Shown here piece by piece: positions 1-64,000 of a stretch of DNA of 64,000 bases (positions within the stretch are counted from its first letter, which is position 1; every line of letters begins with the position of its first letter). This DNA is from Natronomonas gomsonensis. GTDB taxonomy: Archaea > Halobacteriota > Halobacteria > Halobacteriales > Haloarculaceae. Position numbers and translations under genes: made by a program. Location of the stretch: assembly GCF_013391635.1 (NCBI RefSeq), contig NZ_JACAWU010000002.1, forward strand, positions 1,426,001 to 1,490,000, in the 5' to 3' direction. The notes below the pieces were generated by a model that saw nothing but the letters and a program-made list of their open reading frames with translations, made no database searches and was not told the origin of the DNA.

Positions 1-29
1 TCGACAACAGCGACGAACTCATCTATTGA
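1..29 (+). CDS. 3' end of an upstream gene (partial)
   Basis: In the third forward frame the first bases read as an acidic peptide tail, DNSDELIY, followed by a TGA stop at 27-29. Nothing can be said about function. The reason to believe in it is context: a hairpin of the same family that directly follows the cdc48 and S19e stop codons begins three bases after this TGA, at the same spacing. The rest of the gene lies outside the window. Confidence 0.4.
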
Positions 30-31
30 AA

Positions 32-67
32 GTTTTTGCACGGCGCCCTGCGGGCGCCGGCAAAAAC
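32..67 (+). terminator. Post-stop hairpin, T5GCACGG family, copy 1
   Basis: A run of five T at 33-37 begins an outer arm TTTTTGC that pairs with GCAAAAA at 60-66. A bulged A and a CGG/CCG pair follow, then a perfect inner GC stem with a TGC loop. The same outer arms recur at 1732-1778 and 35091-35127 with different inner stems. Archaeal termination uses oligo-T, so a terminator role on either strand is likely but inferred. Confidence 0.6.
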
Positions 68-146
68 GTTCATGAAAAAGACACGTCGGGCCTCCCTCCG
101 GTCGGCCCTCGGTCCCGCGCGCCTGCGGCGCGCGGAGAACCGCTCG
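33..146 (+). repeat. Left copy of ~115-base inverted repeat
   Basis: It starts with the T5 hairpin and continues through a segment with TTCATGAAAAAGACACGTCG, GTCGGCCCTCGGTCCCGCGC, a second small GC palindrome and GAACCGCT. The reverse complement of the same order is at 1655-1778. Between copies the outer parts are nearly identical, while the interiors of both palindromes differ. No open frame in it looks coding. Confidence 0.7.
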
Positions 147-570
147 GTCGCTCCGCTCCCTCGCGGATGCTATCCAAAGGACCGAATCGGTCGATATAGG
201 GGATTCACATTCCGGCGGGAGATTCGAACCGTCCGTACTTTGATAGGAACGCGATGCGAGATACAGAGGATGTATGCAGCAGGGCGTTTGCTTCAGAGGA
301 GGCAAAATAGCAGTCAGCAATATACCCAGAATGTCGTGTTGTGTACAGAGGACATCCTCTCGGAGAGACCCGATGATCCCTCCGTCACCTGAGGTGGATG
401 AGAACCTCCCGGAAATGGAACTATGGCAGGTTCTTCACGACGAACCCATCCTCACGTACTGTCCTTGATCTCTCTGTTCCCGTCCGACGACCGACCTGCC
501 TGAGCCAAACTCACCACGGTCGCTCTGCAGTGACCCCCAGGATCCGAAGCTCCGCCCCGGACAGAGTTCG
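147..570. other. Gene-poor, lower-GC stretch; possible gene decay
   Basis: I see no convincing gene here. Base composition is less GC-rich than the rest of the window, and codon use in every frame is unlike the acidic proteins around it. The only protein-like segment is an acidic run at about 391-468 (forward frame, ending at the TGA at 466-468) that might be the tail of a decayed gene. No TATA box or start codon stands out for it. Confidence 0.4.
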
Positions 571-1248
571 TCATTCCAGTAGGCAGCAAGTGCAGCAAGG
601 CCCGGTGTACGGAATCACGCAAGCACAGCCCCATTGACGGCCATCGGAAAGGACGACCCAAGAACCTCTGGTATCTGGGTCCTCTTCGGTCCCGTGCGCC
701 CAGTAGACGCCGGAAACGCCGGTCGCGGCGTCCGCCGTGAACTCTCTTGGCTCCTCCACGGCGACGGTGACTGTCCCGGTCACTGCGTCGTCCCCCACGA
801 CGAGATCGGCCGTGGCCTCGAAGTCGCTGGGTTCCTCGCTTTCGAGCGTCGCCGCGCCCTCGGCATCGATTGCGCCGAGCATGATGGCGAGGCTTTGACC
901 ATCGTACAGGTGAACGACGATATCGTCGTCCGCTCCGGCGCCGATGTCGTCAAGGAAGGCGATGCCGATTGCCTCCCCGTCGTCGATCCAGCCGACGTAC
1001 GAGTTCTCCGCCCGCTGTGCCTGGAGAGTCCCAACCTCCGTCTCGGCCTCCAATGTGTCGAGGTCCAGTTCCATAGCGCCATCGTCCTCCGGGATGGCCG
1101 TGTCTGTACCCGGTGTGTCAGGCTCCGGCGAGCCGTCCTCGCTCATGCAGCCGGCCAGCCCGACCGTGCCCATTCCACCCGCACACGCGTTCAGGAGGGC
1201 TCGGCGGGAGATGACGTCCAATCGAGTAGATTCGGGAGTCGGTGACAT
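571..1248 (-). CDS. Tat-exported lipoprotein with cysteine-rich C-terminus, unknown function
   Basis: The 225-residue product starts at the ATG at 1248. The longer open frame upstream is basic and unlike a haloarchaeal protein. Residues 15-31 form a twin-arginine signal (SRRALL followed by a hydrophobic stretch), then a lipobox LAGC with Cys34, so it should be exported folded and lipid-anchored outside the membrane. Residues 40-70 are an acidic, Pro/Thr linker. A beta-rich domain follows, with one central segment rich in small residues. The last 18 residues hold six cysteines (208, 210, 218, 219, 221, 222), suited to a metal site or disulfides. I do not recognise the family. It stands alone between inverted repeats, which hints at an acquired gene. 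Confidence 0.75.
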   Translation of the reverse strand: MSPTPESTRLDVISRRALLNACAGGMGTVGLAGCMSEDGSPEPDTPGTDTAIPEDDGAMELDLDTLEAETEVGTLQAQRAENSYVGWIDDGEAIGIAFLDDIGAGADDDIVVHLYDGQSLAIMLGAIDAEGAATLESEEPSDFEATADLVVGDDAVTGTVTVAVEEPREFTADAATGVSGVYWAHGTEEDPDTRGSWVVLSDGRQWGCACVIPYTGPCCTCCLLE

Positions 1249-1654
1249 GGTGTAGTGTCTTTCCCCCGTAAGAGCCGAGACGGACACGACGGTGAAATAG
1301 CTACTTAGTGACTTCTCGTCACCTGTTGACGCTCCGGGTAGGCGGTGGCCGAGCTGCAGCTGCTGCAACTGCGGCGCTCGCTGCACGACGGAAGGGCTCG
1401 TAGTCGAATGTCCGGCACTCGCGGGCGCTACTGCAGTACTCCGCTTCAGCGACCACTCTCCGAATCATTCGCCAGTCGTTGGTGTTTGAACACCCTCCCT
1501 TTGCCACGCCGCTACCAATAATATCGGGACCCACAAAGCCCTCAGCGTTAACTGTACATCGCTACATAACACGCTATTCACCGAACAAACGCTGAAACAA
1601 ACAATCACTTCTCGATCGCATCCGCGAGAGGGGGTTCGATAGTACCCCCTCGAA
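1249..1654. other. Intergenic, no gene seen
   Basis: This separates the lipoprotein start from the right repeat copy. Short open frames exist on both strands, but they are basic or Ala/Arg-rich and not credible. Bases about 1300-1310 are AT-richer and could hold the lipoprotein promoter on the minus strand, but no clear TATA box lies 25-30 bases from the start. Confidence 0.4.
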
Positions 1655-1778
1655 GCGGTTCACCGCGCGAGCGAAGCGAGCGCGGGACCGAGGGCCGACC
1701 ATCGGGAGGCCCGACGTGTCTTTTTCATGAACGTTTTTGCCGGTAGACCGAGCGAAGCGAGGTCTACCGTGCAAAAAG
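1655..1778 (-). repeat. Right copy of ~115-base inverted repeat
   Basis: Reverse-complement partner of 33-146. Read on the minus strand it begins with the T5 hairpin just after the cdc48 stop, then the shared TTCATGAAAAAGACACGTCG block. A second palindrome follows whose flanks (CGCGC/GCGCG) match the left copy while its centre, built of GCTCGCTTCGCTCGC, does not. It ends at GAACCGC. Confidence 0.7.
1732..1778 (-). terminator. Post-stop hairpin, T5GCACGG family, copy 2 (after cdc48)
   Basis: On the minus strand the cdc48 TAG is followed by AACC and then TTTTTGCACGG. An inner stem TAGACC/GGTCTA has the loop TCGCTTCGCTC, and the closing arm is CCGGCAAAAACG. The outer stem is identical to copies 1 and 3; the inner stem is unrelated but fully paired, so pairing rather than sequence is conserved. 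It probably ends cdc48 transcripts. Confidence 0.6.
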
Positions 1779-1781
1779 GTT

Positions 1782-4004
1782 CTATTGGAAACCGATGCGG
1801 CCGCCCTGTCGATGGCCGGTTTCGGCGCCGCCACCGCGGAACTCGTCTTCGACCTGTTCGTAGTACTCCCGAATGTCGTCGGTGATGGTCGGTCGGACCG
1901 ACTCCAGGGCCTGTCGGAAGTGTCGCATCTCGACGGCTTCGGCGTCGTCGTCCTCCCGAAGCGCCTGAATCGCCGCCTCACGGCCGATGGATTCGAGGTC
2001 GGAGCCGACGTAGCCCTCGGTGATCTCGGCGAGTTCACGGAGGCTCACGTCCGGCGACAGCGGCGTGTCCTTGGTGTGGATACGGAGAATCTGCTCTCGG
2101 CCCTCCACGTCCGGTTCACCAATCATCACGAGCCGGTCGAAGCGCCCACTCCGGATGAGCGCGGGGTCTATCATGTCCGGGCGGTTCGTCGCCCCGATGA
2201 CCATCACGTCGCCCATCTCTTCGAGGCCGTCCAACTCCGTCAGCAGTTGGTTGACGACACGCTCGGAGACGTTCGACCCGGTGTCGCTGCCGCGGCCCGG
2301 CGCGAGACTGTCGAGCTCGTCGAAGAAGATGACGGTCGGCGCGACCTGACGCGCCTTCCGGAAGGTCTGTCGGATGGCCTTCTCCGATTCGCCGACCCAC
2401 TTCGACAGCAGTTGCGGACCGCGCACCGAAATGAAGTTGGCGTTCGTCTCGTTTGCGACGGCTTTCGCCATCAGCGTCTTGCCGGTGCCGGGCGGGCCGT
2501 ACAGCAGCACACCTTTCGGCGGTTCGACGCCCATCCGCTGGAACTTCTCGGGGGAGTTCATCGGCCACTCGATGGACTCTTTGACCTGTCCTTTCGCTTC
2601 GTTGAGGCCGCCCACGTCGTCCCACGATATCTTGGGGAGTTCGACCAGGACTTCCCGCATCGCCGATGGGTCGACCTCGTTGAGCGCGCCGCGGAAGTCG
2701 TCGCGTTTGATTATCATCCGGTCGATGAGACTCGGCGGGATGTCCTCCTCGTCGAGGTCGATTTCGGGGAGGTAGCGGCGGAGCGCCTTCATCGCCGCTT
2801 CCTTCGTCAGCGACTCGATGTCGGCGCCGACGAAGCCGTGAGTCTCGTCGGCCATGTGGTCCAGACTCACGTCGTCAGCCAGCGGCATTCCGCGGGTGTG
2901 AATCTGCAGTATTTCCTTCCGCCCCGTCTCGTCGGGGACGCCGATTTCGATTTCGCGGTCGAAACGGCCCGGCCGACGCAGGGCGGGGTCGACCGAATCG
3001 ACGCGGTTCGTCGCCGCGATGACGATGACCTGCCCGCGCGATTCCAGTCCGTCCATCATCGTCAGCAGTTGGGCGACGACACGGCGCTCGACCTCGCCGG
3101 TGACGTCCTCGCGTTTCGGCGCGATGGAGTCGAGTTCGTCGATGAAGATGATGGAAGGTGACTCCTCGGTGGCGTCCTCGAATATCTCCCGCAGTTGTTG
3201 TTCGGACTCGCCGTAGTACTTCGAGATGATTTCCGGGCCGGCAATCGAGAAGAACGAGGCGCTGGTCTCGTTTGCGACGGCCTTCGCCAGCAGGGTCTTA
3301 CCGGTGCCGGGCGGGCCGTGGAGCAACACCCCCTGTGGCGGCTCGATACCCAGTTTCTTGAAAATCTGGGGGTGTTTCATCGGCAGTTCGACCATCTCGC
3401 GGACCCGCTGGATCTCGTTTTGTAGGCCGCCGATGTCCTCGTAGGTGATGCCGCCACCGGTCTTCTCGAAGCCCGAAATCGGCTCCTCGCGGAGTTCGAC
3501 CTCGGTGTCCTCGGTGATGAGACAGACGCCGTCGGGGTCCGTTTCGACGGCGATAAGCGGAATCGCCTGCCCCGGCGAGCGCATGAACGGATGGTTCGTC
3601 GAACTCATCACGGGGACGATGTCGCGTTCGACGACCGGCCGCTTCAGTATCTGCCGTTTGACCATCCCCGCGGCGTCGGAGCCGAACTGCACCGATGCCT
3701 CCTCCGGCGGCGCGAGGACGAGTTTGTCCGCCTTCGTCGCCTCGGCCTTCCGGATGGTGACGCGCTCGCCGATGCCCACGTCGGCGTTCTGGCGGGTGAA
3801 CCCGTCGATGCGCACCGTGTCGGTGTTCCAGTCCTGCCGGTCGGCACGCCACACCTTCGCCGCAGTGGTGTCGGCACCCTCGATTTCGATGATGTCTCCC
3901 GGCGACAGCTTCAGATGCAAAAGCGTGTCCGGGTCGAGTCGCGCGATGCCCCGACCCGAGTCGTTCGGGTAGGCCTTGGCGACCTCTAGTTGAACCTCGT
4001 TCAT
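1782..4004 (-). CDS. cdc48: Cdc48/p97-type AAA+ ATPase
   Basis: This 740-residue protein is an ATP-driven unfoldase of the Cdc48/VCP family, which extracts and unfolds proteins in the cytosol and in archaea can feed the proteasome. An N-terminal double-psi-barrel-type domain (about 1-180) is followed by two AAA modules. D1 has the Walker A motif GPPGTGKT at 230-237 and the Walker B motif FIDE near 287-290. D2 has GPPGTGKT at 503-510 and FFDE near 560-563. Length and order are those of the family. The ATG at 4004 gives the conserved [12 protein letters not shown] start; the longer frame adds a basic stretch with no support. It lies 73 bases downstream of the alcohol dehydrogenase on the same strand. 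A second AAA ATPase tied to proteolysis (PAN) is at 47821-49038. Confidence 0.96.
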
Positions 4005-4077
4005 CCTGATACGTGAATTCGGGTCGCGCCGGAGATATGCTTTTTGCTGCCACGCCACCCAACGGCTACCTCTCAGC

Positions 4078-5124
4078 TCACTCCTGTGGCTTCACCAACA
4101 CCTTGATTGCCTCCCGGTCGTCCATCGCGCGGTAGCCGTCCGGAACGCCGTCCATACCGACCGTCTTCGTGAAAATCGGCGAGGGGTCGAGCGTCCCCTG
4201 CAGCACGTCGGCCATCAACTCCTCGGCGTAGGCCCGGACCGGCGCGACGCCGCCCCGAAGCGAGATGTTCGCTCCGAACATCGAATGGAGGTTCATCCCC
4301 TCCTCCTCGACGCCGAGCGGAACGCCGACGTAGCCGATGGTGCCGCCCGGACGACAGACCTCGATTGCGGTCTCCATCGACGACGCCGCGCCGACACACT
4401 CCAGGACGTGGTTCGAGCCGCCGTAGGTGAGTTCGCGGGCGCTGTCGATGGCTTCCTCGCCCCGCGCCGAGATGGTTTCGGTCGCACCGAATGACTCGGC
4501 GAGTTCGAGTCGGTCCTCGTGGTGACCCATCGCGACGATGCGCTCGGCGCCGAGTCGACCGGCGGCGAGGACGGCACACAGTCCGACCGCGCCGTCGCCG
4601 ACGACGACGCAGGTGTCACCCGCCTCGACGCCGGCGCTGACCGCGGCGTGGTGGCCCGTCCCCATCACGTCGGTCAGCGGAAGCAGTGGCTGCAGCGTCT
4701 CCTCGTCGTCCGCGTGTCGGTCCGGAACCCGAACGAGCGTCCCGTCGGCGTGTGGTGACCGGACGTACTCGCCCTGTGCGCCACCGTTGTCGCCGCTCCA
4801 GGAGTCGCCGTTCCGACAGGAGGTGTGGAGTCCCTTCCGGCAGAACTCACACTCCCCGCAGCTGACGACGAACGGCGCGAACACGCGGTCACCCGGTTCG
4901 ACCGACCGCACGTCCTCGCCCACTTCCTCGACGATACCCATCGGTTCGTGGCCGACCCGGGAGTTCTCCTCGCGGTCACGCTGACCGCGGTAGAACCACA
5001 AATCGGAGCCACAGACGGCGGTGTGAGTGACCCGGACGATGGCGTCGGTCGGCTCCTCGATTTCGGGTTTCGGCACCTCCTCGACTGTGATGTCTCCCGC
5101 TCCACGATAGATAGCAGCGCGCAT
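4078..5124 (-). CDS. Zinc-dependent alcohol dehydrogenase family protein
   Basis: A 348-residue medium-chain dehydrogenase that would oxidise an alcohol or reduce a carbonyl with NAD(P); the substrate cannot be read from sequence. Cys38 and the GHE motif (His59, Glu60) match the catalytic zinc site. Cys89, 92, 95 and 103 form the structural zinc lobe. A Rossmann fold with VVGDGAVGL lies mid-protein. The ATG at 5124 is supported by CTTTATG on the minus strand, 24-30 bases upstream, as expected for a leaderless gene. It is divergent from larC across 74 bases. Confidence 0.9.
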
Positions 5125-5147
5125 ACGACACCCACGGACTGCGCCCG

Positions 5148-5154
5148 CATAAAG
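5148..5154 (-). promoter_or_regulatory. TATA-like box of the alcohol dehydrogenase gene
   Basis: CTTTATG on the minus strand lies 24-30 bases before the ATG at 5124. That is the spacing of a leaderless haloarchaeal promoter, and it supports this start over the longer frame. Confidence 0.55.
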
Positions 5155-5198
5155 CGTGTACCACACCACTTTTCGCCTCGCACGACCGACGTATTCGC

Positions 5199-6518
5199 AT
5201 GAAAACGCTCGCCTTCGACGGCCGAACAGGGGCAAGCGGTGACATGCTCCTCGGCGCGCTGGTGGCGGCCGGCGCCGACTCCGAGGTGCTCTCGCCCATC
5301 GAAGACGTACTCGACGTGACCTACCGCATCGGCGAGACGACGAAGAACGGTATCCGAGCGACGACGGTCGACGTGTTGGTGGACGGCGACGGCCACGAAC
5401 ACGCCGACCATGCTCACGAACACGAACATGGCCACGACCATGGCGACGGCCACGAACATGCCGACCATGCTCACGACCACGAACATAGCCACGACCACAC
5501 CCACGCCGAGGGCCACGGCCCGAACCGGACCTACGCGGAGTGTCGGGACATCGTCGGCGAGATGGGTCTTCCAGAGGCCGTCGAAGCCGACGCCACGGCG
5601 GTATTCCGGCTGCTCGGCGAAGCTGAATCCCGAGTCCACGGAACCGACCTCGAAGAGACGCACTTCCACGAGGTGGGGGCCGACGACGCCATCGCCGACA
5701 TCGTCGGGGCGGCGCTGCTGTTCGACGACCTCGACGCCGACCGCGTGGTGACGACGCCGGTCGCCGTGGGCGGTGGTGAGGCGTCGATGAGCCACGGCGT
5801 CTACCCGGTGCCGACGCCGGCCGTGACCTACATCGCCGAGGCGGCGTCGTGGGAACTACACGGCGGACCCCTCGACGAGGAACTTCTCACACCCACGGGG
5901 GCGGCGATTCTTGCACACTTCGCCGAAGGCGTCGACTCGCTGCCACCGATGGACATCGACAGTGGTGGCTACGGAGCCGGCAGCAAGTCCTTCGAGGACC
6001 ACCCGAACGTCCTCCGGGCAATGGTCGGCAACTCCAGCGGCGGCCTGAAGCGCGACGACATCCGCGTGCTGGAGACGAACCTCGACGACGCGAGTCCCGA
6101 GATGCTGGGCGGGCTCCAGGAAACGCTGACCGACGCCGGCGCACGGGACGTGACGGTCGTTCCGGCGACGATGAAGAAATCCCGGCCCGGCCATCTCGTG
6201 AAAGTCATCGTCAAGCCCGATGACGTGGCGTCGGTCGCGAGACGACTCGCCGAGGAGACGGGAACGCTCGGTATCCGCGAGACGGCGGCGGGCCACCGCT
6301 GGATAGCCGGGCGGTCCTTCGAGACGGTCGAACTCGACATCGGCGACGAGACGTTCGGCGTGACGGTGAAAATCGCGGCCGACGACGCGGGCGAGGTGTA
6401 CGACGTGAGCGCCGAGTACGACGACGCCGCGGCGGTCGCTGACGCCACCGACCTCGCGATTCGAGATGTCGTTCGCCGTGCCGAGACCGCATATCGACAG
6501 GAGTACGACACGCAATAA
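5199..6518 (+). CDS. larC: LarC-type nickel insertion protein
   Basis: LarC uses CTP to insert nickel into pyridinium-3,5-bisthiocarboxylic acid mononucleotide, making the nickel-pincer cofactor of lactate racemase and relatives. The 439-residue product opens with the family signature DGRTGASGDMLLGAL (residues 7-21). It keeps the LETNLDD segment and the C-terminal KKSRPGH region (near residue 325). Residues about 65-108 are an extremely His/Asp/Glu-rich insert of near-tandem HEH/HDH units, a common metal-binding insert in LarC but here visibly duplicated at the DNA level. Other lar genes (larB, larE) or a racemase are not in this window. Confidence 0.92.
   Translation: MKTLAFDGRTGASGDMLLGALVAAGADSEVLSPIEDVLDVTYRIGETTKNGIRATTVDVLVDGDGHEHADHAHEHEHGHDHGDGHEHADHAHDHEHSHDHTHAEGHGPNRTYAECRDIVGEMGLPEAVEADATAVFRLLGEAESRVHGTDLEETHFHEVGADDAIADIVGAALLFDDLDADRVVTTPVAVGGGEASMSHGVYPVPTPAVTYIAEAASWELHGGPLDEELLTPTGAAILAHFAEGVDSLPPMDIDSGGYGAGSKSFEDHPNVLRAMVGNSSGGLKRDDIRVLETNLDDASPEMLGGLQETLTDAGARDVTVVPATMKKSRPGHLVKVIVKPDDVASVARRLAEETGTLGIRETAAGHRWIAGRSFETVELDIGDETFGVTVKIAADDAGEVYDVSAEYDDAAAVADATDLAIRDVVRRAETAYRQEYDTQ
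5394..5520 (+). repeat. Tandem DNA repeat coding the LarC histidine-rich insert
   Basis: About 60 bases built from GGCCACGAACA, GCCGACCATGCTCACGA and CACGACCATGGC-type units occur twice with few changes, and shorter sub-repeats lie inside. All changes keep the frame, so unequal crossing-over can lengthen or shorten the metal-binding loop without breaking larC. Confidence 0.7.
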
Positions 6519-6527
6519 GACGGCGTC

Positions 6528-7250
6528 TCAACGCTTTCGGTGTCGCTGCAGGGCTTCCTCCATCGTCAACTCGCCGACAGCGACCCGTCTGGCGAGTTCC
6601 TCGTCGATGGTGCGGCCGTCGTCGCTCCGTCGCCGCGAACGGTTCTTGATGAGTTGGATTTCGCCGGCCGTCGGTTCGATGTCCCGACTCTCGATTCGCT
6701 CGCCGTCGAGTCGCGCGATGTTGACCGCGGCCAGCACGTCACCCATGCCGCGTGCGCCGGTCCCGAGATACGGCGTCGTCCCCGTCTCGTCGACGAGTTC
6801 GACCGGCACGCCGTCGAGGGCCTCGATTATTTTCGTTCCCTGCAATCGCGCGCCGTCACCGATTCGGATCAGCGGGTCGGGCGCCTCGGCGACTTCCTCG
6901 GCGACGACCGCCGCGGCCTCGTCGGCCGGCACCTGAAACGCGGCGACGACCGTCTCACCCGAGAGGACGGCGATCCCGGGGCGGTCACCGGGGTCGATGC
7001 CGACGACGGTTTGGCCGCCGTCGCCACGGAGAATCGCCAGCGCCGCGTCGACCGCACGGCGAGGGTCGTCCGGCGTCGCCCGAACCGTCTCCACGTCGGG
7101 GTGTTCGTCCTCGGGACCGACGATGGCGACGCGAGCCGCCTCCGGAAGCGACTGGCCGGGTTCTAGCGTGGTGAACTCGACGCCCCGGTCACGGAGCTCG
7201 CCGACGACGCCGTGGTACACCTCGAAATCGTCCGTGGCGACGACAATCAC
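6528..7250 (-). CDS. Conserved haloarchaeal protein with RNase H-like fold
   Basis: A 240-residue protein. The N-terminal 75 residues look like a small alpha/beta domain. From residue 82 the segment VVGIDPGDRPGIAVL, with Asp86, resembles the first strand of RuvC/Holliday-resolvase-like RNase H folds. The C-terminus (about 195-240) is basic and helical. No activity should be assumed, because the other catalytic acids are not clear. It follows the prepilin peptidase by 37 bases on the same strand and may be co-transcribed with it. Confidence 0.7.
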   Translation of the reverse strand: MIVVATDDFEVYHGVVGELRDRGVEFTTLEPGQSLPEAARVAIVGPEDEHPDVETVRATPDDPRRAVDAALAILRGDGGQTVVGIDPGDRPGIAVLSGETVVAAFQVPADEAAAVVAEEVAEAPDPLIRIGDGARLQGTKIIEALDGVPVELVDETGTTPYLGTGARGMGDVLAAVNIARLDGERIESRDIEPTAGEIQLIKNRSRRRSDDGRTIDEELARRVAVGELTMEEALQRHRKR

Positions 7251-7287
7251 GGCCGAGAGTTCGCCTGCGGGGGCTTAAGCCCGACGC

Positions 7288-8328
7288 CTACGCCGCCCCG
7301 AAGAGCCCGAGGAGGACGAACAGCAAATCGCCGAACGTGAGCGCGAGGAGCAAACCGACGAACATCGGGACGATGAACGGGACGCCGGGGGTAATCCACA
7401 CCGACTCGCGGTCCGGTTCGGTGAGCACCTCGAGTCCCCCCCGAAGTTCCTCGGGCGTCGTCCCGTAGGCGCTGTGTTCTTCGAGGAACCGTTCGGCGCC
7501 CCACGCGTCGAACGGCCGAATCGCCGCCTCGGAGGAATCGAATCGGTCGGCGACGACGCCCCCACCGTCGGTCAACGCGCGCTCGTCGACCTCGATAGAG
7601 CCATCGCCGGGGTCGTTGCGTTCGGTCGGGAGGGGGTGCCGATACCGGTCGGGGGTCGTCCGAACCGCCTCGAAGGAGACGCCGCGCCAGCGGAGATACA
7701 TCCGGAGCGCGTCGATGTCGAGTCCCTGGCGGGTGAACCCCTCGGGCGTTTCGAGCAGACGGCCGTACTCCGAGAGGATGTCGTCGATTTCGACGGCGCG
7801 GCCGATGAACATCGCGGGCGTGAACGCGCCTCGGAGCGCGTTCACCCCGGCGAGGAAGAAGGGATAGGCGAGACCGACGAGAACGGTGTTCGAGAGGATG
7901 CTCAGCGAGAAGACGCCGAGGGGCGGTTGGTTTCCGGACGGCGGATACACGCCCGTCCCGACGAAAAACGCCGGGTAGACGGGCAACAGCAGCGAAAGCG
8001 TCATGATGGCTTTGGCATCCGCGCCGCCGAAGCCGCCGAGTCGCCAGAAGATGTACCCGAGCGGCGCAACGAGACCGACCGAGAGGACGACCTGTACCGC
8101 GAAGCGTCGCTGTTCGAAGGCGGCGGCGTCGGCCACGAGCCAGCCGTCCCACGCCAGCGCGACGAGGCCGGCGACGGCGAGGGGCAGCCACGTCCGGTTC
8201 GGGACACGCCGGGTTTCGATGTCGCGGTAGGCGGCCCACCCGAACACCGGAACGGCCAGCAGTCGGATGATGTCGGGCCCGGTCGCGAAATCGAAGAGCA
8301 GCGACGACACGTAGGGGAGTGTGTCCAC
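7288..8328 (-). CDS. pibD: Archaeal prepilin/preflagellin peptidase (PibD/FlaK type)
   Basis: This aspartyl membrane protease cleaves class III signal peptides of archaellins and type IV pilins. The 346-residue product has six or so membrane helices. Catalytic aspartates are Asp36 in YRDIETRRVPN and Asp104 in GGADAK, the GxHyD motif of haloarchaeal PibD (hydrophobic residue before Asp). A large soluble insert (about 190-305) separates the last helices. A GTG at 8328, preceded by GAGG, places the two Asp where the family has them. An in-frame GTG at 8349 would add seven residues. Its likely substrates include pilins served by the PilC/PilB pair at 61227-64000. Confidence 0.85.
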   Translation of the reverse strand: MDTLPYVSSLLFDFATGPDIIRLLAVPVFGWAAYRDIETRRVPNRTWLPLAVAGLVALAWDGWLVADAAAFEQRRFAVQVVLSVGLVAPLGYIFWRLGGFGGADAKAIMTLSLLLPVYPAFFVGTGVYPPSGNQPPLGVFSLSILSNTVLVGLAYPFFLAGVNALRGAFTPAMFIGRAVEIDDILSEYGRLLETPEGFTRQGLDIDALRMYLRWRGVSFEAVRTTPDRYRHPLPTERNDPGDGSIEVDERALTDGGGVVADRFDSSEAAIRPFDAWGAERFLEEHSAYGTTPEELRGGLEVLTEPDRESVWITPGVPFIVPMFVGLLLALTFGDLLFVLLGLFGAA

Positions 8329-8490
8329 ATCCCTCTTAAACGCAAGCACTCTTTGCCGACCGTAGCTGAAGGACTTTATTGCCGCATATCCACCTCATTT
8401 TCGAACGTTCGTTCACTATTTTGCCCACAGAATACGCCCGATAGGGAAAGTATATCCCCGACGGTTGACTATCGATGACCGAACAGGGTC

Positions 8491-9078
8491 ATGCCGTTTC
8501 GGGACTACGAGACGTTGAATCTGGACGACGCCGCGCTCGTGCTCGTCGACGTACAGCAGGGGTTCGACGACGACCGCTGGGGTGACCGGAACAACCCCGA
8601 CGCGGAGCGCCACATCGCGGAGCTGTTGGGCCAGTGGCGCGAGAGTGGCCGACCCATCTATCACGTCAAACACGACTCGACGGAACGGGATTCGCCGTTG
8701 CGGCCGGGACGCCCCGGCAACGAGTTCAAGCCCGAGGCCGCACCCCGAGGCGACGAACCCGTCGTCGAAAAGCGGGTCAACAGCGCCTTCATCGGAACCG
8801 ACCTCGAACGTCGACTGCGCGATGCGGGCATCGAACGGCTCGTCGTCGCCGGCTTCACCACCGACCACTGCGTGTCGACGACGACCCGGATGGCCGAGAA
8901 CCTCGGCTTCGAGGTGTACCTCGTCGGCGACGCTTCCGTCACTTTCGACCGCGAGTTCGACGGCACTCGCTACGCCGCCGAGCAGAACCACCGACTCGCT
9001 CTCGCGCAACTCTCCGGGGAGTTCGCGACTGTCGTCGAAACCGCGACGCTGCTGGCGGCGCTGGAAGCCAACTCGTAA
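8491..9078 (+). CDS. Isochorismatase-family cysteine hydrolase
   Basis: A 195-residue hydrolase of the isochorismatase/nicotinamidase superfamily. The catalytic triad is visible: Asp20 (LVDVQQGF), Lys94 (VEKRVNSAF) and the nucleophile Cys127 (TTDHCVSTT), with the usual cis-peptide region before the cysteine. The substrate is unknown; an amide or vinyl ether is possible. AT-rich GTATATCC lies about 35-45 bases upstream. It stands alone, divergent from pibD. Confidence 0.88.
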   Translation: MPFRDYETLNLDDAALVLVDVQQGFDDDRWGDRNNPDAERHIAELLGQWRESGRPIYHVKHDSTERDSPLRPGRPGNEFKPEAAPRGDEPVVEKRVNSAFIGTDLERRLRDAGIERLVVAGFTTDHCVSTTTRMAENLGFEVYLVGDASVTFDREFDGTRYAAEQNHRLALAQLSGEFATVVETATLLAALEANS

Positions 9079-9144
9079 CGAACGCGCTGTGCGGGTTCGG
9101 CCGCAAACACAGCGATGTCTCAGCGTCCGAGACCCACGCGGACC

Positions 9145-9151
9145 TTCTAAA
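9145..9151 (+). promoter_or_regulatory. TATA-like box of the regulator at 9178
   Basis: TTCTAAA lies 27-33 bases before the ATG at 9178 and overlaps the alternative ATG at 9151. It therefore argues that 9178, not 9151, is the leaderless start. Confidence 0.5.
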
Positions 9152-9177
9152 TGGTTTCGGGCGGTACCCGTCTAGCG

Positions 9178-10026
9178 ATGGGTGACGAACGACGTGTGAA
9201 CGAGTCGGCCGAACTCGGGGACGCCCCGGTCGTGGCGGATATCGACTTCCTCTCGGGGTCGCGGCACCGACTGCGGATACTGAACGTGCTTCGAGGAGAC
9301 GCGATGAGCCGTCGGGACGTTCGCGCGTCCGTCGACGCCTCTCGGTCGACGGTGCGGCGGACCCTCGAGGGATTTCTGAGCCGCGGCTGGGTCGAATCGA
9401 CGGACGACGGCTATCGGGTGACCGCGGCCGGTGAACTCGTGGCAGCGGAGTTCACTCGACTCTCGGAGACCCTCCGGCTCACCGAGGAGTTCGCGCCGTT
9501 GCTGGAGCACGTCCCGCCGTCGTCGTTCGATATCGAACCGGAGTGGCTCGCCGGCGCCGAGTTGACAGTGTCGACGACGGCGGAGCCGTACGCGCCGGCA
9601 CAGACCCAAACCGAGACGATACGGACCGCAGACCGGTTCCGAGGGTTCCTGCCCGCCATCGAACTCGACGGAACGAAACTCGTCCACGACCGAATCACCA
9701 ACGGGGAGTTCACCGCGAGCATCGTCCTCGGACCGGCGTGTGCCGACCACGTCATGGAAGAGCCCTTCGCGGAACTGTTCCGCGAAAAGCTCGCTACGGA
9801 CCGATTCGAGGTCGCCATCGCCGACGGCCCGCTGCCGTTTTACCTCGGGTTACCGGACGACGAGCGGATCGAGATCGGCGTCGCCGACGACGAGGGGATT
9901 CCCCGGGCGCTGGTGCAGTCGTCGAACACCGAGTTTCGCGAGTGGGGCGAAGCGACGTTCGAACGCTACGAACGAGACGCCGAACGCCTATCGGCAGCGG
10001 ATTTCGAGACTGAGCAGTCGGGATAG
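9178..10026 (+). CDS. Winged-helix transcriptional regulator
   Basis: A 282-residue regulator. Residues about 25-80 form a winged helix-turn-helix (SRHRLRILNVLRG through SRSTVRRTLEGF). The C-terminal two thirds form an alpha/beta sensor domain like that of the haloarchaeal regulators related to FilR1/DUF1724; this family assignment is from memory. It has no close partner gene: it follows the isochorismatase-like gene by about 100 bases and converges on ferredoxin. An in-frame ATG nine codons earlier is disfavoured by the TATA box position. The ligand and targets are unknown. Confidence 0.8.
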   Translation: MGDERRVNESAELGDAPVVADIDFLSGSRHRLRILNVLRGDAMSRRDVRASVDASRSTVRRTLEGFLSRGWVESTDDGYRVTAAGELVAAEFTRLSETLRLTEEFAPLLEHVPPSSFDIEPEWLAGAELTVSTTAEPYAPAQTQTETIRTADRFRGFLPAIELDGTKLVHDRITNGEFTASIVLGPACADHVMEEPFAELFREKLATDRFEVAIADGPLPFYLGLPDDERIEIGVADDEGIPRALVQSSNTEFREWGEATFERYERDAERLSAADFETEQSG

Positions 10027-10156
10027 CCCTCGCTTTTCGAAAACGGATACAGGGGCCGCCGTGATCCTCGAAAGAGAAACCGACACGCCCCGCCGGCGAG
10101 GCGAGCGCGGTGCTACACGATACGCAAACGGTGTCCCAAAGCAGGACACACGCGGC

Positions 10157-10546
10157 TTAGATGACGCGGTTCTGCAGGTAGTCGAGGTGTTTGGCGTTGT
10201 AGACGATTTTGACCGTGTCGGCAGCGGGGCTGCCGATACAGGTCAGGCGAACGCCCTTCTCTTCGACTTCCTCGTCGGAGAGGATCTGCTGCATGTCCAT
10301 GTCGATTTCGCCCTCCTTGACGATGGCCGCGCAGTTCGCACACGCACCGGCGCGGCAGGAGAAGGGCCAATCGAAGCCCTGCGCCTCGGCGGATTCGAGG
10401 ATGTACTCACCCTCCGCGACATCGAGCGTGCCGTAGTCCTCGTCGTCGAGGCCGGCGTCTGCGGCCTCATCGAAGAGGCCGTCGTCGTCGATGTCCCAGC
10501 CGTGGTCGTCCAGCACTTCGTAGTTGAGGTATTCTACCGTGGGCAT
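10157..10546 (-). CDS. fer: Halophilic plant-type [2Fe-2S] ferredoxin
   Basis: The cytosolic electron carrier for 2-oxoacid:ferredoxin oxidoreductases and other haloarchaeal redox enzymes. It has 129 residues, matching the family. The cluster ligands are Cys64, Cys69, Cys72 (CRAGACANC) and Cys103. An acidic insert (about residues 17-45) before the core is the known halophilic hyperacidic domain. The ATG at 10546 gives the conserved [10 protein letters not shown] start; a GTG one codon earlier is less likely. It is highly acidic throughout and transcribed alone. Confidence 0.96.
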
Positions 10547-10649
10547 CACTGAGTGAGTTCACGCGCCTCTGTGTTGAAGGTTGCTGTTAGGAGATGGGTC
10601 TTCGGCGCAATCCGTACGTGCGTTCAGTTTTCTTTGCTACGGCTTCCCA

Positions 10650-11846
10650 TCACGCCACGAGCGTGAACCGAAACACGAGAAACGCCCCGATAGTGGCGAC
10701 CGCGGGGACGACGTTCTGCATCAAAATGACACGTCCGGTCGTCTCCGGGTCGAACAGGTCCGATGCCGCAGGGATGTCCTCGGGGTTTTCCTCGCCCATC
10801 GGTCGTGCCGAAGCGCCGTCCGTCTCGGTGCTCCCGACGGTCGCCGCGTCGTCGGCCGCCAGCGCCCCGACGGAGACGTTCGCTCCCGCACCCTCGCCAC
10901 GAACCGCATCGCGGGCGGTCGTCGTCCGCGTCGCACGACCCCACCCGAGGCCGACGATGGACATCGTCGCGATGATGACGAAACTGGCGGGGACGCCGAT
11001 TGCGGCGAGTCCCGCCGTCAGCGTCGAGGAGACGACGGCGACGACGATGGCGGCGGTCAGCGGAAGTTGTGTGAGGTCGTTGCCCATCGTATCGAGCGTC
11101 CGGCGGGCGATGCTAAACGCACCGAGACCGACGGCGACCGACGCCAGCAGGATGCCGAAATTCATCGTTATCGCGCCGCTGCCGAACAGCGGCCCAACGG
11201 CGTTGGCGACGTTCGAGGCGCCGCTAGAAAACGCCATGAAACAGCCGATTGCGACGAGAAGCAACGTGCCGGCGAGTTCCCGTCGGGTGGTTCCCTCCGT
11301 GAGATGCACCGTCGGTATCCGGCCCGAACGCTCGATTCGGAACGGACCGCCCTCCGTGCCCGCGATGGCGACCCACTGATTGAGGTACGGGTAGAGATAC
11401 CGGCCGATGACGCCGCTGACCCAGAAGGCGACGATGGGGGCGACGACCCACCAGCTGACGATTTGGCCCATCACGACCCAATTGAGGTCGCCGGTCGCCA
11501 ATCCGAGCCCGGCGATGGAGCCGACGGCGGTCATCGACGTCGAGGCGGGGACGCCGAAGAAGTTCGAGATGAACAGCGCCAAGCCGATAAAAAAGAGGAC
11601 GATGATGCTCGCCTGCGTGGTGAACAGTTCGGCAGGGACGATTTCCCCGCCCAGCGTCTCGACGACCTCACGACCGAGCGTCCAGCCACCGACGAAGAAA
11701 AACACCGTCATCAACAGTCCCGCGCCGGCCTTCGGGAGGATGTCGGCGCCGACGGCGGGGCCGAACGCCGGAGCGGTGTTCGCGCCCCCGATGTTGTAAC
11801 CGACGAAGACCGCAACGAGGAGGCCCACGACGAGCAACGCATCCAT
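10650..11846 (-). CDS. PiT-family inorganic phosphate transporter
   Basis: A membrane permease for phosphate (or a metal-phosphate complex), driven by H+ or Na+. The 398-residue product carries both PiT repeats: GYNIGGANTAPAFG near residue 17 and GASNVANAVGPLFG in the second half. About ten hydrophobic helices are visible, with a soluble loop (about 320-375) before the last helix. The ATG at 11846 removes an unsupported 12-residue leader. No PhoU-like partner is adjacent. Confidence 0.9.
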   Translation of the reverse strand: MDALLVVGLLVAVFVGYNIGGANTAPAFGPAVGADILPKAGAGLLMTVFFFVGGWTLGREVVETLGGEIVPAELFTTQASIIVLFFIGLALFISNFFGVPASTSMTAVGSIAGLGLATGDLNWVVMGQIVSWWVVAPIVAFWVSGVIGRYLYPYLNQWVAIAGTEGGPFRIERSGRIPTVHLTEGTTRRELAGTLLLVAIGCFMAFSSGASNVANAVGPLFGSGAITMNFGILLASVAVGLGAFSIARRTLDTMGNDLTQLPLTAAIVVAVVSSTLTAGLAAIGVPASFVIIATMSIVGLGWGRATRTTTARDAVRGEGAGANVSVGALAADDAATVGSTETDGASARPMGEENPEDIPAASDLFDPETTGRVILMQNVVPAVATIGAFLVFRFTLVA

Positions 11847-11933
11847 ACGGGATTGGTGGATTGGTCGGCAAATAAGCGCCACGCTCGCGTTCCAACGGGC
11901 AGGTTTTTGGCCGCCCCCACCGGTTGAAGACGT

Positions 11934-12653
11934 ATGTTTCCGGAGTTCGAGGTCATCCCTGCGGTCGACATGCAGGACGGACAGGTCGTCCAGTTGGTCG
12001 GCGGCGAGCGCGGCACCGGCAAGACCTACGGCGACCCCGTCGAGGCGGCCGAGCGGTGGGTCGACGAAGGCGCCGAAACGTTACATCTCGTCGACCTCGA
12101 CGGCGCCTTCGAGGGCGACCGCGAGAACGCCCCCGCCGTCGAGGCGATTCTCGACGCCGTCGACGTGGACGTCCAGTTGGGCGGCGGTATCCGGACCGCC
12201 CGAGATGCCTGTTCGCTCCTGGAGTTGGGCGTCGACCGCGTCATCCTCGGAACCGCGGCCGTCGAGAACCCAGCCATCGTCGGCGCAATCAGCGAGGACT
12301 TCCCCGGCAGCGTGATGGTGAGCCTCGACGCAAAGGGTGGGGAGGTCGTCGTCTCGGGGTGGACCGAGGGGACGGGACTGGACCCAGCGGAGGCCGCCGC
12401 ACGCTACGATGACGAGGGCGCTGGTGCAATCCTCTTTACCGACGTGGACGTCGAGGGGCAGCTGGAGGGAATCCGCCGCGAACCGGTCGAGGCGGTCGTC
12501 GACGCGGTCGACATCCCGGTCGTCGCCAGCGGCGGCGTCTCGACACTTGAGGACGTGCGTGCGCTGAAGGATGCCGGTGCGGCGGCGGTCGTCGTCGGAA
12601 CGGCGCTCTACGAGGGCCAATTCACGCTCGAAGAAGCGATGGAGTCAGTGTAG
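11934..12653 (+). CDS. hisA: Phosphoribosylformimino-5-aminoimidazole carboxamide ribotide isomerase
   Basis: The fourth enzyme step of histidine biosynthesis, an Amadori-type isomerisation of ProFAR to PRFAR. The 239-residue (beta/alpha)8 barrel has Asp12 in VIPAVDMQDG and a second Asp in SLDAKGGEV, matching the acid/base pair. Phosphate-binding GG segments occur at GGGIRT, ASGGVS and VVVGTALYEG. hisB lies 0.5 kb downstream, with two small minus-strand genes between them. Confidence 0.95.
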   Translation: MFPEFEVIPAVDMQDGQVVQLVGGERGTGKTYGDPVEAAERWVDEGAETLHLVDLDGAFEGDRENAPAVEAILDAVDVDVQLGGGIRTARDACSLLELGVDRVILGTAAVENPAIVGAISEDFPGSVMVSLDAKGGEVVVSGWTEGTGLDPAEAAARYDDEGAGAILFTDVDVEGQLEGIRREPVEAVVDAVDIPVVASGGVSTLEDVRALKDAGAAAVVVGTALYEGQFTLEEAMESV

Positions 12654-12686
12654 GCGCCGTCGCTGGTCGCCGAGGCGGATACCGAC

Positions 12687-12827
12687 CTAACGGCGAACCG
12701 TCGCCCGAACCCGGCGGTACAGCGCCGCCGCGCGTGCGAGCAGTCCCGCTTTCGTCGTCGCCGGGAGCTCCGGCGCGACGGGTTCGGCCAGCGCCGCGGC
12801 GACGGGGAGCAGGTTTCGCGCGCTCAT
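12687..12827 (-). CDS. Small basic protein ORF between hisA and hisB
   Basis: A 46-residue frame from the ATG at 12827 to the TAG at 12687. The first 20 residues are hydrophobic (SARNLLPVAAALAEP), and the last half is Ala/Arg-rich (ARAAALYRRVRATVRR). No family is recognised. It fills an otherwise empty gap, converges on hisA, and has a small inverted repeat CAACG/CGTTG directly upstream. No strong TATA box was seen. It could be chance in GC-rich DNA. Confidence 0.35.
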   Translation of the reverse strand: MSARNLLPVAAALAEPVAPELPATTKAGLLARAAALYRRVRATVRR

Positions 12828-12921
12828 ACAACGCCCGACGTTGTCGCCGAGGGGTCAAAACGTTCAGTCAGACGGCCGTCACGCACCCGTACGACGAGGG
12901 CGGTTCGACGCCGACAAGAAC

Positions 12922-13095
12922 CTACACCGCGTCGTCGACGGCCTTCCCGAGACGGGGGTAGTTCTCGACGAGGTAATCACGAAGGAAGACGAACCCGACG
13001 ACCACGAGGAGCGCGAACACCGCCGCGCCGAGCGGCCCCACCCGCTTGACACTCAGTTTCCACGCCGTCCACGCGAGTCCGAACAGTTCGAGCAT
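12922..13095 (-). CDS. Small single-pass membrane protein
   Basis: A 57-residue protein from the ATG at 13095. It has an amphipathic N-terminus, one membrane helix at about 22-38 (GPLGAAVFALLVVVGFVFL), then a short charged tail ending DDAV. TATAAAAA on the plus strand (TTTTTATA on the minus strand), 21-29 bases before the ATG, marks a leaderless promoter back-to-back with that of hisB. Function is unknown. Confidence 0.7.
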   Translation of the reverse strand: MLELFGLAWTAWKLSVKRVGPLGAAVFALLVVVGFVFLRDYLVENYPRLGKAVDDAV

Positions 13096-13115
13096 ACTGA
13101 CATTTCGGCACCCAC

Positions 13116-13148
13116 ATATAAAAATCACGTCGCCGCAACCACCTTAAG
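13116..13148. promoter_or_regulatory. Divergent promoter region for the small membrane protein and hisB
   Basis: ATATAAAAA at 13116-13124 faces the minus-strand gene starting at 13095. TTAAG at 13144-13148 lies 22-26 bases before the hisB ATG at 13170. Each has leaderless spacing to its own gene. Confidence 0.55.
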
Positions 13149-13169
13149 CGAGCACGAGAACTACCGCAC

Positions 13170-13757
13170 ATGACAGACCGGACGGCAGCACGGACCCGCG
13201 AAACCGCCGAGACGGACATCGATGTGACGCTCGACCTCGACGGCGACGGCGACGCCACCGTCGAAACCGGCGTCGGCTTCTTCGACCACATGCTGGAGGC
13301 GCTGGCGAAACACGGCCTCTTCGATGTGACCGTCCGGTGTGACGGCGACCTCGCCATCGACGACCACCACACCGTCGAGGACGTGGCCATCACGCTCGGT
13401 GCGGCCTTCGAGGACGCCCTCGGCGACAAGCGGGGCATCGTCCGCTACGCCGACCGGAAGGTGCCGCTCGACGAGGCCGTCGCCGAGGTCGTCGTCGACG
13501 TGTCGGGTCGCCCTCGCTTTTATTTCGACGGGGAGTTTTCTCAGCCGACGGTCGGCGATTTCACGAGCGACATGGCGCGGCACTTCGCCGAATCGCTGGC
13601 GCTGAACGCCGGCTTGACGCTCCATGCGTCGGTGTCGGGGGAGAACGCCCACCACGAAATCGAGGCGCTGTTCAAGGCGCTGGCCCGGGGACTCGACGAC
13701 GCGACGCGCATCGACGAGCGCCGCAGCGACACGCCGAGTACGAAAGGCGAACTGTAG
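13170..13757 (+). CDS. hisB: Imidazoleglycerol-phosphate dehydratase
   Basis: Dehydrates imidazoleglycerol phosphate in histidine synthesis. The 195-residue product has the usual metal-binding His clusters: GFFDHML near residue 36, DDHHTVEDV near 69, and the second set, ARHF and [12 protein letters not shown], in the C-terminal repeat. It is a stand-alone dehydratase without the phosphatase domain fused in enterobacteria. Confidence 0.96.
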
Positions 13758-13816
13758 GTGAGCGTCGGCACTCGAACCGGGGCGGACTTTATTTCCAAGT
13801 CGAACGAAACACGGCC

Positions 13817-14179
13817 ATGAGCGGCCACATCGATGGGGTCGTCGTCCACATCACGAGTCCCGACGCCAACGACTGGGAGCAGGCACTCCGAAACGTCTCG
13901 AACCTCCACAGCGACGAGAGTGTGCCGATCGAACCGAATCTGATAACCATCGTCGTCAACGGCGACGCGACCCGGTTCCTGCAGGCGGACGAACCCGACG
14001 CCGACCGGCTTTCCCGACTGGCCGATTCCGGCGTCCGGATTCTGGCCTGTTCTAACTCGCTGGACCGCCTCGGGTATTCGCCGGATGAACTGGCAGATGG
14101 CGTCGACACGGTCGACTCCGGGGTCGCCGAAGTGACGCGGTTGCAGTGGCACGGCAACGGATACCTCAAACTGCCATGA
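13817..14179 (+). CDS. DsrE/DsrF-like family protein
   Basis: A 120-residue alpha/beta protein. The pattern HITSPDANDWEQALRNVSNL, then IEPNLITIVVNGD and VRILACSNSLDRLG, matches the DsrE/TusD-like fold, including a Cys (in ILACSNS) at the position that carries sulfur in active members. The sulfur role is inferred. It follows hisB by 59 bases on the same strand, though TATA-like TTTATTTCC sits between them. Confidence 0.75.
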   Translation: MSGHIDGVVVHITSPDANDWEQALRNVSNLHSDESVPIEPNLITIVVNGDATRFLQADEPDADRLSRLADSGVRILACSNSLDRLGYSPDELADGVDTVDSGVAEVTRLQWHGNGYLKLP

Positions 14180-14292
14180 GGGACGACGAAAGCGAACAGC
14201 CCCGAGGCGCGACCGAACGCACGCTGGCTTTATCACCGGAGCGCATCTGACATCTAGGTCAGTCCCATCGGATTCGACGGGGCGTTCAGACA

Positions 14293-15039
14293 ATGGAAGA
14301 CAGACCAACCATCCTGCTCCCGGTCAGCGTTCTCGAAGGGGAATCGATTCCGGAGGGCGTTCCCGAACTCCTGACGAACGCCCACGTCGTCCTGCTCGGC
14401 TACCACGTCGTGCCGGAACAGACCGCCACCGACCAGGCGCGTCAGCAGTTCGAAGATCAGGCCACTCGCCGTCTCGAGGATTTCACGGTGATACTCGAAG
14501 ACGCGGGTGCGACAGTCGAATCACGGGTCGTGTTCACCCACGACGGGCAGACGACAATCGACCGAATGACGGACGAGCACGACTGTCTCGCGGCCCTGAT
14601 TCCGAACGCGACGAGACCGCTCGAGAACGTTCTGGTCGCGGTCCGCGGAATCGTCGGTATCGACCGGTTCGTCCGATTGGTTTCGGGCCTGTTCGCACCG
14701 CTCGATGTACGCGTGACCCTGTATCACGTCGCTGAAGCGGACGAATCAGACGAGGACGTAGAGACGCTGCTCGACGGAATCGCGACTCGACTCTCCGAAG
14801 AAGGGGTCTCTCCGGAGTTAATCGACACCCAAATCTCGCGTGGAGACGACTCTCAGCAGTTAATCCTCGATGCGGCCGACGACAACGACGCAATCGTCAT
14901 GGGCGAATCCGACCCATCGGTGACGACGTTCCTGTTTGGGATGACCGCAGAACAGGTCGCCGATCAGTTCCTCGGTCCGGTCTTCGTAATCCAACACGAG
15001 GAACCGGAAGTCGAGGAAGCGGCGACCGATACGGAGTGA
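14293..15039 (+). CDS. Universal stress protein family
   Basis: A 248-residue protein with two UspA-like alpha/beta halves. The first begins TILLPVSVLEG; the second begins ENVLVAVRGIVGIDRFVRLV and ends with VMGESDPSVTTFLFGMTAEQVADQFLGPVFVI, close to the family's C-terminal region. The GxxG-9-G nucleotide-binding signature is degenerate, so ATP binding is uncertain. The protein is strongly acidic at its end. CTTTATC lies about 65 bases upstream. Confidence 0.85.
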   Translation: MEDRPTILLPVSVLEGESIPEGVPELLTNAHVVLLGYHVVPEQTATDQARQQFEDQATRRLEDFTVILEDAGATVESRVVFTHDGQTTIDRMTDEHDCLAALIPNATRPLENVLVAVRGIVGIDRFVRLVSGLFAPLDVRVTLYHVAEADESDEDVETLLDGIATRLSEEGVSPELIDTQISRGDDSQQLILDAADDNDAIVMGESDPSVTTFLFGMTAEQVADQFLGPVFVIQHEEPEVEEAATDTE

Positions 15040-15166
15040 CGATTCCGACAGCGAGCCAAAGAATAGTTTCGAGAAACTCACCGAGCCGATAGACAGGGCC
15101 ACGCTACCGGCTGTTGAGTCGGGAGTCGCTGAAAGAAAGTCGTGAGTCGTTCGACGCGTTCGGCGT

Positions 15167-16321
15167 TTATCGAAGCTTGAACTCGATGGCTGCGCCCTGG
15201 CCGAAGCCGACGCATTCGGTGGCGAGGCCGAGTTCGGCGTCGTCGCGCTTGCGCATCTCGTGGATGAGCGTGACGGGCAGGCGGGCACCGGTCGCACCGA
15301 GGGGGTGACCGATGGCGATGGCGCCGCCGTTGACGTTGTAGATGTCGTCGTCGAAGCCGAGCTCCTGCTGGCAGTAGTAACACTGGGAGGCGAAGGCCTC
15401 GTTCAACTCGACGAGGTCGTAGTCGTCGGCGGTCGTCCCGGAGCGCTCGAACAGTTCCTCACACGCCGGGATGGGGCCGATACCCATGACCTCGGGTTCG
15501 ACGCCGGCGACGGAGTTGTTGCCGACTTCCGCGAGGATTTCGAAGTCGTGCTCCTCGGCGAACTCCTCGGAGGTGACCAACAGCGCGGCGGCGCCGTCGG
15601 TCGTCTGGGAGGCGTTGCCGGGCGTGACGGTGCCGTCGGCCTGGAAGACGGTCGGCAGCTCGGCGAGTTTCTCGGCGGTCGTGCCGGGACGGAGTCCCTC
15701 GTCTTCCTCGACGAGAATCTCGTTGCCCTCGTCGTCGTGACCCTCGATGGGGACGATTTCGTCGTCGAAGCGACCCTCCTCGGTGGCGGCGACGGCGCGC
15801 TGCTGGGAGCGGGCGGCGTACTCGTCTTGCTCCTCGCGGCTCACGTCGTAGCGCTCGGCGACGGTTTCGGCGGTGATGCCCATCTGCAGGGCGGCGATGT
15901 TGTGGTGGTCGTTGAGGCCCGGGTGAATCTGGTTGTTCTGGCCCATCTTCACGCGGGACATCGATTCGACGCCGCCGGCGATGATACAGTCACGCTGGCC
16001 GGCACGAACCGCGTCCGCGGCGGAGATGACCGCCTGCGCCGAGGAGGCACACCAGCGGTTGATGGTCGTCGCGGGCGTGTCCTCGCCGAGTTCGGACATC
16101 AGCGCGATGACGCGGGCCATGTTGTTGCCCTGCTCTTCGCGCTGTTGGGCACAGCCCCACTGGAGGTCGTCGACGTCCTCGCCGGTGAGGTCCGTCTCCT
16201 CGAGGATGCGGTTGATGAGCGGAATCGAGAGGTCCTCCGGGCGAACCTCGGAGAAGACGCCGTCTTCCTTCCCGAACGGGGTGCGATACGCTTTGACTAC
16301 GACCGGTGTGTTGGCACTCAT
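15167..16321 (-). CDS. Acetyl-CoA C-acyltransferase (thiolase)
   Basis: Catalyses thiolytic cleavage or Claisen condensation of acyl-CoA, for beta-oxidation or acetoacetyl-CoA formation; direction and chain length cannot be told. The 384-residue product has the acyl-accepting Cys91 (NRWCASSAQA), the NEAFASQ segment, GHPLGATGAR with its His, and the second catalytic Cys370 (CVGFGQGAA). The ATG at 16321 starts MSANTPVVVKAYRTPFG. No zinc-ribbon DUF35 partner is adjacent, which fits a true thiolase rather than the SCP2-like type. Confidence 0.93.
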   Translation of the reverse strand: MSANTPVVVKAYRTPFGKEDGVFSEVRPEDLSIPLINRILEETDLTGEDVDDLQWGCAQQREEQGNNMARVIALMSELGEDTPATTINRWCASSAQAVISAADAVRAGQRDCIIAGGVESMSRVKMGQNNQIHPGLNDHHNIAALQMGITAETVAERYDVSREEQDEYAARSQQRAVAATEEGRFDDEIVPIEGHDDEGNEILVEEDEGLRPGTTAEKLAELPTVFQADGTVTPGNASQTTDGAAALLVTSEEFAEEHDFEILAEVGNNSVAGVEPEVMGIGPIPACEELFERSGTTADDYDLVELNEAFASQCYYCQQELGFDDDIYNVNGGAIAIGHPLGATGARLPVTLIHEMRKRDDAELGLATECVGFGQGAAIEFKLR

Positions 16322-16561
16322 ACGAACCCTCATTATTTTTGCTCGCACGTTAAAGCTTCTACTCAGTCATTTTTGTCTTGTTAGCGGATTAGGGACAGCA
16401 GACATATTCTGTTAACCTCGTGGAGAAGGTAATTTATAAAGAACGGGGCGTCCGTGAGTGACCGCCGACAGCGAGCGGCGGAACCGCCCGTCCCGAAACC
16501 GTGGGCGCATATCAGCGCCTTTCGACGGGCTTATACTTCCGACCCGGTAAGGCTTCGGGGA
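16322..16561. other. AT-rich divergent intergenic region
   Basis: It separates the thiolase and AAA ATPase starts. TTTATAAA at 16433-16440 is a strong TATA box, but it lies over 100 bases from the chosen ATPase start. It could serve a longer transcript or an alternative GTG start at 16454. A second box, TTATAC at 16531-16536, fits the start at 16562. On the minus side AAAAATAA sits just upstream of the thiolase. Confidence 0.5.
16531..16536 (+). promoter_or_regulatory. TATA-like box of the AAA ATPase gene
   Basis: TTATAC lies 26-31 bases before the ATG at 16562, which decides that start over the GTG 36 codons upstream. Confidence 0.5.
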
Positions 16562-17881
16562 ATGAGCAGCCCCGAGCTCGATGTAGTCGAGTTTCTGTTG
16601 ACTGCGGCCATCTACACGGAGAACCACGACCTCGACGAGCGGGACTTACCGCCCCGCTATCGTCGTGTTTTCTGGGAAGACGGCGAGGTCGAACGGCCGC
16701 TGACGACCACGACGAACACGGCCGCGGCGGCGACCGGCGTCGAACGCCCCTGGGAAGCCGTCTCGGGGCTGATGTTCACCGACCGCGACGACTTCTCCGG
16801 GAAGATCGAGTTCACCGACCGTGGGATGGCCGAATCGTGGCTCAAAGAGCGCCTCTCCGAGGAGCAACTGCTCGGCAATCCGACGCTGGCCTACGCCTTC
16901 GGCGAGGAGTTGGGCGTCGACTACGAGGCCGCCCGCGAGCAGAACCGCCCCATCCACGCCGACCGCGTGTGGATAGACTCACTCCTGGAGGAGATGTTCG
17001 ACGAGGACGAAGAGGAGATGCTCGACCTCGTGGACGTGCGTGCCCCCGAGGAGATCGAGATGACCCTCGACGACCTCGTCCTCACGGCCGACCAGGAAAA
17101 CGAGATTCACAAGGTCGTCAAAGCCATCGAACACCGCGACTACCTCGCGGAAATCGGTCTGCGTGAAATCGGAAAACTCCTCTTCGTCGGGCCGCCCGGA
17201 ACGGGGAAGACCTCCGTCGCCCGCGCGCTCGCACAGGACCTCGATTTGCCGTTCGTCGAGGTGAAACTCTCGATGATAACGAGTCAGTACCTCGGCGAGA
17301 CGGCCAAGAACGTCGACAAGACCTTCGAGGTCGCAAAGCGGCTCTCGCCGTGTATTCTCTTCATGGACGAGTTCGACTTCGTCGCGAAGACCCGCTCGTC
17401 GGACGAACACGCCGCCATCAAGCGCGCCGTCAACACGCTGCTGAAGAGCATCGACGAGATTTCGCTGATTCAAGACGACGTGCTCCTCATCGGCGCGACG
17501 AACCACCCCGACCAACTAGACGCCGCGGCCTGGCGCCGCTTCGACGAAATCGTCAACTTCCCGAAACCGGACCGCGGGATGCGTGCGGACATCCTCCGCA
17601 TCGTCACCCGGCGGATGGACGTCGACGACTTCGACCCCGACGAACTCGCCGAGGCGACGGAGGGACTGACCGGGAGCGACCTCCGACTCGTCCTGCGTGA
17701 GGCCGTCCTCGATGCCCTCACCGAAAACCGGACGACGCTCACCCAGGAGGACCTCTTGGACGCCATCGAGGACTTCGAGGAGCGTGACAACCTCAAGAAC
17801 ATGGACATGATAGAGGGCGACGCGGACGCGCTCGTCGCGGGCGGTTCGGATAGCCCGAGCCACGACCACGACCACGACTGA
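16562..17881 (+). CDS. AAA-family ATPase
   Basis: A 439-residue protein. The N-terminal 165 residues look like an archaeal helical domain that reads like a winged helix (SPELDVVEFLLTAAIY). One AAA module follows, with GPPGTGKT at 210-217, the Walker B motif ILFMDE at 265-270, a sensor-1 Asn (LLIGATNH) and an arginine-finger segment (AAWRRFDE). The C-terminus is a His/Asp tail. Its TGA overlaps the ATG of the MBL hydrolase, so the two are translationally coupled. The substrate is unknown; it could be a protein remodeller. Confidence 0.85.
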   Translation: MSSPELDVVEFLLTAAIYTENHDLDERDLPPRYRRVFWEDGEVERPLTTTTNTAAAATGVERPWEAVSGLMFTDRDDFSGKIEFTDRGMAESWLKERLSEEQLLGNPTLAYAFGEELGVDYEAAREQNRPIHADRVWIDSLLEEMFDEDEEEMLDLVDVRAPEEIEMTLDDLVLTADQENEIHKVVKAIEHRDYLAEIGLREIGKLLFVGPPGTGKTSVARALAQDLDLPFVEVKLSMITSQYLGETAKNVDKTFEVAKRLSPCILFMDEFDFVAKTRSSDEHAAIKRAVNTLLKSIDEISLIQDDVLLIGATNHPDQLDAAAWRRFDEIVNFPKPDRGMRADILRIVTRRMDVDDFDPDELAEATEGLTGSDLRLVLREAVLDALTENRTTLTQEDLLDAIEDFEERDNLKNMDMIEGDADALVAGGSDSPSHDHDHD

Positions 17882-18705
17882 TGGAAGTCACGCTGCTCGG
17901 AACCGGCGACACGACGGGGACGCCGACGCCGAACTGCGAGTGTGACACCTGCACCGAGGCCCGCGAACGCGGCGTCGAGCGCTCTCGGTTTTCGGTTCAC
18001 GTCCACAACGAACGCACCGGCGAGTCGTTGCTCGTCGACGCCAGCCCCGACTTCCGCCAGCAGTTCCTCGACAACGACGTCGCGTTGCCCGACGCCATCT
18101 GTATCTCACACATCCACTTCGACCACCTCGACGGACTGGGCAACGCCTACCGTCTGTTGGAGGACGTACCTGTGTTCGCGGCCGACGAGACCGACCCGGT
18201 CACCGGCGAGAGCGTCGCCGAGACCATCGAAGAAAAGTACGACTACCTCGATGCCGTCACCGTCTCGCCGGAGTCGCCGTTCGAACCGTTCGAGACTTGC
18301 GGGTTCGAGGTGACCCTCGTTCCCGTCGAACACCCGCCGCTGGTGTGTTACGGCCTGCGCGTCGAGGACCCCGAGACGGGCGCTGTGCTGTCGCTGTCCG
18401 GCGATACGAACTACGGCGTCCCCGTGCGCTCCCGAGAAGTGCTGTCCGGGGCCGACCTGTTGTTCGTCGACGGCATCGTTCCCGCCGCGTACTGCGAGTA
18501 CCATCCCTACGGCGGCGACCACGCCGACGAGAACGGTATCCCCCGGACCTTCGGGACGAAACACATGACCATCGAGGGCGCACGCGCCTTCGCCGAGGAC
18601 CTCTCGGTCGATGAGTACCGTCTCGTCCATCTCTCACACTACATCGCTGCCGAGGACGCCTTCGACGACGACATGGCTCTCGACGGCGAGCAGTTCGTGG
18701 TGTAG
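17881..18705 (+). CDS. MBL-fold metallo-hydrolase (PhnP-like)
   Basis: A 274-residue metallo-beta-lactamase fold hydrolase. The metal motif HIHFDH is at 77-82, a SGDTNYG strand carries the bridging Asp, and the last His is in the LSHY region. An early CxCxxC set (Cys19, 21, 24) matches the structural zinc site of PhnP-type phosphodiesterases, so a cyclic phosphate or similar diester substrate is plausible but inferred. It overlaps the AAA gene by one base. Confidence 0.85.
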   Translation: MEVTLLGTGDTTGTPTPNCECDTCTEARERGVERSRFSVHVHNERTGESLLVDASPDFRQQFLDNDVALPDAICISHIHFDHLDGLGNAYRLLEDVPVFAADETDPVTGESVAETIEEKYDYLDAVTVSPESPFEPFETCGFEVTLVPVEHPPLVCYGLRVEDPETGAVLSLSGDTNYGVPVRSREVLSGADLLFVDGIVPAAYCEYHPYGGDHADENGIPRTFGTKHMTIEGARAFAEDLSVDEYRLVHLSHYIAAEDAFDDDMALDGEQFVV

Positions 18706-18710
18706 ACGCG

Positions 18711-19679
18711 TTACGTCCCGAAGAAGCGGTCCAATCCCGTCTGTTTTCGGTCGGTTCCTGCCGGGTCGGCGGCCCACGGCGTGTGACGTTCGCGTGCCGC
18801 CTCACTGTCGGCCTCCGGTGGGTCAGAGGGGTCGTACCCGCCACATTCGGTGCCGCACTCCCGGGCAGGGTCGACCAGCCGACCCTTCCACTCGCAGTAC
18901 GGAAGCGCGTCGTCCGGCCGGAACGGCGGGCCCCCCGCGTCGGCTTGGCTACAGGCTGGGAGCGTCTCCGGACGCCAGCCCTTGCCGTAGGCGCGTTCCG
19001 CGACTCGCCGACGGAGGCGGGCCTTCTCGGCGGCGGTGACGGGTTCGATGTCGACTCGGGCGGGCGATTCTTCGAGGACGGCGACTCCCGGTTCGTCGGT
19101 CGACAGCGGCGTGGCCTCCCGGACCACCTCGGTATCACCCGTTTCACTGTCGAAGCGCCACACGCCGACGGACTCCGGGATGCGATTCAGGTGCGCGCCC
19201 GTGACGTAGGATTCGGTGACGAGGACGACCTCGTCGAACAGTGCGAGCGAGACGTCCTTCCGCAACTGGAGTTCGAGGTCGCCTGGACGACCGAGGTCGG
19301 GTTTGTTCTCGAAGGCCCGCAACCCGCCGATCCAGTCGGGGTACCGCGCCGTCTGTCGGACGTAGCGGCGGCCGTTGCGGCGCTCGGCCGCGAAGAACCC
19401 GACTTCGACAGCGCGGTCGACGGCTCCCCTGGCACGGTCGGGAGCGGCGTCGATGGCGTCCTTCCAGTAGCGGGCCCGCCCCGCGCCAACGTCGCTCTCG
19501 ATAGCGAGGTCGGGAATCGACTCGGCGGTGATGGCGACGCGGTCCTCGAACTCCGGACCCGGACGGATTTCGACGGCGTCGACGATGCGCGTGTGCGTGC
19601 CGAGTTGGCGGGCGAGGAGGCCGTCGCTTTCGGCCTCGATGGCGGCACACACCGCGAGTTCGAAGGGGTACTCCCGCAC
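18711..19679 (-). CDS. Predicted PD-(D/E)XK-like nuclease with Cys cluster and C-terminal PIP box
   Basis: A 322-residue haloarchaeal protein (I believe the family catalogued as DUF5787). The start is the GTG at 19679, giving VREYPFELAV; the longer frame upstream is Arg-rich nonsense. Asp115 and Glu124-Asn125-Lys126, followed by LELQLRKDVSLALFDEVVLV, resemble a PD-(D/E)XK nuclease core with its trailing helix and strand. Cys11 near the N-terminus plus Cys243, 262, 275 and 279 near the end recall the split Fe-S staple of Cas4/AddB-type nucleases. Residues 313-320, QTGLDRFF, are a canonical PCNA-interacting box at the very C-terminus. Nuclease activity is inferred. It converges on the MBL gene. 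Confidence 0.75.
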   Translation of the reverse strand: MREYPFELAVCAAIEAESDGLLARQLGTHTRIVDAVEIRPGPEFEDRVAITAESIPDLAIESDVGAGRARYWKDAIDAAPDRARGAVDRAVEVGFFAAERRNGRRYVRQTARYPDWIGGLRAFENKPDLGRPGDLELQLRKDVSLALFDEVVLVTESYVTGAHLNRIPESVGVWRFDSETGDTEVVREATPLSTDEPGVAVLEESPARVDIEPVTAAEKARLRRRVAERAYGKGWRPETLPACSQADAGGPPFRPDDALPYCEWKGRLVDPARECGTECGGYDPSDPPEADSEAARERHTPWAADPAGTDRKQTGLDRFFGT

Positions 19680-19762
19680 GACCGAACGTGGGGCCGCGAG
19701 GAGCAAAAACGGTCGGTTACCGACGGTCGTTGGAGGAGTGGAGGGCCGAGCGTCGGGGACGG

Positions 19763-20056
19763 CTATCCGAGCAGCGTAGCGGCGACGCCCACGGCGGCGA
19801 AGGGGGCGACGAAGCCGACGGCGAGCAGCGCGGGGAGGGTGAGCAACGCCAGCGGGGGCGTTCCAACGACCGAGAGGACGCCGACGACGGCGGCGGGGAC
19901 GGCGACACCGGCGGCCAACACGGCGAGCACTAACAGCACTCGCACGGCCCACGCTGGAACGGTGACCACGAGGTCTCCGCGTTCGGTTCGTGTGACACGC
20001 CCCGACGCGGGCGTAGCGGAGACGGTTCGTCCGGCCTGTCTGGTTCCTTGGTTCAT
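19763..20056 (-). CDS. Small two-helix membrane protein
   Basis: A 97-residue protein from the ATG at 20056. A polar N-terminus (about 1-32) is followed by two hydrophobic helices (about 35-63 and 70-95), rich in Ala, Val and Leu. No family is recognised. ACATATATCC on the minus strand, about 28-35 bases upstream, is a plausible TATA box. It precedes the nuclease-like gene on the same strand with an 83-base gap. Confidence 0.6.
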   Translation of the reverse strand: MNQGTRQAGRTVSATPASGRVTRTERGDLVVTVPAWAVRVLLVLAVLAAGVAVPAAVVGVLSVVGTPPLALLTLPALLAVGFVAPFAAVGVAATLLG

Positions 20057-20151
20057 ATCAGTACGAACGATCCACATCGGGATATATGTTCGCAGAAATA
20101 CACTTTTGTAGACGAACCGACTGAAACCCAGTTAGGTATAGAGGTTGATAC

Positions 20152-21069
20152 TTATGCGTCCGAACGCTCGGCCTCGATAACCGAAAGTGACTCGTCGAGA
20201 ACGACGGTGAGTCGTTCGCCGTCCAGCGGTATTTCGACGGCCAGCCGCCACGGGTCCTCGTCGACGATTTCGGTGTGGCGGTCGGAGACGCACCACTCGA
20301 GCGTCCAGAACGGGACTGCGTTGAGGTCGATGCCGTGGTCCCGATAGAAGGAGACCACTTCCGCGTCGTCGAGGAGCGCGATACCGACGGTCGTCTTCGT
20401 CGTGTTCTCACACCGACGGCATCGGTGGGTCACCGTCACGTCGATGTCGTCTTCCGCGTCGGCGTGGGCTATGTCCGTCTGCATGCGCCCGTTGCAGGCC
20501 GGACAGACGCCGTCAGCGGAGAGACACAACAGATGTCGAACCCGCTGATTGAACGCGTCCATCACCGCCTCGCGGTCACGCCCTTCGAGGCCACCGGGCG
20601 GGAACTGCCAGTCGGTGTGAGCGCGGCCACAGTCCGGACAGTCGACGTAGAGCAGTTCCTCCTCGTAGTGGGCTTGCAGTCCGGCCCCACAGTCGATGCA
20701 CTCGCCTTCGACCGAAAACGGGCCGAACTCGGGGTCCTGGTTCAGCGACCCCGACAGCACCGCCTGGATGACGGCGCGGCCGGCGCTCCGGAAGTCGTAG
20801 CCGTCGTCGGTCTTGCGGACGAACTGGCCCGTCAGTTTCTGGAGGTGGTAGTTGAACTGGGCGCTGTCGCGAACGCCGACGCGGTCTCGGAGCGCCGAGA
20901 ACGTCACCGGACGGTCCGGTGCCTCCCAGAGCGCCTTGAGGATGGCGAATCGGGTTTCGTTGCCGACGACCGCGAAGGCCTCTGCGGGGGCGAGACACGC
21001 CTCACAGTCGAACGGGGAGGCGGCGCCTCGGCCCTCATGCTCCATGGCGGTTCCCTCTGCGTCACTCAT
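20152..21069 (-). CDS. Winged-helix regulator with zinc-ribbon-like C-terminal domain
   Basis: A 305-residue haloarchaeal regulator. An ArsR-like winged helix covers about 30-100 (VVGNETRFAILKALWEA, DSAQFNYHLQKL). Two CxxC pairs follow (CIDCG, CPDCG), then two more (CPACNG, CRRCEN), suggesting two zinc-binding knuckles around a sensor domain. It lies 37 bases downstream of the HAD gene on the same strand, so it may share its transcript. The start is the ATG at 21069; a GTG two codons earlier is possible. Confidence 0.8.
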   Translation of the reverse strand: MSDAEGTAMEHEGRGAASPFDCEACLAPAEAFAVVGNETRFAILKALWEAPDRPVTFSALRDRVGVRDSAQFNYHLQKLTGQFVRKTDDGYDFRSAGRAVIQAVLSGSLNQDPEFGPFSVEGECIDCGAGLQAHYEEELLYVDCPDCGRAHTDWQFPPGGLEGRDREAVMDAFNQRVRHLLCLSADGVCPACNGRMQTDIAHADAEDDIDVTVTHRCRRCENTTKTTVGIALLDDAEVVSFYRDHGIDLNAVPFWTLEWCVSDRHTEIVDEDPWRLAVEIPLDGERLTVVLDESLSVIEAERSDA

Positions 21070-21106
21070 ACCCACACGATGGGCGGCCGCAGGCTAATAT
21101 CTTCGC

Positions 21107-21784
21107 TCAACTCCGTTTTTGTAGTACGTCTGTCACGTCTCGGATGTCCGAGACGGTCGCGTCGGGGTCGCCGGCGAAGCCGTCCCACGGGACCTTCCCG
21201 CGGTCGAGCCACACGCCGGTCATACCGGCGTGTTGAGCGCCGAGTACGTCGAAGAAGGCCGCGCTGACGTGGGCGATAGCGTCTATCGGCGTCCCCGCTC
21301 GGGCGGCGGCGTGGCGGTAGATTTCGGCGTTCGGCTTGAAGGTCTCGACCTCGTCGGCGCTGATGGTATCTCCGATGTACTCGTCGATGCCGGCGGTTTC
21401 GACGAGCGACGCGAGCATCTCGGGGTTGCCGTTGGAGACGACGTACACGTCGTAGCCCGCCTCGGTCAGCGCGGCCATGCCGTCCTGTACGTCGTCGAAG
21501 ACGCGCAGGTCGTGATACGTCGCGAGGATTTCCTCGCGTTCGCTTTCGGGGAGGTCGACGCCGTGGGTTTCGAGAGCGTGTTCCAGTGCCGCCCGATTGA
21601 ACGCGTAGAACGTGTCGTAGGCGTCGGTTTCGTTTGCGACCATCGTGTACATCAGCGACCGCGACCGCCAGTGTTGGGAGATGGGTCGTGGGTTCTCGAC
21701 GGCGTCTTCGAGGGCGGCCTCGACGGCGTCGACGTCGAGGAGCGTGCTGTAGGAGTCGAACGTGACTGTTTCGACCGAGGTCAT
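21107..21784 (-). CDS. HAD-superfamily hydrolase, haloacid dehalogenase type II-like
   Basis: A 225-residue HAD hydrolase. The nucleophile Asp10 lies in TFDSYSTL, the Thr/Ser motif is VVSNGNPEML, and the Lys motif is FKPNAEIY. FDSY rather than DxD is typical of L-2-haloacid dehalogenases, which use a single Asp. True dehalogenase activity is not shown by sequence, and many such archaeal proteins have unknown substrates. Confidence 0.85.
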   Translation of the reverse strand: MTSVETVTFDSYSTLLDVDAVEAALEDAVENPRPISQHWRSRSLMYTMVANETDAYDTFYAFNRAALEHALETHGVDLPESEREEILATYHDLRVFDDVQDGMAALTEAGYDVYVVSNGNPEMLASLVETAGIDEYIGDTISADEVETFKPNAEIYRHAAARAGTPIDAIAHVSAAFFDVLGAQHAGMTGVWLDRGKVPWDGFAGDPDATVSDIRDVTDVLQKRS

Positions 21785-21967
21785 ACCCTGTGGTTGCGCT
21801 CGGGGGGCTTATCACTGTGGGCAGTGATCATGTGACAGACACACTCGGTTGCTAGCGGTCCCTGCGTCCTGAAACGAACGTCGACAGCGCCGGGCGCGAC
21901 CACTCGGCGGAGCGAACGAAGCGGAAGCGTTATGACGCGCACGAGTGGATATCCACATCATTACTAA

Positions 21968-23191
21968 ATGACGCAAGAACACCGACAACCGGAGGTGAAC
22001 ATCGGACTGGTCGGCCACGTCGACCACGGGAAGACGACGCTCGTGCAGGCGCTTTCCGGGGAGTGGACCGACCAGCACTCCGAGGAGATGAAGCGAGGCA
22101 TCTCCATTCGCCTCGGGTACGCCGACGCGACGTTCCGGCACTGCCCGGACCTCGACGAACCGGAACGGTACACCGTCGAGGAGGAGTGTCCGGACGGCTC
22201 GCCCAGTGAGCATCTTCGGACGGTGTCGTTCGTCGACGCACCGGGCCACGAGACGCTCATGGCGACGATGCTGTCGGGTGCCTCCATCATGGACGGCGCG
22301 GTGCTCGTCGTCGGTGCCAACGAACCGGTGCCCCAGGCCCAGACCGAAGAACACCTGATGGCGCTGGACATCATCGGCATCGAGAACATCGTCATCGCCC
22401 AGAACAAGATCGATCTCGTCGACCGCGAGCAGGCACTCCGGAACTACGAGCAAATCGAGGAGTTCGTCGAGGGAACGGTCGCAGAGGACGCGCCAATCGT
22501 CCCCATCTCGGCCCAGCAGAACGTCAACATGGACCTCCTCATCCAGACTGTCGAGGAGACCATCCCGACGCCGGAGCGAGACCCCGACGCCGACGCGCGA
22601 CTCCAGGTCGCACGCTCGTTCGACATCAACCGACCCGGGACGACCTGGGAAGACCTCACCGGCGGCGTGTTGGGCGGGTCGCTCACGCAGGGACAACTCG
22701 AAGTCGACGACGAAATCGAAATCAAACCCGGCCGAGAAATCGAGGAGGGCGGCCAATCCGAGTACCATCCCGTCGAGACGACGGTTCGGTCGCTGCAGGC
22801 CGGCGGTGAGTTCGTCGACGAGGTTTCGCCGGGCGGCCTGCTCGGTGTCGGCACGGGACTGGACCCCTCGCTGACGAAGGGCGACGCCCTCGCCGGACAG
22901 GTCGCTGGCCCGCCGGGGAGCCTCCCGCCGACCCACGAGGCGTTCACGATGGACGTCGAACTGTTCGACCGAATCGTCGGCGAGGGCGACGTCGAGGAGA
23001 TTTCGACGGGCGAACCGCTGATGATGACCATCGGGACGGCGACGACGGTCGGTGCGGTGACGAGCGCCCGCGACGGCGAGTGTGAAGTGAACCTCAAGCG
23101 GCCGGTGTGTGCCGCCGAGGGAGCGAAAATCGCAATCAATCGCCGAGTCGGCGCTCGCTGGCGACTCATCGGCGTCGGAACGCTTCGGTGA
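21968..23191 (+). CDS. eif2g: Translation initiation factor aIF2 subunit gamma
   Basis: The GTPase subunit of aIF2, which carries Met-tRNAi to the small ribosomal subunit. The 407-residue product has the G1 motif GHVDHGKT at 16-23, DAPGH (G3), NKID (G4), and the two C-terminal barrel domains. A Cys pair (HCPDLDE, ECPDG) in the zinc-knuckle region is reduced relative to four-Cys members. The TGA overlaps the ATG of the PIN gene. It opens the conserved archaeal block running to Kae1-Bud32. Confidence 0.96.
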
Positions 23192-23565
23192 TGCGCGTGG
23201 TGCTCGATACGAACGCACTGATGATGCCGGTCGAAGTCGGCGTCCGGACGTTCGAGGAGTTGGACCGCCTGCTGGGCGACCACGAGACGGTCGTTCCGCG
23301 GGCGGTGTTGGAGGAACTCGACGACCTCGCCGAGGGCAACGGCGAGGAGGCGACGGCCGCAAGCGTCGGCGCGGACCTCGCACGCCGGGAGTGCGACGTA
23401 ATCGAGCACGAAGCGGGCTACGCGGACGATGCGGTCGTCGAAATCGCCCGCGAGGTCGACGGTGCGGTCACGAACGACATGCCGCTGCGGCGGCGGCTAC
23501 TGGACGAAAACGTTCCCGTAATTAGTTTACGGGGGCGTAACAAACTCGAAGTTACTCAACCATAA
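23191..23565 (+). CDS. PIN-domain ribonuclease (Fcf1/Utp24-like)
   Basis: A 124-residue PIN domain. The metal acids are Asp6 (VVLDTNAL), the LEELDDL helix, and the VTNDMPLRRRL motif. In archaea this gene sits beside aIF2 gamma and resembles the Fcf1/Utp24 group of rRNA-processing nucleases; that role is inferred from context. It starts inside the aIF2 gamma stop codon and ends one base before rpo7. Confidence 0.85.
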   Translation: MRVVLDTNALMMPVEVGVRTFEELDRLLGDHETVVPRAVLEELDDLAEGNGEEATAASVGADLARRECDVIEHEAGYADDAVVEIAREVDGAVTNDMPLRRRLLDENVPVISLRGRNKLEVTQP

Positions 23566-23566
23566 C

Positions 23567-24136
23567 ATGTACAAACGGGTACGACTCAAGGACACGGTCG
23601 AGGTGCCGCCGCGGCATCTCGCGGAGGTGTCGCCCGAGCTGGTCAAGCGGCTGCTGCAGGACAAGCTCGAAGGACGGATGGACGAATCGGTCGGCAGCGT
23701 CGTCTCGGTGACGGAGGTCCACGAAATCGGCGACGGCGCCGTCTTACCGAACCGGCCGGGCGTCTACTACGAGGCGGAGTTCGACGCTGTCACCTACGAC
23801 CCACAGATGCAGGAGGTCGTCGACGGCGAGGTCGTCGAAGTCGTCAACTTCGGGGCCTTCGTCGGCATCGGCCCCGTCGACGGACTGCTCCACGTCTCCC
23901 AGATATCCGACGAGTACCTGGCGTACGACGAGGAGAACCAGCAGTTGGCCTCTCGGGACTCCAACCGCGTGCTCAGCGTCGGTGACTCCGTCCGGGCGCG
24001 CATCGTCACCAAGAGCATCGACGAGCGGAACCCCCGTGACTCGAAAATCGGTCTCACCGCGAAACAGCCAGGACTCGGGAAACACGGCTGGCTCAAGGAA
24101 GACCGAGAGCGCCACGAGGCGGAGGCCGGTGATTAG
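23567..24136 (+). CDS. rpo7: DNA-directed RNA polymerase subunit Rpo7 (E')
   Basis: The 189-residue stalk subunit of archaeal RNA polymerase, pairing with Rpo4. An N-terminal RNP-like domain (MYKRVRLKDTVEVPP) is followed by an S1 RNA-binding domain from about residue 82 (GEVVEVVNFGAFVGIGPVDG). Length and order match the family. Spt4 follows with no gap. Confidence 0.96.
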   Translation: MYKRVRLKDTVEVPPRHLAEVSPELVKRLLQDKLEGRMDESVGSVVSVTEVHEIGDGAVLPNRPGVYYEAEFDAVTYDPQMQEVVDGEVVEVVNFGAFVGIGPVDGLLHVSQISDEYLAYDEENQQLASRDSNRVLSVGDSVRARIVTKSIDERNPRDSKIGLTAKQPGLGKHGWLKEDRERHEAEAGD

Positions 24137-24334
24137 ATGGCAGACAGACTGGTGTGTCGGGACTGTCACCGCGTCCTCGAAATCGACGACGGCGAGCAGT
24201 GTCCCGTCTGTGCCTCGAACTCCCTGACCGAGGACTGGGCCGGCTACGTCGTCATCGCCCACCCAGAGGAGAGCCAAATCGCCGCCGAGATGGAAATCAC
24301 GGAACCCGGACGCTACGCGCTGAAGGTCCGCTGA
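24137..24334 (+). CDS. spt4: Transcription elongation factor Spt4
   Basis: A 65-residue zinc protein that binds the Spt5 NGN domain and helps polymerase processivity. Cys pairs CRDC and CPVC form the zinc site, and AGYVVIAHPEESQIA is the Spt5-facing segment. It starts one base after the rpo7 stop, within the operon. Confidence 0.95.
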   Translation: MADRLVCRDCHRVLEIDDGEQCPVCASNSLTEDWAGYVVIAHPEESQIAAEMEITEPGRYALKVR

Positions 24335-24335
24335 G

Positions 24336-24875
24336 ATGGTCGAGGTCCTCGTCGAACTGCAGACGGAGCTCCGCGGCGAACTGAAAGACCCCCTCGGACC
24401 CATCTACACGGACACGGACGCGCTTCTCGCCGACACCGACGGCCCGATAATCGCCGTCGGTGACATCGTCACGTATCACCTCCTGGAGGCTGGTCGCCGC
24501 CCCGACGTGGCGTTGGTCGACGGCAAGACGAAACGCGAACGCGTCGAGCGGGAAATCCTCGACGCTATCGAGGGCTTCGACCATCAGCAGGAGGTCGAGA
24601 ACCCGCCGGCCACGCTGACCGCCGAACTGCTCGAAGCACTCGACGACGCTATCGACAGCGAGGGGACGACCGTCATCACCGTCGTCGGCGAGGAGGACCT
24701 CGCGGCGCTACCCGCTATCGTCGCCGCCCCCGATGGCGCCGCCGTCGTCTACGGCCAACCCGACGAGGGGATGGTACTCGTCACCGTCGACGAGACCCTC
24801 CGGACGGAGTGTCGGGGCCTACTGGAGCGGATGGAGGGCGATTCGGAGCGGTTGTTCGATATTCTCGGCGTCTGA
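24336..24875 (+). CDS. GTP-dependent dephospho-CoA kinase (DUF359)
   Basis: The archaeal enzyme for the last step of coenzyme A synthesis. The 179-residue product shows family segments GPIYTDTDALL, IAVGDIVTYHLLEAG, ALVDGKTKR, NPPATLT and VVGEEDLAALP, which match the DUF359 kinase described in archaea. It is the fifth gene of the aIF2 gamma operon; S24e starts 126 bases later with its own AT-rich element (TTTTACG at 24964-24970). Confidence 0.9.
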   Translation: MVEVLVELQTELRGELKDPLGPIYTDTDALLADTDGPIIAVGDIVTYHLLEAGRRPDVALVDGKTKRERVEREILDAIEGFDHQQEVENPPATLTAELLEALDDAIDSEGTTVITVVGEEDLAALPAIVAAPDGAAVVYGQPDEGMVLVTVDETLRTECRGLLERMEGDSERLFDILGV

Positions 24876-25001
24876 GGCCACGGAGACCCTCCAGTCACCC
24901 AGTTTTCGACGGGTTGTGTGGACCCGAAACGGCCTCTGGACGCCGTCTCGCGCTTCGAAATCCTTTTACGCGCTTCGGGGGAAAATTCGGGCAACGTAAC
25001 C

Positions 25002-25334
25002 ATGGACGTCGAAATCATCGATGAAGACGAGAACCCGATGCTGCACCGGACGGACGTCCGGTTCCAGCTGACTCACGAGGAGGCGACGCCGGAGCGACTG
25101 TCGGTCCGCGACTCGCTGGCCGCGAAGCTGAACAAGGACGCCGGCGAGGTCGTCGTCCACAAACTCGACACCAAATACGGCATGCGGAAGTCCGTCGGCT
25201 ACGCGAAGGTGTACGACAGCGCCGACGACGCCAAGGCCGTCGAGCAGGAGTACATGCTCGAACGGAACAAGATTACCGCCGACGACGAGGAGGCAGCGGC
25301 CGAGGACGCCGACACGGAAGCGGAGGAAGCCTAG
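25002..25334 (+). CDS. rps24e: 30S ribosomal protein S24e
   Basis: A 110-residue small-subunit protein. Core motifs are NPMLHRTDVRFQLTHEEATP and YGMRKSVGYAKVYDS. The C-terminal 20 residues are an acidic tail, as in other haloarchaea. The ATG at 25002 yields MDVEIIDEDENP; the longer open frame upstream is not conserved in character. S27ae begins directly after the stop. Confidence 0.95.
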   Translation: MDVEIIDEDENPMLHRTDVRFQLTHEEATPERLSVRDSLAAKLNKDAGEVVVHKLDTKYGMRKSVGYAKVYDSADDAKAVEQEYMLERNKITADDEEAAAEDADTEAEEA

Positions 25335-25469
25335 ATGGCGCGTCACGAGTACTACAACGACGACGGCACGACTGACAAGGAGATGTGCCCCCGCTGTGGC
25401 GACACGTTCCTCGGTGACTACGGCGACCGCAAGCACTGCGGGAAGTGTAGCTACACCGAATTCAAGTAG
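25335..25469 (+). CDS. rps27ae: 30S ribosomal protein S27ae
   Basis: A 44-residue zinc-binding ribosomal protein: [11 protein letters not shown], then CPRCG and CGKC for the zinc, ending SYTEFK. Its ATG touches the S24e stop, and Kae1-Bud32 starts three bases after its TAG, so the three are one transcription unit. Confidence 0.95.
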
Positions 25470-25472
25470 GTC

Positions 25473-27068
25473 GTGACCCGCGTACTCGGCATCGAGGGGA
25501 CCGCCTGGTGCGCCAGTGCGGCGCTGTTCGATTCCGGGACCGACACCGTTTCTATCGAATCCGACGCCTACCAACCGGACAGCGGCGGCATTCACCCGCG
25601 CGAGGCCGCCGAGCACATGCGGGAGGCGATTCCGACCGTCGTCGAGACGGTTCTGGAGGAGGTTCGGGAGACCTACGGCGACCCGAGCGACGCGCTGGAC
25701 GCCGTCGCCTTCTCCAGGGGGCCCGGTATCGGCCCCTGTCTCCGCATCGTCGGGACGGCCGCTCGGGCCCTCTCCGGTGTCTTGGACGTACCGCTCGTCG
25801 GTGTCAATCACATGGTCGCCCACCTCGAAGTCGGGCGGCACCGCTCGGGGTTCGACTCGCCGGTGTGCCTCAATGCGTCGGGGGCAAACGCCCACGTCCT
25901 CGGCTACCGGAACGGCCGGTACCGCGTGTTGGGTGAGACGATGGACACCGGCGTCGGTAACGCCCTCGATAAGTTCACCCGCCACGTCGGCTGGACACAT
26001 CCGGGCGGTCCGAAGGTCGAAGCCCACGCTCGCGACGGCGAGTACATCGAGTTGCCGTACGTCGTCAAGGGGATGGATTTCTCGTTTTCCGGCATCATGT
26101 CGGCGGCGAAGGCCGCCTACGACGACGGCGTGCCCGTCGAAGACGTCTGTTGTGGCCTCCAGGAGAACGTCTTCGCCATGCTGGCGGAGGTCAGCGAGCG
26201 AGCGCTGTCGTTGACCGGGGCCGAGGAACTCGTCTTGGGCGGTGGGGTCGCACAGAACGACCGCCTGCGGTCGATGCTGGAATCCATGTGCAACGAGCGC
26301 GGAGCGGACTTCTACGCCCCCGAACCCCGATTCCTCCGGGACAACGCGGGCATGATAGCCGTCCTCGGCGCGAAGATGTACGAGGCTGGCGACACCGTCG
26401 ACATTGCCGACTCCCGCGTGTTGCCGAATTTCCGACCCGACGAGGTGGAGGTAACGTGGCGCTCCGGGGAGGGCGTCGCCGAACCGGTCGCCGACGACGA
26501 CCGCCAGCAGGGCGCCGAAGCGGTCGTCGACCTCGACGGCCGACGGGCGCACAAACAGCGACTCTCGAAGCCGTACCGGCACCCCCAGCTCGACGAGGCG
26601 CTCCGGACGCGACGGACGCGCTCGGAGGCCCGACTCACGAGCGAGGCCCGACGCCTCGGCGTGCCCACGCCGGTCGTCTTCGACGTCGACCCCTCCGAGG
26701 GTCGGCTCGTCTTCGAGTACGTCGGCGATGCGGATTTGCGAGACGACCTCGACGAATCCGGCGTCCGCGATGTCGGGCGACACCTCGCTCGCTGCCACGA
26801 GGCCGGATTCGTCCACGGCGACCCCACGCCGCGAAACGCCCGCGTCGGCGGCGGTCGAACCTATCTCATCGACTTCGGGCTGGGCTACTACACCGACGAC
26901 ATCGAGGACTACGCGATGGACCTCCACGTCTTCGAGGGCGCGTTGGGCGGGACGGCCGACGACGCACCCGAACTGCTCGAAGCCTTCGAGGACGCTTATC
27001 GCGACGCCGGCGACCCCCGCGTCGTCCAGCAGTTACGGGGGATAGAGGGCCGCGGGCGATACCAGTGA
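25473..27068 (+). CDS. kae1: Kae1-Bud32 fusion (KEOPS tRNA t6A synthesis)
   Basis: A 531-residue fusion that makes threonylcarbamoyl-adenosine on ANN-decoding tRNAs within KEOPS. Kae1 (about 1-325) binds metal through His113 and His117 (HMVAHLE) and keeps the GGGVAQN nucleotide segment. Bud32 (about 345-531) is a small kinase/ATPase with QGAEA, the catalytic loop HGDPTPRN (Asp near 450) and IDFGLGY. The start is a GTG. The fusion is usual in Halobacteria and some methanogens. Confidence 0.95.
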   Translation: MTRVLGIEGTAWCASAALFDSGTDTVSIESDAYQPDSGGIHPREAAEHMREAIPTVVETVLEEVRETYGDPSDALDAVAFSRGPGIGPCLRIVGTAARALSGVLDVPLVGVNHMVAHLEVGRHRSGFDSPVCLNASGANAHVLGYRNGRYRVLGETMDTGVGNALDKFTRHVGWTHPGGPKVEAHARDGEYIELPYVVKGMDFSFSGIMSAAKAAYDDGVPVEDVCCGLQENVFAMLAEVSERALSLTGAEELVLGGGVAQNDRLRSMLESMCNERGADFYAPEPRFLRDNAGMIAVLGAKMYEAGDTVDIADSRVLPNFRPDEVEVTWRSGEGVAEPVADDDRQQGAEAVVDLDGRRAHKQRLSKPYRHPQLDEALRTRRTRSEARLTSEARRLGVPTPVVFDVDPSEGRLVFEYVGDADLRDDLDESGVRDVGRHLARCHEAGFVHGDPTPRNARVGGGRTYLIDFGLGYYTDDIEDYAMDLHVFEGALGGTADDAPELLEAFEDAYRDAGDPRVVQQLRGIEGRGRYQ

Positions 27069-27107
27069 GACCACGGTGTGAGACGGCATCGTGGCGAGGG
27101 GCGTGGC

Positions 27108-27113
27108 TATAAG
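27108..27113 (+). promoter_or_regulatory. TATA box of the DUF5808-like gene
   Basis: TATAAG lies 25-30 bases before the ATG at 27138, the spacing of a leaderless transcript. It supports that start over an ATG 20 codons earlier. Confidence 0.6.
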
Positions 27114-27137
27114 TTCCGGCCCACCGTACCCCGAGAC

Positions 27138-27413
27138 ATGACCGACAAGCCGCAGTCCGGCGAACTGTTCGGCGTGCCGTACAACTTCGAACGACCGTCG
27201 CTCGGACGGATGATGAGCGCCTACTGGCAACCCGACGAGGGCATGCTCGTCGAGAAGCCGTTCGGCATCGGCTACACGCTCAACCTCGCCAACTGGCGGT
27301 CGTGGATCGTGCTGGCCGTCGCCGGCGCGCTGTTCTACCAGCAGCGACAGGCCAGCGAAGCCGCGACCGAGGACGACACTGAGGAGCCTGTCGAAGTCGT
27401 TGTTGACGACTAG
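27138..27413 (+). CDS. Small membrane-associated protein (DUF5808-like)
   Basis: A 91-residue protein. The N-terminal 55 residues (GVPYNFERPSLGRMMSAYW, then GIGYTLNLANW) match my memory of the DUF5808 domain. One membrane helix follows (about 54-68, WIVLAVAGALFYQQ) and then an acidic tail. Function is unknown. Its TAG stop is the first three bases of the repeat at 27411-27495. Confidence 0.75.
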   Translation: MTDKPQSGELFGVPYNFERPSLGRMMSAYWQPDEGMLVEKPFGIGYTLNLANWRSWIVLAVAGALFYQQRQASEAATEDDTEEPVEVVVDD

Positions 27414-27495
27414 CGAGGCTTTGACCGAAGGGAAAAGCCTCGAACGAACGGCGGCCGCTGGCCCCCGTGAGTAGCGAGAAGCCTCGCTCCCCACG
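27411..27495 (+). repeat. 3'-end repeat, TAGCGAGGCTT family, copy A
   Basis: It begins with TAGCGAGGCTT and runs through AAAGCCTCGAACGA, ACGGCGGCCGCTGGC and CCGTGAGTAGCGAG to AAGCCTCGC. The same skeleton occurs on the minus strand at 33480-33620. Its first three bases serve as the stop codon of the upstream gene. The internal CGAGGCTT/AAGCCTCG arms can pair. Confidence 0.55.
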
Positions 27496-27507
27496 CACAA
27501 TCGCACC

Positions 27508-27513
27508 TTTTAG
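27508..27513 (+). promoter_or_regulatory. TATA-like box of hisS
   Basis: TTTTAG lies 26-31 bases before the ATG at 27539. The longer in-frame start at 27467 would put the box inside the gene, so it is disfavoured. Confidence 0.55.
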
Positions 27514-27538
27514 TGCCTCCCCTCTCGAAGCCGTGAGC

Positions 27539-28834
27539 ATGTACGACCGGCTGAAGGGGTTCCGCGATTTCTACCCCGGCGAGATGTCTGCCCGGCGGGA
27601 GGTCACCGATGCCATCGAGGAGCAACTGCGTCGGTACGGCTTCCGAGAGGTCGGGACGCCGGCGATGGAGCGGACCGAGATGTACGTCGACAAATCGGGC
27701 GAGGAAATCGTCGAAGAGCTGTACACTTTCGAGGACAAGGGTGGCCGCAACGTCGCGTTGACGCCGGAGTTGACGCCGACGGTCGCACGGATGGTCGTCG
27801 CCAAACAGCAGGCGTTACAGAAGCCCATCAAGTGGTTCTCGACGCGACCGTTCTGGCGCTACGAGCAGGTCCAGCAGGGCCGATTCCGCGAGTTCTACCA
27901 GACCAACGTCGACATCTTCGGCGTCTCGAACCCCGAGGCCGACGCCGAAATCCTCGCGGCCGCCGCCGACGTGTTGACCGAACTCGGATTGACCGCCGAG
28001 GACTTCGAGTTCCGCGTCTCCCACCGCGACATATTGGGTGGCCTGCTAGAGTCACTCGACAGCGACGTGGACACCGCCGATGCGATTCGGGCCGTCGACA
28101 AGAGCCAGAAGATAGACGACGCGGAGTACCACGAGTTGCTCGTCGAGGCCGGTCTGACCCGGGAGGAAGCCGAATCCTTCGATGCGGTGTTGGCGACCGA
28201 CGACCTCGACGACCTCGTCGAGTTCGCCGGCACCGACCGCGTGGAGTCGGCCGTCGAGAACCTGCGTGCAGTGCTCGACGCCGCCGACGACTTCGGTGCC
28301 GACGAGTTCTGTACGGTCTCCTTGGAGACTGCCCGCGGGCTGGATTACTACACCGGGGTCGTCTTCGAGTGCTTCGACACCGCCGGGGAGGTGTCGCGGT
28401 CGGTGTTCGGCGGCGGTCGCTACGACGACCTCATAGAGGGGTTCGGCGGCCAGCCGACGCCCGCAGTCGGCGTCGGTATCGGTCACGCCACCCTGAGCCT
28501 GCTGTGTCAGCGGGCGGGCGTCTGGCCCGAGGAGGAACTGGCGACGGATTACTACGTCCTGACGGTCGGTGACACCCGCGAAGTCGCCGCCGATATCGCC
28601 CGTCAACTTCGGGCGTCGGGCAACGTCGTCGAGTCGAACCTGACGGGTCGCGGGTTCGGTGACCAACTCGGCTACGCCGACGGCATCAACGCCGAGACGG
28701 TCGTCGTCGTGGGAGAACAGGACCTCGCCGACGACGCCGTGACGCTGAAGGACATGGAGTCGGGCGACCAAAAACAGGTGCCGTTGGAGGAGTTCCCCGG
28801 GGAGTACGACCGACCGACCTACGACGACTACTGA
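27539..28834 (+). CDS. hisS: Histidyl-tRNA synthetase
   Basis: A 431-residue class II synthetase. Motif 1 lies near EVGTPAMERTEMYVDKSGEE, motif 2 is RPFWRYEQVQQGRFREF, the histidine-binding signature is GLDYYTG, and motif 3 is FGGGRYDDLIEGFGG. A C-terminal anticodon-binding domain begins near residue 335. The start is the ATG at 27539; a GTG two codons earlier is possible. Confidence 0.96.
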   Translation: MYDRLKGFRDFYPGEMSARREVTDAIEEQLRRYGFREVGTPAMERTEMYVDKSGEEIVEELYTFEDKGGRNVALTPELTPTVARMVVAKQQALQKPIKWFSTRPFWRYEQVQQGRFREFYQTNVDIFGVSNPEADAEILAAAADVLTELGLTAEDFEFRVSHRDILGGLLESLDSDVDTADAIRAVDKSQKIDDAEYHELLVEAGLTREEAESFDAVLATDDLDDLVEFAGTDRVESAVENLRAVLDAADDFGADEFCTVSLETARGLDYYTGVVFECFDTAGEVSRSVFGGGRYDDLIEGFGGQPTPAVGVGIGHATLSLLCQRAGVWPEEELATDYYVLTVGDTREVAADIARQLRASGNVVESNLTGRGFGDQLGYADGINAETVVVVGEQDLADDAVTLKDMESGDQKQVPLEEFPGEYDRPTYDDY

Positions 28835-28842
28835 TTTCCCTA

Positions 28843-29241
28843 TCAGGGCCAGATTCTGTGTGAGAGACTCGACAGCACCTCTTGGTCGGCGAAGGGCGTG
28901 TAGTCGTGAAGCGTCGGCCGGAGGTCGTCCTTCTCGCCGAGATACGCCGCCAGCGTCGCGCTGTCCTTGTGGTCGTAGCCGCCGATGCTCCACGGCGGCC
29001 ACAGCGTCAGGTGCTCGTAGCGTGCGCCGCGGCCGTCCCAGCGGGCGTACACGTCGGCGGCACCGTCGCTGGCGACGAGTGCGAGCGTGCCGTCGGTCGC
29101 ACGCATCGCCTCGACGTAGTCGGTGAGGTCCGCCGACCCCTGTCCACGGTGGGCGCTGAACACGTTGCGGACGGCCCGGTGGTCGGAGTACTCCAACAGC
29201 ACGTCACGAATCTCGTCCGGGGCCGCATCCGAATCGGTCAT
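28843..29241 (-). CDS. Conserved haloarchaeal protein, unknown function
   Basis: A 132-residue acidic, soluble protein with a mixed alpha/beta look: an N-terminal helix (APDEIRDVLLEYSDHRAVRNVF), a strand-rich middle (GTLALVASDGAADVYARWDG) and a Trp-rich segment (LTLWPPWSIGGYDHKDS). I do not recognise a family and see no metal motif or signal. TTAAG sits about 27 bases before the ATG on the minus strand. It converges on hisS with an eight-base gap. Confidence 0.7.
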   Translation of the reverse strand: MTDSDAAPDEIRDVLLEYSDHRAVRNVFSAHRGQGSADLTDYVEAMRATDGTLALVASDGAADVYARWDGRGARYEHLTLWPPWSIGGYDHKDSATLAAYLGEKDDLRPTLHDYTPFADQEVLSSLSHRIWP

Positions 29242-29350
29242 CGACCGTGCGTACGATTCACACGCGCTTAAGCCTCAGGGTGGCAGCGAAACGGGAACGC
29301 TGCCGACGCGTATCGGTGGTGCTTTTCGCCCTCCCGCCGAACCGGCGTTC

Positions 29351-30004
29351 ATGCTTCGGTACGTGACGACCAACGAGGGGAAAGTCAGGGAGGCCGAGGA
29401 GTATCTCGGCGACGACATCTCGGCGCTCGATTACGACTACCCGGAGATACAGGCCGATTCGCTGGAAGCCGTCGCCGCGGAGGGCGCCCGATCGGCCTTC
29501 GAGTACGCCGACGAACCGGTCATCGTCGACGACGCCGGCCTCTACATCGAGGGGTTCGACGGCTTCCCGGGGCCGTATTCGGCGTACGTCGAGAACACGC
29601 TGGGCGTCGAACGGGTGGGCCGACTCGCGCGCGGAGAGGACGCCACCCGGGCGCAGTTCCGGTGTGTCATCGCCTACTGCGACGGCGAGGGCTTCGAGGC
29701 CTCACCCGAACCCGTCGATACCGGCGAGCGCCGTGGACAGGACCTCTCGGCCGACGACCGGGCGGGTGCGACGACGGACGACACCGTCGCCGGAAGCGAC
29801 CTGCCCGTGAAACTGTTCGCGGGGGCGGTTCCCGGAACAATCGTCGAACCGCGCGGGGAGGGTGGCTTCGGCTACGACCCCATCTTCGAACACGACGGCA
29901 CCACCTTCGCCGAGATGAGCGCCGAACGGAAGAACGCCATCTCACACCGCGGGCGCGCCCTTGGGAAGTTCGCCGAGTGGTACGCGAACCGGCGAGTGGA
30001 TTAA
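29351..30004 (+). CDS. rdgB: XTP/dITP diphosphatase (RdgB/HAM1 family)
   Basis: A house-cleaning pyrophosphatase that removes non-canonical purine NTPs. The 217-residue product has TTNEGKVREAEEYL (phosphate loop), VDDAGLYIEGFDGFPGPYSA (metal and substrate loop), GGFGYDPIF and SHRGRAL. Residues about 114-148 are an acidic insert (EPVDTGERRGQD through DDTVAGSD) between two core strands that I do not expect in typical members of about 185-190 residues. Confidence 0.92.
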   Translation: MLRYVTTNEGKVREAEEYLGDDISALDYDYPEIQADSLEAVAAEGARSAFEYADEPVIVDDAGLYIEGFDGFPGPYSAYVENTLGVERVGRLARGEDATRAQFRCVIAYCDGEGFEASPEPVDTGERRGQDLSADDRAGATTDDTVAGSDLPVKLFAGAVPGTIVEPRGEGGFGYDPIFEHDGTTFAEMSAERKNAISHRGRALGKFAEWYANRRVD

Positions 30005-30028
30005 ACGGCCCGGATAGCCCGCCCGTAG

Positions 30029-30034
30029 CTTTAG
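30029..30034 (+). promoter_or_regulatory. TATA-like box of the SDR gene
   Basis: CTTTAG lies 25-30 bases before the ATG at 30059. Confidence 0.5.
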
Positions 30035-30058
30035 GGCTGTCTCGGACGGCACCCGAGT

Positions 30059-30841
30059 ATGGCAGTCGATGGAACCGCGCTCGTGACGGGCGCGTCGGCG
30101 GGAATCGGGAAGGCGCTGGCCGAGCAGTTCGCCGCGGGCGGCCACGATGTGGTCCTCGTCGCACGACGCGAGGGGAAACTCCGGGCGCTGGCCGAGCGGC
30201 TCGAAGATGACCACGCAATCGAGGCCCACACGGTCGTCCAGGACCTCTCGACCCGGGAGGCCCCGGCGGAGTTGTACGAGGAAACCGAGCGCCGGGACAT
30301 CGAAGTCGATGTGCTCGTCAACAACGTCGGCATCGGAACGCAGGGCTCGTTCGTCGACAACGACCTCGACCGGGAACTCGACCAACTGCAGTTGAACGTG
30401 GTGACACCGACGGAGTTGGTCCACCGCTACGGCGGAGATATGGCCGACCGGGGCCACGGCGGCGTCCTGAACGTCGCCTCGACGGCTGCGTGGTTCCCCG
30501 GCCCGTTCATGGCTATCTACTACGCCTCGAAGGCGTACATGAAGAACTTCTCGGAGGGTATCGCCGAGGAGCTCCGAACGGAGGGCGTCACGGTGACGGT
30601 GTTGTGTCCCGGACCTGTCGAGACGGAGTTTCAGGCGCGTGCCGAAAACGAGGACACACCGCTCGGAAGCGGGTCGATGCAGAACGTCGAGATGGTCGCG
30701 AAAGCCGGCTACGCTGGACTACAGGCGGGCGACACCGTCGTCGTCACCGGCTGGAAGTACGAACTCCTCACCCGGATTTCGAACGTCCTCCCGAACCGCA
30801 TCACTGGCCAGGTCGCCAAGAACCTCAACACGCCCGACTAA
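30059..30841 (+). CDS. Short-chain dehydrogenase/reductase
   Basis: A 260-residue classical SDR. The cofactor loop is TGASAGIG at 10-17, followed by VARREGKL (Arg residues that favour NADP). It has NNVG, then the catalytic Ser in NVASTAAW and the Tyr/Lys pair in YYASKAY near 154-158. It resembles the SDR type often annotated as 3-ketoacyl or short-chain reductase (DltE-like), with an extended C-terminus. The substrate is unknown. Its 3' end overlaps the convergent PIN-like gene by four bases. Confidence 0.9.
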   Translation: MAVDGTALVTGASAGIGKALAEQFAAGGHDVVLVARREGKLRALAERLEDDHAIEAHTVVQDLSTREAPAELYEETERRDIEVDVLVNNVGIGTQGSFVDNDLDRELDQLQLNVVTPTELVHRYGGDMADRGHGGVLNVASTAAWFPGPFMAIYYASKAYMKNFSEGIAEELRTEGVTVTVLCPGPVETEFQARAENEDTPLGSGSMQNVEMVAKAGYAGLQAGDTVVVTGWKYELLTRISNVLPNRITGQVAKNLNTPD

Positions 30842-31320
30842 CTGCGAGGGTCGCTGTCGGGACCCGGATACGGCTCCTCGTAGACCAGTTCGTAGATGCT
30901 CTCGGGGTCGAAGAGACGCTCGAAAGCGTCCGGCGGACGGACGCTCACGTCGATTCGCCCGCCGAGCGCCGCGGCGGCTTTCGCTCCCAGCAGTCGCTCG
31001 TCGAGGGAGACGACCTGAGTGGCGTTCCCGCGATAGGCGGCCGCGAGTGCCGGATGGTCCCCTTCGGGTTGCTCGACGATTACGGCCCACTCTTCGAGAT
31101 GCTCGCGCCAGTCGGCGGCCAGCGACTCGTCGGCCAACTCGGCCACGACTGCCTCCGCGTCGTCGAGTAGCCGGTCGGTCGCGACGGGAGTGAGCCACGA
31201 GTGCGCCCGGAGGACATCGAGCGTCGCCCGCGAGGCGCCGCCGACGAGGAGGTCGGCCGCCAGCACGTCGGCGTCGGCGACGATTCGAGTGTAATCCGGT
31301 TCGTGGTCGTTACCGATCAT
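30838..31320 (-). CDS. PIN-like protein, possibly toxin-type nuclease
   Basis: A 160-residue protein with a PIN-like order of acids: ADADVLAADLL near the start, a DDAEAVVAEL helix, GDHPALAAAYRGN, and VVSLDERLLGAKAAAALGG. I believe it corresponds to a haloarchaeal PIN-like family (DUF7384). Its ATG lies inside the end of a 31-codon ORF, so the two are coupled, and the MOT1 gene is directly before that. RNA cleavage is inferred only. It could be a toxin or an RNA-processing enzyme. Confidence 0.7.
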   Translation of the reverse strand: MIGNDHEPDYTRIVADADVLAADLLVGGASRATLDVLRAHSWLTPVATDRLLDDAEAVVAELADESLAADWREHLEEWAVIVEQPEGDHPALAAAYRGNATQVVSLDERLLGAKAAAALGGRIDVSVRPPDAFERLFDPESIYELVYEEPYPGPDSDPRS

Positions 31321-31405
31321 CGCGTCGCTCCCGGAGCGTTTCGGTCACGTCTTCGAGGGACACGTCGTACGCCTCGGCCCGCTCGAAGAGGTCTTCCCAA
31401 GACAT
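31310..31405 (-). CDS. 31-residue coupled small protein
   Basis: A 32-codon frame (including stop) from the ATG at 31405 to the TGA at 31310, reading MSWEDLFERAEAYDVSLEDV then TETLRERRDDR. It is helical, acidic and amphipathic. It starts two bases after the MOT1 stop, and its last codons overlap the ATG of the PIN-like gene. Tight spacing on both sides and haloarchaeal amino acid usage argue that it is translated. By size and position it could be a mini-antitoxin or partner peptide; this is inference. Confidence 0.6.
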   Translation of the reverse strand: MSWEDLFERAEAYDVSLEDVTETLRERRDDR

Positions 31406-31407
31406 AC

Positions 31408-32514
31408 TCACCACTCGTCGTTCAGGGACGAAAAGCGCGGTGGCCGGGAACGGAGTACCCACCAGACGGCACCCGCCAGAAAGGCGATGCCGACGTTGGT
31501 GATGACGGCGAGGCCCCCGACCGAGGCGACGAACAGCCATCGGTCGGTCGAGGCGAACGCCGTCCGGGCGAGCGACAGCGCCACCACGACCAACAGCACA
31601 CCGAGGAGCGCCATCGGGAAGGCGACGAGCAGGCCAGCGAGAACTGCGAGGGCAGCGTACAGACCGCCAGCGAGGACGTTGGCCGTCGCCGTGCGGGCAC
31701 CGAAGGCGTGTTTGCCGGCGAGGCCGCCGGAGCCGTGACACATCGGAAGCGCACCGAGCGGAACCGCGAGCAGGTTCATCGCCCCCATGCTCTCGGCCAA
31801 GTGGTCGGGCGACACGTCGGCGTCGTAGTAGTCGGCGAGGAGCAGCGACGTGGCGACGGCGGCGTTACCGACCGTCATCGCTAACTGAGCGGCGACGCCC
31901 TCGACTGCACCGACCGAGAGCCTCGGGAGGCCGCTCGGAAACAGCGCCATCGACGGGACCGAGAGAGCGGGAACGCCCGTCGTCACGGTGGCCCAAGCCA
32001 AGCCGGCGGCGAGGACGACGAGTGCGACAGCACGGCGGGAGACGACCGCGACCACGACTGCGACACCGACGCCCACGAGAGCGACGTTCGGCGCGGCGGC
32101 AACGAGGTCCGCCGCCGCGACGATTAACAGACAGGCGACCGCGAACTGGACACCACGGACGACCGGTTCGCCGACGACAGCCGCGAATCGCGAAACCGCA
32201 CCAATACGACCGCCGACGAGTAACACACCACCGGCGAGTAGACCCGCAGCGACCAACTCGCCGTAGCCGATGGCGCCGGCGATGGCGAGGCCCGCGAGCG
32301 CCTTCATCGGCTCGACGGACAGCGGAAGGCCATAGTAGACTCCCCAGACGACCTGAAAGACCCCAAATCCGACCAGTAGATGTGGCAGCGACGCCGGCGT
32401 CAGCGCTCCGAGTGCGACGACCAACGGCAACACGGTAATCGAATCGCCGATGGCGCCCGTCACCTCGCCGTAATCGAACGCGAACACCCCATCCGCGAAC
32501 CCGACCGTCGCCAT
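31408..32514 (-). CDS. MOT1-type molybdate/sulfate transporter
   Basis: A 368-residue polytopic membrane protein with about ten helices. It has the two MOT1 hallmarks: an N-terminal GAIGDSITVLPLVVAL segment and the later PMCHGSGGLAGKHAFGAR motif. The family imports molybdate in plants and algae, and archaeal members are assigned molybdate or sulfate. A molybdopterin gene, moaE, is in this window at 39407. It heads a three-gene unit with the small ORF and the PIN-like gene. Confidence 0.85.
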   Translation of the reverse strand: MATVGFADGVFAFDYGEVTGAIGDSITVLPLVVALGALTPASLPHLLVGFGVFQVVWGVYYGLPLSVEPMKALAGLAIAGAIGYGELVAAGLLAGGVLLVGGRIGAVSRFAAVVGEPVVRGVQFAVACLLIVAAADLVAAAPNVALVGVGVAVVVAVVSRRAVALVVLAAGLAWATVTTGVPALSVPSMALFPSGLPRLSVGAVEGVAAQLAMTVGNAAVATSLLLADYYDADVSPDHLAESMGAMNLLAVPLGALPMCHGSGGLAGKHAFGARTATANVLAGGLYAALAVLAGLLVAFPMALLGVLLVVVALSLARTAFASTDRWLFVASVGGLAVITNVGIAFLAGAVWWVLRSRPPRFSSLNDEW

Positions 32515-32762
32515 GGCTCATCCTTCGACGGCAGCCGTATGTCAGTTTCCAGAAACTAACGGTGATTTCGAAGAGGCGGCAACGAAACCTTCGGTCGTTA
32601 CCCACCGCTGCGAGAAAGCGGCGCGTGCCGCCGGTCACACGCCCGTCTGACGCGGATTTATGTGACACCCCGACTACCCAACTGATGGGCGCGCACCGAC
32701 GGCCTCAAACTTTCCCCATCCTCCCCATCGCGCGCCCGAGCTTTTCACGTCGCCAGCCGACG

Positions 32763-33416
32763 CTATCCGGTCAGCATCGTCTGGACCGACTCCAGGGAAC
32801 TCTGTTCGGCGATGAGCGCGACCCGGTCGCCCGCCTCGATTCTCGTCTGTGGGAGCGGAATCGTCATCGGTTCCTTGCGTCGGCCGTGGGCGTACAGTCG
32901 AGCGTTTCCGGGGAGGTCCAACTCGACGACCCGCTGGCCGATGACCGGCGACTCCGAAGGGATGTCGATGCTCGTCGCGGTCAGATGCTCGGTGAGGTCG
33001 GCGAGCACGTTCAGGTTCCCGCCGAGAAGCGCCGTCTTCGCACCCGCAGCACCCATTCGCTCGGGGTAGACCACCTCGTCGACGTCGGCCGCGTACTTCT
33101 CGTAAATCTCCTGTCGGTAGTCCTCGTCGATTCGCAACACCGTCCGACAGCCGTGACCGTTGGCTATCATACACGCGGTGAAGTTGACGTTCAAATCGCC
33201 CGACAAAGCCGCGAGTGCGTCGGTTTCGTCGAGGTCAGCGCGTTCGAGAACTCGCTCGTCCTCGCCGTCTCCTTCGATGACTTCCAACCCGTCGTCGCGG
33301 GCCTTCTGGGCCTTTTCGGGGTCGACTTCGACGATGACGACCTCGTGACCTTCGTTCACCAGAATATCCGTGGTGCGCATCCCAACTCGACCGTACCCGA
33401 CGATGGCGAACCTCAT
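32763..33416 (-). CDS. trkA: TrkA/KTN-type potassium channel regulator
   Basis: A 217-residue gating or regulatory subunit of K+ transport. An N-terminal RCK/TrkA-N Rossmann domain (GYGRVG at 7-12, then VEVDPEKAQKARDDGLEVIEGD) is followed by a TrkA-C domain (about 140-217). It stands alone without a TrkH/Ktr membrane gene nearby. The ATG at 33416 is chosen over a longer frame because MRFAIVGYG fits the family start. Confidence 0.88.
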   Translation of the reverse strand: MRFAIVGYGRVGMRTTDILVNEGHEVVIVEVDPEKAQKARDDGLEVIEGDGEDERVLERADLDETDALAALSGDLNVNFTACMIANGHGCRTVLRIDEDYRQEIYEKYAADVDEVVYPERMGAAGAKTALLGGNLNVLADLTEHLTATSIDIPSESPVIGQRVVELDLPGNARLYAHGRRKEPMTIPLPQTRIEAGDRVALIAEQSSLESVQTMLTG

Positions 33417-33479
33417 GTGTGAGCGTATGCCACGGTGGGGCAAAAAGATGTGCGCCGATTCGCGAGCAGCCCCAACGGA

Positions 33480-33620
33480 CCTCCGTCTCGCTACTCGTGG
33501 CTCGCTCCACTCGCTGTTCCCCTTTCGAGGCCTTCGCTTCGCTCACGCCTCGCTGTTCACGGCGGCCGCTGGCCGCCGTTCGTCTCTCCGAGGTTTCTCG
33601 CCCCCCTCGAAGCCTCGCTA
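33480..33620 (-). repeat. 3'-end repeat, TAGCGAGGCTT family, copy B
   Basis: On the minus strand it reads TAGCGAGGCTTCGA, GAGAAACCTCGGAGA, CGAACGGCGGCCAGCGGC, CCGTGAACAGCGAGGC and further short palindromes. The order matches 27411-27495 but is longer. Here the TAG falls out of frame with the upstream gene, so translation enters the repeat. Many GCGAG/CTCGC units can fold. Confidence 0.55.
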
Positions 33621-34201
33621 CGCCCCACCACTCTCGTCTGTTCGTGGTCGGCGAACACCTCTCGGACGGTGTCGTCTCCCCACCGCTGACGGATGCGCGC
33701 CCGGAGTTCCGTCTCGTAGTCGCCCTTCGGAATCTCCTCGCTCGGGCCGGACTCGACGACGAGATGCTCGTCGACGAGCCGGTCGACCGCGCTTCGACCG
33801 AACCCCGACAGCGGGGCGACGTAATCGACACCGTGTCGGTCTTCGAGGCTCTGGGCCACCGCCCGCGACACCGTCGGAACGCGGTCGTCCCGGCGCGTCC
33901 CGTCCGCGACCACGTCGTATTCGGCGGCGACTGCCTCCAGGGCGTCCTCGTGGACCTGTTGGATGCCGGTCCGCGGGAACCCGTCTTCGCGCATTCGTTC
34001 GGCGGCGGCGTCGGCGAACTCGCTGTCCATCTCGATTTCGTCGAACGGGAAGCCGAGCGCGCCGGCGGCCTCGCGGGCGTGTTTCCAGTCGTCGGTGATG
34101 CCGAAGTGAGCGGTGACGAGCGTCACGTCGTAGAATCGGTCGAGCAGCAACGCGGCCAACGAGGAGTCCTTCCCGCCGCTGAACAGCAGTCCGCACTCCA
34201 T
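33557..34201 (-). CDS. PP-loop ATPase (alpha-hydrolase family) with repeat-derived tail
   Basis: A 214-residue protein. SGGKDSS at 8-14 is the PP-loop pyrophosphatase motif of adenine-nucleotide alpha hydrolases (ThiI/TilS/Dph6-like). ADGTRRDDRVPT and PLSGFGRSAVDRL follow. It probably activates a tRNA or protein substrate by adenylation; the target is unknown. It starts next to the PDCD5 stop, in the PDCD5/S19e gene group. About the last 20 residues (after VFADHEQTRVV) are encoded by the repeat at 33480-33620 and look unlike the rest of the protein. Confidence 0.8.
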   Translation of the reverse strand: MECGLLFSGGKDSSLAALLLDRFYDVTLVTAHFGITDDWKHAREAAGALGFPFDEIEMDSEFADAAAERMREDGFPRTGIQQVHEDALEAVAAEYDVVADGTRRDDRVPTVSRAVAQSLEDRHGVDYVAPLSGFGRSAVDRLVDEHLVVESGPSEEIPKGDYETELRARIRQRWGDDTVREVFADHEQTRVVGRSEASRGARNLGETNGGQRPP

Positions 34202-34552
34202 CTATCGGCGCTTGATGTCGAAGCTCTGGGAGTCGGGTTTCATCTCCGAGAGGAGTTCCTTCATCTTCTCCTCGTCGATTTTGCCCTGCAGGCGGCCGCT
34301 CTGGGCCAGCGCGACGATTTGCTGTTCGACCTGCTCGCCGAACTCCGGTTTCGACATCTGGACCGTGTTGAGACGCTTGCGGGCGCCGTCGGTCAGCGCC
34401 TTCCGGAGGACGGCCTTCTTCTGGGCTTCGGCCTGCTGGCGTTGGGCCTCGGCGGCCTCCGCTTGCCCCTCGCCGCCCTGCTGGTCTTTGAGCTGTTCCA
34501 TCTTCTTCTTGCGCAGTTCTTCGAGGTCCTCGTCTGTGGGTTCGCCGCTCAT
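34202..34552 (-). CDS. PDCD5-family DNA-binding protein
   Basis: A 116-residue archaeal homolog of PDCD5/TFAR19: an N-terminal charged helix with [20 protein letters not shown], then a three-helix core ([31 protein letters not shown]) and [17 protein letters not shown]. Its role is uncertain; the family binds nucleic acid weakly and co-occurs with S19e. S19e is upstream on the same strand but separated by 577 bases of repeats and a broken gene. Confidence 0.93.
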
Positions 34553-34657
34553 GTCTATACCTTATTTCTCAGGGGTGAAAAATGGTTTCGACCGGGGGCC
34601 CAGTAATCTCCCGGGAGCCGTCGGAACAGTAATGTGAATCGATAGTGATTCGAAAAT

Positions 34658-34884
34658 ATGAACGACGCCGTCGCAGTGCTCGTCTTTCCAATCGCCGGCG
34701 CCGCGCTCGGCGGGCTCTTTGCCGCCCTGTAGGGGTACTCGGTGGGTTCCTTCTGTCCGCCCTCGTCGGCGTGTTCTTCCTGGATTCCTCGTCGGAAAAT
34801 GACGAACGAATCGCGGAGTTGGAAGAACGGGTCGAAGAATTGGAAAACGGGGAAGATAGTAGTCGAGTCGCTGATAAGGGGTAG
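34658..34884 (+). pseudogene. Frameshifted small membrane protein with coiled-coil tail
   Basis: From the ATG at 34658 a hydrophobic frame (MNDAVAVLVFPIAGAALGG then LFAAL) hits a TAG after 24 codons. Shifting back one base at that stop gives an uninterrupted continuation VGVLGGFLLSALVGVFFLD, then an acidic coiled coil with heptads IAELEERVEELEN, ending at 34884. The joined product of 75 residues would have two membrane helices and a soluble tail. No slippery heptamer precedes the stop, so a disabling mutation or a sequence error is likelier than programmed slippage. It lies on the opposite strand to its neighbours. Confidence 0.5.
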
Positions 34885-34941
34885 CGGCGGATTATTTTGG
34901 CTCACACGCCGGGCACGCGGATATTAAAATATTGCAAGCAT

Positions 34942-35086
34942 CCGCAAGCGAACGAAGTGAGCGAGCGGTTTGCTGAAAAGAGCGCGAAGCGCCCTTTTCG
35001 CGTGACGAAAGGCGCCGTCGGCGTCTTTCGAGATGACGAGAGAGCAACGCTCTCTCGAACCACCCATCAGAAATCTCCGATTTCTG
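34942..35086. repeat. Array of five consecutive short palindromes
   Basis: Five different hairpins stand nearly end to end: 34942-34968 (CCGC/GCGG with a GCGAACGAAGTGAGCG-type centre), 34975-34999 (GAAAAG/CTTTTC), 35006-35030 (CGAAAG/CTTTCG), 35037-35057 (CGAGAGAGC/GCTCTCTCG) and 35068-35086 (CAGAAATC/GATTTCTG). The T5 hairpin at 35091-35127 makes six. No protein is encoded. They follow the S19e stop. Confidence 0.7.
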
Positions 35087-35090
35087 AGGG

Positions 35091-35127
35091 CGTTTTTGCC
35101 GGTCGCCCTCGGCGACCGTGCAAAAAG
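35091..35127 (-). terminator. Post-stop hairpin, T5GCACGG family, copy 3 (after S19e)
   Basis: On the minus strand the S19e TGA is followed by AAC and TTTTTGCACGG. An inner stem TCGCC/GGCGA and CCGGCAAAAACG follow. Outer arms equal those of copies 1 and 2; the ~60-base shared extension of those copies is absent. It probably terminates rps19e. Confidence 0.6.
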
Positions 35128-35129
35128 TT

Positions 35130-35585
35130 TCAGGCGTACCGCTCGAGTTCCGGTCGGTCGAGGTCCTCGATGACCTCTTCGGCGGTCTCGTCGAGAAGCG
35201 CCTTGCCTTCACCGCTGACGGTGCGGCCGCGACCCTCGTAGGAGTCGACGTAGCCGGCGTCTTCGAGTTGCTGGAGGGCGGTTCGGATGACGTTCCCGGA
35301 GCCCTCGGTCTTGCGGTCCGGACGGACGCGGTAGCGGGTCGTCCCGTTGACGGACTTCCCGTAGTGGGTTCGGAGTCGCTGGACGCCGACGGGACCGTCG
35401 ACGGCGACTTTTCGCAGGAGGCTGGCGGCGCGTCGCGCCCAGAAGTCCTCCTGTTCGGGCGGGAGTTCGCGGCTGATACCGGTCTTGCCGTAGTTGATCC
35501 ATTCGGGTTCGTCCAGTTCGGATTCGAGCTTCTCGGCGACCGCCTCGATGAGGTCCTCAGCGGGCACGTCGTAGAGCGTCGTCAT
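35130..35585 (-). CDS. rps19e: 30S ribosomal protein S19e
   Basis: A 151-residue archaeal/eukaryotic small-subunit protein with a winged-helix fold. It starts MTTLYDVPAEDLIEAVAEKL, has DFWARRAASLLRKVAVDGPVGVQRLRTHYG and SGNVIRTALQQLEDAGYV, and ends ELERYA. Its usual neighbours, PDCD5 and the PP-loop gene, lie downstream but are displaced by inserted repeats. Confidence 0.96.
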   Translation of the reverse strand: MTTLYDVPAEDLIEAVAEKLESELDEPEWINYGKTGISRELPPEQEDFWARRAASLLRKVAVDGPVGVQRLRTHYGKSVNGTTRYRVRPDRKTEGSGNVIRTALQQLEDAGYVDSYEGRGRTVSGEGKALLDETAEEVIEDLDRPELERYA

Positions 35586-35651
35586 TACGATTCGATTCCC
35601 GTCGCCCGCGTTTAACGCTGTTGGTCTCCCCCGAGGGCGGTCGTGAGGCGG

Positions 35652-36671
35652 TCACACGCGGCCGATGCCGAGTGCCGAGGCGACGCCGCCGCCGAGAAGC
35701 GTCGGGAGCCAGTAAATCGCCCCGCGATGGAGGACGACCGCCGCCGCAGCGGTCGCCCCGCTGACGCCGGCCAGCGGGACGAGCAGGGCAACGAGGGCAG
35801 CCTCGATGCCGCCGAGTCCACCCGGAAGCGGCGTGACGCTGGCGATCGCACCGACGGGGACCGCGACGAGGATGGCCGCTATCGGTGCCGTGACGCCGAG
35901 GGCGTACAGCGACAGCCACAGCGCCGAGGCCTGTGCCAGCCACCCCAGCGACGACAGGCCGAGCGCAGCGAGCAGCGTCGACCGGTCAGTCGCGACGGCC
36001 TCTATCGACTCGAAGAACCCACCGACGCGACGTTCGACGGCCGTCCGTTCGGGAGGGTCGACCCGAGGAGCGTGCCGACCCACCGCTCGTGCAATCGGCG
36101 TTACCGCTCGCCCGATTGCGGTTTCGAGTCGCCCGCGGTTCCGCCACCCGAGGAAGCCGACGACCGGAAGTGCGACCGCTAACCCGAGGGCCGCGGCCGC
36201 CGCCCACTGCAGCGCCTCGGTTCCGGCGGTCGCGACGACGGAGAGGTACGCCACGCCGACGAGCGACAGCGCCGTCGAGGGAACGAAGTTCAGCGCGTCG
36301 GCGCTGGCGATCGAGGCGAGTGCCGTCTCGTACTCCGTCTCGGCGGCCTCCGAGATGAGCAACGCACTCACCGGTTCGCCGCCGGCCTGTCCGAACGGCG
36401 TGACGTTGTTGGAGAACAACACGCCGGCGTAGACCGCAACCGACTGCAGAACGGATATGTGCGCACCGAGTGCGGCGAGTACCGTCCGGAGCGCCAGTGC
36501 CCACGCGAACAGCCACAGCGACGCCGCCACGAGGACGGCACCCACGAGCGACGGACGCGCCATCGAAAGCGTCGACAGCAGTTCCCCGACGCCGACGACG
36601 ACCGCGAGGACGGCCAACACAACCACGGCGCCGAGAAAGCCTGCGACGGTCGCACGAACGTCCAGCGCCAT
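35652..36671 (-). CDS. Flippase-like membrane protein (UPF0104/LPG-synthase TM family)
   Basis: A 339-residue polytopic protein with about eight helices. The motifs FGQAGGEP (near residue 115) and PLPGGLGGIEAALVALL (near 290) are typical of the lysylphosphatidylglycerol-synthase transmembrane/UPF0104 family. It lacks the catalytic aminoacyl-transfer domain, so lipid translocation is a guess and not established. The ATG at 36671 excludes an upstream Ser/Arg-rich frame. It is divergent from thiL. Confidence 0.85.
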   Translation of the reverse strand: MALDVRATVAGFLGAVVVLAVLAVVVGVGELLSTLSMARPSLVGAVLVAASLWLFAWALALRTVLAALGAHISVLQSVAVYAGVLFSNNVTPFGQAGGEPVSALLISEAAETEYETALASIASADALNFVPSTALSLVGVAYLSVVATAGTEALQWAAAAALGLAVALPVVGFLGWRNRGRLETAIGRAVTPIARAVGRHAPRVDPPERTAVERRVGGFFESIEAVATDRSTLLAALGLSSLGWLAQASALWLSLYALGVTAPIAAILVAVPVGAIASVTPLPGGLGGIEAALVALLVPLAGVSGATAAAAVVLHRGAIYWLPTLLGGGVASALGIGRV

Positions 36672-36741
36672 ACCTGTCGGTCGGCCGTCGGGCGCTTGAA
36701 CGCACCGATGGCCCTTTGACCGCAGGGAGAGAGGTTCGGAT

Positions 36742-37614
36742 ATGGACGAACGGGCGGCGCTCTCGCTCGTCGGCGAGTACGTAGAGGGGTCGGGCGACGA
36801 CTGTGCGGTTCTCGACAACCTCCTCGTGACGACCGACATGCTCCACGAGACGACGGATTTCCCCGACGGGACGACCCGCTATACGGCCGGCTGGCGAGCC
36901 GTCGGGGCCTCCCTGTCGGACGTGGCCGCGATGGGCGCCGAGGCGACGGCAGCCGTCGCGGTGTACGGTGCGCCGTCGTTCCGTGAGGCGGAGCTATCGG
37001 CGTTCCTCGGCGGCTGTACGGATGTCTGTGAAGCCGTCGGCGCCGAGTACGTCGGCGGCGACCTCGATGGCCACGACGAGTTCACCGTCGCCACGACTGC
37101 GGTGGGCCGGAGCGACGACCCGGTCTATCGCTCCGGTGCTTCCCGGGGCGACGCCGTCTGTGTGACCGGTTCGGTCGGTCGCAGCGGGGCGGCACTCCAG
37201 TTGTTCGAGGACGGCGAGACCGCGCGGGCAAACGAACTGTTCCGGTTCGAGCCACGTGTGGCTGCCGGCCGAGCGGTCGCCGCCGACGCCACCGCGATGA
37301 TGGACTCCAGCGACGGCCTCGCACGCTCGCTACACCAACTCGCGGCGGCGAGCGACTGCGGTTTTTCGGTTCGCTACGACGACGTTCCGGTCGACCCGTC
37401 GGTAGACGATGTTGTCGAGAACAACGCCATGCGACGGGAGTTGTCGCTTCACTTCGGCGAGGACTTCGAGTTGGTGTTCACCGTCCCCGAGAGCGCCGTC
37501 GACCAAATCAAGACGGCCGCACCGGTCGAGGTGACACGAATCGGCGAGGTCACGGACGGCGACGTTCTGTTGGACGGAGAGCCGCTTTCGGACCGCGGCT
37601 TCACGCACCGATGA
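36742..37614 (+). CDS. thiL: Thiamine-monophosphate kinase
   Basis: Makes thiamine diphosphate from thiamine monophosphate and ATP. The 290-residue product has the PurM-like fold: GDDCAVLDN, TTDMLHETTDFP, metal acids in ASLSDVAAMGA, GGDLDG, VTGSVGRSG and MDSSDGLARSL. The 3' end overlaps the convergent site-2 protease gene by 14 bases. Confidence 0.94.
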   Translation: MDERAALSLVGEYVEGSGDDCAVLDNLLVTTDMLHETTDFPDGTTRYTAGWRAVGASLSDVAAMGAEATAAVAVYGAPSFREAELSAFLGGCTDVCEAVGAEYVGGDLDGHDEFTVATTAVGRSDDPVYRSGASRGDAVCVTGSVGRSGAALQLFEDGETARANELFRFEPRVAAGRAVAADATAMMDSSDGLARSLHQLAAASDCGFSVRYDDVPVDPSVDDVVENNAMRRELSLHFGEDFELVFTVPESAVDQIKTAAPVEVTRIGEVTDGDVLLDGEPLSDRGFTHR

Positions 37615-38770
37615 GTTCGAACGGAACCGGGGTGAAACACAGCGCACCGAGAACGAAGGTGAGGACGCCCACGGCCATTCGCGTTCGGTCCAGCGGTTCG
37701 TCGAACACCGGTCGCGTCGGCCCGACGTACGCCAATCCCAGCGCGATGAGGCCCCAGAACACCCACAGGAACGGCGCGTTCGAACTGACGCCAGTGAACA
37801 GGTACAGGTAGCCGGCAAGAGCGAACAGTCCACCCGGGACGAGTGCAGCAATCGTCTCGGAGCGCTCGCCGACCATCGAGCGGATGATGTGGCCGCCGTC
37901 GAGTTGGCCGACCGGGATAAGGTTGAGGAACGTGACGAACAGTCCGATCCACGCGCCGAAGACGATGGGACTCGCCACCAACGCGGGGTCCTCGTAGGTC
38001 AGCGGTTGGCCGGTCACCCACGAGAGGAACTGCAACAGCGGTGGGTAGCCGAGTTCCAGTTGGATGGCGCTCTCGCTGTTCAGTACCTCCGGCGGGACCG
38101 GAATCGGGTCCTGATACAGGCCGAAAACGGCGACGCCGACGGCGGCGACGAGACCGGCCAACGGCCCCGCGACGCCGATGTCGAACAGCGCCTTCCGGTT
38201 CGGGATGCGCCCCTTCATCTTGATGACGGCCCCGAACGTGCCGATGAACGTCGGTACGGGGATGAAGTAGGGAAGGCTCGCTTCCACGTCGTGGTACCGG
38301 GACAGCGCGTAGTGGCCGAACTCGTGGACGCCGAGGACGCCGAGCACCGCAAGGGAAAAGGGCCACCCTGCGAGGAGGTCCAGCGGCCCGTTCACCGGCT
38401 CGTAGTACCAGATGGTGCCGGCGTACAGCGTCGTGAGGACCGTCGCGACGAGCATCACGACGTTGGTCCACGGGACGCTGTCGACGCCGACGCTGCGGGG
38501 TTCGGCGACGAGTGCCTGTCGGTTCTCCGTCACCGCGACGCCCGTTATCGGGTCGGGTTCGCTGTCGGAGACGACGTCGAGTCGAACCTCGTAGCCGTAC
38601 TCCCGGAACAGCGGCCACAGTTGCTGTTCGAGCCGCTGGTACTCGGTCTGGGGACGACCGTAGTAGATGAGTCGGTCGTCGTCCCGTTCCACGTCGGTGA
38701 CGCGGAACGACGGCAGGAGGGCCTCCGGCGGCGGTCCCTCGTGGTCCGACGCCGGTTCGGCAGTAGTCAT
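37601..38770 (-). CDS. Site-2 protease family intramembrane metalloprotease (cytosolic N-domain)
   Basis: A 389-residue membrane protease. An N-terminal soluble domain of about 110 residues (FRVTDVERDDDRLIYYGRP, YEVRLDVVSDSEPD) precedes the membrane core. Zinc motif HEFGH at 149-153 and LIPVGQLDGGH near residue 300 supply the metal ligands. Substrates are unknown; the family cleaves membrane-anchored regulators. GGATAAAT (ATTTATCC on the minus strand), 26-33 bases before the ATG at 38770, supports that start. Confidence 0.9.
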   Translation of the reverse strand: MTTAEPASDHEGPPPEALLPSFRVTDVERDDDRLIYYGRPQTEYQRLEQQLWPLFREYGYEVRLDVVSDSEPDPITGVAVTENRQALVAEPRSVGVDSVPWTNVVMLVATVLTTLYAGTIWYYEPVNGPLDLLAGWPFSLAVLGVLGVHEFGHYALSRYHDVEASLPYFIPVPTFIGTFGAVIKMKGRIPNRKALFDIGVAGPLAGLVAAVGVAVFGLYQDPIPVPPEVLNSESAIQLELGYPPLLQFLSWVTGQPLTYEDPALVASPIVFGAWIGLFVTFLNLIPVGQLDGGHIIRSMVGERSETIAALVPGGLFALAGYLYLFTGVSSNAPFLWVFWGLIALGLAYVGPTRPVFDEPLDRTRMAVGVLTFVLGALCFTPVPFELIGA

Positions 38771-38879
38771 CACGCTACGGAAGGGGATTGTCGCGGATAA
38801 ATCCCCTGACAAAGGCAGAAAAACGGGGACCGAGCGCAAGCGAGCGCCTGCCTCGGTGGGACTGTGTCTCGATGCCGCG

Positions 38880-39119
38880 TCAGGCCGGACTGACTCGCCA
38901 CGTGGTCGCGGAGGTGTAGGACCACTTCTCGACTTCGATGTCGGTGGCGGAGTCGCGTAGTTTCACCATCAGCGCACCGATTTCCTTCGGGGAGAGCTCC
39001 ACGTCGTCGGCGATGAACTTGCTCTTGATGTAGACCTCTCCATCCTCCACCCGCTGACGCAGGTACGTTCGGAGGCGACGTTCCTTGTCGTTCGTGGAGG
39101 CTTCCATAGTTGCGCTCAT
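38880..39119 (-). CDS. Small winged-helix-like protein (DUF7123-like), paralog 1
   Basis: A 79-residue protein: a charged helix (KERRLRTYLRQRV), then YIKSKFIADDVELSPKEIGA, a helix-turn-helix-like core, and a C-terminal EKWSYTSATTWRVSPA. The second half is nearly identical to the product of 44485-44739, in DNA as well as in protein. Such small proteins are widespread in Halobacteria and probably bind DNA; no target is known. Confidence 0.85.
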   Translation of the reverse strand: MSATMEASTNDKERRLRTYLRQRVEDGEVYIKSKFIADDVELSPKEIGALMVKLRDSATDIEVEKWSYTSATTWRVSPA

Positions 39120-39406
39120 TTTCTATCTCCTCGCTTACGGCTATCTTCCGTATCGACATATAAATGAAGGAACCTTAGGGTCACTTCGCCTCGATTCGGA
39201 CGTTTTGCGGAAACATCCCGACATTTCACGAAGCGTTTAGAGACTATTAGACATTTTATATTCTATTTTTAGGAATTCTTGCTTCTACAATTATTTGAAA
39301 TTAATTCAGGCCTTCTCCTCGAAATTGGGCGTCAAATCGCTCGTTTAGCGGCTAAATTCTCTGCTAATTACCGTGGCTGCACGCCTCGGTTGTGCTCGAC
39401 GCACAC
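39120..39406. promoter_or_regulatory. AT-rich intergenic with promoter of DUF7123-like paralog 1
   Basis: CATATAAATG at 39159-39168 (minus-strand CATTTATATG) sits 40-48 bases before the ATG at 39119. AAGGTTCCTT stands just before it, nearly the same as before the promoter at 45026-45033. The rest is unusually AT-rich, with TTTTATATTCTATTTT near 39251-39268, and has no gene. Confidence 0.6.
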
Positions 39407-40189
39407 CTACGTCTCGCGCTCGTGGACCCAGAACGTCTCGTCGTCGGTTACCTCCTTCTTGAACAGCGGCACCTCGTCTTTCAGTCGGTCGATGCCGTCC
39501 TCGACGGCCCGGAACGCCTCCCGGCGGTGACCAGCGAGGACGACCACGAACACGATGTCCTCTCCGTCCGGAATCCGGCCCGTCCTGTGGTGGAGCCGTA
39601 CGTTCAGGATTCCGTCCCGTTCTTCGAGTTCGGTCTCGATGGTGTCCATGCGCCGCTCGGCGACGCCCTCGTACTTCTCGAATTCGAGATAGTGGGTTCG
39701 ATCGTCTGCGGTGTCCTCTTTGGCCCGCACCCGACCGGTGAAGGTGGCGATGGCGCCGGCGTAGTCGGCCGACTGTGACCGTTTGACCTCGGCGACGAGC
39801 GATTCGAGTGTCTCGTGTGGTTCGGTCCCGTGAATCGCCTCGATGGCCGCCTCCGTATCGAAACTCCTCGCGTCGTCGGCTTCGAAGACCGCGTCTTCGA
39901 CCCCACTGCCGACCGCAACCGTCGGTAACCCGGTTTCGTCGTCGCCGAGGACCGCCGCGTAGTCGTGGTCGGGCGCCAGTCGGTCGAGAGCGTCCGAAAC
40001 GGACAGCCCGTCGCCGGTGGCTCGCCAGCGCTCTTCGACGACGTACTCCGTGTCGCCGTAGCCGGCCGTCACGCCGCCGTCAGTCGCGGTCTCGCCGACC
40101 CGGACGACGCCGACTCGGCCCTCGACGGCGGCGGCCAGTCGCTCTACTGCGCGCCCGGCGTCATCGCCGAGCAGGGCGAACGCGTACAT
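39407..40189 (-). CDS. moaE: Molybdopterin synthase large subunit MoaE with N-terminal MobB-like extension
   Basis: A 260-residue protein. The C-terminal half (about 118-260) is MoaE, which transfers sulfur from MoaD to precursor Z: YAGAIATFTGRVRAKEDT, YLEFEKYEGVAERRM, VRLHHRTGRIPDGEDIVFVV, HRREAFRAVEDGIDRLK and PLFKKE with the active-site lysines. The first ~100 residues are a separate acidic domain with GETATDGGVTAGYGDTEYVV, resembling a degenerate MobB-like region without a P-loop. It starts at the ATG at 40189, divergent from pyrH. Confidence 0.88.
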   Translation of the reverse strand: MYAFALLGDDAGRAVERLAAAVEGRVGVVRVGETATDGGVTAGYGDTEYVVEERWRATGDGLSVSDALDRLAPDHDYAAVLGDDETGLPTVAVGSGVEDAVFEADDARSFDTEAAIEAIHGTEPHETLESLVAEVKRSQSADYAGAIATFTGRVRAKEDTADDRTHYLEFEKYEGVAERRMDTIETELEERDGILNVRLHHRTGRIPDGEDIVFVVVLAGHRREAFRAVEDGIDRLKDEVPLFKKEVTDDETFWVHERET

Positions 40190-40241
40190 AGCCTGTCCTT
40201 CGACCGCTGGGGCTTGTAGGTGTCGGAGATGTTGACAACCC

Positions 40242-40246
40242 TTAAG
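40242..40246 (+). promoter_or_regulatory. TATA-like box of pyrH
   Basis: TTAAG lies 26-30 bases before the ATG at 40272. Confidence 0.45.
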
Positions 40247-40271
40247 ACCGAAACACGGCAACCCGAACCTA

Positions 40272-40958
40272 ATGAGAATCGTCGTTTCTATCGGCGGGAG
40301 CGTACTCGCACCCGACCTCGACCCCGAGCGGGTCCGAGGCCACGCCACCGTCATCGACGGACTCGTCGAGGACGGACACGAGGTCGCGACCGTCGTCGGC
40401 GGTGGTGGCGTCGCTCGACGGTACATCGGAACCGCCCGCGAGCTCGGAGCCTCGGAGTACGACCTCGACGCCCTCGGCATCGACGTGACCCGGCTGAACG
40501 CACGGCTGCTCGTCACCGCGCTGGACAGTTCGGCGACACCCGAACCGGCCGAATCCCACGAGGCCGCACGCGCTTCCCTTCGACGCGGCGAGGTCGCGGT
40601 CATGGGTGGGACGGTCCCCGGCCACACGACCGACGCCGTCTCGGCGCTGTTGGCGGAGATGGTCGACGCAGACCTGCTCGTCTACGCCACGAGCGTTCCG
40701 GGCGTCTTCTCGGCGGACCCCAACGAGGTCGACGACGCCGAACGCTACGACCGCCTGACAGCAAGCGAACTCGTCGACGTCATCTCCAGTATCGAGACCG
40801 CCGCCGGGTCGAACGCGCCGGTCGACTTACTCGCCGCGAAGATTATCGAGCGCTCGGGACTCAGAGCCGTCGTTCTCGACGGCACCGACCCGGACCGAAT
40901 CGCCGACGCCGTCGCCGGTGACGACTTCGACGGCACCGAGGTCGTCCCGAATGAGTGA
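40272..40958 (+). CDS. pyrH: UMP kinase
   Basis: Phosphorylates UMP in pyrimidine nucleotide synthesis. The 228-residue archaeal-type amino acid kinase fold has IVVSIGGSVLAPDLD, VVGGGGVARRYIGTAREL, GGTVPGHTTDAVSALLAE, TSVPGVFSADPNEV and a C-terminal VLDGTDPDRIADAV. It overlaps lysS by eight bases, so the two are probably co-translated. Confidence 0.95.
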   Translation: MRIVVSIGGSVLAPDLDPERVRGHATVIDGLVEDGHEVATVVGGGGVARRYIGTARELGASEYDLDALGIDVTRLNARLLVTALDSSATPEPAESHEAARASLRRGEVAVMGGTVPGHTTDAVSALLAEMVDADLLVYATSVPGVFSADPNEVDDAERYDRLTASELVDVISSIETAAGSNAPVDLLAAKIIERSGLRAVVLDGTDPDRIADAVAGDDFDGTEVVPNE

Positions 40959-42588
40959 CCTCTACGACATCGGAACCGGGCGGCAGCGGGCCTTCTGGGC
41001 CGACGCGGTCGCCGACGAGATAGAGGCCCGCGACCCCGAGGAACCGATCATCATCAAAGGCGGTGTCTCCCCCTCCGGCGTCCCACATCTCGGCCACTTC
41101 AACGAAATCATGCGCGGCTACTTCGTCGCCGAGGCCCTCCGGGAACGTGGCCACGAGGTTCGACAGGTGTTCACCACCGACGACAAGGACCGGCTCCGGA
41201 AACTGCCCCGAAAGCTCGCGGACCTCGAGTGGAACGTCGTCGGACTGGGGGAGGTCGACGCCGGCGCGCTCGGCCGCAACCTCGGAAAGCCCTACACCGA
41301 CATCCCCGACCCCTTCGGCTGCTGTGACTCCTACGGCGACCACTTCACCGAACTCCTCTCCCGCTCCGCCGAGGCCGTCGGTGTCCCCATCGACGTGGTC
41401 TCCAACACCGACCTCTACGAATCGGGCGAGTTCGACGACGCCGTCCGGCACGTCCTCGAACACCGCGACCGCGCCCGCGAGGTGTTGAGCGAGTTCCAGG
41501 ACAAGGTCGACGACTCCTACGTCCCCTTCTTCGCGCAGTGCTCGGAGTGCGGTAACCTCACCGAGACCATCACGGGAATCGACCTCGAGGCCGAAACCGT
41601 CGACTACGTCTGTGAAGACGTACAGGCCGGCGACGACACGATAGAGGGCTGTGGCCACGAGGGGACGGCCACCTTCCGGGAGGGAAAACTCCCGTGGCGC
41701 TTCGAGTGGCCAGCCCAGTGGCTCACGCTGGGAGTGGATTTCGAGCCGTTCGGAAAGGACCACGCCGAAGGGTCGTGGCCCTCCGGTGAGACCGTCGCTC
41801 GCGAGGTGTTCGAATTCGAGCCGCCCGTTCCGATGGTGTACGAGTGGTTCACGCTCAACGGCGACGCGCTGTCGTCGTCGGCCGGCAACATCATCACCGT
41901 CGACGAGGTGCTCGAACTGCTGGAGGTGCCGGTGTTGCGCTACTTCTTCACGAAGAACCCGAAGAAACAGCGGGACTTCAACGTCGGCAACATCGACCGA
42001 CTCGTCGACGAGTTCGACCGCTTCGAGCGCGTCTACTACGGCGCCACCGACGACGCAGACGACGAACAGGAGCGTGCCGACCGCGCCTACCCGATGGTCG
42101 TCGACGAAGTGAGCGAAACCCCGCCCGTCCGCATCCCGTACACGTTCGCGGCCGTCCTCGGGATGACGGACAACCGCGACCTCCGAATCCAGATGGCTCG
42201 TCGGTCGGGACATCTGCCGGCCGACGCCACCGACGACGAACTCGAAGCCGCACTCGCACGCGTCGAGAAGGCCCGCGCGTGGGCTGAACGCACCGACAAC
42301 GAGTTCAACTACCGACTGGCCGAGGACCTCCCCGATGTTGAGTTCGACGAGGAGCTCGCGACCGCCCTCGAAGACCTCGCCGACTTCATCGAAGCCGAAT
42401 CCCCGGACGCGGAGGCGCTTCAAGGTGAAATTTACGAGACCGCAAAGCGAAACGACGTTGCCGTCGGTGAGTTCTTCGGGGCTGGCTACCGGCTGTTCCT
42501 CGACGAATCACAGGGGCCACGCCTCGGACCGTTCCTCGCACCGATGGACGAGGAGTTCGTGACGCGACGGCTCCGCCGGGAAGCGTAG
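40951..42588 (+). CDS. lysS: Lysyl-tRNA synthetase, class I
   Basis: A 545-residue class I LysRS, the archaeal alternative to the class II enzyme. The HIGH variant HLGH is at 46-49, and the KMSKS-like loop LSSSAGN is near 308-314. Zinc-type Cys pairs occur in CSECGN (197-200) and further on. A helical C-terminal anticodon domain follows. The ATG at 40951 overlaps the end of pyrH. Confidence 0.95.
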   Translation: MSDLYDIGTGRQRAFWADAVADEIEARDPEEPIIIKGGVSPSGVPHLGHFNEIMRGYFVAEALRERGHEVRQVFTTDDKDRLRKLPRKLADLEWNVVGLGEVDAGALGRNLGKPYTDIPDPFGCCDSYGDHFTELLSRSAEAVGVPIDVVSNTDLYESGEFDDAVRHVLEHRDRAREVLSEFQDKVDDSYVPFFAQCSECGNLTETITGIDLEAETVDYVCEDVQAGDDTIEGCGHEGTATFREGKLPWRFEWPAQWLTLGVDFEPFGKDHAEGSWPSGETVAREVFEFEPPVPMVYEWFTLNGDALSSSAGNIITVDEVLELLEVPVLRYFFTKNPKKQRDFNVGNIDRLVDEFDRFERVYYGATDDADDEQERADRAYPMVVDEVSETPPVRIPYTFAAVLGMTDNRDLRIQMARRSGHLPADATDDELEAALARVEKARAWAERTDNEFNYRLAEDLPDVEFDEELATALEDLADFIEAESPDAEALQGEIYETAKRNDVAVGEFFGAGYRLFLDESQGPRLGPFLAPMDEEFVTRRLRREA

Positions 42589-42672
42589 CCGTCTTCGAGA
42601 CGACCGGCGGGACCGCTCCACTGGTGTCCGAAAGGTCGGGTTTTTGAACCACGGAGCCCCTACGGAACTGTA

Positions 42673-44445
42673 ATGAACACGCTGCTGTGGATACTGGTCG
42701 GCGTCCTCATCTACACCTCGGTGGCGATGGCGCTAAACGCCCGCGGAGTGTTGCCGTCGTCGTTCCGGGTGTCGGGGCCGATTTTGACCATCCACACGAA
42801 ACGCGGGCGGGCCGCCCTCGAGTGGCTCGCCAAACCCAAGCGGTTCTGGCGCGCGTGGGGCAACCTCGGCGTCGGTATCGCCGTCGTCATCATGGTCGGG
42901 TCGTTCGTCGCCGTGTTGTTCTCGGCGTTCAGCGCGATTACCTCCCCCGAAGCCGCCCGCATCGCCCGCCCACAGGACGCACTCGTCATCCCGGGCGTCA
43001 ATCAGTTCCTCCCGTGGGCCGCCGCCATCGACATCCTCGTCGGCCTCCTCGTGGGGCTCGTCGTTCACGAGGGGGGCCACGGGCTCCTGTGTCGCGTCGA
43101 GGACATCGAAATCGAGTCGATGGGCGTCGCGCTGCTGGCGTTCATCCCGCTCGGTGCCTTCGTCCAACCCGACGAGGAGAGCCAGCGGTCGGCCGACCGC
43201 GGCGGCAAGACGCGGATGTTCGCCGCGGGCGTGACGAACAACTTCCTCGTCACCGCCGTCACGTTCGCGCTGCTGTTCGGCCTCGTCGCCGGCCTCGTCA
43301 CCGTGGTCCCGGGCGTCGCAATCGGCGGAACGCTACCGGGGTCGCCGGCCGGCGACGCCGGCATCGACCGCGGCGACGTCATCACGGGCGTCGACGGCCA
43401 ATCGGTCGACGATCAGGCGTCGTTCGACGCCGCCCTCGCCGAGGCGGACCGGGAGGTGACCGTCGAGCGCCGAAGCGGCGAGACCGTCACCGTCCAGCGC
43501 CGCCTGATGGTCACCCGTGCGGTCGTCGACGCACCGTTCGGAACCGAGACCACAATCGAAGCCGTCGACGGCGAACCGGTGTACACCCAATCGGCGTTCG
43601 AAGCCGCCGTCTCCGGCAACGAGGTCGTCGAGTTGGACACCGACGACGGGACGGCGCAGTTCCCGGTCGGCGTCTTCGTCAGTGCGGTCCCGGCCGACGA
43701 CCCACTGGGGGCCGACGGCGGAGCGCCCGACAGGCCGATGCTCGTCCACAGCGTCGGCGGCGAACCGACGCCGACACCCGAGGCGCTCTCGACGGTGCTT
43801 CAGGAGACCGAGCCCGGTGATACCGTCGAAGTCGTCGCCTACCACGGCGACGGCACCGACCCCTGGAACGGTGAGCGCCACGTCTACGAAGTGACGCTGG
43901 GCGAAAACCCACAGGGTGAGTACGGCTACCTCGGCGTCGGCGGCATCCAGCAGGGCACGAGCGGAATCGTCGTCGACGACTTCGGTATCGACACCTACCC
44001 GGCCTCGCAGTATCACGCCCTCCTCGGAGGCAGTGGCTGGGGCGACGACCCCATCTCGACGTTCATTTCCCGAACCTTCGCCGTGCTCGTCTTGCCGTTC
44101 GCCAGCGTCGTCGACCCCAACCTCGCGTACAACTTCGCGGGATTCAACGGCGAGATATCGAACTTCTATTCGGTGTCCGGCCCGCTCAGCGCCGGCGTCG
44201 TCTTCGGACTCATCAACGTGCTGTTCTGGACCGGCTGGGTCAATCTGAACCTCGGCATCTTCAACTGCATCCCGTCGTATCCGCTCGACGGCGGACACAT
44301 CCTTCGGTCGGCGGTCGAGGCCACGATAGCACGACTGCCGATGGAACCCGACCCGGCCGTGGCAACGGCGGTGACCGTCGCCATCAGCGCCTCGATGATA
44401 CTCAGTCTCCTCGGGATGCTGTTCGTGCCGCAGCTACTGGGGTAG
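42673..44445 (+). CDS. Site-2 protease family membrane metalloprotease with PDZ domains
   Basis: A 590-residue S2P/RseP-like protease. The catalytic HEGGH starts at residue 133 in a membrane helix, and the third ligand is in YPLDGGH near residue 537. Between them are two PDZ-like domains (about 215-300 and 355-430), with GSPAGDAGIDRGDVITGVDG and a second, degenerate copy. It would cut single-pass regulators within the membrane. A second S2P of a different layout is at 37601-38770. Confidence 0.93.
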   Translation: MNTLLWILVGVLIYTSVAMALNARGVLPSSFRVSGPILTIHTKRGRAALEWLAKPKRFWRAWGNLGVGIAVVIMVGSFVAVLFSAFSAITSPEAARIARPQDALVIPGVNQFLPWAAAIDILVGLLVGLVVHEGGHGLLCRVEDIEIESMGVALLAFIPLGAFVQPDEESQRSADRGGKTRMFAAGVTNNFLVTAVTFALLFGLVAGLVTVVPGVAIGGTLPGSPAGDAGIDRGDVITGVDGQSVDDQASFDAALAEADREVTVERRSGETVTVQRRLMVTRAVVDAPFGTETTIEAVDGEPVYTQSAFEAAVSGNEVVELDTDDGTAQFPVGVFVSAVPADDPLGADGGAPDRPMLVHSVGGEPTPTPEALSTVLQETEPGDTVEVVAYHGDGTDPWNGERHVYEVTLGENPQGEYGYLGVGGIQQGTSGIVVDDFGIDTYPASQYHALLGGSGWGDDPISTFISRTFAVLVLPFASVVDPNLAYNFAGFNGEISNFYSVSGPLSAGVVFGLINVLFWTGWVNLNLGIFNCIPSYPLDGGHILRSAVEATIARLPMEPDPAVATAVTVAISASMILSLLGMLFVPQLLG

Positions 44446-44484
44446 GACGGAAGCAAAAACGGAGACCGGCGAGCGCCGAGATAC

Positions 44485-44739
44485 TCAGGCCGAGGAGATT
44501 CGCCACGTGGTCGCGGAGGTGTAGGACCACTTCTCGATGGTGAGTCCGGGGACCGACCCCTGAAGATTCGACAGCAGCGCGCCGATTTCCTTCGGGGAGA
44601 GCTCCACGTCGTCGGCGATGAACTTCCCTTTGATGTAGAGGTCGCCGTCGTTACGTTCGGCCTCCGCACGGAGGTACTCGACGAGTCGCTTCGCCTTCCG
44701 GGAGCGATACGGCGATTGGGTGGAGGCGTTCGTACTCAT
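44485..44739 (-). CDS. Small winged-helix-like protein (DUF7123-like), paralog 2
   Basis: An 84-residue protein with a Ser/Thr N-terminus, KAKRLVEYLRAEAERN, then YIKGKFIADDVELSPKEIGA and a tail EKWSYTSATTWRISSA. It is a close paralog of 38880-39119. The ATG at 44739 overlaps the stop of the membrane protein upstream, so the two are coupled. The much longer open frame on this strand, through the chlorite-dismutase-like gene, is antisense noise. Confidence 0.85.
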   Translation of the reverse strand: MSTNASTQSPYRSRKAKRLVEYLRAEAERNDGDLYIKGKFIADDVELSPKEIGALLSNLQGSVPGLTIEKWSYTSATTWRISSA

Positions 44740-44987
44740 CGTTGGGGGGCGTGGCCGTGACCGACGACCGCACAGACGGCGTTCAGCGCCAGTGCACCAG
44801 CGAGGGCTTCGGGGTACTGTCCGGCCAGTCCCGTCGCCAGCCCAGCGATGACGACGAGCGGTAGCAGGGCGGCGGCCCAGAACGCGGCCGCGCGGACGCC
44901 GGTGGTGAGTCGTTCGATGCATCCGGACACCAACTGCGGGAGTCCGGGCGTGATGGAGGGGGCGTTCGATTGGGTGGCGCTCGACAT
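44736..44987 (-). CDS. Small membrane protein coupled to DUF7123-like paralog 2
   Basis: An 83-residue protein. A polar N-terminus (about 1-30) is followed by two hydrophobic helices (about 33-52 and 58-75: AAFWAAALLPLVVIAGLATG and ALAGALALNAVCAVVG). Function is unknown. It shares a promoter with the HTH-like gene downstream through a 4-base ATGA overlap. Confidence 0.65.
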   Translation of the reverse strand: MSSATQSNAPSITPGLPQLVSGCIERLTTGVRAAAFWAAALLPLVVIAGLATGLAGQYPEALAGALALNAVCAVVGHGHAPQR

Positions 44988-45025
44988 TGGGGGTCTCCTC
45001 GCTTCTCTCTGGGGCCGCCACCCCC

Positions 45026-45033
45026 ATATAAAC
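45026..45033 (-). promoter_or_regulatory. Promoter of the small membrane protein / DUF7123-like pair
   Basis: ATATAAAC (GTTTATAT on the minus strand) is 39-46 bases before the ATG at 44987. AAGGCTCTGGC precedes it. The first paralog has AAGGTTCCTTC before ATTTATAT at nearly the same distance from its start, so the two units share a promoter design. Confidence 0.55.
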
Positions 45034-45249
45034 GCCAGAGCCTTGCGATGAATTCAGCATCGTTCGCGCAGTTCTCGACGTTTCAGCCGCCAAAATGACT
45101 CGTCTAGAGATCGTCCGAGAGTCTTTTAGAACTTTTATAGAGCAATTTAACGTGTTATCTCCGGGGGAACTGAAGGGACGACGGCTCCGGAACGCTCGGT
45201 CTTCGCCGGACTCAAAAGCCCCATTATCCGGCCGTCCGAACGTCCGCTC

Positions 45250-47475
45250 ATGGTACGACGACGACCGCCGGGAACCGAAGAAGGGTGGTACGCGCTCCAC
45301 GACCTCCGCCGTATCGACTGGGACGCGTGGCGCGAGGCACCCGAACGGACCCGACAGCGGGCGCTCGAAGAGGGTATCGACTATCTGCAGAACCACGAGG
45401 CGGTGGTCGACGCCGAGGAGGGCGGGTCGGCCGTCTTCTCCATCGTCGGTCACAAGGCCGACCTCATGATACTGCATCTGCGACCGACGCTGGAACACCT
45501 CGACCGCGCCGAGCGGCGCTTCGAGTCGACGGCACTCGCCGAATTCACCGAACGTGCCTCCTCGTACGTCTCCGTCACCGAGGTCTCGGGGTACATGCAC
45601 GAGGACCTCACCGACGGCCTCGATGACATCGAGGACGCGGGGATGCGCAACTACATGAAACAGCGCATATATCCGGAGATTCCGGACGCCGAACACGTCT
45701 GTTTCTACCCGATGGACAAGCGCCGCGGCCCCGAGAACAACTGGTACGACCTCCCCTTCGAGGAGCGCAAGGAGTACATGTCCGCCCACGGCGACATCGG
45801 TCGGGAGTACGCCGGCAAAGTGACCCAAATCATCACCGGCAGCGTCGGCCTCGACGACCACGAGTGGGGCGTCACGCTGTTCGCCGACGACATGACCGAC
45901 ATCAAACACCTGCTGTACGAGATGCGATTCGACCCCTCCTCCTCGAAGTTCGCGGAGTTCGGCCCCTTCTACGTCGGCCGTCGGTTCCCGTCGTCTGACC
46001 TCGGGGCGCTGTTCGCCGGCGAGACCGTCCCGGCCGACGACAGCGTCGACGCCGCCCATCCACACGCCGAAAGCGAAGACGACCACGGCACCGACGAGAA
46101 CGACGACACCGGCGGGCGGCCCTCGACCGATGCCGACCACGAGGTGGTCGCACCCAGCACGTTCACCCGGAGGACCGGCACCTACGGCGTCGACGTAGCC
46201 GAGACGGACGCGGGCTACGGTCTCCTCTTCGAATCCGACGCCGACGCCGACGTCCTCGAAGAGTCCGTCGACGAGTTGCGGGGCAACTTCGACCACTACG
46301 ACACCCACGTCCTCACCGAAGTCCGAACGAGCGACGAATCTGTGGCCATCGTCTCGCTGTGGGCCAACGAACGCGCCGCCAACACCGCATCCGGCTTCCT
46401 CGCCGATCTGCCGGGCGTCACTGGCGGCGTCGGGGCGCCGCTCGACACCGAGGAAATCACCACAGACGACTCCGAAGACGAACACGAATCCTCGGGCGGC
46501 CGCCCCGACACCGGCGGCCCCGAACACGAGGAAGTCGACGCCGAGGAGTTCCAGCGTCGCGTCCACCGCTTCGGCATCGACTTGACGGAGCACCCCGACG
46601 CAGGCTACGCCTTGCTGTTCCCCTCCGACACTCCCGCGGAGGACCTCGTCGACGAGGTCGACGGACTCCGAGGGAACTTCGAGCACTACGACACCCACGT
46701 CCTCACGACCGTCCGTGCCGACTCCGGTGACACCGCCGTCATCTCGCTGTGGGCCAACGAACGCGCCGCCAACACCGCATCCGGCTTCCTCGCCGACCTC
46801 CCCGGTTCCGGTCCCGGCGTGGGCGCCGCTCTCGGGGACGACTCGGACGACGGCGCCGACGACGCCGACACCCACGGCACCGACGAGGACGACGACATCC
46901 GCGGGGAACTGGAGGAGTTGAACATCTACGCCGGACAACCGCACGGCGAAGACGTCTACGCCCTGGTGTTGTACTCCGAGGCCGACCCCGAAGCGCTCCG
47001 TGAGGAACTCGACGGCCTCCGTGAACGGTTCGAACACTACGACACCCACGTCAAATCCGCCGTCTACGCCGGTGAACACGATGGCGACCGAACCGCAATC
47101 GTCTCCATCTGGGAGACCAAGGAGGCCGCCGACACCGCCGGCGGGTTCCTCTCGGAGTTGCCCGGCGTCGTCGCCCGCGCCGGCGAGGAAAGCGGCTTCG
47201 GCACGATGGGAATGTTCTACACCGTCAAACCGGAGTACCGCGAGGAGTTCGTCGACACCTTCGAGGACGTCGGCGACGCTCTCGACGGCATGGAGGGCCA
47301 CTTCGACACGCGGCTCATGGTCAACGAAACCGACGAGAACGACATGTTCATCGCGAGCCACTGGCGCGAGAAGGACGACGCCATGGCGTTCTTCCGCTCG
47401 GAGGACTTCCGGGAGACCGTCCAGTGGGGCCGGGAAGTCCTCGACGGCCGACCGCGACACGTCTTCCTCGCCTAA
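45250..47475 (+). CDS. pitA: Chlorite-dismutase/HemQ-like protein with repeated ABM-type domains (PitA-like)
   Basis: A 741-residue fusion. Residues 1-260 are a chlorite-dismutase-family domain; MSAHGDIGREYAGKVTQIIT, GLDDHEWGVTLF and FGPFYVGRRF match coproheme decarboxylase/HemQ, with the His of AHGDIG a probable heme ligand. Acidic linkers separate three copies of a ~90-residue module (about 303-390, 433-518, 554-638), each with LRGNFxHYDTHV-like and SLWANERAANTASGFLADLP-like segments. A C-terminal antibiotic-biosynthesis-monooxygenase-like domain follows (about 640-741). It resembles the haloarchaeal PitA Cld-ABM fusion but appears longer. The function, possibly heme maturation or redox, is not settled. 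Confidence 0.82.
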   Translation: MVRRRPPGTEEGWYALHDLRRIDWDAWREAPERTRQRALEEGIDYLQNHEAVVDAEEGGSAVFSIVGHKADLMILHLRPTLEHLDRAERRFESTALAEFTERASSYVSVTEVSGYMHEDLTDGLDDIEDAGMRNYMKQRIYPEIPDAEHVCFYPMDKRRGPENNWYDLPFEERKEYMSAHGDIGREYAGKVTQIITGSVGLDDHEWGVTLFADDMTDIKHLLYEMRFDPSSSKFAEFGPFYVGRRFPSSDLGALFAGETVPADDSVDAAHPHAESEDDHGTDENDDTGGRPSTDADHEVVAPSTFTRRTGTYGVDVAETDAGYGLLFESDADADVLEESVDELRGNFDHYDTHVLTEVRTSDESVAIVSLWANERAANTASGFLADLPGVTGGVGAPLDTEEITTDDSEDEHESSGGRPDTGGPEHEEVDAEEFQRRVHRFGIDLTEHPDAGYALLFPSDTPAEDLVDEVDGLRGNFEHYDTHVLTTVRADSGDTAVISLWANERAANTASGFLADLPGSGPGVGAALGDDSDDGADDADTHGTDEDDDIRGELEELNIYAGQPHGEDVYALVLYSEADPEALREELDGLRERFEHYDTHVKSAVYAGEHDGDRTAIVSIWETKEAADTAGGFLSELPGVVARAGEESGFGTMGMFYTVKPEYREEFVDTFEDVGDALDGMEGHFDTRLMVNETDENDMFIASHWREKDDAMAFFRSEDFRETVQWGREVLDGRPRHVFLA
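46352..46796 (+). repeat. Direct repeat within the pitA-like gene
   Basis: 55 bases at 46352-46406 recur without change at 46742-46796, exactly 390 bases (130 codons) apart. The coded segment is SLWANERAANTASGFLAD. Flanking DNA is also alike (CACTACGACACCCACGTCCT at about 46297 and 46684). The third module is diverged. This marks a recent in-frame duplication or gene conversion. Confidence 0.85.
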
Positions 47476-47526
47476 CCCCCGGAAGCCGCTTCCGCGTTAG
47501 GTTCGAGAGACGAGTCAGGGTTAGGG

Positions 47527-47533
47527 TTTTTAT
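47527..47533 (+). promoter_or_regulatory. TATA-like box of the small membrane protein at 47557
   Basis: TTTTTAT lies 24-30 bases before the ATG at 47557, indicating a leaderless transcript. Confidence 0.55.
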
Positions 47534-47556
47534 CGAGTTGTGAACCACCGGATTGT

Positions 47557-47790
47557 ATGGCGCTTGATGCGATTCGGAACCTCGCGATTGCTCGTATCGG
47601 TCGCTTCCTGTTTTCGGCGTTGCTCGTCGGTATCGTGTTCGTCGTCGCGTTCAGCCTCGCCTTCGGGACGGACGCGCTGGTGGCGCTTGGACTCCCGAGA
47701 GACATCGCGGGCCCCATCATCACCCTCCTCGTAATCGCGGCCTGCGTCTACGGCCTCTACTGGTTCGCGACGCGGATGATAGACTGGTAA
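47557..47790 (+). CDS. Small two-helix membrane protein
   Basis: A 77-residue protein: a short amphipathic start (MALDAIRNLAIARIG), helix one at about 17-37, a GLPRDIAG turn, then helix two at about 52-70 and a WFATRMIDW end. Function is unknown. It stands alone between the pitA-like gene and pan, with a good TATA box. Confidence 0.7.
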   Translation: MALDAIRNLAIARIGRFLFSALLVGIVFVVAFSLAFGTDALVALGLPRDIAGPIITLLVIAACVYGLYWFATRMIDW

Positions 47791-47820
47791 TACACCGAAC
47801 GGCAGCGAAACGGGAGTCAG

Positions 47821-49038
47821 TCAGTAGAACGCGATGGGCTTTCCGGGGGATTCCTCGCGAGTGACCTTATCGAGGGCTTCGAGGAAGTCGGCCTCGGCCA
47901 CTTCGGTACGGTTGTCCCGGATGGCGAACATGCCGGCCTCGGTGGCGAGACTCTCCAGTTCGGCGCCCGAGAGACCCTCGGTCTCCTCGGCGAGTTCCGC
48001 GAGGTCGACGCTGTCGGCGAGGTTCATCCGCTGGGTGTGGATGCGGAGGATCTGTGTCCGTCCCTCGACGTCGGGTTCGGGCACTTCGATGAGGCGGTCG
48101 AAGCGGCCGGGCCGCAGGATGGCGCGGTCGAGCATGTCGAAGCGGTTCGTCGCCGCGATGATGGAGATGTCCCCGCGCTGGTCGAAGCCGTCCATCTCGG
48201 AGAGGAGTTGCATCATCGTCCGCTGGACCTCGGCGTCGCCGGAGGTCTTCGACTCCGTCCGTTTGGAGGCGATAGCGTCGATTTCGTCGATGAAGATGAT
48301 GGCGGGTTCGCGTTCCGCGGCCAACTCGAAGAGGTCACGGACGAGGCGTGCGCCCTCGCCGATGAACTTCTGGACCAGCTCGGAGCCGGCCATCTTGATG
48401 AAGGTGGCGTCGGTCTGGTTCGCGACGGCCTTCGCCAACATCGTCTTCCCCGTCCCCGGCGGCCCGTGCAGCAGGACGCCAGTCGGCGGTTCGATGCCGA
48501 CGGAGTCGAACTTCTCGGGGTTGGTGAGCGGGTCCTCGACGGCTTCCCGGACCTCCTGAATCTGGCTCTCGAGGCCACCGATGTCGTCGTAGTCGACGCC
48601 CGGTTTCTCCGAGATCTCCATCGCTTGTGCTCGGGCGTCCGTCTCGGTGTCCAACAGCGTCTGGATGGCGAAGGAGTCGTTGATGGCGACGCGGTCGCCG
48701 GCCTCGATGCGGTCGTACAGCCGCGGCGAAACGTCCGTGAGGACTTCCTGGTTGTTGCCGTGCTGTTTGAGCAGCGCCTGGTCGTCGGTGAGTTCCTCGA
48801 CCGTCGCGATGTACAAAGAAGAGGTTTTCAGCGCCTCGTTTTCCTCCTGGAGCGTCGAAACCTCCTCGCGGAGTTCCGACTGCCGCGACCGTGCGGACTC
48901 CAGTTGTGCCGACAGTTCATCGTGGACACGTGCGACGTCGATGTAGTGGTCCCGAAGCGCCGAGAGCCGTTCTGACTCCGACATCTCGGGGTCGAGGTCC
49001 AGCGTCGGCCGGTCGGGGAGCGAAGGACTATGCGACAT
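47821..49038 (-). CDS. pan: Proteasome-activating nucleotidase (PAN)
   Basis: A 405-residue AAA+ unfoldase that caps the archaeal 20S proteasome. An N-terminal coiled coil covers about 30-75, an OB ring about 76-140, and the AAA module has GPPGTGKT at 192-199 and the Walker B motif FIDE at 249-252. It has [15 protein letters not shown] and a C-terminal helical lid. The final residues are PIAFY; the usual gate-opening HbYX tail has Tyr second from the end, whereas here that position is Phe and the last residue is Tyr. Confidence 0.94.
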
Positions 49039-49158
49039 TGATGGCTGGTACGCGTTCGAGATTAAAAGTGGCTTTGGGTGTGGGAGACGCTTGCGGTAGG
49101 AGTTGACACACCGCCTGCGCGGGAATTCGTCCGATTCAAACGGTCGAAATACTCGTAG

Positions 49159-50946
49159 CTACTCGAGTCGCTCGAACTCGGCGACCATCTCGTCGTAGGT
49201 CTCGATGGCCGACTCGACCGGGGCCGGTGAGGACATGTCGATTCCGGCGGTTTCGAGCAGTTCCAGTGGGTACCCGCGAGAGCCCGACTGCAGGAATTCG
49301 CGGTAGTCGGCCGCCGCCCCCTCGCCGTCTTCACGGATGCGGTCGACGATGGCGTTGGCAGCCGAGATGCCCGTCGCGTACTGGTAGACGTAGTAGGCGC
49401 GATAGAAGTGCGGGATGCGCATCCACTCGCGGGCGATGCGGTCGTCGACATCGGCGGGGTCGTAGTAGTCCTCCTTGAGGTCGCGATAGATGCCGTCGAG
49501 TCGGTCCGGGGTCAGCGCCTCGCCGGCCTCGCTCAGTTCGTGGGCGCGGTGTTCGAAGGAGGCGAACATCGTCTGGCGGAACAGCGTCGACCGGAACCGT
49601 TCGAGGTACTCGTCGATGACGTGCCGACGGAACGTCTCGTCGTCGACGGTCTCCAGCAGGTGGTGGGTGAGCAACGCCTCGTTGACCGTCGAGGCGACTT
49701 CCGCGACGAATATCTCGTAACCCGAATACACGTAGGGCTGTTCCTCGCTCGTCAACTCCGAGTGCATCGAGTGGCCGAGTTCGTGGGCCAGCGTGTACAT
49801 CGAGGCGATGTCGTCCTGGTAGTTCATCAGGATGTAGGGCTGGCTGTCGTAGGTGCCGCCGCTGTAGGCTCCCGACTGCTTGTTCGCCGTCTCGTAGACA
49901 TCGACCCATCGCGACTCCAAGCCCTCCGCCATCCGTTCCTGATAGGCGTCGCCGAGCGGTTCGACGGCCTCGATGACGTGGTCTTTGGCCTCCTCGTAGG
50001 GGAGGTCGGGACTTTCGGAATCAGCGAGCGGCGCGTAGAGGTCCCACATCTTCAACTCCCCGACGTCGAGGGCGTCGCGTTTCAGTTCGGCGTGTCGATG
50101 GAGTACGTCGAGGTTCGACTCCACCGTCTCGACCAGCGTGTCGTACACGTCGGCGGGGACGTTCGGGCCGTCCAGGGCCGCCTCCCGAGCGGAGTCGTAG
50201 TTCCGCGCCGCCGCGAGTTTCGAGTCGGCCTTCACGCTGTTTTTGTAGGCCGTGCCGACCGAGTTGCGGTACTCGCTCCACTCGTCGTAGAACGCCTCGT
50301 ACACCCGCCGGCGAACGTCTCGGTCCGGGTGTTTCTGGAGTTTCGTGAAGTTCGACAGCGTGATGCGCCGCGGCTCGCCGTCGACATCGACCGAGGGGAA
50401 CTCCATGTCGGCGTTCGTCAGCATGTTGTACACGTCGCCGGCCGCGCCCGTCACCTCGCTCAAATCCGCCAGCAGTTCCTCGATTTCCGCTGACCGGGTG
50501 TGGGGTTTCATCCGCAACACGTCGTCGAAGTAGTGGTCGTACTCCGCGAGGTCGGGGTTGGATGCGACGAACTCGTCTATCGCCTCGCGGTCCAGCGACT
50601 GCAGTTCGGGTTCGATGAAACTCGCCGCACTGGAGGCATCCGCCGCCAGCGACTGCGACCGCGCCGACAGCGCCTGATACCGCTGGTTCGTCGTATCCTC
50701 GTCTTTCCGCATCCGCGCGTAGGCGGCGACGTTCGACACCTCACGCATCACCGACTCCCGGAGTTCCAGTATCTCCTGAAGCGTTTCGGCGTCCTCGGCG
50801 ACACGGCCCTCGTAGGCCCTGAGGTCCTCGAGTCGCTCTTCGACCGCCTCGTAGGCGTCCTCCCACTCCTCGTCGTCGGCGAAGAGGTCCGTGAGGTCCC
50901 ACGTGTACGCCTCGTCGATGTCGCTCCGTTCCGGAACCGAACTCAT
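49159..50946 (-). CDS. pepF: Oligoendopeptidase F (M3 family)
   Basis: A 595-residue cytosolic zinc peptidase acting on oligopeptides. The zinc motif HELGH is at 388-392 (TLAHELGHSMHS), and the downstream Glu ligand is in the EVASTVNEALLTHHLL segment. The N-terminal two thirds are helical with DLTDLFADDEEW, typical of PepF. The ATG at 50946 is used; the longer frame adds a basic stretch. It is 37 bases downstream of truA on the same strand. Confidence 0.94.
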   Translation of the reverse strand: MSSVPERSDIDEAYTWDLTDLFADDEEWEDAYEAVEERLEDLRAYEGRVAEDAETLQEILELRESVMREVSNVAAYARMRKDEDTTNQRYQALSARSQSLAADASSAASFIEPELQSLDREAIDEFVASNPDLAEYDHYFDDVLRMKPHTRSAEIEELLADLSEVTGAAGDVYNMLTNADMEFPSVDVDGEPRRITLSNFTKLQKHPDRDVRRRVYEAFYDEWSEYRNSVGTAYKNSVKADSKLAAARNYDSAREAALDGPNVPADVYDTLVETVESNLDVLHRHAELKRDALDVGELKMWDLYAPLADSESPDLPYEEAKDHVIEAVEPLGDAYQERMAEGLESRWVDVYETANKQSGAYSGGTYDSQPYILMNYQDDIASMYTLAHELGHSMHSELTSEEQPYVYSGYEIFVAEVASTVNEALLTHHLLETVDDETFRRHVIDEYLERFRSTLFRQTMFASFEHRAHELSEAGEALTPDRLDGIYRDLKEDYYDPADVDDRIAREWMRIPHFYRAYYVYQYATGISAANAIVDRIREDGEGAAADYREFLQSGSRGYPLELLETAGIDMSSPAPVESAIETYDEMVAEFERLE

Positions 50947-50983
50947 GGCCACGGCTACGAAGCGTGTCTTTCTAAACCCGTCG

Positions 50984-51790
50984 TCATTCCCGCTGGCAGT
51001 CGCCGGCGAGGGTCTCCGCGACACGTACGCCCGTCAACCGCTCTCGGCGCCGCCGGTCAAACACTTCGTGGGCGCTCTCGGCAGCGGTCGCGTCGACAGT
51101 GAACTCGATACCGGGATAGCGAACGTCGAGCAACACCAGCGGTTCGGGAGCAGCAGGGGCGACCCCCTCGGGGCCGGAGAGCCGCTCCGCCGAGAGGACC
51201 CTGTCGAGGAACCCCGCCTCGCGCTCGCCGGTCGCGAGGGCTTCGAGCAACGACACCACCCGTCGGACGAGTTCCCGAGCGAACCCGCCGGCCCGACAGT
51301 CGACGACGAGGAACGGGCCCTCGCGTTCGACGCCCACCGAGAGGTCCCTTTCGGTTCCCGTCTCGTCGGGCGTGAGGTTGTGGAAGTCGTGTTCCCCGGA
51401 GAGTCGCCTACAGACCTCGGCGGCCCGCTCGACATCGAGGTCCGGCGCGTACAGGAAGTACCGATACGTCCGCTCGACGGCGTCGTGGGTGGCGTGAAAC
51501 GACGCCGGAACGTCGGCGTCGGCCCACGCCCGCACGTCGGCCGGCAGTTCGCCGTTGAGCGCCCGCGGCCGGAGCCACTCGGGTGCCTCGAAGGCGACCG
51601 TCTGGGCGCGGGCGGAGACACCGGCGTCGGTCCGACCCGCGGCGGCGTAGCCGACCGGCGACCCGTCTTCGAAGCCGACACCGAGGTCCGACAGCGCCTC
51701 GAACAGCGTATCTTCGACGGTGTTGCCGTGAGGCTGGCGCTGATACCCTCGATAGCCGGTCCCGTCGTAGGCCACCCGAAAGGCGCGCAT
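50984..51790 (-). CDS. truA: tRNA pseudouridine synthase A
   Basis: Makes pseudouridine at tRNA positions 38-40. The 268-residue product starts MRAFRVAYDGTGYRGYQRQP; the catalytic Asp55 lies in AAGRTDAGVSA. HDFHNLTPDE and FVRE-like FARELVRRVV segments follow. It heads a pair with pepF. Confidence 0.94.
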   Translation of the reverse strand: MRAFRVAYDGTGYRGYQRQPHGNTVEDTLFEALSDLGVGFEDGSPVGYAAAGRTDAGVSARAQTVAFEAPEWLRPRALNGELPADVRAWADADVPASFHATHDAVERTYRYFLYAPDLDVERAAEVCRRLSGEHDFHNLTPDETGTERDLSVGVEREGPFLVVDCRAGGFARELVRRVVSLLEALATGEREAGFLDRVLSAERLSGPEGVAPAAPEPLVLLDVRYPGIEFTVDATAAESAHEVFDRRRRERLTGVRVAETLAGDCQRE

Positions 51791-51859
51791 ACCGAGACGA
51801 GAGGCCCGCCGACTCTTGGCAGTGTCGGCCCGGCGTCGAAAGAAATGAGACGCGTGTCC

Positions 51860-53173
51860 TCAGTTACCGACTTCGACCGCGCGCTCGACGACGTCCTCGC
51901 TGTACAGTTCCGCGAGGTCGTCGTGCTGGTCGGGGCGGTTCTCGTAGACGTCCTGGAACAGCGCGATGGGCGTCATGAGGGCCTGGTAGGTCGCCTCGTC
52001 CCACATGCGGTCCTTGGCGACGTCGACCTCGACGCCGTCGATGCGGACGGTCGCCGACTGGGTCATCGCGATTGCGCCCTTGCCGGCTTCCTTGGCGGCC
52101 TCGAACTCCTCCATGGAGTCGACGATGTCGTCCATGCTGGGGACGTAATCGAGCAGGCCGAGCAGCTCCTCGTGGAGCGCCTCCTCGTCGTCGAGTTCGT
52201 AGGTATCGGAGCCGACCGTCAGCGTGTAGCCGTCGCCGGTCTCTTCGAGACTGATGCGGTCGCCCTCGTAGGCTTCGACGCCGTCGACGCTTTCGAGTTC
52301 GACCTCGCGGCCGTCGGCGTCGATGAGCCAGCTCCCCTCGGCGGGCGGCAGCGGCGACTGGTTGGCCTCGACGACCTGACCGGGCGTCAGCGACCAGATA
52401 CCGAGCATCCCCATGGCGTTGTTCGCCTCGATGCGGTCGTGGTACCCCTCGACGTTGCGGATGTCGTCAAAGGGACCGTCGACGGCGATGAGGCCGTTGG
52501 CGCTTGCGCCGCGGGAGGTGTTGTGGCGGAGTTCCTTCCACTCCGGCAGTTCGCCGGTGGGCGTGATGGCGCGCATGTCCTTGGTGTAGTCGACTTCGCC
52601 GTCGACGAGCAGGAACATGCGTTCGAGGTTGTTGGTCGGCTTGCCCATCTCGTCGCGGAGCTTGCCCATCGCGAGTTCGGCCGACCCGCTCTCGATGATG
52701 ACCGACATCTTGAGGCTGCCTTCCTCGAGGCCGTGTTCGTTCTCGACGATGGTGAAGAACTCGTCGGCCTTCTTCCAGTCATCGATGTCGCCGACTTCCG
52801 GGATGACGAAGCCGTCGATGTCGTCGACGGCGCCGTTTGCGGGGTCGGCGATTTCGAGCATGTGCTGGAAGCCCTGATAGCGCGTCTCGGGGCTGTCGCG
52901 GTGCCAGACGACGCGGGGGTGAATCTCGCCGGGGAAGTCGGCGCCGTTCTCCGAAACCACGTCGATGATGTTCTGGGCGCCCTCGTCGCGCATGTTCGGC
53001 GCGGTGGCGTCCTCGTTGTCCGGGACCCACACGTCGGGGGCCTGCATGCCGCGGAGCTGGGAGGCGTTTGCGAGCATCTTCGCGGAGTCGTCTTCGCCCT
53101 CGACAGCAGTCGGGGTCGTGAAGAACGTTCGGACGAACTTCCGCTCGTGTCGTCGTTTGTCGATTGCAGTCAT
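51860..53173 (-). CDS. aceB: Malate synthase, haloarchaeal type
   Basis: Condenses glyoxylate with acetyl-CoA in the glyoxylate bypass. The 437-residue product belongs to the short haloarchaeal malate synthase class, distinct from bacterial A and G forms and related to the citrate-lyase-beta fold: VWVPDNEDATAPNMRDEGAQ, GEIHPRVVWHRDSPETRYQG, FVIPEVGD, VIIESGSAELAMG and NTSRGASANGLIAVDGPFDD. It lies 133 bases downstream of aceA on the same strand, so the pair is likely one unit. Confidence 0.94.
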   Translation of the reverse strand: MTAIDKRRHERKFVRTFFTTPTAVEGEDDSAKMLANASQLRGMQAPDVWVPDNEDATAPNMRDEGAQNIIDVVSENGADFPGEIHPRVVWHRDSPETRYQGFQHMLEIADPANGAVDDIDGFVIPEVGDIDDWKKADEFFTIVENEHGLEEGSLKMSVIIESGSAELAMGKLRDEMGKPTNNLERMFLLVDGEVDYTKDMRAITPTGELPEWKELRHNTSRGASANGLIAVDGPFDDIRNVEGYHDRIEANNAMGMLGIWSLTPGQVVEANQSPLPPAEGSWLIDADGREVELESVDGVEAYEGDRISLEETGDGYTLTVGSDTYELDDEEALHEELLGLLDYVPSMDDIVDSMEEFEAAKEAGKGAIAMTQSATVRIDGVEVDVAKDRMWDEATYQALMTPIALFQDVYENRPDQHDDLAELYSEDVVERAVEVGN

Positions 53174-53306
53174 CTGAGTCACTCGGAGAGATTCACCCGC
53201 GGTTATTAAAGGTGGCCGAATCGGCTTCATTGACGGTCCTATCGGCGGGTACAGTAGTGACTCGGCGTGCGTCGAAAGAAAGGAAACTCGTCGGTCGAGG
53301 GAGCCG

Positions 53307-54377
53307 TTAGTCGTCGTCCTGCTCGGACGTGAGCGGCTCGTTCTCGTCCTCGGTGAAGCCCGCGGACTTCTCCATCCGTTCCTTGGCCTCGGGGTCGAAC
53401 TGCGCCTCGATGTCCTGGAAGCGGGAGACGAACGAAAGCTCGTGGTGGCTCTCGGTTTCGTGGCCGAGGTAGCGACCTTCGAGGTCGAACTGTGCTTCCT
53501 CGTCGTTCTCGGCGATGTTCGCCATGTCCTCGTAGACGGCGTGTGCGCCGGAGTGCAGGGCGTACAGCGTGATGAAGATGTACTGGTAGCCGAGATCACC
53601 CAGTTCCTGGAACGTGAGCGGGTCCTCCTCCTCGCTCCACGCGAAGGAGCTGGAGTAGTTGAACGCGAGGTCCAGGTCGGGGTGGGTCTCGTGGATGGTC
53701 TCGGCGTAGTTGACGGCGTCCTCGCGGGACGGGTCGGGCATCTCGGGCCAGACGAGGTCGACGCCGGCGTCGGCGTAGATGCGGCCACGCTCGAGGTGCT
53801 CTTCCCAGTCGCCGTTGGCGGAGCCGTAGGCGTCCGTTCGGGCGATGATGACGGTGTCTTCGGACTGCTTGGCGTCGACGGCCGCGCTGAAGCGGGCCTT
53901 GGCGTCCTCTCGGGAGACGATCTGCTTGCCAGCGATGTGGCCACAGCGCTTGGGCGTCGTCTGGTCCTCGATGTGGACTGCAGCGACGCCGGCCTTCTCG
54001 TACTCTCGGACGGCTCGGCGGACGTTGTGGATGCCACCGTAGCCGGTGTCAGCGTCGGCGACGACCGGCAGGTTCGTCGCTTCGACGATGCGCTTTGCGT
54101 TCTCGACCATCTCGGTCATCGTGACCATCTCGAGGTCCGGGAAGCCGAACTGGCCCAGAACCGTCGAGTAGCCCGACATGTACGCGGCGTCGAGGCCGGC
54201 CATCTCGGCGAGGCGGGCGTCGAGGGCGTGGTAGAGACCGGGCGCGAACGTGAAGTCCTGCTTCTCGAACTTCTCGCGGAGTTCGCGAGCGGCCGGGTTG
54301 TCAACGTCTCGAACGATCGATTCGGTGTTCTGGACTCGGCTTGCGACCTTGTCCTCTCCGTCGTTGTCGTGTGCCAT
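53307..54377 (-). CDS. aceA: Isocitrate lyase
   Basis: Cleaves isocitrate to succinate and glyoxylate. The 356-residue product is of the haloarchaeal/PEP-mutase-like length. Key motifs are [45 protein letters not shown] (catalytic Cys) and IIARTDAYG. Together with aceB it allows growth on acetate or fatty acids. A 36-residue ORF and an AT-rich promoter region lie upstream. Confidence 0.95.
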
Positions 54378-54390
54378 GGTTGGATGTAGA

Positions 54391-54501
54391 TTACCGGGAC
54401 CGAACGGCAGCGCCTTCGAGTCGCCGGATTTGGTTCCTGAGTTCCTCTAGCCCCGAATCCTCCGAACGGGTCTCCGGGAAGCGGGGCTGGGAGTCACTCA
54501 T
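54391..54501 (-). CDS. 36-residue ORF upstream of aceA
   Basis: From the ATG at 54501 to the TAA at 54391: [20 protein letters not shown] then [16 protein letters not shown]. The amino acid use is haloarchaeal and the centre is an amphipathic helix. AT-rich TTATAATTCATAAGG on the minus strand, about 40-55 bases before the ATG, probably drives it together with aceA, whose ATG is 13 bases after the stop. It could be a leader peptide, a small protein, or chance. Confidence 0.4.
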
Positions 54502-54540
54502 CTTGTGCACTCGTGAAGAGCGGGGACTGGTACAAAACCC

Positions 54541-54560
54541 TTATGAATTATAATGTTAAT
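54541..54560 (-). promoter_or_regulatory. Probable promoter of the 36-residue ORF and aceA
   Basis: The AT-rich TTATGAATTATAATGTTAAT on the plus strand contains TTATAATTCATAA on the other strand, 40-60 bases before the small ORF start. It is the only TATA-like element between R2lox and aceA. Confidence 0.45.
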
Positions 54561-54621
54561 ACTGGCTAGACTGTTTGGAGTCTTTAAGGGATTGGGATTC
54601 TCTAACACCCCTTGGCGAGGC

Positions 54622-54640
54622 GAAACGAAATCTTCGTTTC
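54622..54640 (-). terminator. Hairpin downstream of the R2-like oxidase gene
   Basis: GAAACGAA/TTCGTTTC pair perfectly around ATC. It lies about 30 bases past the oxidase stop on the minus strand. It is unrelated in sequence to the T5GCACGG family. Confidence 0.4.
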
Positions 54641-54669
54641 TGTCGCTGAGACGAAGGAAACCGGCTGAA

Positions 54670-55614
54670 TCAGTCGGCCGCAGCGGGCTCGTCGTCGAGG
54701 GCGACGAGTTCTTCGACGTCCGGAATCGTCGCCTGCTGGTCGGTGATGATTTCGATGCGGCGGGTGAGCTTCTCGCTGGCGTAGTCGACCAGCGGTAGTG
54801 GGTTGATGACCTCGTCGGTCGCACTGACCGTCTCGGCGACGAGCGGCATCAGTTCCTGAAGTGTGTCCCGGACGATTTGCTCGTCGACGCCGTCTTCGGC
54901 GAGGTGAGCCTGGACCTTCTGCATCCCGAAGCCGACGTGTCGGCCCTCGTCGGAGCGGATGAAGGAGATGCCTTTCACCAGTCCATCGAGATGTGGGAGG
55001 TCCTCTTTGGCCACGTCGTCGCTTCCTCGCTCCGACATCGAGGAGGTGATGCCGTAGTAGCCGGTCTGAGCCAGCACGGACTCGACGACGAGGTGGTAAT
55101 GGCAGTACGCACGCACGCGGTTTTCGGGAGTGTCGTCGGTCAGAAGCGTCTCCATCGCCTCTTCGGTCCGGTCGAATAACTCGATGTAACCGTCGAGGAA
55201 GAACCGCTGGTCGGTCGGGGCGACCTGCTCCCAGCCGCGTTCTTCGGCGACCGGCAGGATGACCTCTCGCCAGTAACGGTCGAAGAACTGGGTGTGTTTT
55301 GCCTCCTCGTAAATCTGGCTGGAGACGAACATCTGGTCGTTGATGTCGTCCAGCGTGAGCATCAGCGGCGCGAGGTCCTCCGTGACCGCCTCCTCGCCGG
55401 CGCCGAACAGCGCGACGGTCTGCATCAAATCGCCGAACGCCGACTCGTCCAGTTCTTCGCTTTCGACGAGTCGTTTCCGGTCTTGCTCCAACAATTCCTG
55501 TTCAATGTCCTCGTATGGGTCCCAGTGGTTGTAGACGGCGTGTTTGAAGTAGCCACCGCCGACGGTGTCGGGGTCGATTCGCATTTCTCGGGTCGTGTCT
55601 TCTATCTGCGTCAT
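54670..55614 (-). CDS. R2-like ligand-binding oxidase (ribonucleotide reductase R2 fold)
   Basis: A 314-residue ferritin-like di-metal protein often annotated as ribonucleotide reductase beta. Candidate ligands are Glu74, Glu104 and His107 (EEAKH), Glu178, and Glu223 with His226 (EGRH). Val77 lies three residues after Glu74, and Tyr173 lies five before Glu178. These are the positions of the Val-Tyr ether cross-link in R2lox, so R2lox is more likely than a true R2. The ATG at 55614 matches the family length. No reductase alpha gene is adjacent. It is divergent from the Bat-like regulator. Confidence 0.85.
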   Translation of the reverse strand: MTQIEDTTREMRIDPDTVGGGYFKHAVYNHWDPYEDIEQELLEQDRKRLVESEELDESAFGDLMQTVALFGAGEEAVTEDLAPLMLTLDDINDQMFVSSQIYEEAKHTQFFDRYWREVILPVAEERGWEQVAPTDQRFFLDGYIELFDRTEEAMETLLTDDTPENRVRAYCHYHLVVESVLAQTGYYGITSSMSERGSDDVAKEDLPHLDGLVKGISFIRSDEGRHVGFGMQKVQAHLAEDGVDEQIVRDTLQELMPLVAETVSATDEVINPLPLVDYASEKLTRRIEIITDQQATIPDVEELVALDDEPAAAD

Positions 55615-55724
55615 ACCACCACGGAGGGCGGAACGAGCAATCGTCGTGTCGCCCGCCATCCGAGGGGTGTTTAAAAGCGATGTGTGAGCACAACACTAAG
55701 GCACCCCGGCGCGCACCTGGGGGT

Positions 55725-56372
55725 ATGCGCTATGCGACCGTCGTCATCTCGCCGGAGGGAGGGGGCCTCCAGCCGGCGGACCAAGCACTCGCCGGCGACC
55801 CGACGGTCACCCGGGACGCGATTCACCAGATAAACCTCCTCTCGGACGGCAGTTGCGTGTCGCTGTACAGCGTCCGGGGAAGTCTCGACGCCGTCGCCGA
55901 GATATTGGACGAGCAGGACGACGTCATCGCCCACGACGTCTCCGGCGACCACGAGGGGTTGGCGTACATCCACTTCCAGCCCACGGAGACGGTCCGACGC
56001 CTGCTGTCGATTACACAGGACAACGAGATCGTCCTGAAGACGCCCATCGACTGTCTGGAGTCGGGCGGCGTCCGGGTGACGCTCGTCGGCGACGACGGCA
56101 CCATCCAGCGGGTCGTCGACTCGATTCCGGACTCACTGACCCTGTCGCTGGAAGGCATCGGCGACTACCACCCCGACTCCGAGCAACTGTTTTCGGTGCT
56201 CACCGAACGCCAACAGGAGATACTGGAGGCCGCCGTCGAGATGGGGTACTACGAGGTGCCGCGCAACGCGACCCACGAGGACATCGCCGGCGAGGTGGGC
56301 GTCTCGGCGGGCACCGTCGGCGAACACCTCCGAAAGGTCGAGGGAAAGGTGCTGTCGACGCTCGTCCAGTAG
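55725..56372 (+). CDS. Bat-type HTH-10 transcriptional regulator
   Basis: A 215-residue regulator. The C-terminal ~55 residues, LTERQQEILEAAVEMGYYEV to EVGVSAGTVGEHLRKVEGKV, are the HTH-10 domain of bacterioopsin-activator-like haloarchaeal proteins. The N-terminal part is an acidic alpha/beta sensor (DGSCVSLYSVRGSLDAV). It sits 110 bases from the divergent R2-like oxidase gene and could regulate it. CACTAAGG precedes the ATG at 55725 by about 30 bases. Confidence 0.85.
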   Translation: MRYATVVISPEGGGLQPADQALAGDPTVTRDAIHQINLLSDGSCVSLYSVRGSLDAVAEILDEQDDVIAHDVSGDHEGLAYIHFQPTETVRRLLSITQDNEIVLKTPIDCLESGGVRVTLVGDDGTIQRVVDSIPDSLTLSLEGIGDYHPDSEQLFSVLTERQQEILEAAVEMGYYEVPRNATHEDIAGEVGVSAGTVGEHLRKVEGKVLSTLVQ

Positions 56373-57326
56373 TCACGACTCGGTTCGGGGGTCGAGCGTC
56401 GCCGAGACGAAATCCTGCAGGAGATTTCCGACGACGCCAACCAGTACGACGACGTACGTTATCGCCAACAGGACGGGCACGTCGCGGTCGTAGACGGAGG
56501 TGAGCACGAGCGACCCGAAGCCGTCGATGCCGAACACCGATTCGATGACGAAGACGGCGACGAGCAGGGCGGCCAGCAGTTCGGCGAACAGCAGCGCGAA
56601 CAGCGGCGGTGCGGCGTTTTTCAGGACGTGACGCGCCACCCGCCGGTCGGAGCCTCCCTTCGCTCTGACCAACTTCACGAACGCCGTGTCGACGTGTTCG
56701 TTCGCGCTCGCCCGCGTGTAACTCACCATCGCACCGGTCAGCGTCGTCGACAGCAACACGACCGGGAAGACGTGTTTCGTCCAGACGTTGTCGGCGATGG
56801 TGCCGTACTCCGCATAGAGGGTGAAGTCCCCGAAGGTAAGCAACACGAGAAAGCCGAGGAAGAAGTTCGGCACCGCGAGTGCGACGTAGGCACCGAGTCG
56901 GCCGAGGCGGTCACCCCTCGACCCGGGAGTGAGGGCACCGTACAATCCCAAAGCGATGCCCGAAAGCACCGCGAGCACCGTCGCTGGAACGACGTACTGG
57001 GCGGTCCGCCAGAGCCCGTCGGCGACCATCTCACGGACCGGTTCTCCCGTGACGAACGACTCGCCCCACTGGAACGTCGGAATCGTCGTCATCCACTCGG
57101 CGTACCGGGCGCTTATCGGGCGGTCCTGTCCCCGCTGTTCGAGGTACCGCTCTTCGATGGCTTCGAGTTCGGCCTCGTCGGCCCCGCCGTAGGCCGCCGC
57201 ACCGAGGAGCCCACCGAGTTGGGAATCCGGTGCGACGACGACGAGCAGGAACGTCGACGAGAGGACGAGCCACACCACGACGACCGAAAACAGCAGGCGG
57301 CGGGCGAGCAGTCGCGTCGTGTTCAC
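56373..57326 (-). CDS. ABC transporter permease, DppB type
   Basis: A 317-residue permease of the dipeptide/oligopeptide/nickel class. It has an N-terminal helix (LLFSVVVVWLVLSSTFLL), a periplasm-facing loop, and five helices with the EAA-like loop ASANEHVDTAFVKLVRAKG and a GIDGFGSLVLTSVYDRDVPVL end. The start is a GTG at 57326. It is divergent from the DppC-like gene, which is unusual since dpp genes normally run in one direction. Confidence 0.9.
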   Translation of the reverse strand: MNTTRLLARRLLFSVVVVWLVLSSTFLLVVVAPDSQLGGLLGAAAYGGADEAELEAIEERYLEQRGQDRPISARYAEWMTTIPTFQWGESFVTGEPVREMVADGLWRTAQYVVPATVLAVLSGIALGLYGALTPGSRGDRLGRLGAYVALAVPNFFLGFLVLLTFGDFTLYAEYGTIADNVWTKHVFPVVLLSTTLTGAMVSYTRASANEHVDTAFVKLVRAKGGSDRRVARHVLKNAAPPLFALLFAELLAALLVAVFVIESVFGIDGFGSLVLTSVYDRDVPVLLAITYVVVLVGVVGNLLQDFVSATLDPRTES

Positions 57327-57445
57327 GGAACCACCCCCGAACGGCGGGCGTGCTGACGACTGGAGGGCATCGTGGCGAGTCAACAGGCCACGAGGGGGTT
57401 AAAGTTTTGTGTGCGCGGCCACCCCGTAGAGACGTTCCGCCCTCC

Positions 57446-58594
57446 ATGCCGCCCGACCGGATGCCGACGTTCGAACCGCGCGAGTCAAGCGACGACCGGC
57501 ACCTCTCCGCGCCGCTCGCGACGCTGTTCGCCGGCCTCGGAACCGTCACCGCACTGTACCTCTACGACCGCTATCTCCCCGGGGCGTACCTCGTCTTCGG
57601 CTGGAGCGTCGAGCGACTGGAATGGCTGTTCCTCCTGTCGGTCGCGGTCGTCCTCGCCATCGCCGTTTCGGTCGCGGGGAACCGCCGGCGCTCCCTGCGG
57701 GTGTGGCGGCGATTCCGACGCGACACAGGGGCGGTCGTCGCCCTGGTCGTCCTCCTCGCTATCCTGCTGTCGGGGCTTTTCGGCCCCTTCGTCCGCCCCA
57801 CCTCCCACAACCTCCTGCACTCGACACAACCGCCGCTTTTCGCCTCCGTCCCCACCTCGGCGGTCACCGACTGCGTCGGACCGGTAGCCGAGGGACGGTG
57901 TCACGGCTCCCTCCGGTACCCGCTGGGCACCGACCACTTCGGTCGGGACGTACTCGCGTTGGTGTTCTCGGGGGCCCGCATCGCGACGATGCTGTCGTTC
58001 ATCGCGGTCGGCCTCGTCGTGCCGCTGGCGACGCTCATCGGCCTCGTGTCGGGGTATCGCGGCGGTCGGGTCGACGACGCCCTCGTGACCGGCATCGACG
58101 CCCAACAGACCTTGCCCGCGGTCATCGTCTACATCCTGTTGGCCAGCCTCTCCAGTCGTAGTCTGGCGATGTTCGTCGCCCTCTTCGCCGTGTTCAGTTG
58201 GGGAAGCGCCGCCCGCCTCGTGCGCAGTGAGACACGCCAGCGCTCGGAGATGGGCTACGTGCTGGCCGCCCGGAACCTCGGTGCCGACACCGGCCACCTC
58301 CTGCGTCGACACCTGCTTCCGAACGTCTCCAACGCCGTCGTGACGGCGACGGCACATCTCGTTCCCGTCCTCGTGTTGACCGAGGCTGCCATCGCCTATC
58401 TCAGCCTTACGAACCCGGATTTGCTGTCGTGGGGGCGTACCGTCGCGGTCGCGACCGACCCCGAGTTGGCGCCGATTTGGGAGCAGTGGTGGGTCGCCCC
58501 GCCCGCGGTCGTCACCCTCGCCGCGATGGTCGTCGCTTGCAAGGTGGTCGGCGACGGACTCAGAGACGCCCTCGACCCACGAGGTGGACGATGA
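57446..58594 (+). CDS. ABC transporter permease, DppC type
   Basis: A 382-residue permease. Two extra N-terminal helices (about 20-70) precede the DppC core, with YPLGTDHFGRDVLALVFSGARI and the EAA loop YVLAARNLGADTGHLLRRHLLPN. It ends DALDPRGGR. The stop overlaps the ATG of the first ATPase. TTAAAG lies about 45 bases upstream. Confidence 0.9.
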   Translation: MPPDRMPTFEPRESSDDRHLSAPLATLFAGLGTVTALYLYDRYLPGAYLVFGWSVERLEWLFLLSVAVVLAIAVSVAGNRRRSLRVWRRFRRDTGAVVALVVLLAILLSGLFGPFVRPTSHNLLHSTQPPLFASVPTSAVTDCVGPVAEGRCHGSLRYPLGTDHFGRDVLALVFSGARIATMLSFIAVGLVVPLATLIGLVSGYRGGRVDDALVTGIDAQQTLPAVIVYILLASLSSRSLAMFVALFAVFSWGSAARLVRSETRQRSEMGYVLAARNLGADTGHLLRRHLLPNVSNAVVTATAHLVPVLVLTEAAIAYLSLTNPDLLSWGRTVAVATDPELAPIWEQWWVAPPAVVTLAAMVVACKVVGDGLRDALDPRGGR

Positions 58595-59562
58595 CGCTGT
58601 TGTCGGTCGAGGGACTCCGCGTCGAGTTCCCGACCGACGAAGGGCCTGTCGAAGCCGTCGACGGCGTCGACTTCACCGTCGATCGCGGCGAAGTCGTCTG
58701 TCTCGTCGGTGAGACGGGGTCGGGGAAGACGGCAGCCTGTGAGGCGCTGACTCGAATCGCAGACGGCGCGGCGGTCGAGGGGTCGGTCCGCTTCGACGGC
58801 CGGGAGTTGACCGACTGCGACGACCGGACGCTCCGGTCGGTCCGCGGGGACCGAATCGCCCACGTCTTCCAGCAACCGGGGACGAGTCTTGACCCCGTCT
58901 ACTCCGTCGGCGACCAAATAATCGAGGCGATACGCCTCCACGACGACGCCTCCCGGAGCGAGGCGAGGGCTCGCGCCGTCTCCCTACTCGAGGACGTGGG
59001 TATTGCCGCCCCCGCAGAGCGCATCGACGCCTACCCACACCAACTCTCCGGCGGGATGCGACAGCGGGTCGCCATCGCCGTGGCACTGGCGGCCGACCCC
59101 GACCTGCTCGTGGCCGACGAACCGACGACGGCGCTGGACGTGACGCTACAGGCCGGCCTGCTGGAACTCCTCCGGGAGTTGAGTTCTGACCGCGACCTCG
59201 CGGTGTTGCTCGTCACTCACGACCTCGGCGTCGTCGCGGAGTTGGCCGACCGGGTGGTCGTCCTCTACGGCGGTCGTGTGATGGAACGCGGCGGCGTCGG
59301 GGCGCTGTTCGACCGGCCGGCCCACCCTTACACCCGGCTTCTGTTCCGGTCGCTTCGGGGAGACGCCGAGGGCACCGACGACCGCCCGACACCCGCCGAC
59401 GGCGGCTGTCCGTTCCGCTCGGAGTGCCCCCACGCCGTCTCCGACTGTGCGGACGGCTATCCCTCGTTCCACGCCGCCAACGGTGATGCGGGCCACGAAG
59501 TCGCCTGCGTCTTCTACGGCCCCGATTACGACATCGGGGCGCTCGGAGGTGAGGGGTCGTGA
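58591..59562 (+). CDS. ABC transporter ATP-binding protein, DppD type
   Basis: A 323-residue ATPase. Walker A GETGSGKT (near 40-47), signature LSGGMRQR, Walker [13 protein letters not shown], and the oligopeptide-type C-terminal tail with [14 protein letters not shown]. It overlaps the neighbours on both sides by 4 bases (ATGA and GTGA), so the operon is coupled. Confidence 0.92.
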
Positions 59563-60818
59563 GCGACGGCGACCCCCTGTTATCGGTTCGGGACCTGAAA
59601 AAACACTATCCGGTCAAACGTGGGTTCCTTCGCCGGACGGTCGGCCACGTCAAAGCCGTCGACGGCATCGACCTGGAGTTGCGGCGCGGCGAGACCCTCG
59701 CGCTCGTCGGCGAGTCGGGGTGTGGCAAATCGACCGCCGCGCGGTCGCTGTTGCACCTCGAATCGCCGACAGACGGAGTGGTGCGCTTCGACGGGGAGTC
59801 GGTGGGGTCGTTCGACGACGCCGAGTTGAACCGGTTTCGCCGGCGCGCGCAGTTGCTGTTGCAGAACCCCGACGAGGCGTTCAATCCCCGGATTCCGATC
59901 GGCGACTCCGTCGCAGAGCCGATGGACATCCACGGCGTGAGCGACGTCGAGCGCCGCGAGGAACTCGTCGCCGACCGCCTCGAACGGGTCGGAATCGACC
60001 CCGAGACGGCCGATCGCTACCCACACGAGTTCTCAGGTGGGCAGAAGCAGCGCCTCGCGCTCGCGCGGGCGCTCGTCTTCGACCCCGATTTGCTCGTGGC
60101 CGACGAACCCACGAGCGCCCTCGACGAGCGCGTCCAGACGCGAATCCTCTCGCTGCTCGAAACGTTGCAGGCCCGCCACGACCTCGCCATCCTCTTTATC
60201 AGCCACGACATCCGCACGGTCCGTCGGTTCTGTGACCGCGTCGCCGTCATGTATCTCGGCGAAATCGTCGAACGAGGGCCGGTCGAGGCCGTCTTCGAGA
60301 ACCCACAACACCCCTACACGCAGGCGCTGGTCGACGCCGTGCCGACGCTCGATCCCGGCGAGCGCGGGGCGGCGAAACCGCTCGGCGGCGACGTGCCGGA
60401 CCCCGCCGACCCACCATCGGGCTGTCGGTTCCACACCCGCTGTCCCGTGGTCATCCCGCCCGAGGCGTTCGACATCGACGCCGAAACGTTCCGGACAGTA
60501 CTGGACTTGCGACTCGCCGTCACCGCCGACGACATCGACGTCGAACGGCTTCGAGGGCGACTGGATGACGACGACAACGAACGCCTCCGGACGGCGCTCC
60601 GGGAGCGATACGGCGTTCCCGACCCCCTCTCCGACGGCGACGCCGAGCGGGCGCTTTCGTCAGCGCTCGATGCCCTCCTCGCTGGTGACGAGGGGGCCGC
60701 GCTGGAGCAACTGGAAACGTCGTTCACCACGGTGTGTGAGCGCCGCGAACCCGAGACCCACGAAACCCCCGGCAGCTCGGCGGCCTGTCACCGCCGTGAC
60801 GAATCGTCGCCATTTTAG
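59559..60818 (+). CDS. ABC transporter ATP-binding protein, DppF type, with C-terminal insert
   Basis: A 419-residue ATPase from a GTG start. It begins with the DppF hallmark LKKHYPVKRGFLRRTVGHVK. Walker A is GESGCGKS, the signature FSGGQKQR, and Walker [17 protein letters not shown]. The oligopeptide C-terminal cluster opens with GCRFHTRC (near 287) but closes only at VCERREPETHE and SAACHRRDE. About 85 acidic helical residues (about 300-388) are inserted between. Confidence 0.9.
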   Translation: MSDGDPLLSVRDLKKHYPVKRGFLRRTVGHVKAVDGIDLELRRGETLALVGESGCGKSTAARSLLHLESPTDGVVRFDGESVGSFDDAELNRFRRRAQLLLQNPDEAFNPRIPIGDSVAEPMDIHGVSDVERREELVADRLERVGIDPETADRYPHEFSGGQKQRLALARALVFDPDLLVADEPTSALDERVQTRILSLLETLQARHDLAILFISHDIRTVRRFCDRVAVMYLGEIVERGPVEAVFENPQHPYTQALVDAVPTLDPGERGAAKPLGGDVPDPADPPSGCRFHTRCPVVIPPEAFDIDAETFRTVLDLRLAVTADDIDVERLRGRLDDDDNERLRTALRERYGVPDPLSDGDAERALSSALDALLAGDEGAALEQLETSFTTVCERREPETHETPGSSAACHRRDESSPF

Positions 60819-60842
60819 TGACTCCCCGCAGAAGCCGGGGCA

Positions 60843-61226
60843 ATGGCTGCCGAGAGTTTCGAGTTGCGAGCCGTCGAGTGGACGCTCCCGAGAGCAGCCC
60901 TCGTCGTCCTGTCGTTCGTCAGCGCCGCCATCCACCTCGCGTTGGCGACGACGACGGGCAACCACATCTTCGCGGTGCTGGGGCTGGGGCTCCTCGCCGG
61001 CTTCGTCGTTTTCTTTACGAATTTCTGGAGTCCCGTGTTGTACCTCGTCGGGGCGATTTACATCAGCGTGATGACCATCGTCTGGGTTCTCGACGGCGCG
61101 CCAATGCTGACTCTGGGCATCGTCGACAAAGTCGTCCAAGCCGGCCTGTTCGTGCTGTTCGTGTACCTCCTGTTCGAGGAGGGCGGGACGAGAGGCGAGG
61201 CGGAAGCGTCCGACGACGAGGAGTGA
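60843..61226 (+). CDS. Four-helix membrane protein, unknown function
   Basis: A 127-residue protein with helices at about 16-35, 42-60, 63-83 and 92-110 and an acidic C-terminal tail. It has SAAIHLALA and NHIFAVLGLGLLAGFV. This type recurs in Halobacteria without a known role. It follows the DppF gene by 24 bases and converges on the PilC-like gene without a gap. Confidence 0.7.
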   Translation: MAAESFELRAVEWTLPRAALVVLSFVSAAIHLALATTTGNHIFAVLGLGLLAGFVVFFTNFWSPVLYLVGAIYISVMTIVWVLDGAPMLTLGIVDKVVQAGLFVLFVYLLFEEGGTRGEAEASDDEE

Positions 61227-63341
61227 CTACACGAACGCGAACACCGCCAGCGCGACGAGCACCAGGGCGATGCTGTATTTGAGACCACTTCGAACGTCGC
61301 TGTCGGCGAGTTCGCCGATGATGAGCCCGGTCCCGACGGCCTGTACAAGCGCCGAGTGAAGGAACAGTGCGTTGTACGTCGACACGTCGCCGGCGCCGAC
61401 GCTGATGAGTTGGTCGAGTTCGCCGCTTTCGGTCTCGCCGATGCGTTCGATGACCGGCGCGAGGAAACTCTGGTCGATGACCACGACGGTGCCGAGATAG
61501 ACGAGAAAGCCGATGGCGACGACCGCGACGTACGTCTGGAGTTCCTGTTCGCGGGCCCGCTCCATCTGGATGCGATGTCGCGTGTCTTGGGCAGCGATTT
61601 TCAACACCTGATGGAGGTTCCCGGTCGACCGACTCCCCTCGGCGAGGATTTTGCAGGTCCGAGTCAACTGCGGGACGGCCATCCGGTCGGCCATCGACAA
61701 CAGCGCACCGCGCATGTCGTGGTTCCAGCGAATGTCGTTTCGGACGTGGCGGAGTTCCTCGGCGAAGCGACCGGTCACGTTCCGGGCGACCAATCCGAAC
61801 CCCTCGACGAGCGAGACGCCCATCTGGTTCGAACTCGCGAGGATGTCGAGCGCGTCGGGCAACCGCGACGCGACGTGGCGCCGCTGTCGGCGACTCTGCT
61901 CGTGAACGAACGCCATCGGCGTCGCCACGATGAGAAACGGCGCGACGAAAAACAGGCTCGTCATCCGGAACGGCGTCGAGAGGATCCCATCGACCGACGG
62001 AGCCCCGAAGACGACGGCGGCAACGGCCAGATACGCGACCGCGAGGGGGGCCGAGAACAGAAGCGTCAACCCCGGCCGCCGTCGCAGCGGCTTCAACGGA
62101 CTCGACAGGAACTCGTCGAGCCGGCGACGGAGCCGGATTCGTCGGATAATGGTGTGCTGTGTTTCGTCGTCGAACCACTCGGTCGGCGAAGAGAGGTCCG
62201 AATCCGTGGTCACGCTGTGGTTCGGCGAGCGGTACGGCTCCGAGAGCATCGACACGAGGACGATGAACCCCAGCATCCCGAGCGGGATCACCAAGTACAC
62301 GATGGCGAACAGCATGCTGAACCCTGCAGAGCCGAGGAACGTCATCATGATGAGCGTGATGATGAGAAACAGCGGCGCGGCGACGAAGGCGACGATGAAC
62401 ACTTCGCTGAGCATCGCCAGCGTCTCGAGGAACCGCTTCTGTTCCTCTTGGCTCCGCTGCATGTACTTGTCACTCTCGTCGCGGAGGAACTCGGTGACGT
62501 TCCCGCCGCTGTCGAGGACGCTGAGCATGTCGTCGAGGAACGTCTCCATGTTCTCGCTGGCCGTGAGGTTCCGGGCGTTGCGTATCGCCGTGAACAGGTC
62601 GTTGCCGAACACCTCCACGTCGCGGACGACCATGTCGAACTCGTGGGCCACCTCACCGTAGGTGTCTTCGGCCTCGGCCATCCGCTTCAGCACCGTGATG
62701 AAGTCCATCCCACCGTAGGAGAGCGCGTACATGTAGACGATGGCGTGCGGCAGCATTACGTCGATGTTCCGCCGTCGACTGTCGACCAGAATGTAGGGGT
62801 AGTAATACTGCGCAATCCACGTCACCATTGCACCGAGGAACATCAACAGGAGCGTCGCGGTCGCCCCGAAAAAGAACACCCGGTTGGCGGCGACGAACAA
62901 CACGACATCGGACAGCACCGACCCGCTGGAGACCGAGATGGGCGATTCGATGCCCGCGAGGACACCCAACCGCGACAGCGCGACCGTCAAGCCGAGGCCC
63001 AACAGCGCACACAGCAACCCCACGAGGACCGAGTACAGCACGGTTCGCGTCAGGTACACGTCGTAGGACAGTCCGAGACGGGCCTGATTGAGACGACGCT
63101 GGAGACCGAAGTGATCGTCCGGGCGGGCTTTGAAGTACGTTCGGACTGGGCCGAACTTCTCGACCAACACCTTGCGTCGTGCGGTCGGAAGGCCGCTCGT
63201 GGGGAGGTACTGCTTTCGTTCGTACTCCGGCACCGGCAGTCGCTCTTCGGTTCCGCCGTCGCTGAGTGTGGTTCCGTCAGCCGCCTCATCCGACCCCTTC
63301 GGTCGGTCCGGCGCGTCTCTCTCGGAGTCGTCGTGGCTCAT
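61227..63341 (-). CDS. Type IV pilus-like membrane platform protein (PilC/TadC, T2SSF)
   Basis: A 704-residue archaeal pilus assembly platform. After a charged N-terminus (about 1-75) there are two T2SSF domains, each flanked by membrane helices. The first (near 185-300) has DVMLPHAIVYMYALSYGGMD, GEVAHEFDMVVRDVEVFGND and SENMETFLDDML. The second (near 480-590) has RLPDALDILASSNQMGVSL and the same EELRHVRNDIRWNHDMRGAL layout. The start ATG overlaps the PilB stop. Signal peptides of the pilins would be cut by PibD (7288-8328). Confidence 0.92.
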   Translation of the reverse strand: MSHDDSERDAPDRPKGSDEAADGTTLSDGGTEERLPVPEYERKQYLPTSGLPTARRKVLVEKFGPVRTYFKARPDDHFGLQRRLNQARLGLSYDVYLTRTVLYSVLVGLLCALLGLGLTVALSRLGVLAGIESPISVSSGSVLSDVVLFVAANRVFFFGATATLLLMFLGAMVTWIAQYYYPYILVDSRRRNIDVMLPHAIVYMYALSYGGMDFITVLKRMAEAEDTYGEVAHEFDMVVRDVEVFGNDLFTAIRNARNLTASENMETFLDDMLSVLDSGGNVTEFLRDESDKYMQRSQEEQKRFLETLAMLSEVFIVAFVAAPLFLIITLIMMTFLGSAGFSMLFAIVYLVIPLGMLGFIVLVSMLSEPYRSPNHSVTTDSDLSSPTEWFDDETQHTIIRRIRLRRRLDEFLSSPLKPLRRRPGLTLLFSAPLAVAYLAVAAVVFGAPSVDGILSTPFRMTSLFFVAPFLIVATPMAFVHEQSRRQRRHVASRLPDALDILASSNQMGVSLVEGFGLVARNVTGRFAEELRHVRNDIRWNHDMRGALLSMADRMAVPQLTRTCKILAEGSRSTGNLHQVLKIAAQDTRHRIQMERAREQELQTYVAVVAIGFLVYLGTVVVIDQSFLAPVIERIGETESGELDQLISVGAGDVSTYNALFLHSALVQAVGTGLIIGELADSDVRSGLKYSIALVLVALAVFAFV

Positions 63342-64000
63342 CGTCCGTCCTCGAATATTCCCTCGTCGGAGACCCCCTCTTCGAGCGTTCCCGCCGGCTG
63401 GAGTTCCCCGTTTTCGATGGCCTCCAACACGCGCTCTTCGTTTTCGATGAACGAGTGGATGACGCGGGCGACGTCCTCCCACCACGTGATGTCGTTCTCC
63501 AGGAGGTACTCCAGAACCCGCTTTCGGCCGTCGATAGCCGACTGCAGTTGCTTGGCCGACCACCCACGGTCGGCCGCGATTTCGTCGAGAACGTTCGAAT
63601 CGAACTTCTCGTTGTAGCTGTCGTCTCTGGGATTCCACTCGAACACCTCGTTTGCGAGGATGTCGTCGCCCTCGCCGCCGCTGATTAACTCGGTGATGTT
63701 CTGGTTGCGCCGGACGCGCTCGTCGCCCAACAGCACCTGTTTTTGAATCGAGATGATGTCGAGTTCCTTTATCATCTGGGTCGGAACGCTGAGCGGTTCG
63801 TTCTCCAGTCGGTTGATGACGCCCATCACGGACTCGGAGTGAACCGTCGTGTACGCCGTGTGTCCGGTCGCCATCGCCTGGAAGAACGTGAGCGCGACCC
63901 GGGATTCGGTCCGAATCTCACCGACCAGCAGGTACTCGGGGCGTTGCCGGAGGGCGGTCTGGAGCTGTTGGTACATCGTCACCTCCCCGGAACCGTCGGC
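63338..64000 (-). CDS. Type II/IV secretion system ATPase PilB-like (C-terminal part, runs off the window)
   Basis: The last 220 codons of a VirB11/PilB-family ATPase that powers pilus assembly. The open frame enters at 64000 (ADGSGEV) and shows RQRPEYLLVGEIRTESRVAL, the Asp-box/Walker B region, then FFQAMATGHTAYTTVHSES, the His-box. A C-terminal helical region follows. The Walker A is outside the window. The stop overlaps the start of the PilC-like gene by 4 bases, so they are coupled. Confidence 0.92.
   Translation of the reverse strand, partial: ADGSGEVTMYQQLQTALRQRPEYLLVGEIRTESRVALTFFQAMATGHTAYTTVHSESVMGVINRLENEPLSVPTQMIKELDIISIQKQVLLGDERVRRNQNITELISGGEGDDILANEVFEWNPRDDSYNEKFDSNVLDEIAADRGWSAKQLQSAIDGRKRVLEYLLENDITWWEDVARVIHSFIENEERVLEAIENGELQPAGTLEEGVSDEGIFEDGR

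Follow-up and report, generated by a model that had tools for sequence, protein, structure and literature searches.

Few partners of the archaeal sliding clamp PCNA are known beyond the core replication set. A 2016 review of these non-core partners, in the part covered here, gives NucS, NreA/NreB and TIP, and describes NucS as an archaeal PD-(D/E)XK nuclease with a C-terminal PIP box in Pyrococcus and an N-terminal domain that resembles Sm and OB folds (PMC4929162). FEN1 is likewise an accepted PIP-box nuclease in the portions covered of that source and of a Haloferax review (PMC7776575, PMC4929162), the second of which gives the haloarchaeal PIP pattern as QxxLxxFx, with no second aromatic residue (PMC7776575). 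In those same portions, neither review names a protein of the kind described below.

The protein in question is encoded in a 64,000-nucleotide stretch of the Natronomonas gomsonensis genome, referred to here as the window. Its open reading frame lies on the minus strand, starts with a GTG at position 19679 and encodes 322 amino acids. A reading of this DNA from its letters (the sequence-only reading) had proposed, with no strand given, that a PCNA-tethered nuclease is encoded at 18711-19679, and the gene is real. Across 28 aligned A rows, the nearest start codon falls at exactly this place in 23 and is shifted by one to four codons in another four; the last row is cut by a contig end. The protein matches the Pfam family DUF5787 (PF19100) over the whole profile (1-278 of 278; 326.4 bits against a cut-off of 25; E 2.5e-97), an entry described only as a 'family of unknown function'. 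Our literature search, to which subscription journals were mostly closed, found no paper on DUF5787, on its fold or on a haloarchaeal nuclease of such a kind, and within that limit the protein is undescribed. A copy that is 94% identical occurs in Natronomonas sp. CBA1123, and a second DUF5787 gene, 36% identical to the first, is located elsewhere in the window's genome. We refer to the gene in the window as paralogue A and to the second as paralogue B.

DUF5787 is close to universal in the order. It was found in 284 of 293 sampled genomes, mostly as the two paralogues, and in 252 of the 254 genomes with a completeness of 90% or more and no more than 5% contamination; all nine genomes that lack it belong to three families (f5, f38 and f41). 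In a phylum sample of 392 genomes, 80 scored over the cut-off, and Haloferax volcanii is the sole carrier among 14 control genomes. One match outside the order (genome G227, 21.1 bits, below the cut-off) was taken as chance, because the long frame at that site starts like a methionyl-tRNA synthetase when its letters are read. For conservation, we assembled 67 A loci, namely the window's own, 27 named loci and 39 of 40 stretches from a profile search; the fortieth, L082, proved to be B and joined L002-L032 in a set of 32 B loci. Counts of tails and residues were made on 65 A proteins, leaving out L055, which is cut by a contig end, and L057 of Natrinema hispanicum, in which two frames are needed to cover the A gene, either because it is broken or through an error in sequencing. 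The A homologues have a median pairwise identity of 58%. In an unrooted tree of the joint alignment (97 rows, 65 A and 32 B), a branch with 100/100 support separates A from B, which makes it probable that the duplication predates the haloarchaea sampled. The features of the gene in the window are as follows.

18711..19679, minus strand: DUF5787 paralogue A (PF19100), 322 amino acids, predicted PCNA-tethered PD-(D/E)XK nuclease
19647..19649, minus strand: Cys11, in the first helix, kept in 62/65 A and 32/32 B
19578..19580, minus strand: Asp34, predicted catalytic acid on the second strand (residues 31-40), 97/97 of A and B
19347..19517, minus strand: winged-helix-like insertion, residues 55-111, between Asp34 and Glu124
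19302..19310, minus strand: Glu124-Asn125-Lys126, predicted (D/E)XK motif closing the third core strand (residues 117-125), each residue 97/97
19266..19268, minus strand: Gln138, in the helix (residues 135-145) that follows the E-x-K strand, 97/97
18843..18953, minus strand: cluster of Cys243, Cys262, Cys275 and Cys279, kept in 65, 65, 64 and 63 of 65 A and in 32/32 B each
18720..18743, minus strand: PIP-type box QTGLDRFF, residues 313-320, so called from its conservation and its likeness to FEN1

The nuclease core is a prediction from a structure model, built on an alignment of 25 rows, in which the alpha-beta-beta-beta-alpha-beta arrangement of the PD-(D/E)XK superfamily can be recognized, with an aspartate on the second strand and (D/E)-x-K on the third in what would be their catalytic positions. 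Asp115, Glu124-Asn-Lys126, the LQLRKD helix (137-142) and the cysteines at 11, 243, 262, 275 and 279 are all found where the sequence-only reading had put them, and its proposal of a PD-(D/E)XK core is supported by the predicted fold and by the invariant E-N-K, but not in its choice of aspartate. Asp115 varies in both paralogues (58 D, 5 E, 1 N and 1 Q in the 65 A proteins; 27 D, 4 E and 1 S in the 32 B proteins), whereas Asp34 does not vary, and for this reason Asp34 is more likely to be the catalytic aspartate and Asp115 was set aside. A Foldseek search of the model against the PDB gave no match at E <= 0.001, and the fold assignment is drawn from VIA re-alignment and from BFVD, in which only two matches reached E <= 0.001 and TM-scores were low, at 0.21-0.27 by query for the first three listed. 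The nearest fold matches include relatives of MmcB, and residues 55-111 gave winged-helix-like VIA matches. No sequence profile examined by hhalign, Pfam or NCBIfam ties DUF5787 to a known nuclease: in 25 A proteins, the Pfam matches other than DUF5787 were stray (the best being Tannase at E 0.014 in two of 25 and XPA_N at E 0.081 in one of 25), and NCBIfam returned only sce7726, below threshold and in 12 of 25. The literature search found no paper on the function of sce7726.

The Pfam MmcB-like profile (PF06319) had no match in the 25 A members at E <= 10, as far as the HMMER filters allow, and none in the window's genome at E <= 1. Among the control genomes the same profile gave matches below cut-off at E <= 1, Haloferax included, and at E <= 0.001 only Caulobacter was matched. 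The structure 3dnx (SPO1766) is a relative of the MmcB-like family, and MmcB is not known to carry a clamp box or a cluster of cysteines. A phage record considered as an MmcB template for mapping the active site was rejected, as the MmcB-like profile does not match it.

The protein is also marked by five cysteines. Each of them is kept in 94-97 of the 97 A and B proteins, and the few losses are not joint: Cys11 is an alanine in L048, L085 and L099, which keep the other four, L051 and L052 are without Cys279, and L043, as aligned, is without Cys275. Over residues 241-280, the block means of pLDDT in the full model are 87-92. When the C-terminal 151 residues were folded alone, the pLDDT was 69 and the pTM 0.38, with 57-70 over the same stretch. 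This behavior fits a region that binds a metal, either an iron-sulphur cluster or zinc, and is packed on the nuclease half, but also no more than a region dependent on its neighbor. The sequence-only reading had likened these cysteines to the iron-sulphur staple of the Cas4, AddB and Dna2 nucleases. In those proteins, one N-terminal and three C-terminal cysteines occur, the latter spaced C-x2-C-x5-8-C. The likeness lies in an N-terminal cysteine and several C-terminal ones around a PD-(D/E)XK core, and the cluster is indeed conserved and confidently modelled only together with the nuclease half; however, A has five conserved cysteines rather than four, matches no Pfam family of that group, and has a different spacing (Cys11 plus C-x18-C-x12-C-x3-C), so that the Cas4/AddB/Dna2 spacing is not found in A. 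Structures of Cas4, AddB and Dna2 are absent from the 50 VIA matches listed, which excludes nothing. A search of PDB sequences with the A profile returned four matches, all CDGSH iron-sulphur proteins aligned around Cys243, and at E 0.1-0.15 these are too weak for use.

A protein with this fold could be catalytically inert, acting as a DNA-binding scaffold or sensor docked on the clamp, in which the winged helix and zinc-bound cysteines are the active parts. The winged-helix-like matches are compatible with such a role, as is the pattern of cysteine loss, since four near-invariant C-terminal cysteines with a Cys11 that can be lost (alanine in three of 65) would be expected of an ordinary zinc site. 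Inert copies of enzymes, however, rarely keep invariant active-site residues, and Asp34, Glu124, Lys126 and Gln138 are invariant in 97 of 97 proteins across two paralogues; we therefore regard a non-catalytic scaffold as unlikely. Paralogue B has the same predicted active site and the five cysteines in 32 of 32 proteins, followed by a basic tail after a GGPG stretch.

A nuclease of this superfamily might also act on RNA, or in restriction or defense, with its tail directed to a partner other than PCNA. Card1, Can2, PaqCI and BsaWI are among the 50 VIA matches listed, and the weak sce7726-type match and weak PADLOC matches (Cmr5 at E 0.013 and cll at E 0.022, with nothing stronger) point the same way. 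Nevertheless, the gene is near-universal in the order and has similar surroundings in many genomes, unlike most defense genes, its tail is almost that of FEN1, and one scan of viral contigs, which yielded 20 pattern stretches, contained no relative. We therefore consider an RNase or defense role rather improbable. A PHROGs search gave only weak matches (best E 0.28). The surroundings were counted on all 67 A loci, whose flanks differ in extent, and the counts are therefore lower bounds. The gene for eIF2-gamma lies upstream and divergent in at least 42 loci, a PIN_9 gene lies upstream on the same strand as eIF2-gamma in at least 34, and downstream and convergent there are an MBL-fold gene in at least 44 and an AAA ATPase gene in at least 33 (upstream in at least four). 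Fewer genes run in the direction of A: upstream, a DUF7351 regulator in at least 12 loci and a HAD hydrolase in at least four, and downstream, a thiolase in at least seven. None of these neighbors is a replication or repair operon partner, and they thus give no hint of function beyond that of an old chromosomal gene.

What sets A apart from B is the C-terminal tail. As the sequence-only reading had it, QTGLDRFF occupies residues 313-320 with only GT after it, and a tail of the form Q-x-x-[LIMV]-x-x-[FYW] near the extreme end is present in 64 of 65 A proteins and in none of the 32 B proteins. By column, Q313 is kept in 64 of 65, L316 in 63 and an aromatic residue at 319 in 64, the box is followed by a single residue in 48 proteins, by none in three and by 14 at most, and the most frequent versions are QSGLDRF (22) and QSGLDQF (9). 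The exception, L048, has a wholly different end. These counts are free of search bias, because the seed patterns spanned Asp115 and two cysteine stretches and the Pfam profile spans residues 21-284 of A, both of which exclude the tail. The FF ending is not general: the second F occurs in three of 65 and was rejected as a required part.

A close parallel to this tail is found in FEN1, which belongs to another nuclease fold. As a yardstick we used 31 FEN1 proteins from 31 of 55 matching genomes, the window's own included, and all 31 end in Q[TSA][GS]L-x-x-[WF] plus one or two residues, a box with a single aromatic as in A. The FEN1 of the window's genome ends in QTGLDRWT and protein A in QTGLDRFF, and the A tail is thus close to a FEN1 tail with F in place of W. 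The two proteins are alike in this box but show no profile relation to speak of (hhalign probability 9%). Four of the 31 FEN1 proteins come from genomes without DUF5787 (f5 and f41) and are 37-39% identical to the window's FEN1.

That the box arose by chance or is merely inherited, with no binding role, is very improbable: the poorly kept second aromatic could be read that way, but FEN1 boxes too have a single one, and retention in 64 of 65 proteins at the median identity given above is beyond chance, the more so as the preceding stretch is more variable (1.68 bits mean entropy over the 30 columns 281-310, against 0.11, 0.23 and 0.64 bits at 313, 316 and 319). Residues 312-322 have pLDDT below 50 in the predicted model, as would be anticipated for a flexible tail, and a conserved, flexible terminal tail is what is looked for in a PCNA client motif. 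The identification of the A tail as a PIP-type box is therefore strongly supported at the level of sequence.

The reading of A as a PCNA-tethered PD-(D/E)XK nuclease, corrected to Asp34 and to one aromatic residue, is the best-supported one. We think it probable, from conservation and the predicted model, that DUF5787-A is a metal-dependent DNA nuclease brought by the sliding clamp to newly replicated or damaged DNA, and as a nuclease-like protein whose last residues match a clamp-docking tag, it has probably gone unnoticed as an enzyme of replication or repair. The nuclease part would run from the N-terminal helix through two strands, the second bearing Asp34, and the winged-helix-like insertion to the strand of Glu124-x-Lys126 and the helix of Gln138. 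The winged-helix segment is the probable grip on DNA, the region with the five cysteines would bind its iron-sulphur cluster or zinc and staple the C-terminal part to the nuclease, and the final seven or eight residues, on their flexible tail, would dock into the PCNA pocket used by FEN1, in which case A and FEN1 could compete for the clamp or share it. We infer cutting, PCNA binding, metal binding and a role in repair from these features. A first guess, by analogy, would be crosslink or excision repair, since protection against mitomycin C is provided by the clamp-binding NreA and also by MmcB, which has relatives among the nearest fold matches.

In kind, such a protein is already known from NucS, and what is new is the architecture, in which a tail of the FEN1 type is combined with five cysteines and a winged-helix-like insertion. 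NucS has an Sm/OB-like N-terminal domain where A has the insertion and the cysteine cluster, and direct homology was sought and not found: the hhalign probability between A and NucS is 0.6%, and NucS_C is unmatched in 25 A members. As the profile comparison gives no sequence link, A appears akin to NucS but outside its family. NucS is present in the window's genome too, and in 22 of 40 genomes sampled from the order. Among 25 NucS-family open reading frames from 30 loci (L133-L162), some of them divergent, one has the full box, four have an L-x-x-F without the Q and 20, the window's own NucS among them, have neither. Haloarchaeal NucS tails are thus mostly without a PIP-like box, unlike the Pyrococcus NucS in the part of the review covered (PMC4929162).

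It is possible, although doubtful, that in haloarchaea the nuclease work done on the clamp passed from NucS, which here is usually box-less, to a PD-(D/E)XK nuclease specific to the lineage, with a winged-helix insertion and a metal staple, gained together with its untethered paralogue before haloarchaeal diversification. A would then belong to the core of repair, perhaps as the nuclease still missing from the NreA/UvrABC crosslink pathway. The four NucS tails that retain L-x-x-F make this slightly less likely, and a takeover of clamp-tethered work by A is no more than a suggestion. Haloarchaea are a group with good genetics, to whose replication or repair factors a near-universal gene that joins a predicted nuclease core to a FEN1-like box would be an addition, and the presence of DUF5787 in Haloferax volcanii makes direct testing feasible.

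In the window and L001-L133, 101 of 2,520 open reading frames of at least 150 amino acids end in a Q-x-x-[LIMV]-x-x-[FYW] tail with zero to four residues after it, and these comprise 64 DUF5787-A frames (the window's gene counting twice, as it is also L001), 31 FEN1 and six others. Judged from their letters, the six divide into three that resemble chance frames and three that resemble real proteins. In L082, a plus-strand frame from about position 4857 resembles a D12-class adenine methylase and ends in QTGLGEFSE; in L045, a minus-strand frame resembles the SRAP/HMCES abasic-site protein and ends in QSQLDQFSSG; and at the edge of L131, a minus-strand frame of 228 amino acids has cysteine pairs and ends in QSSLGSFG, all three of PIP type.
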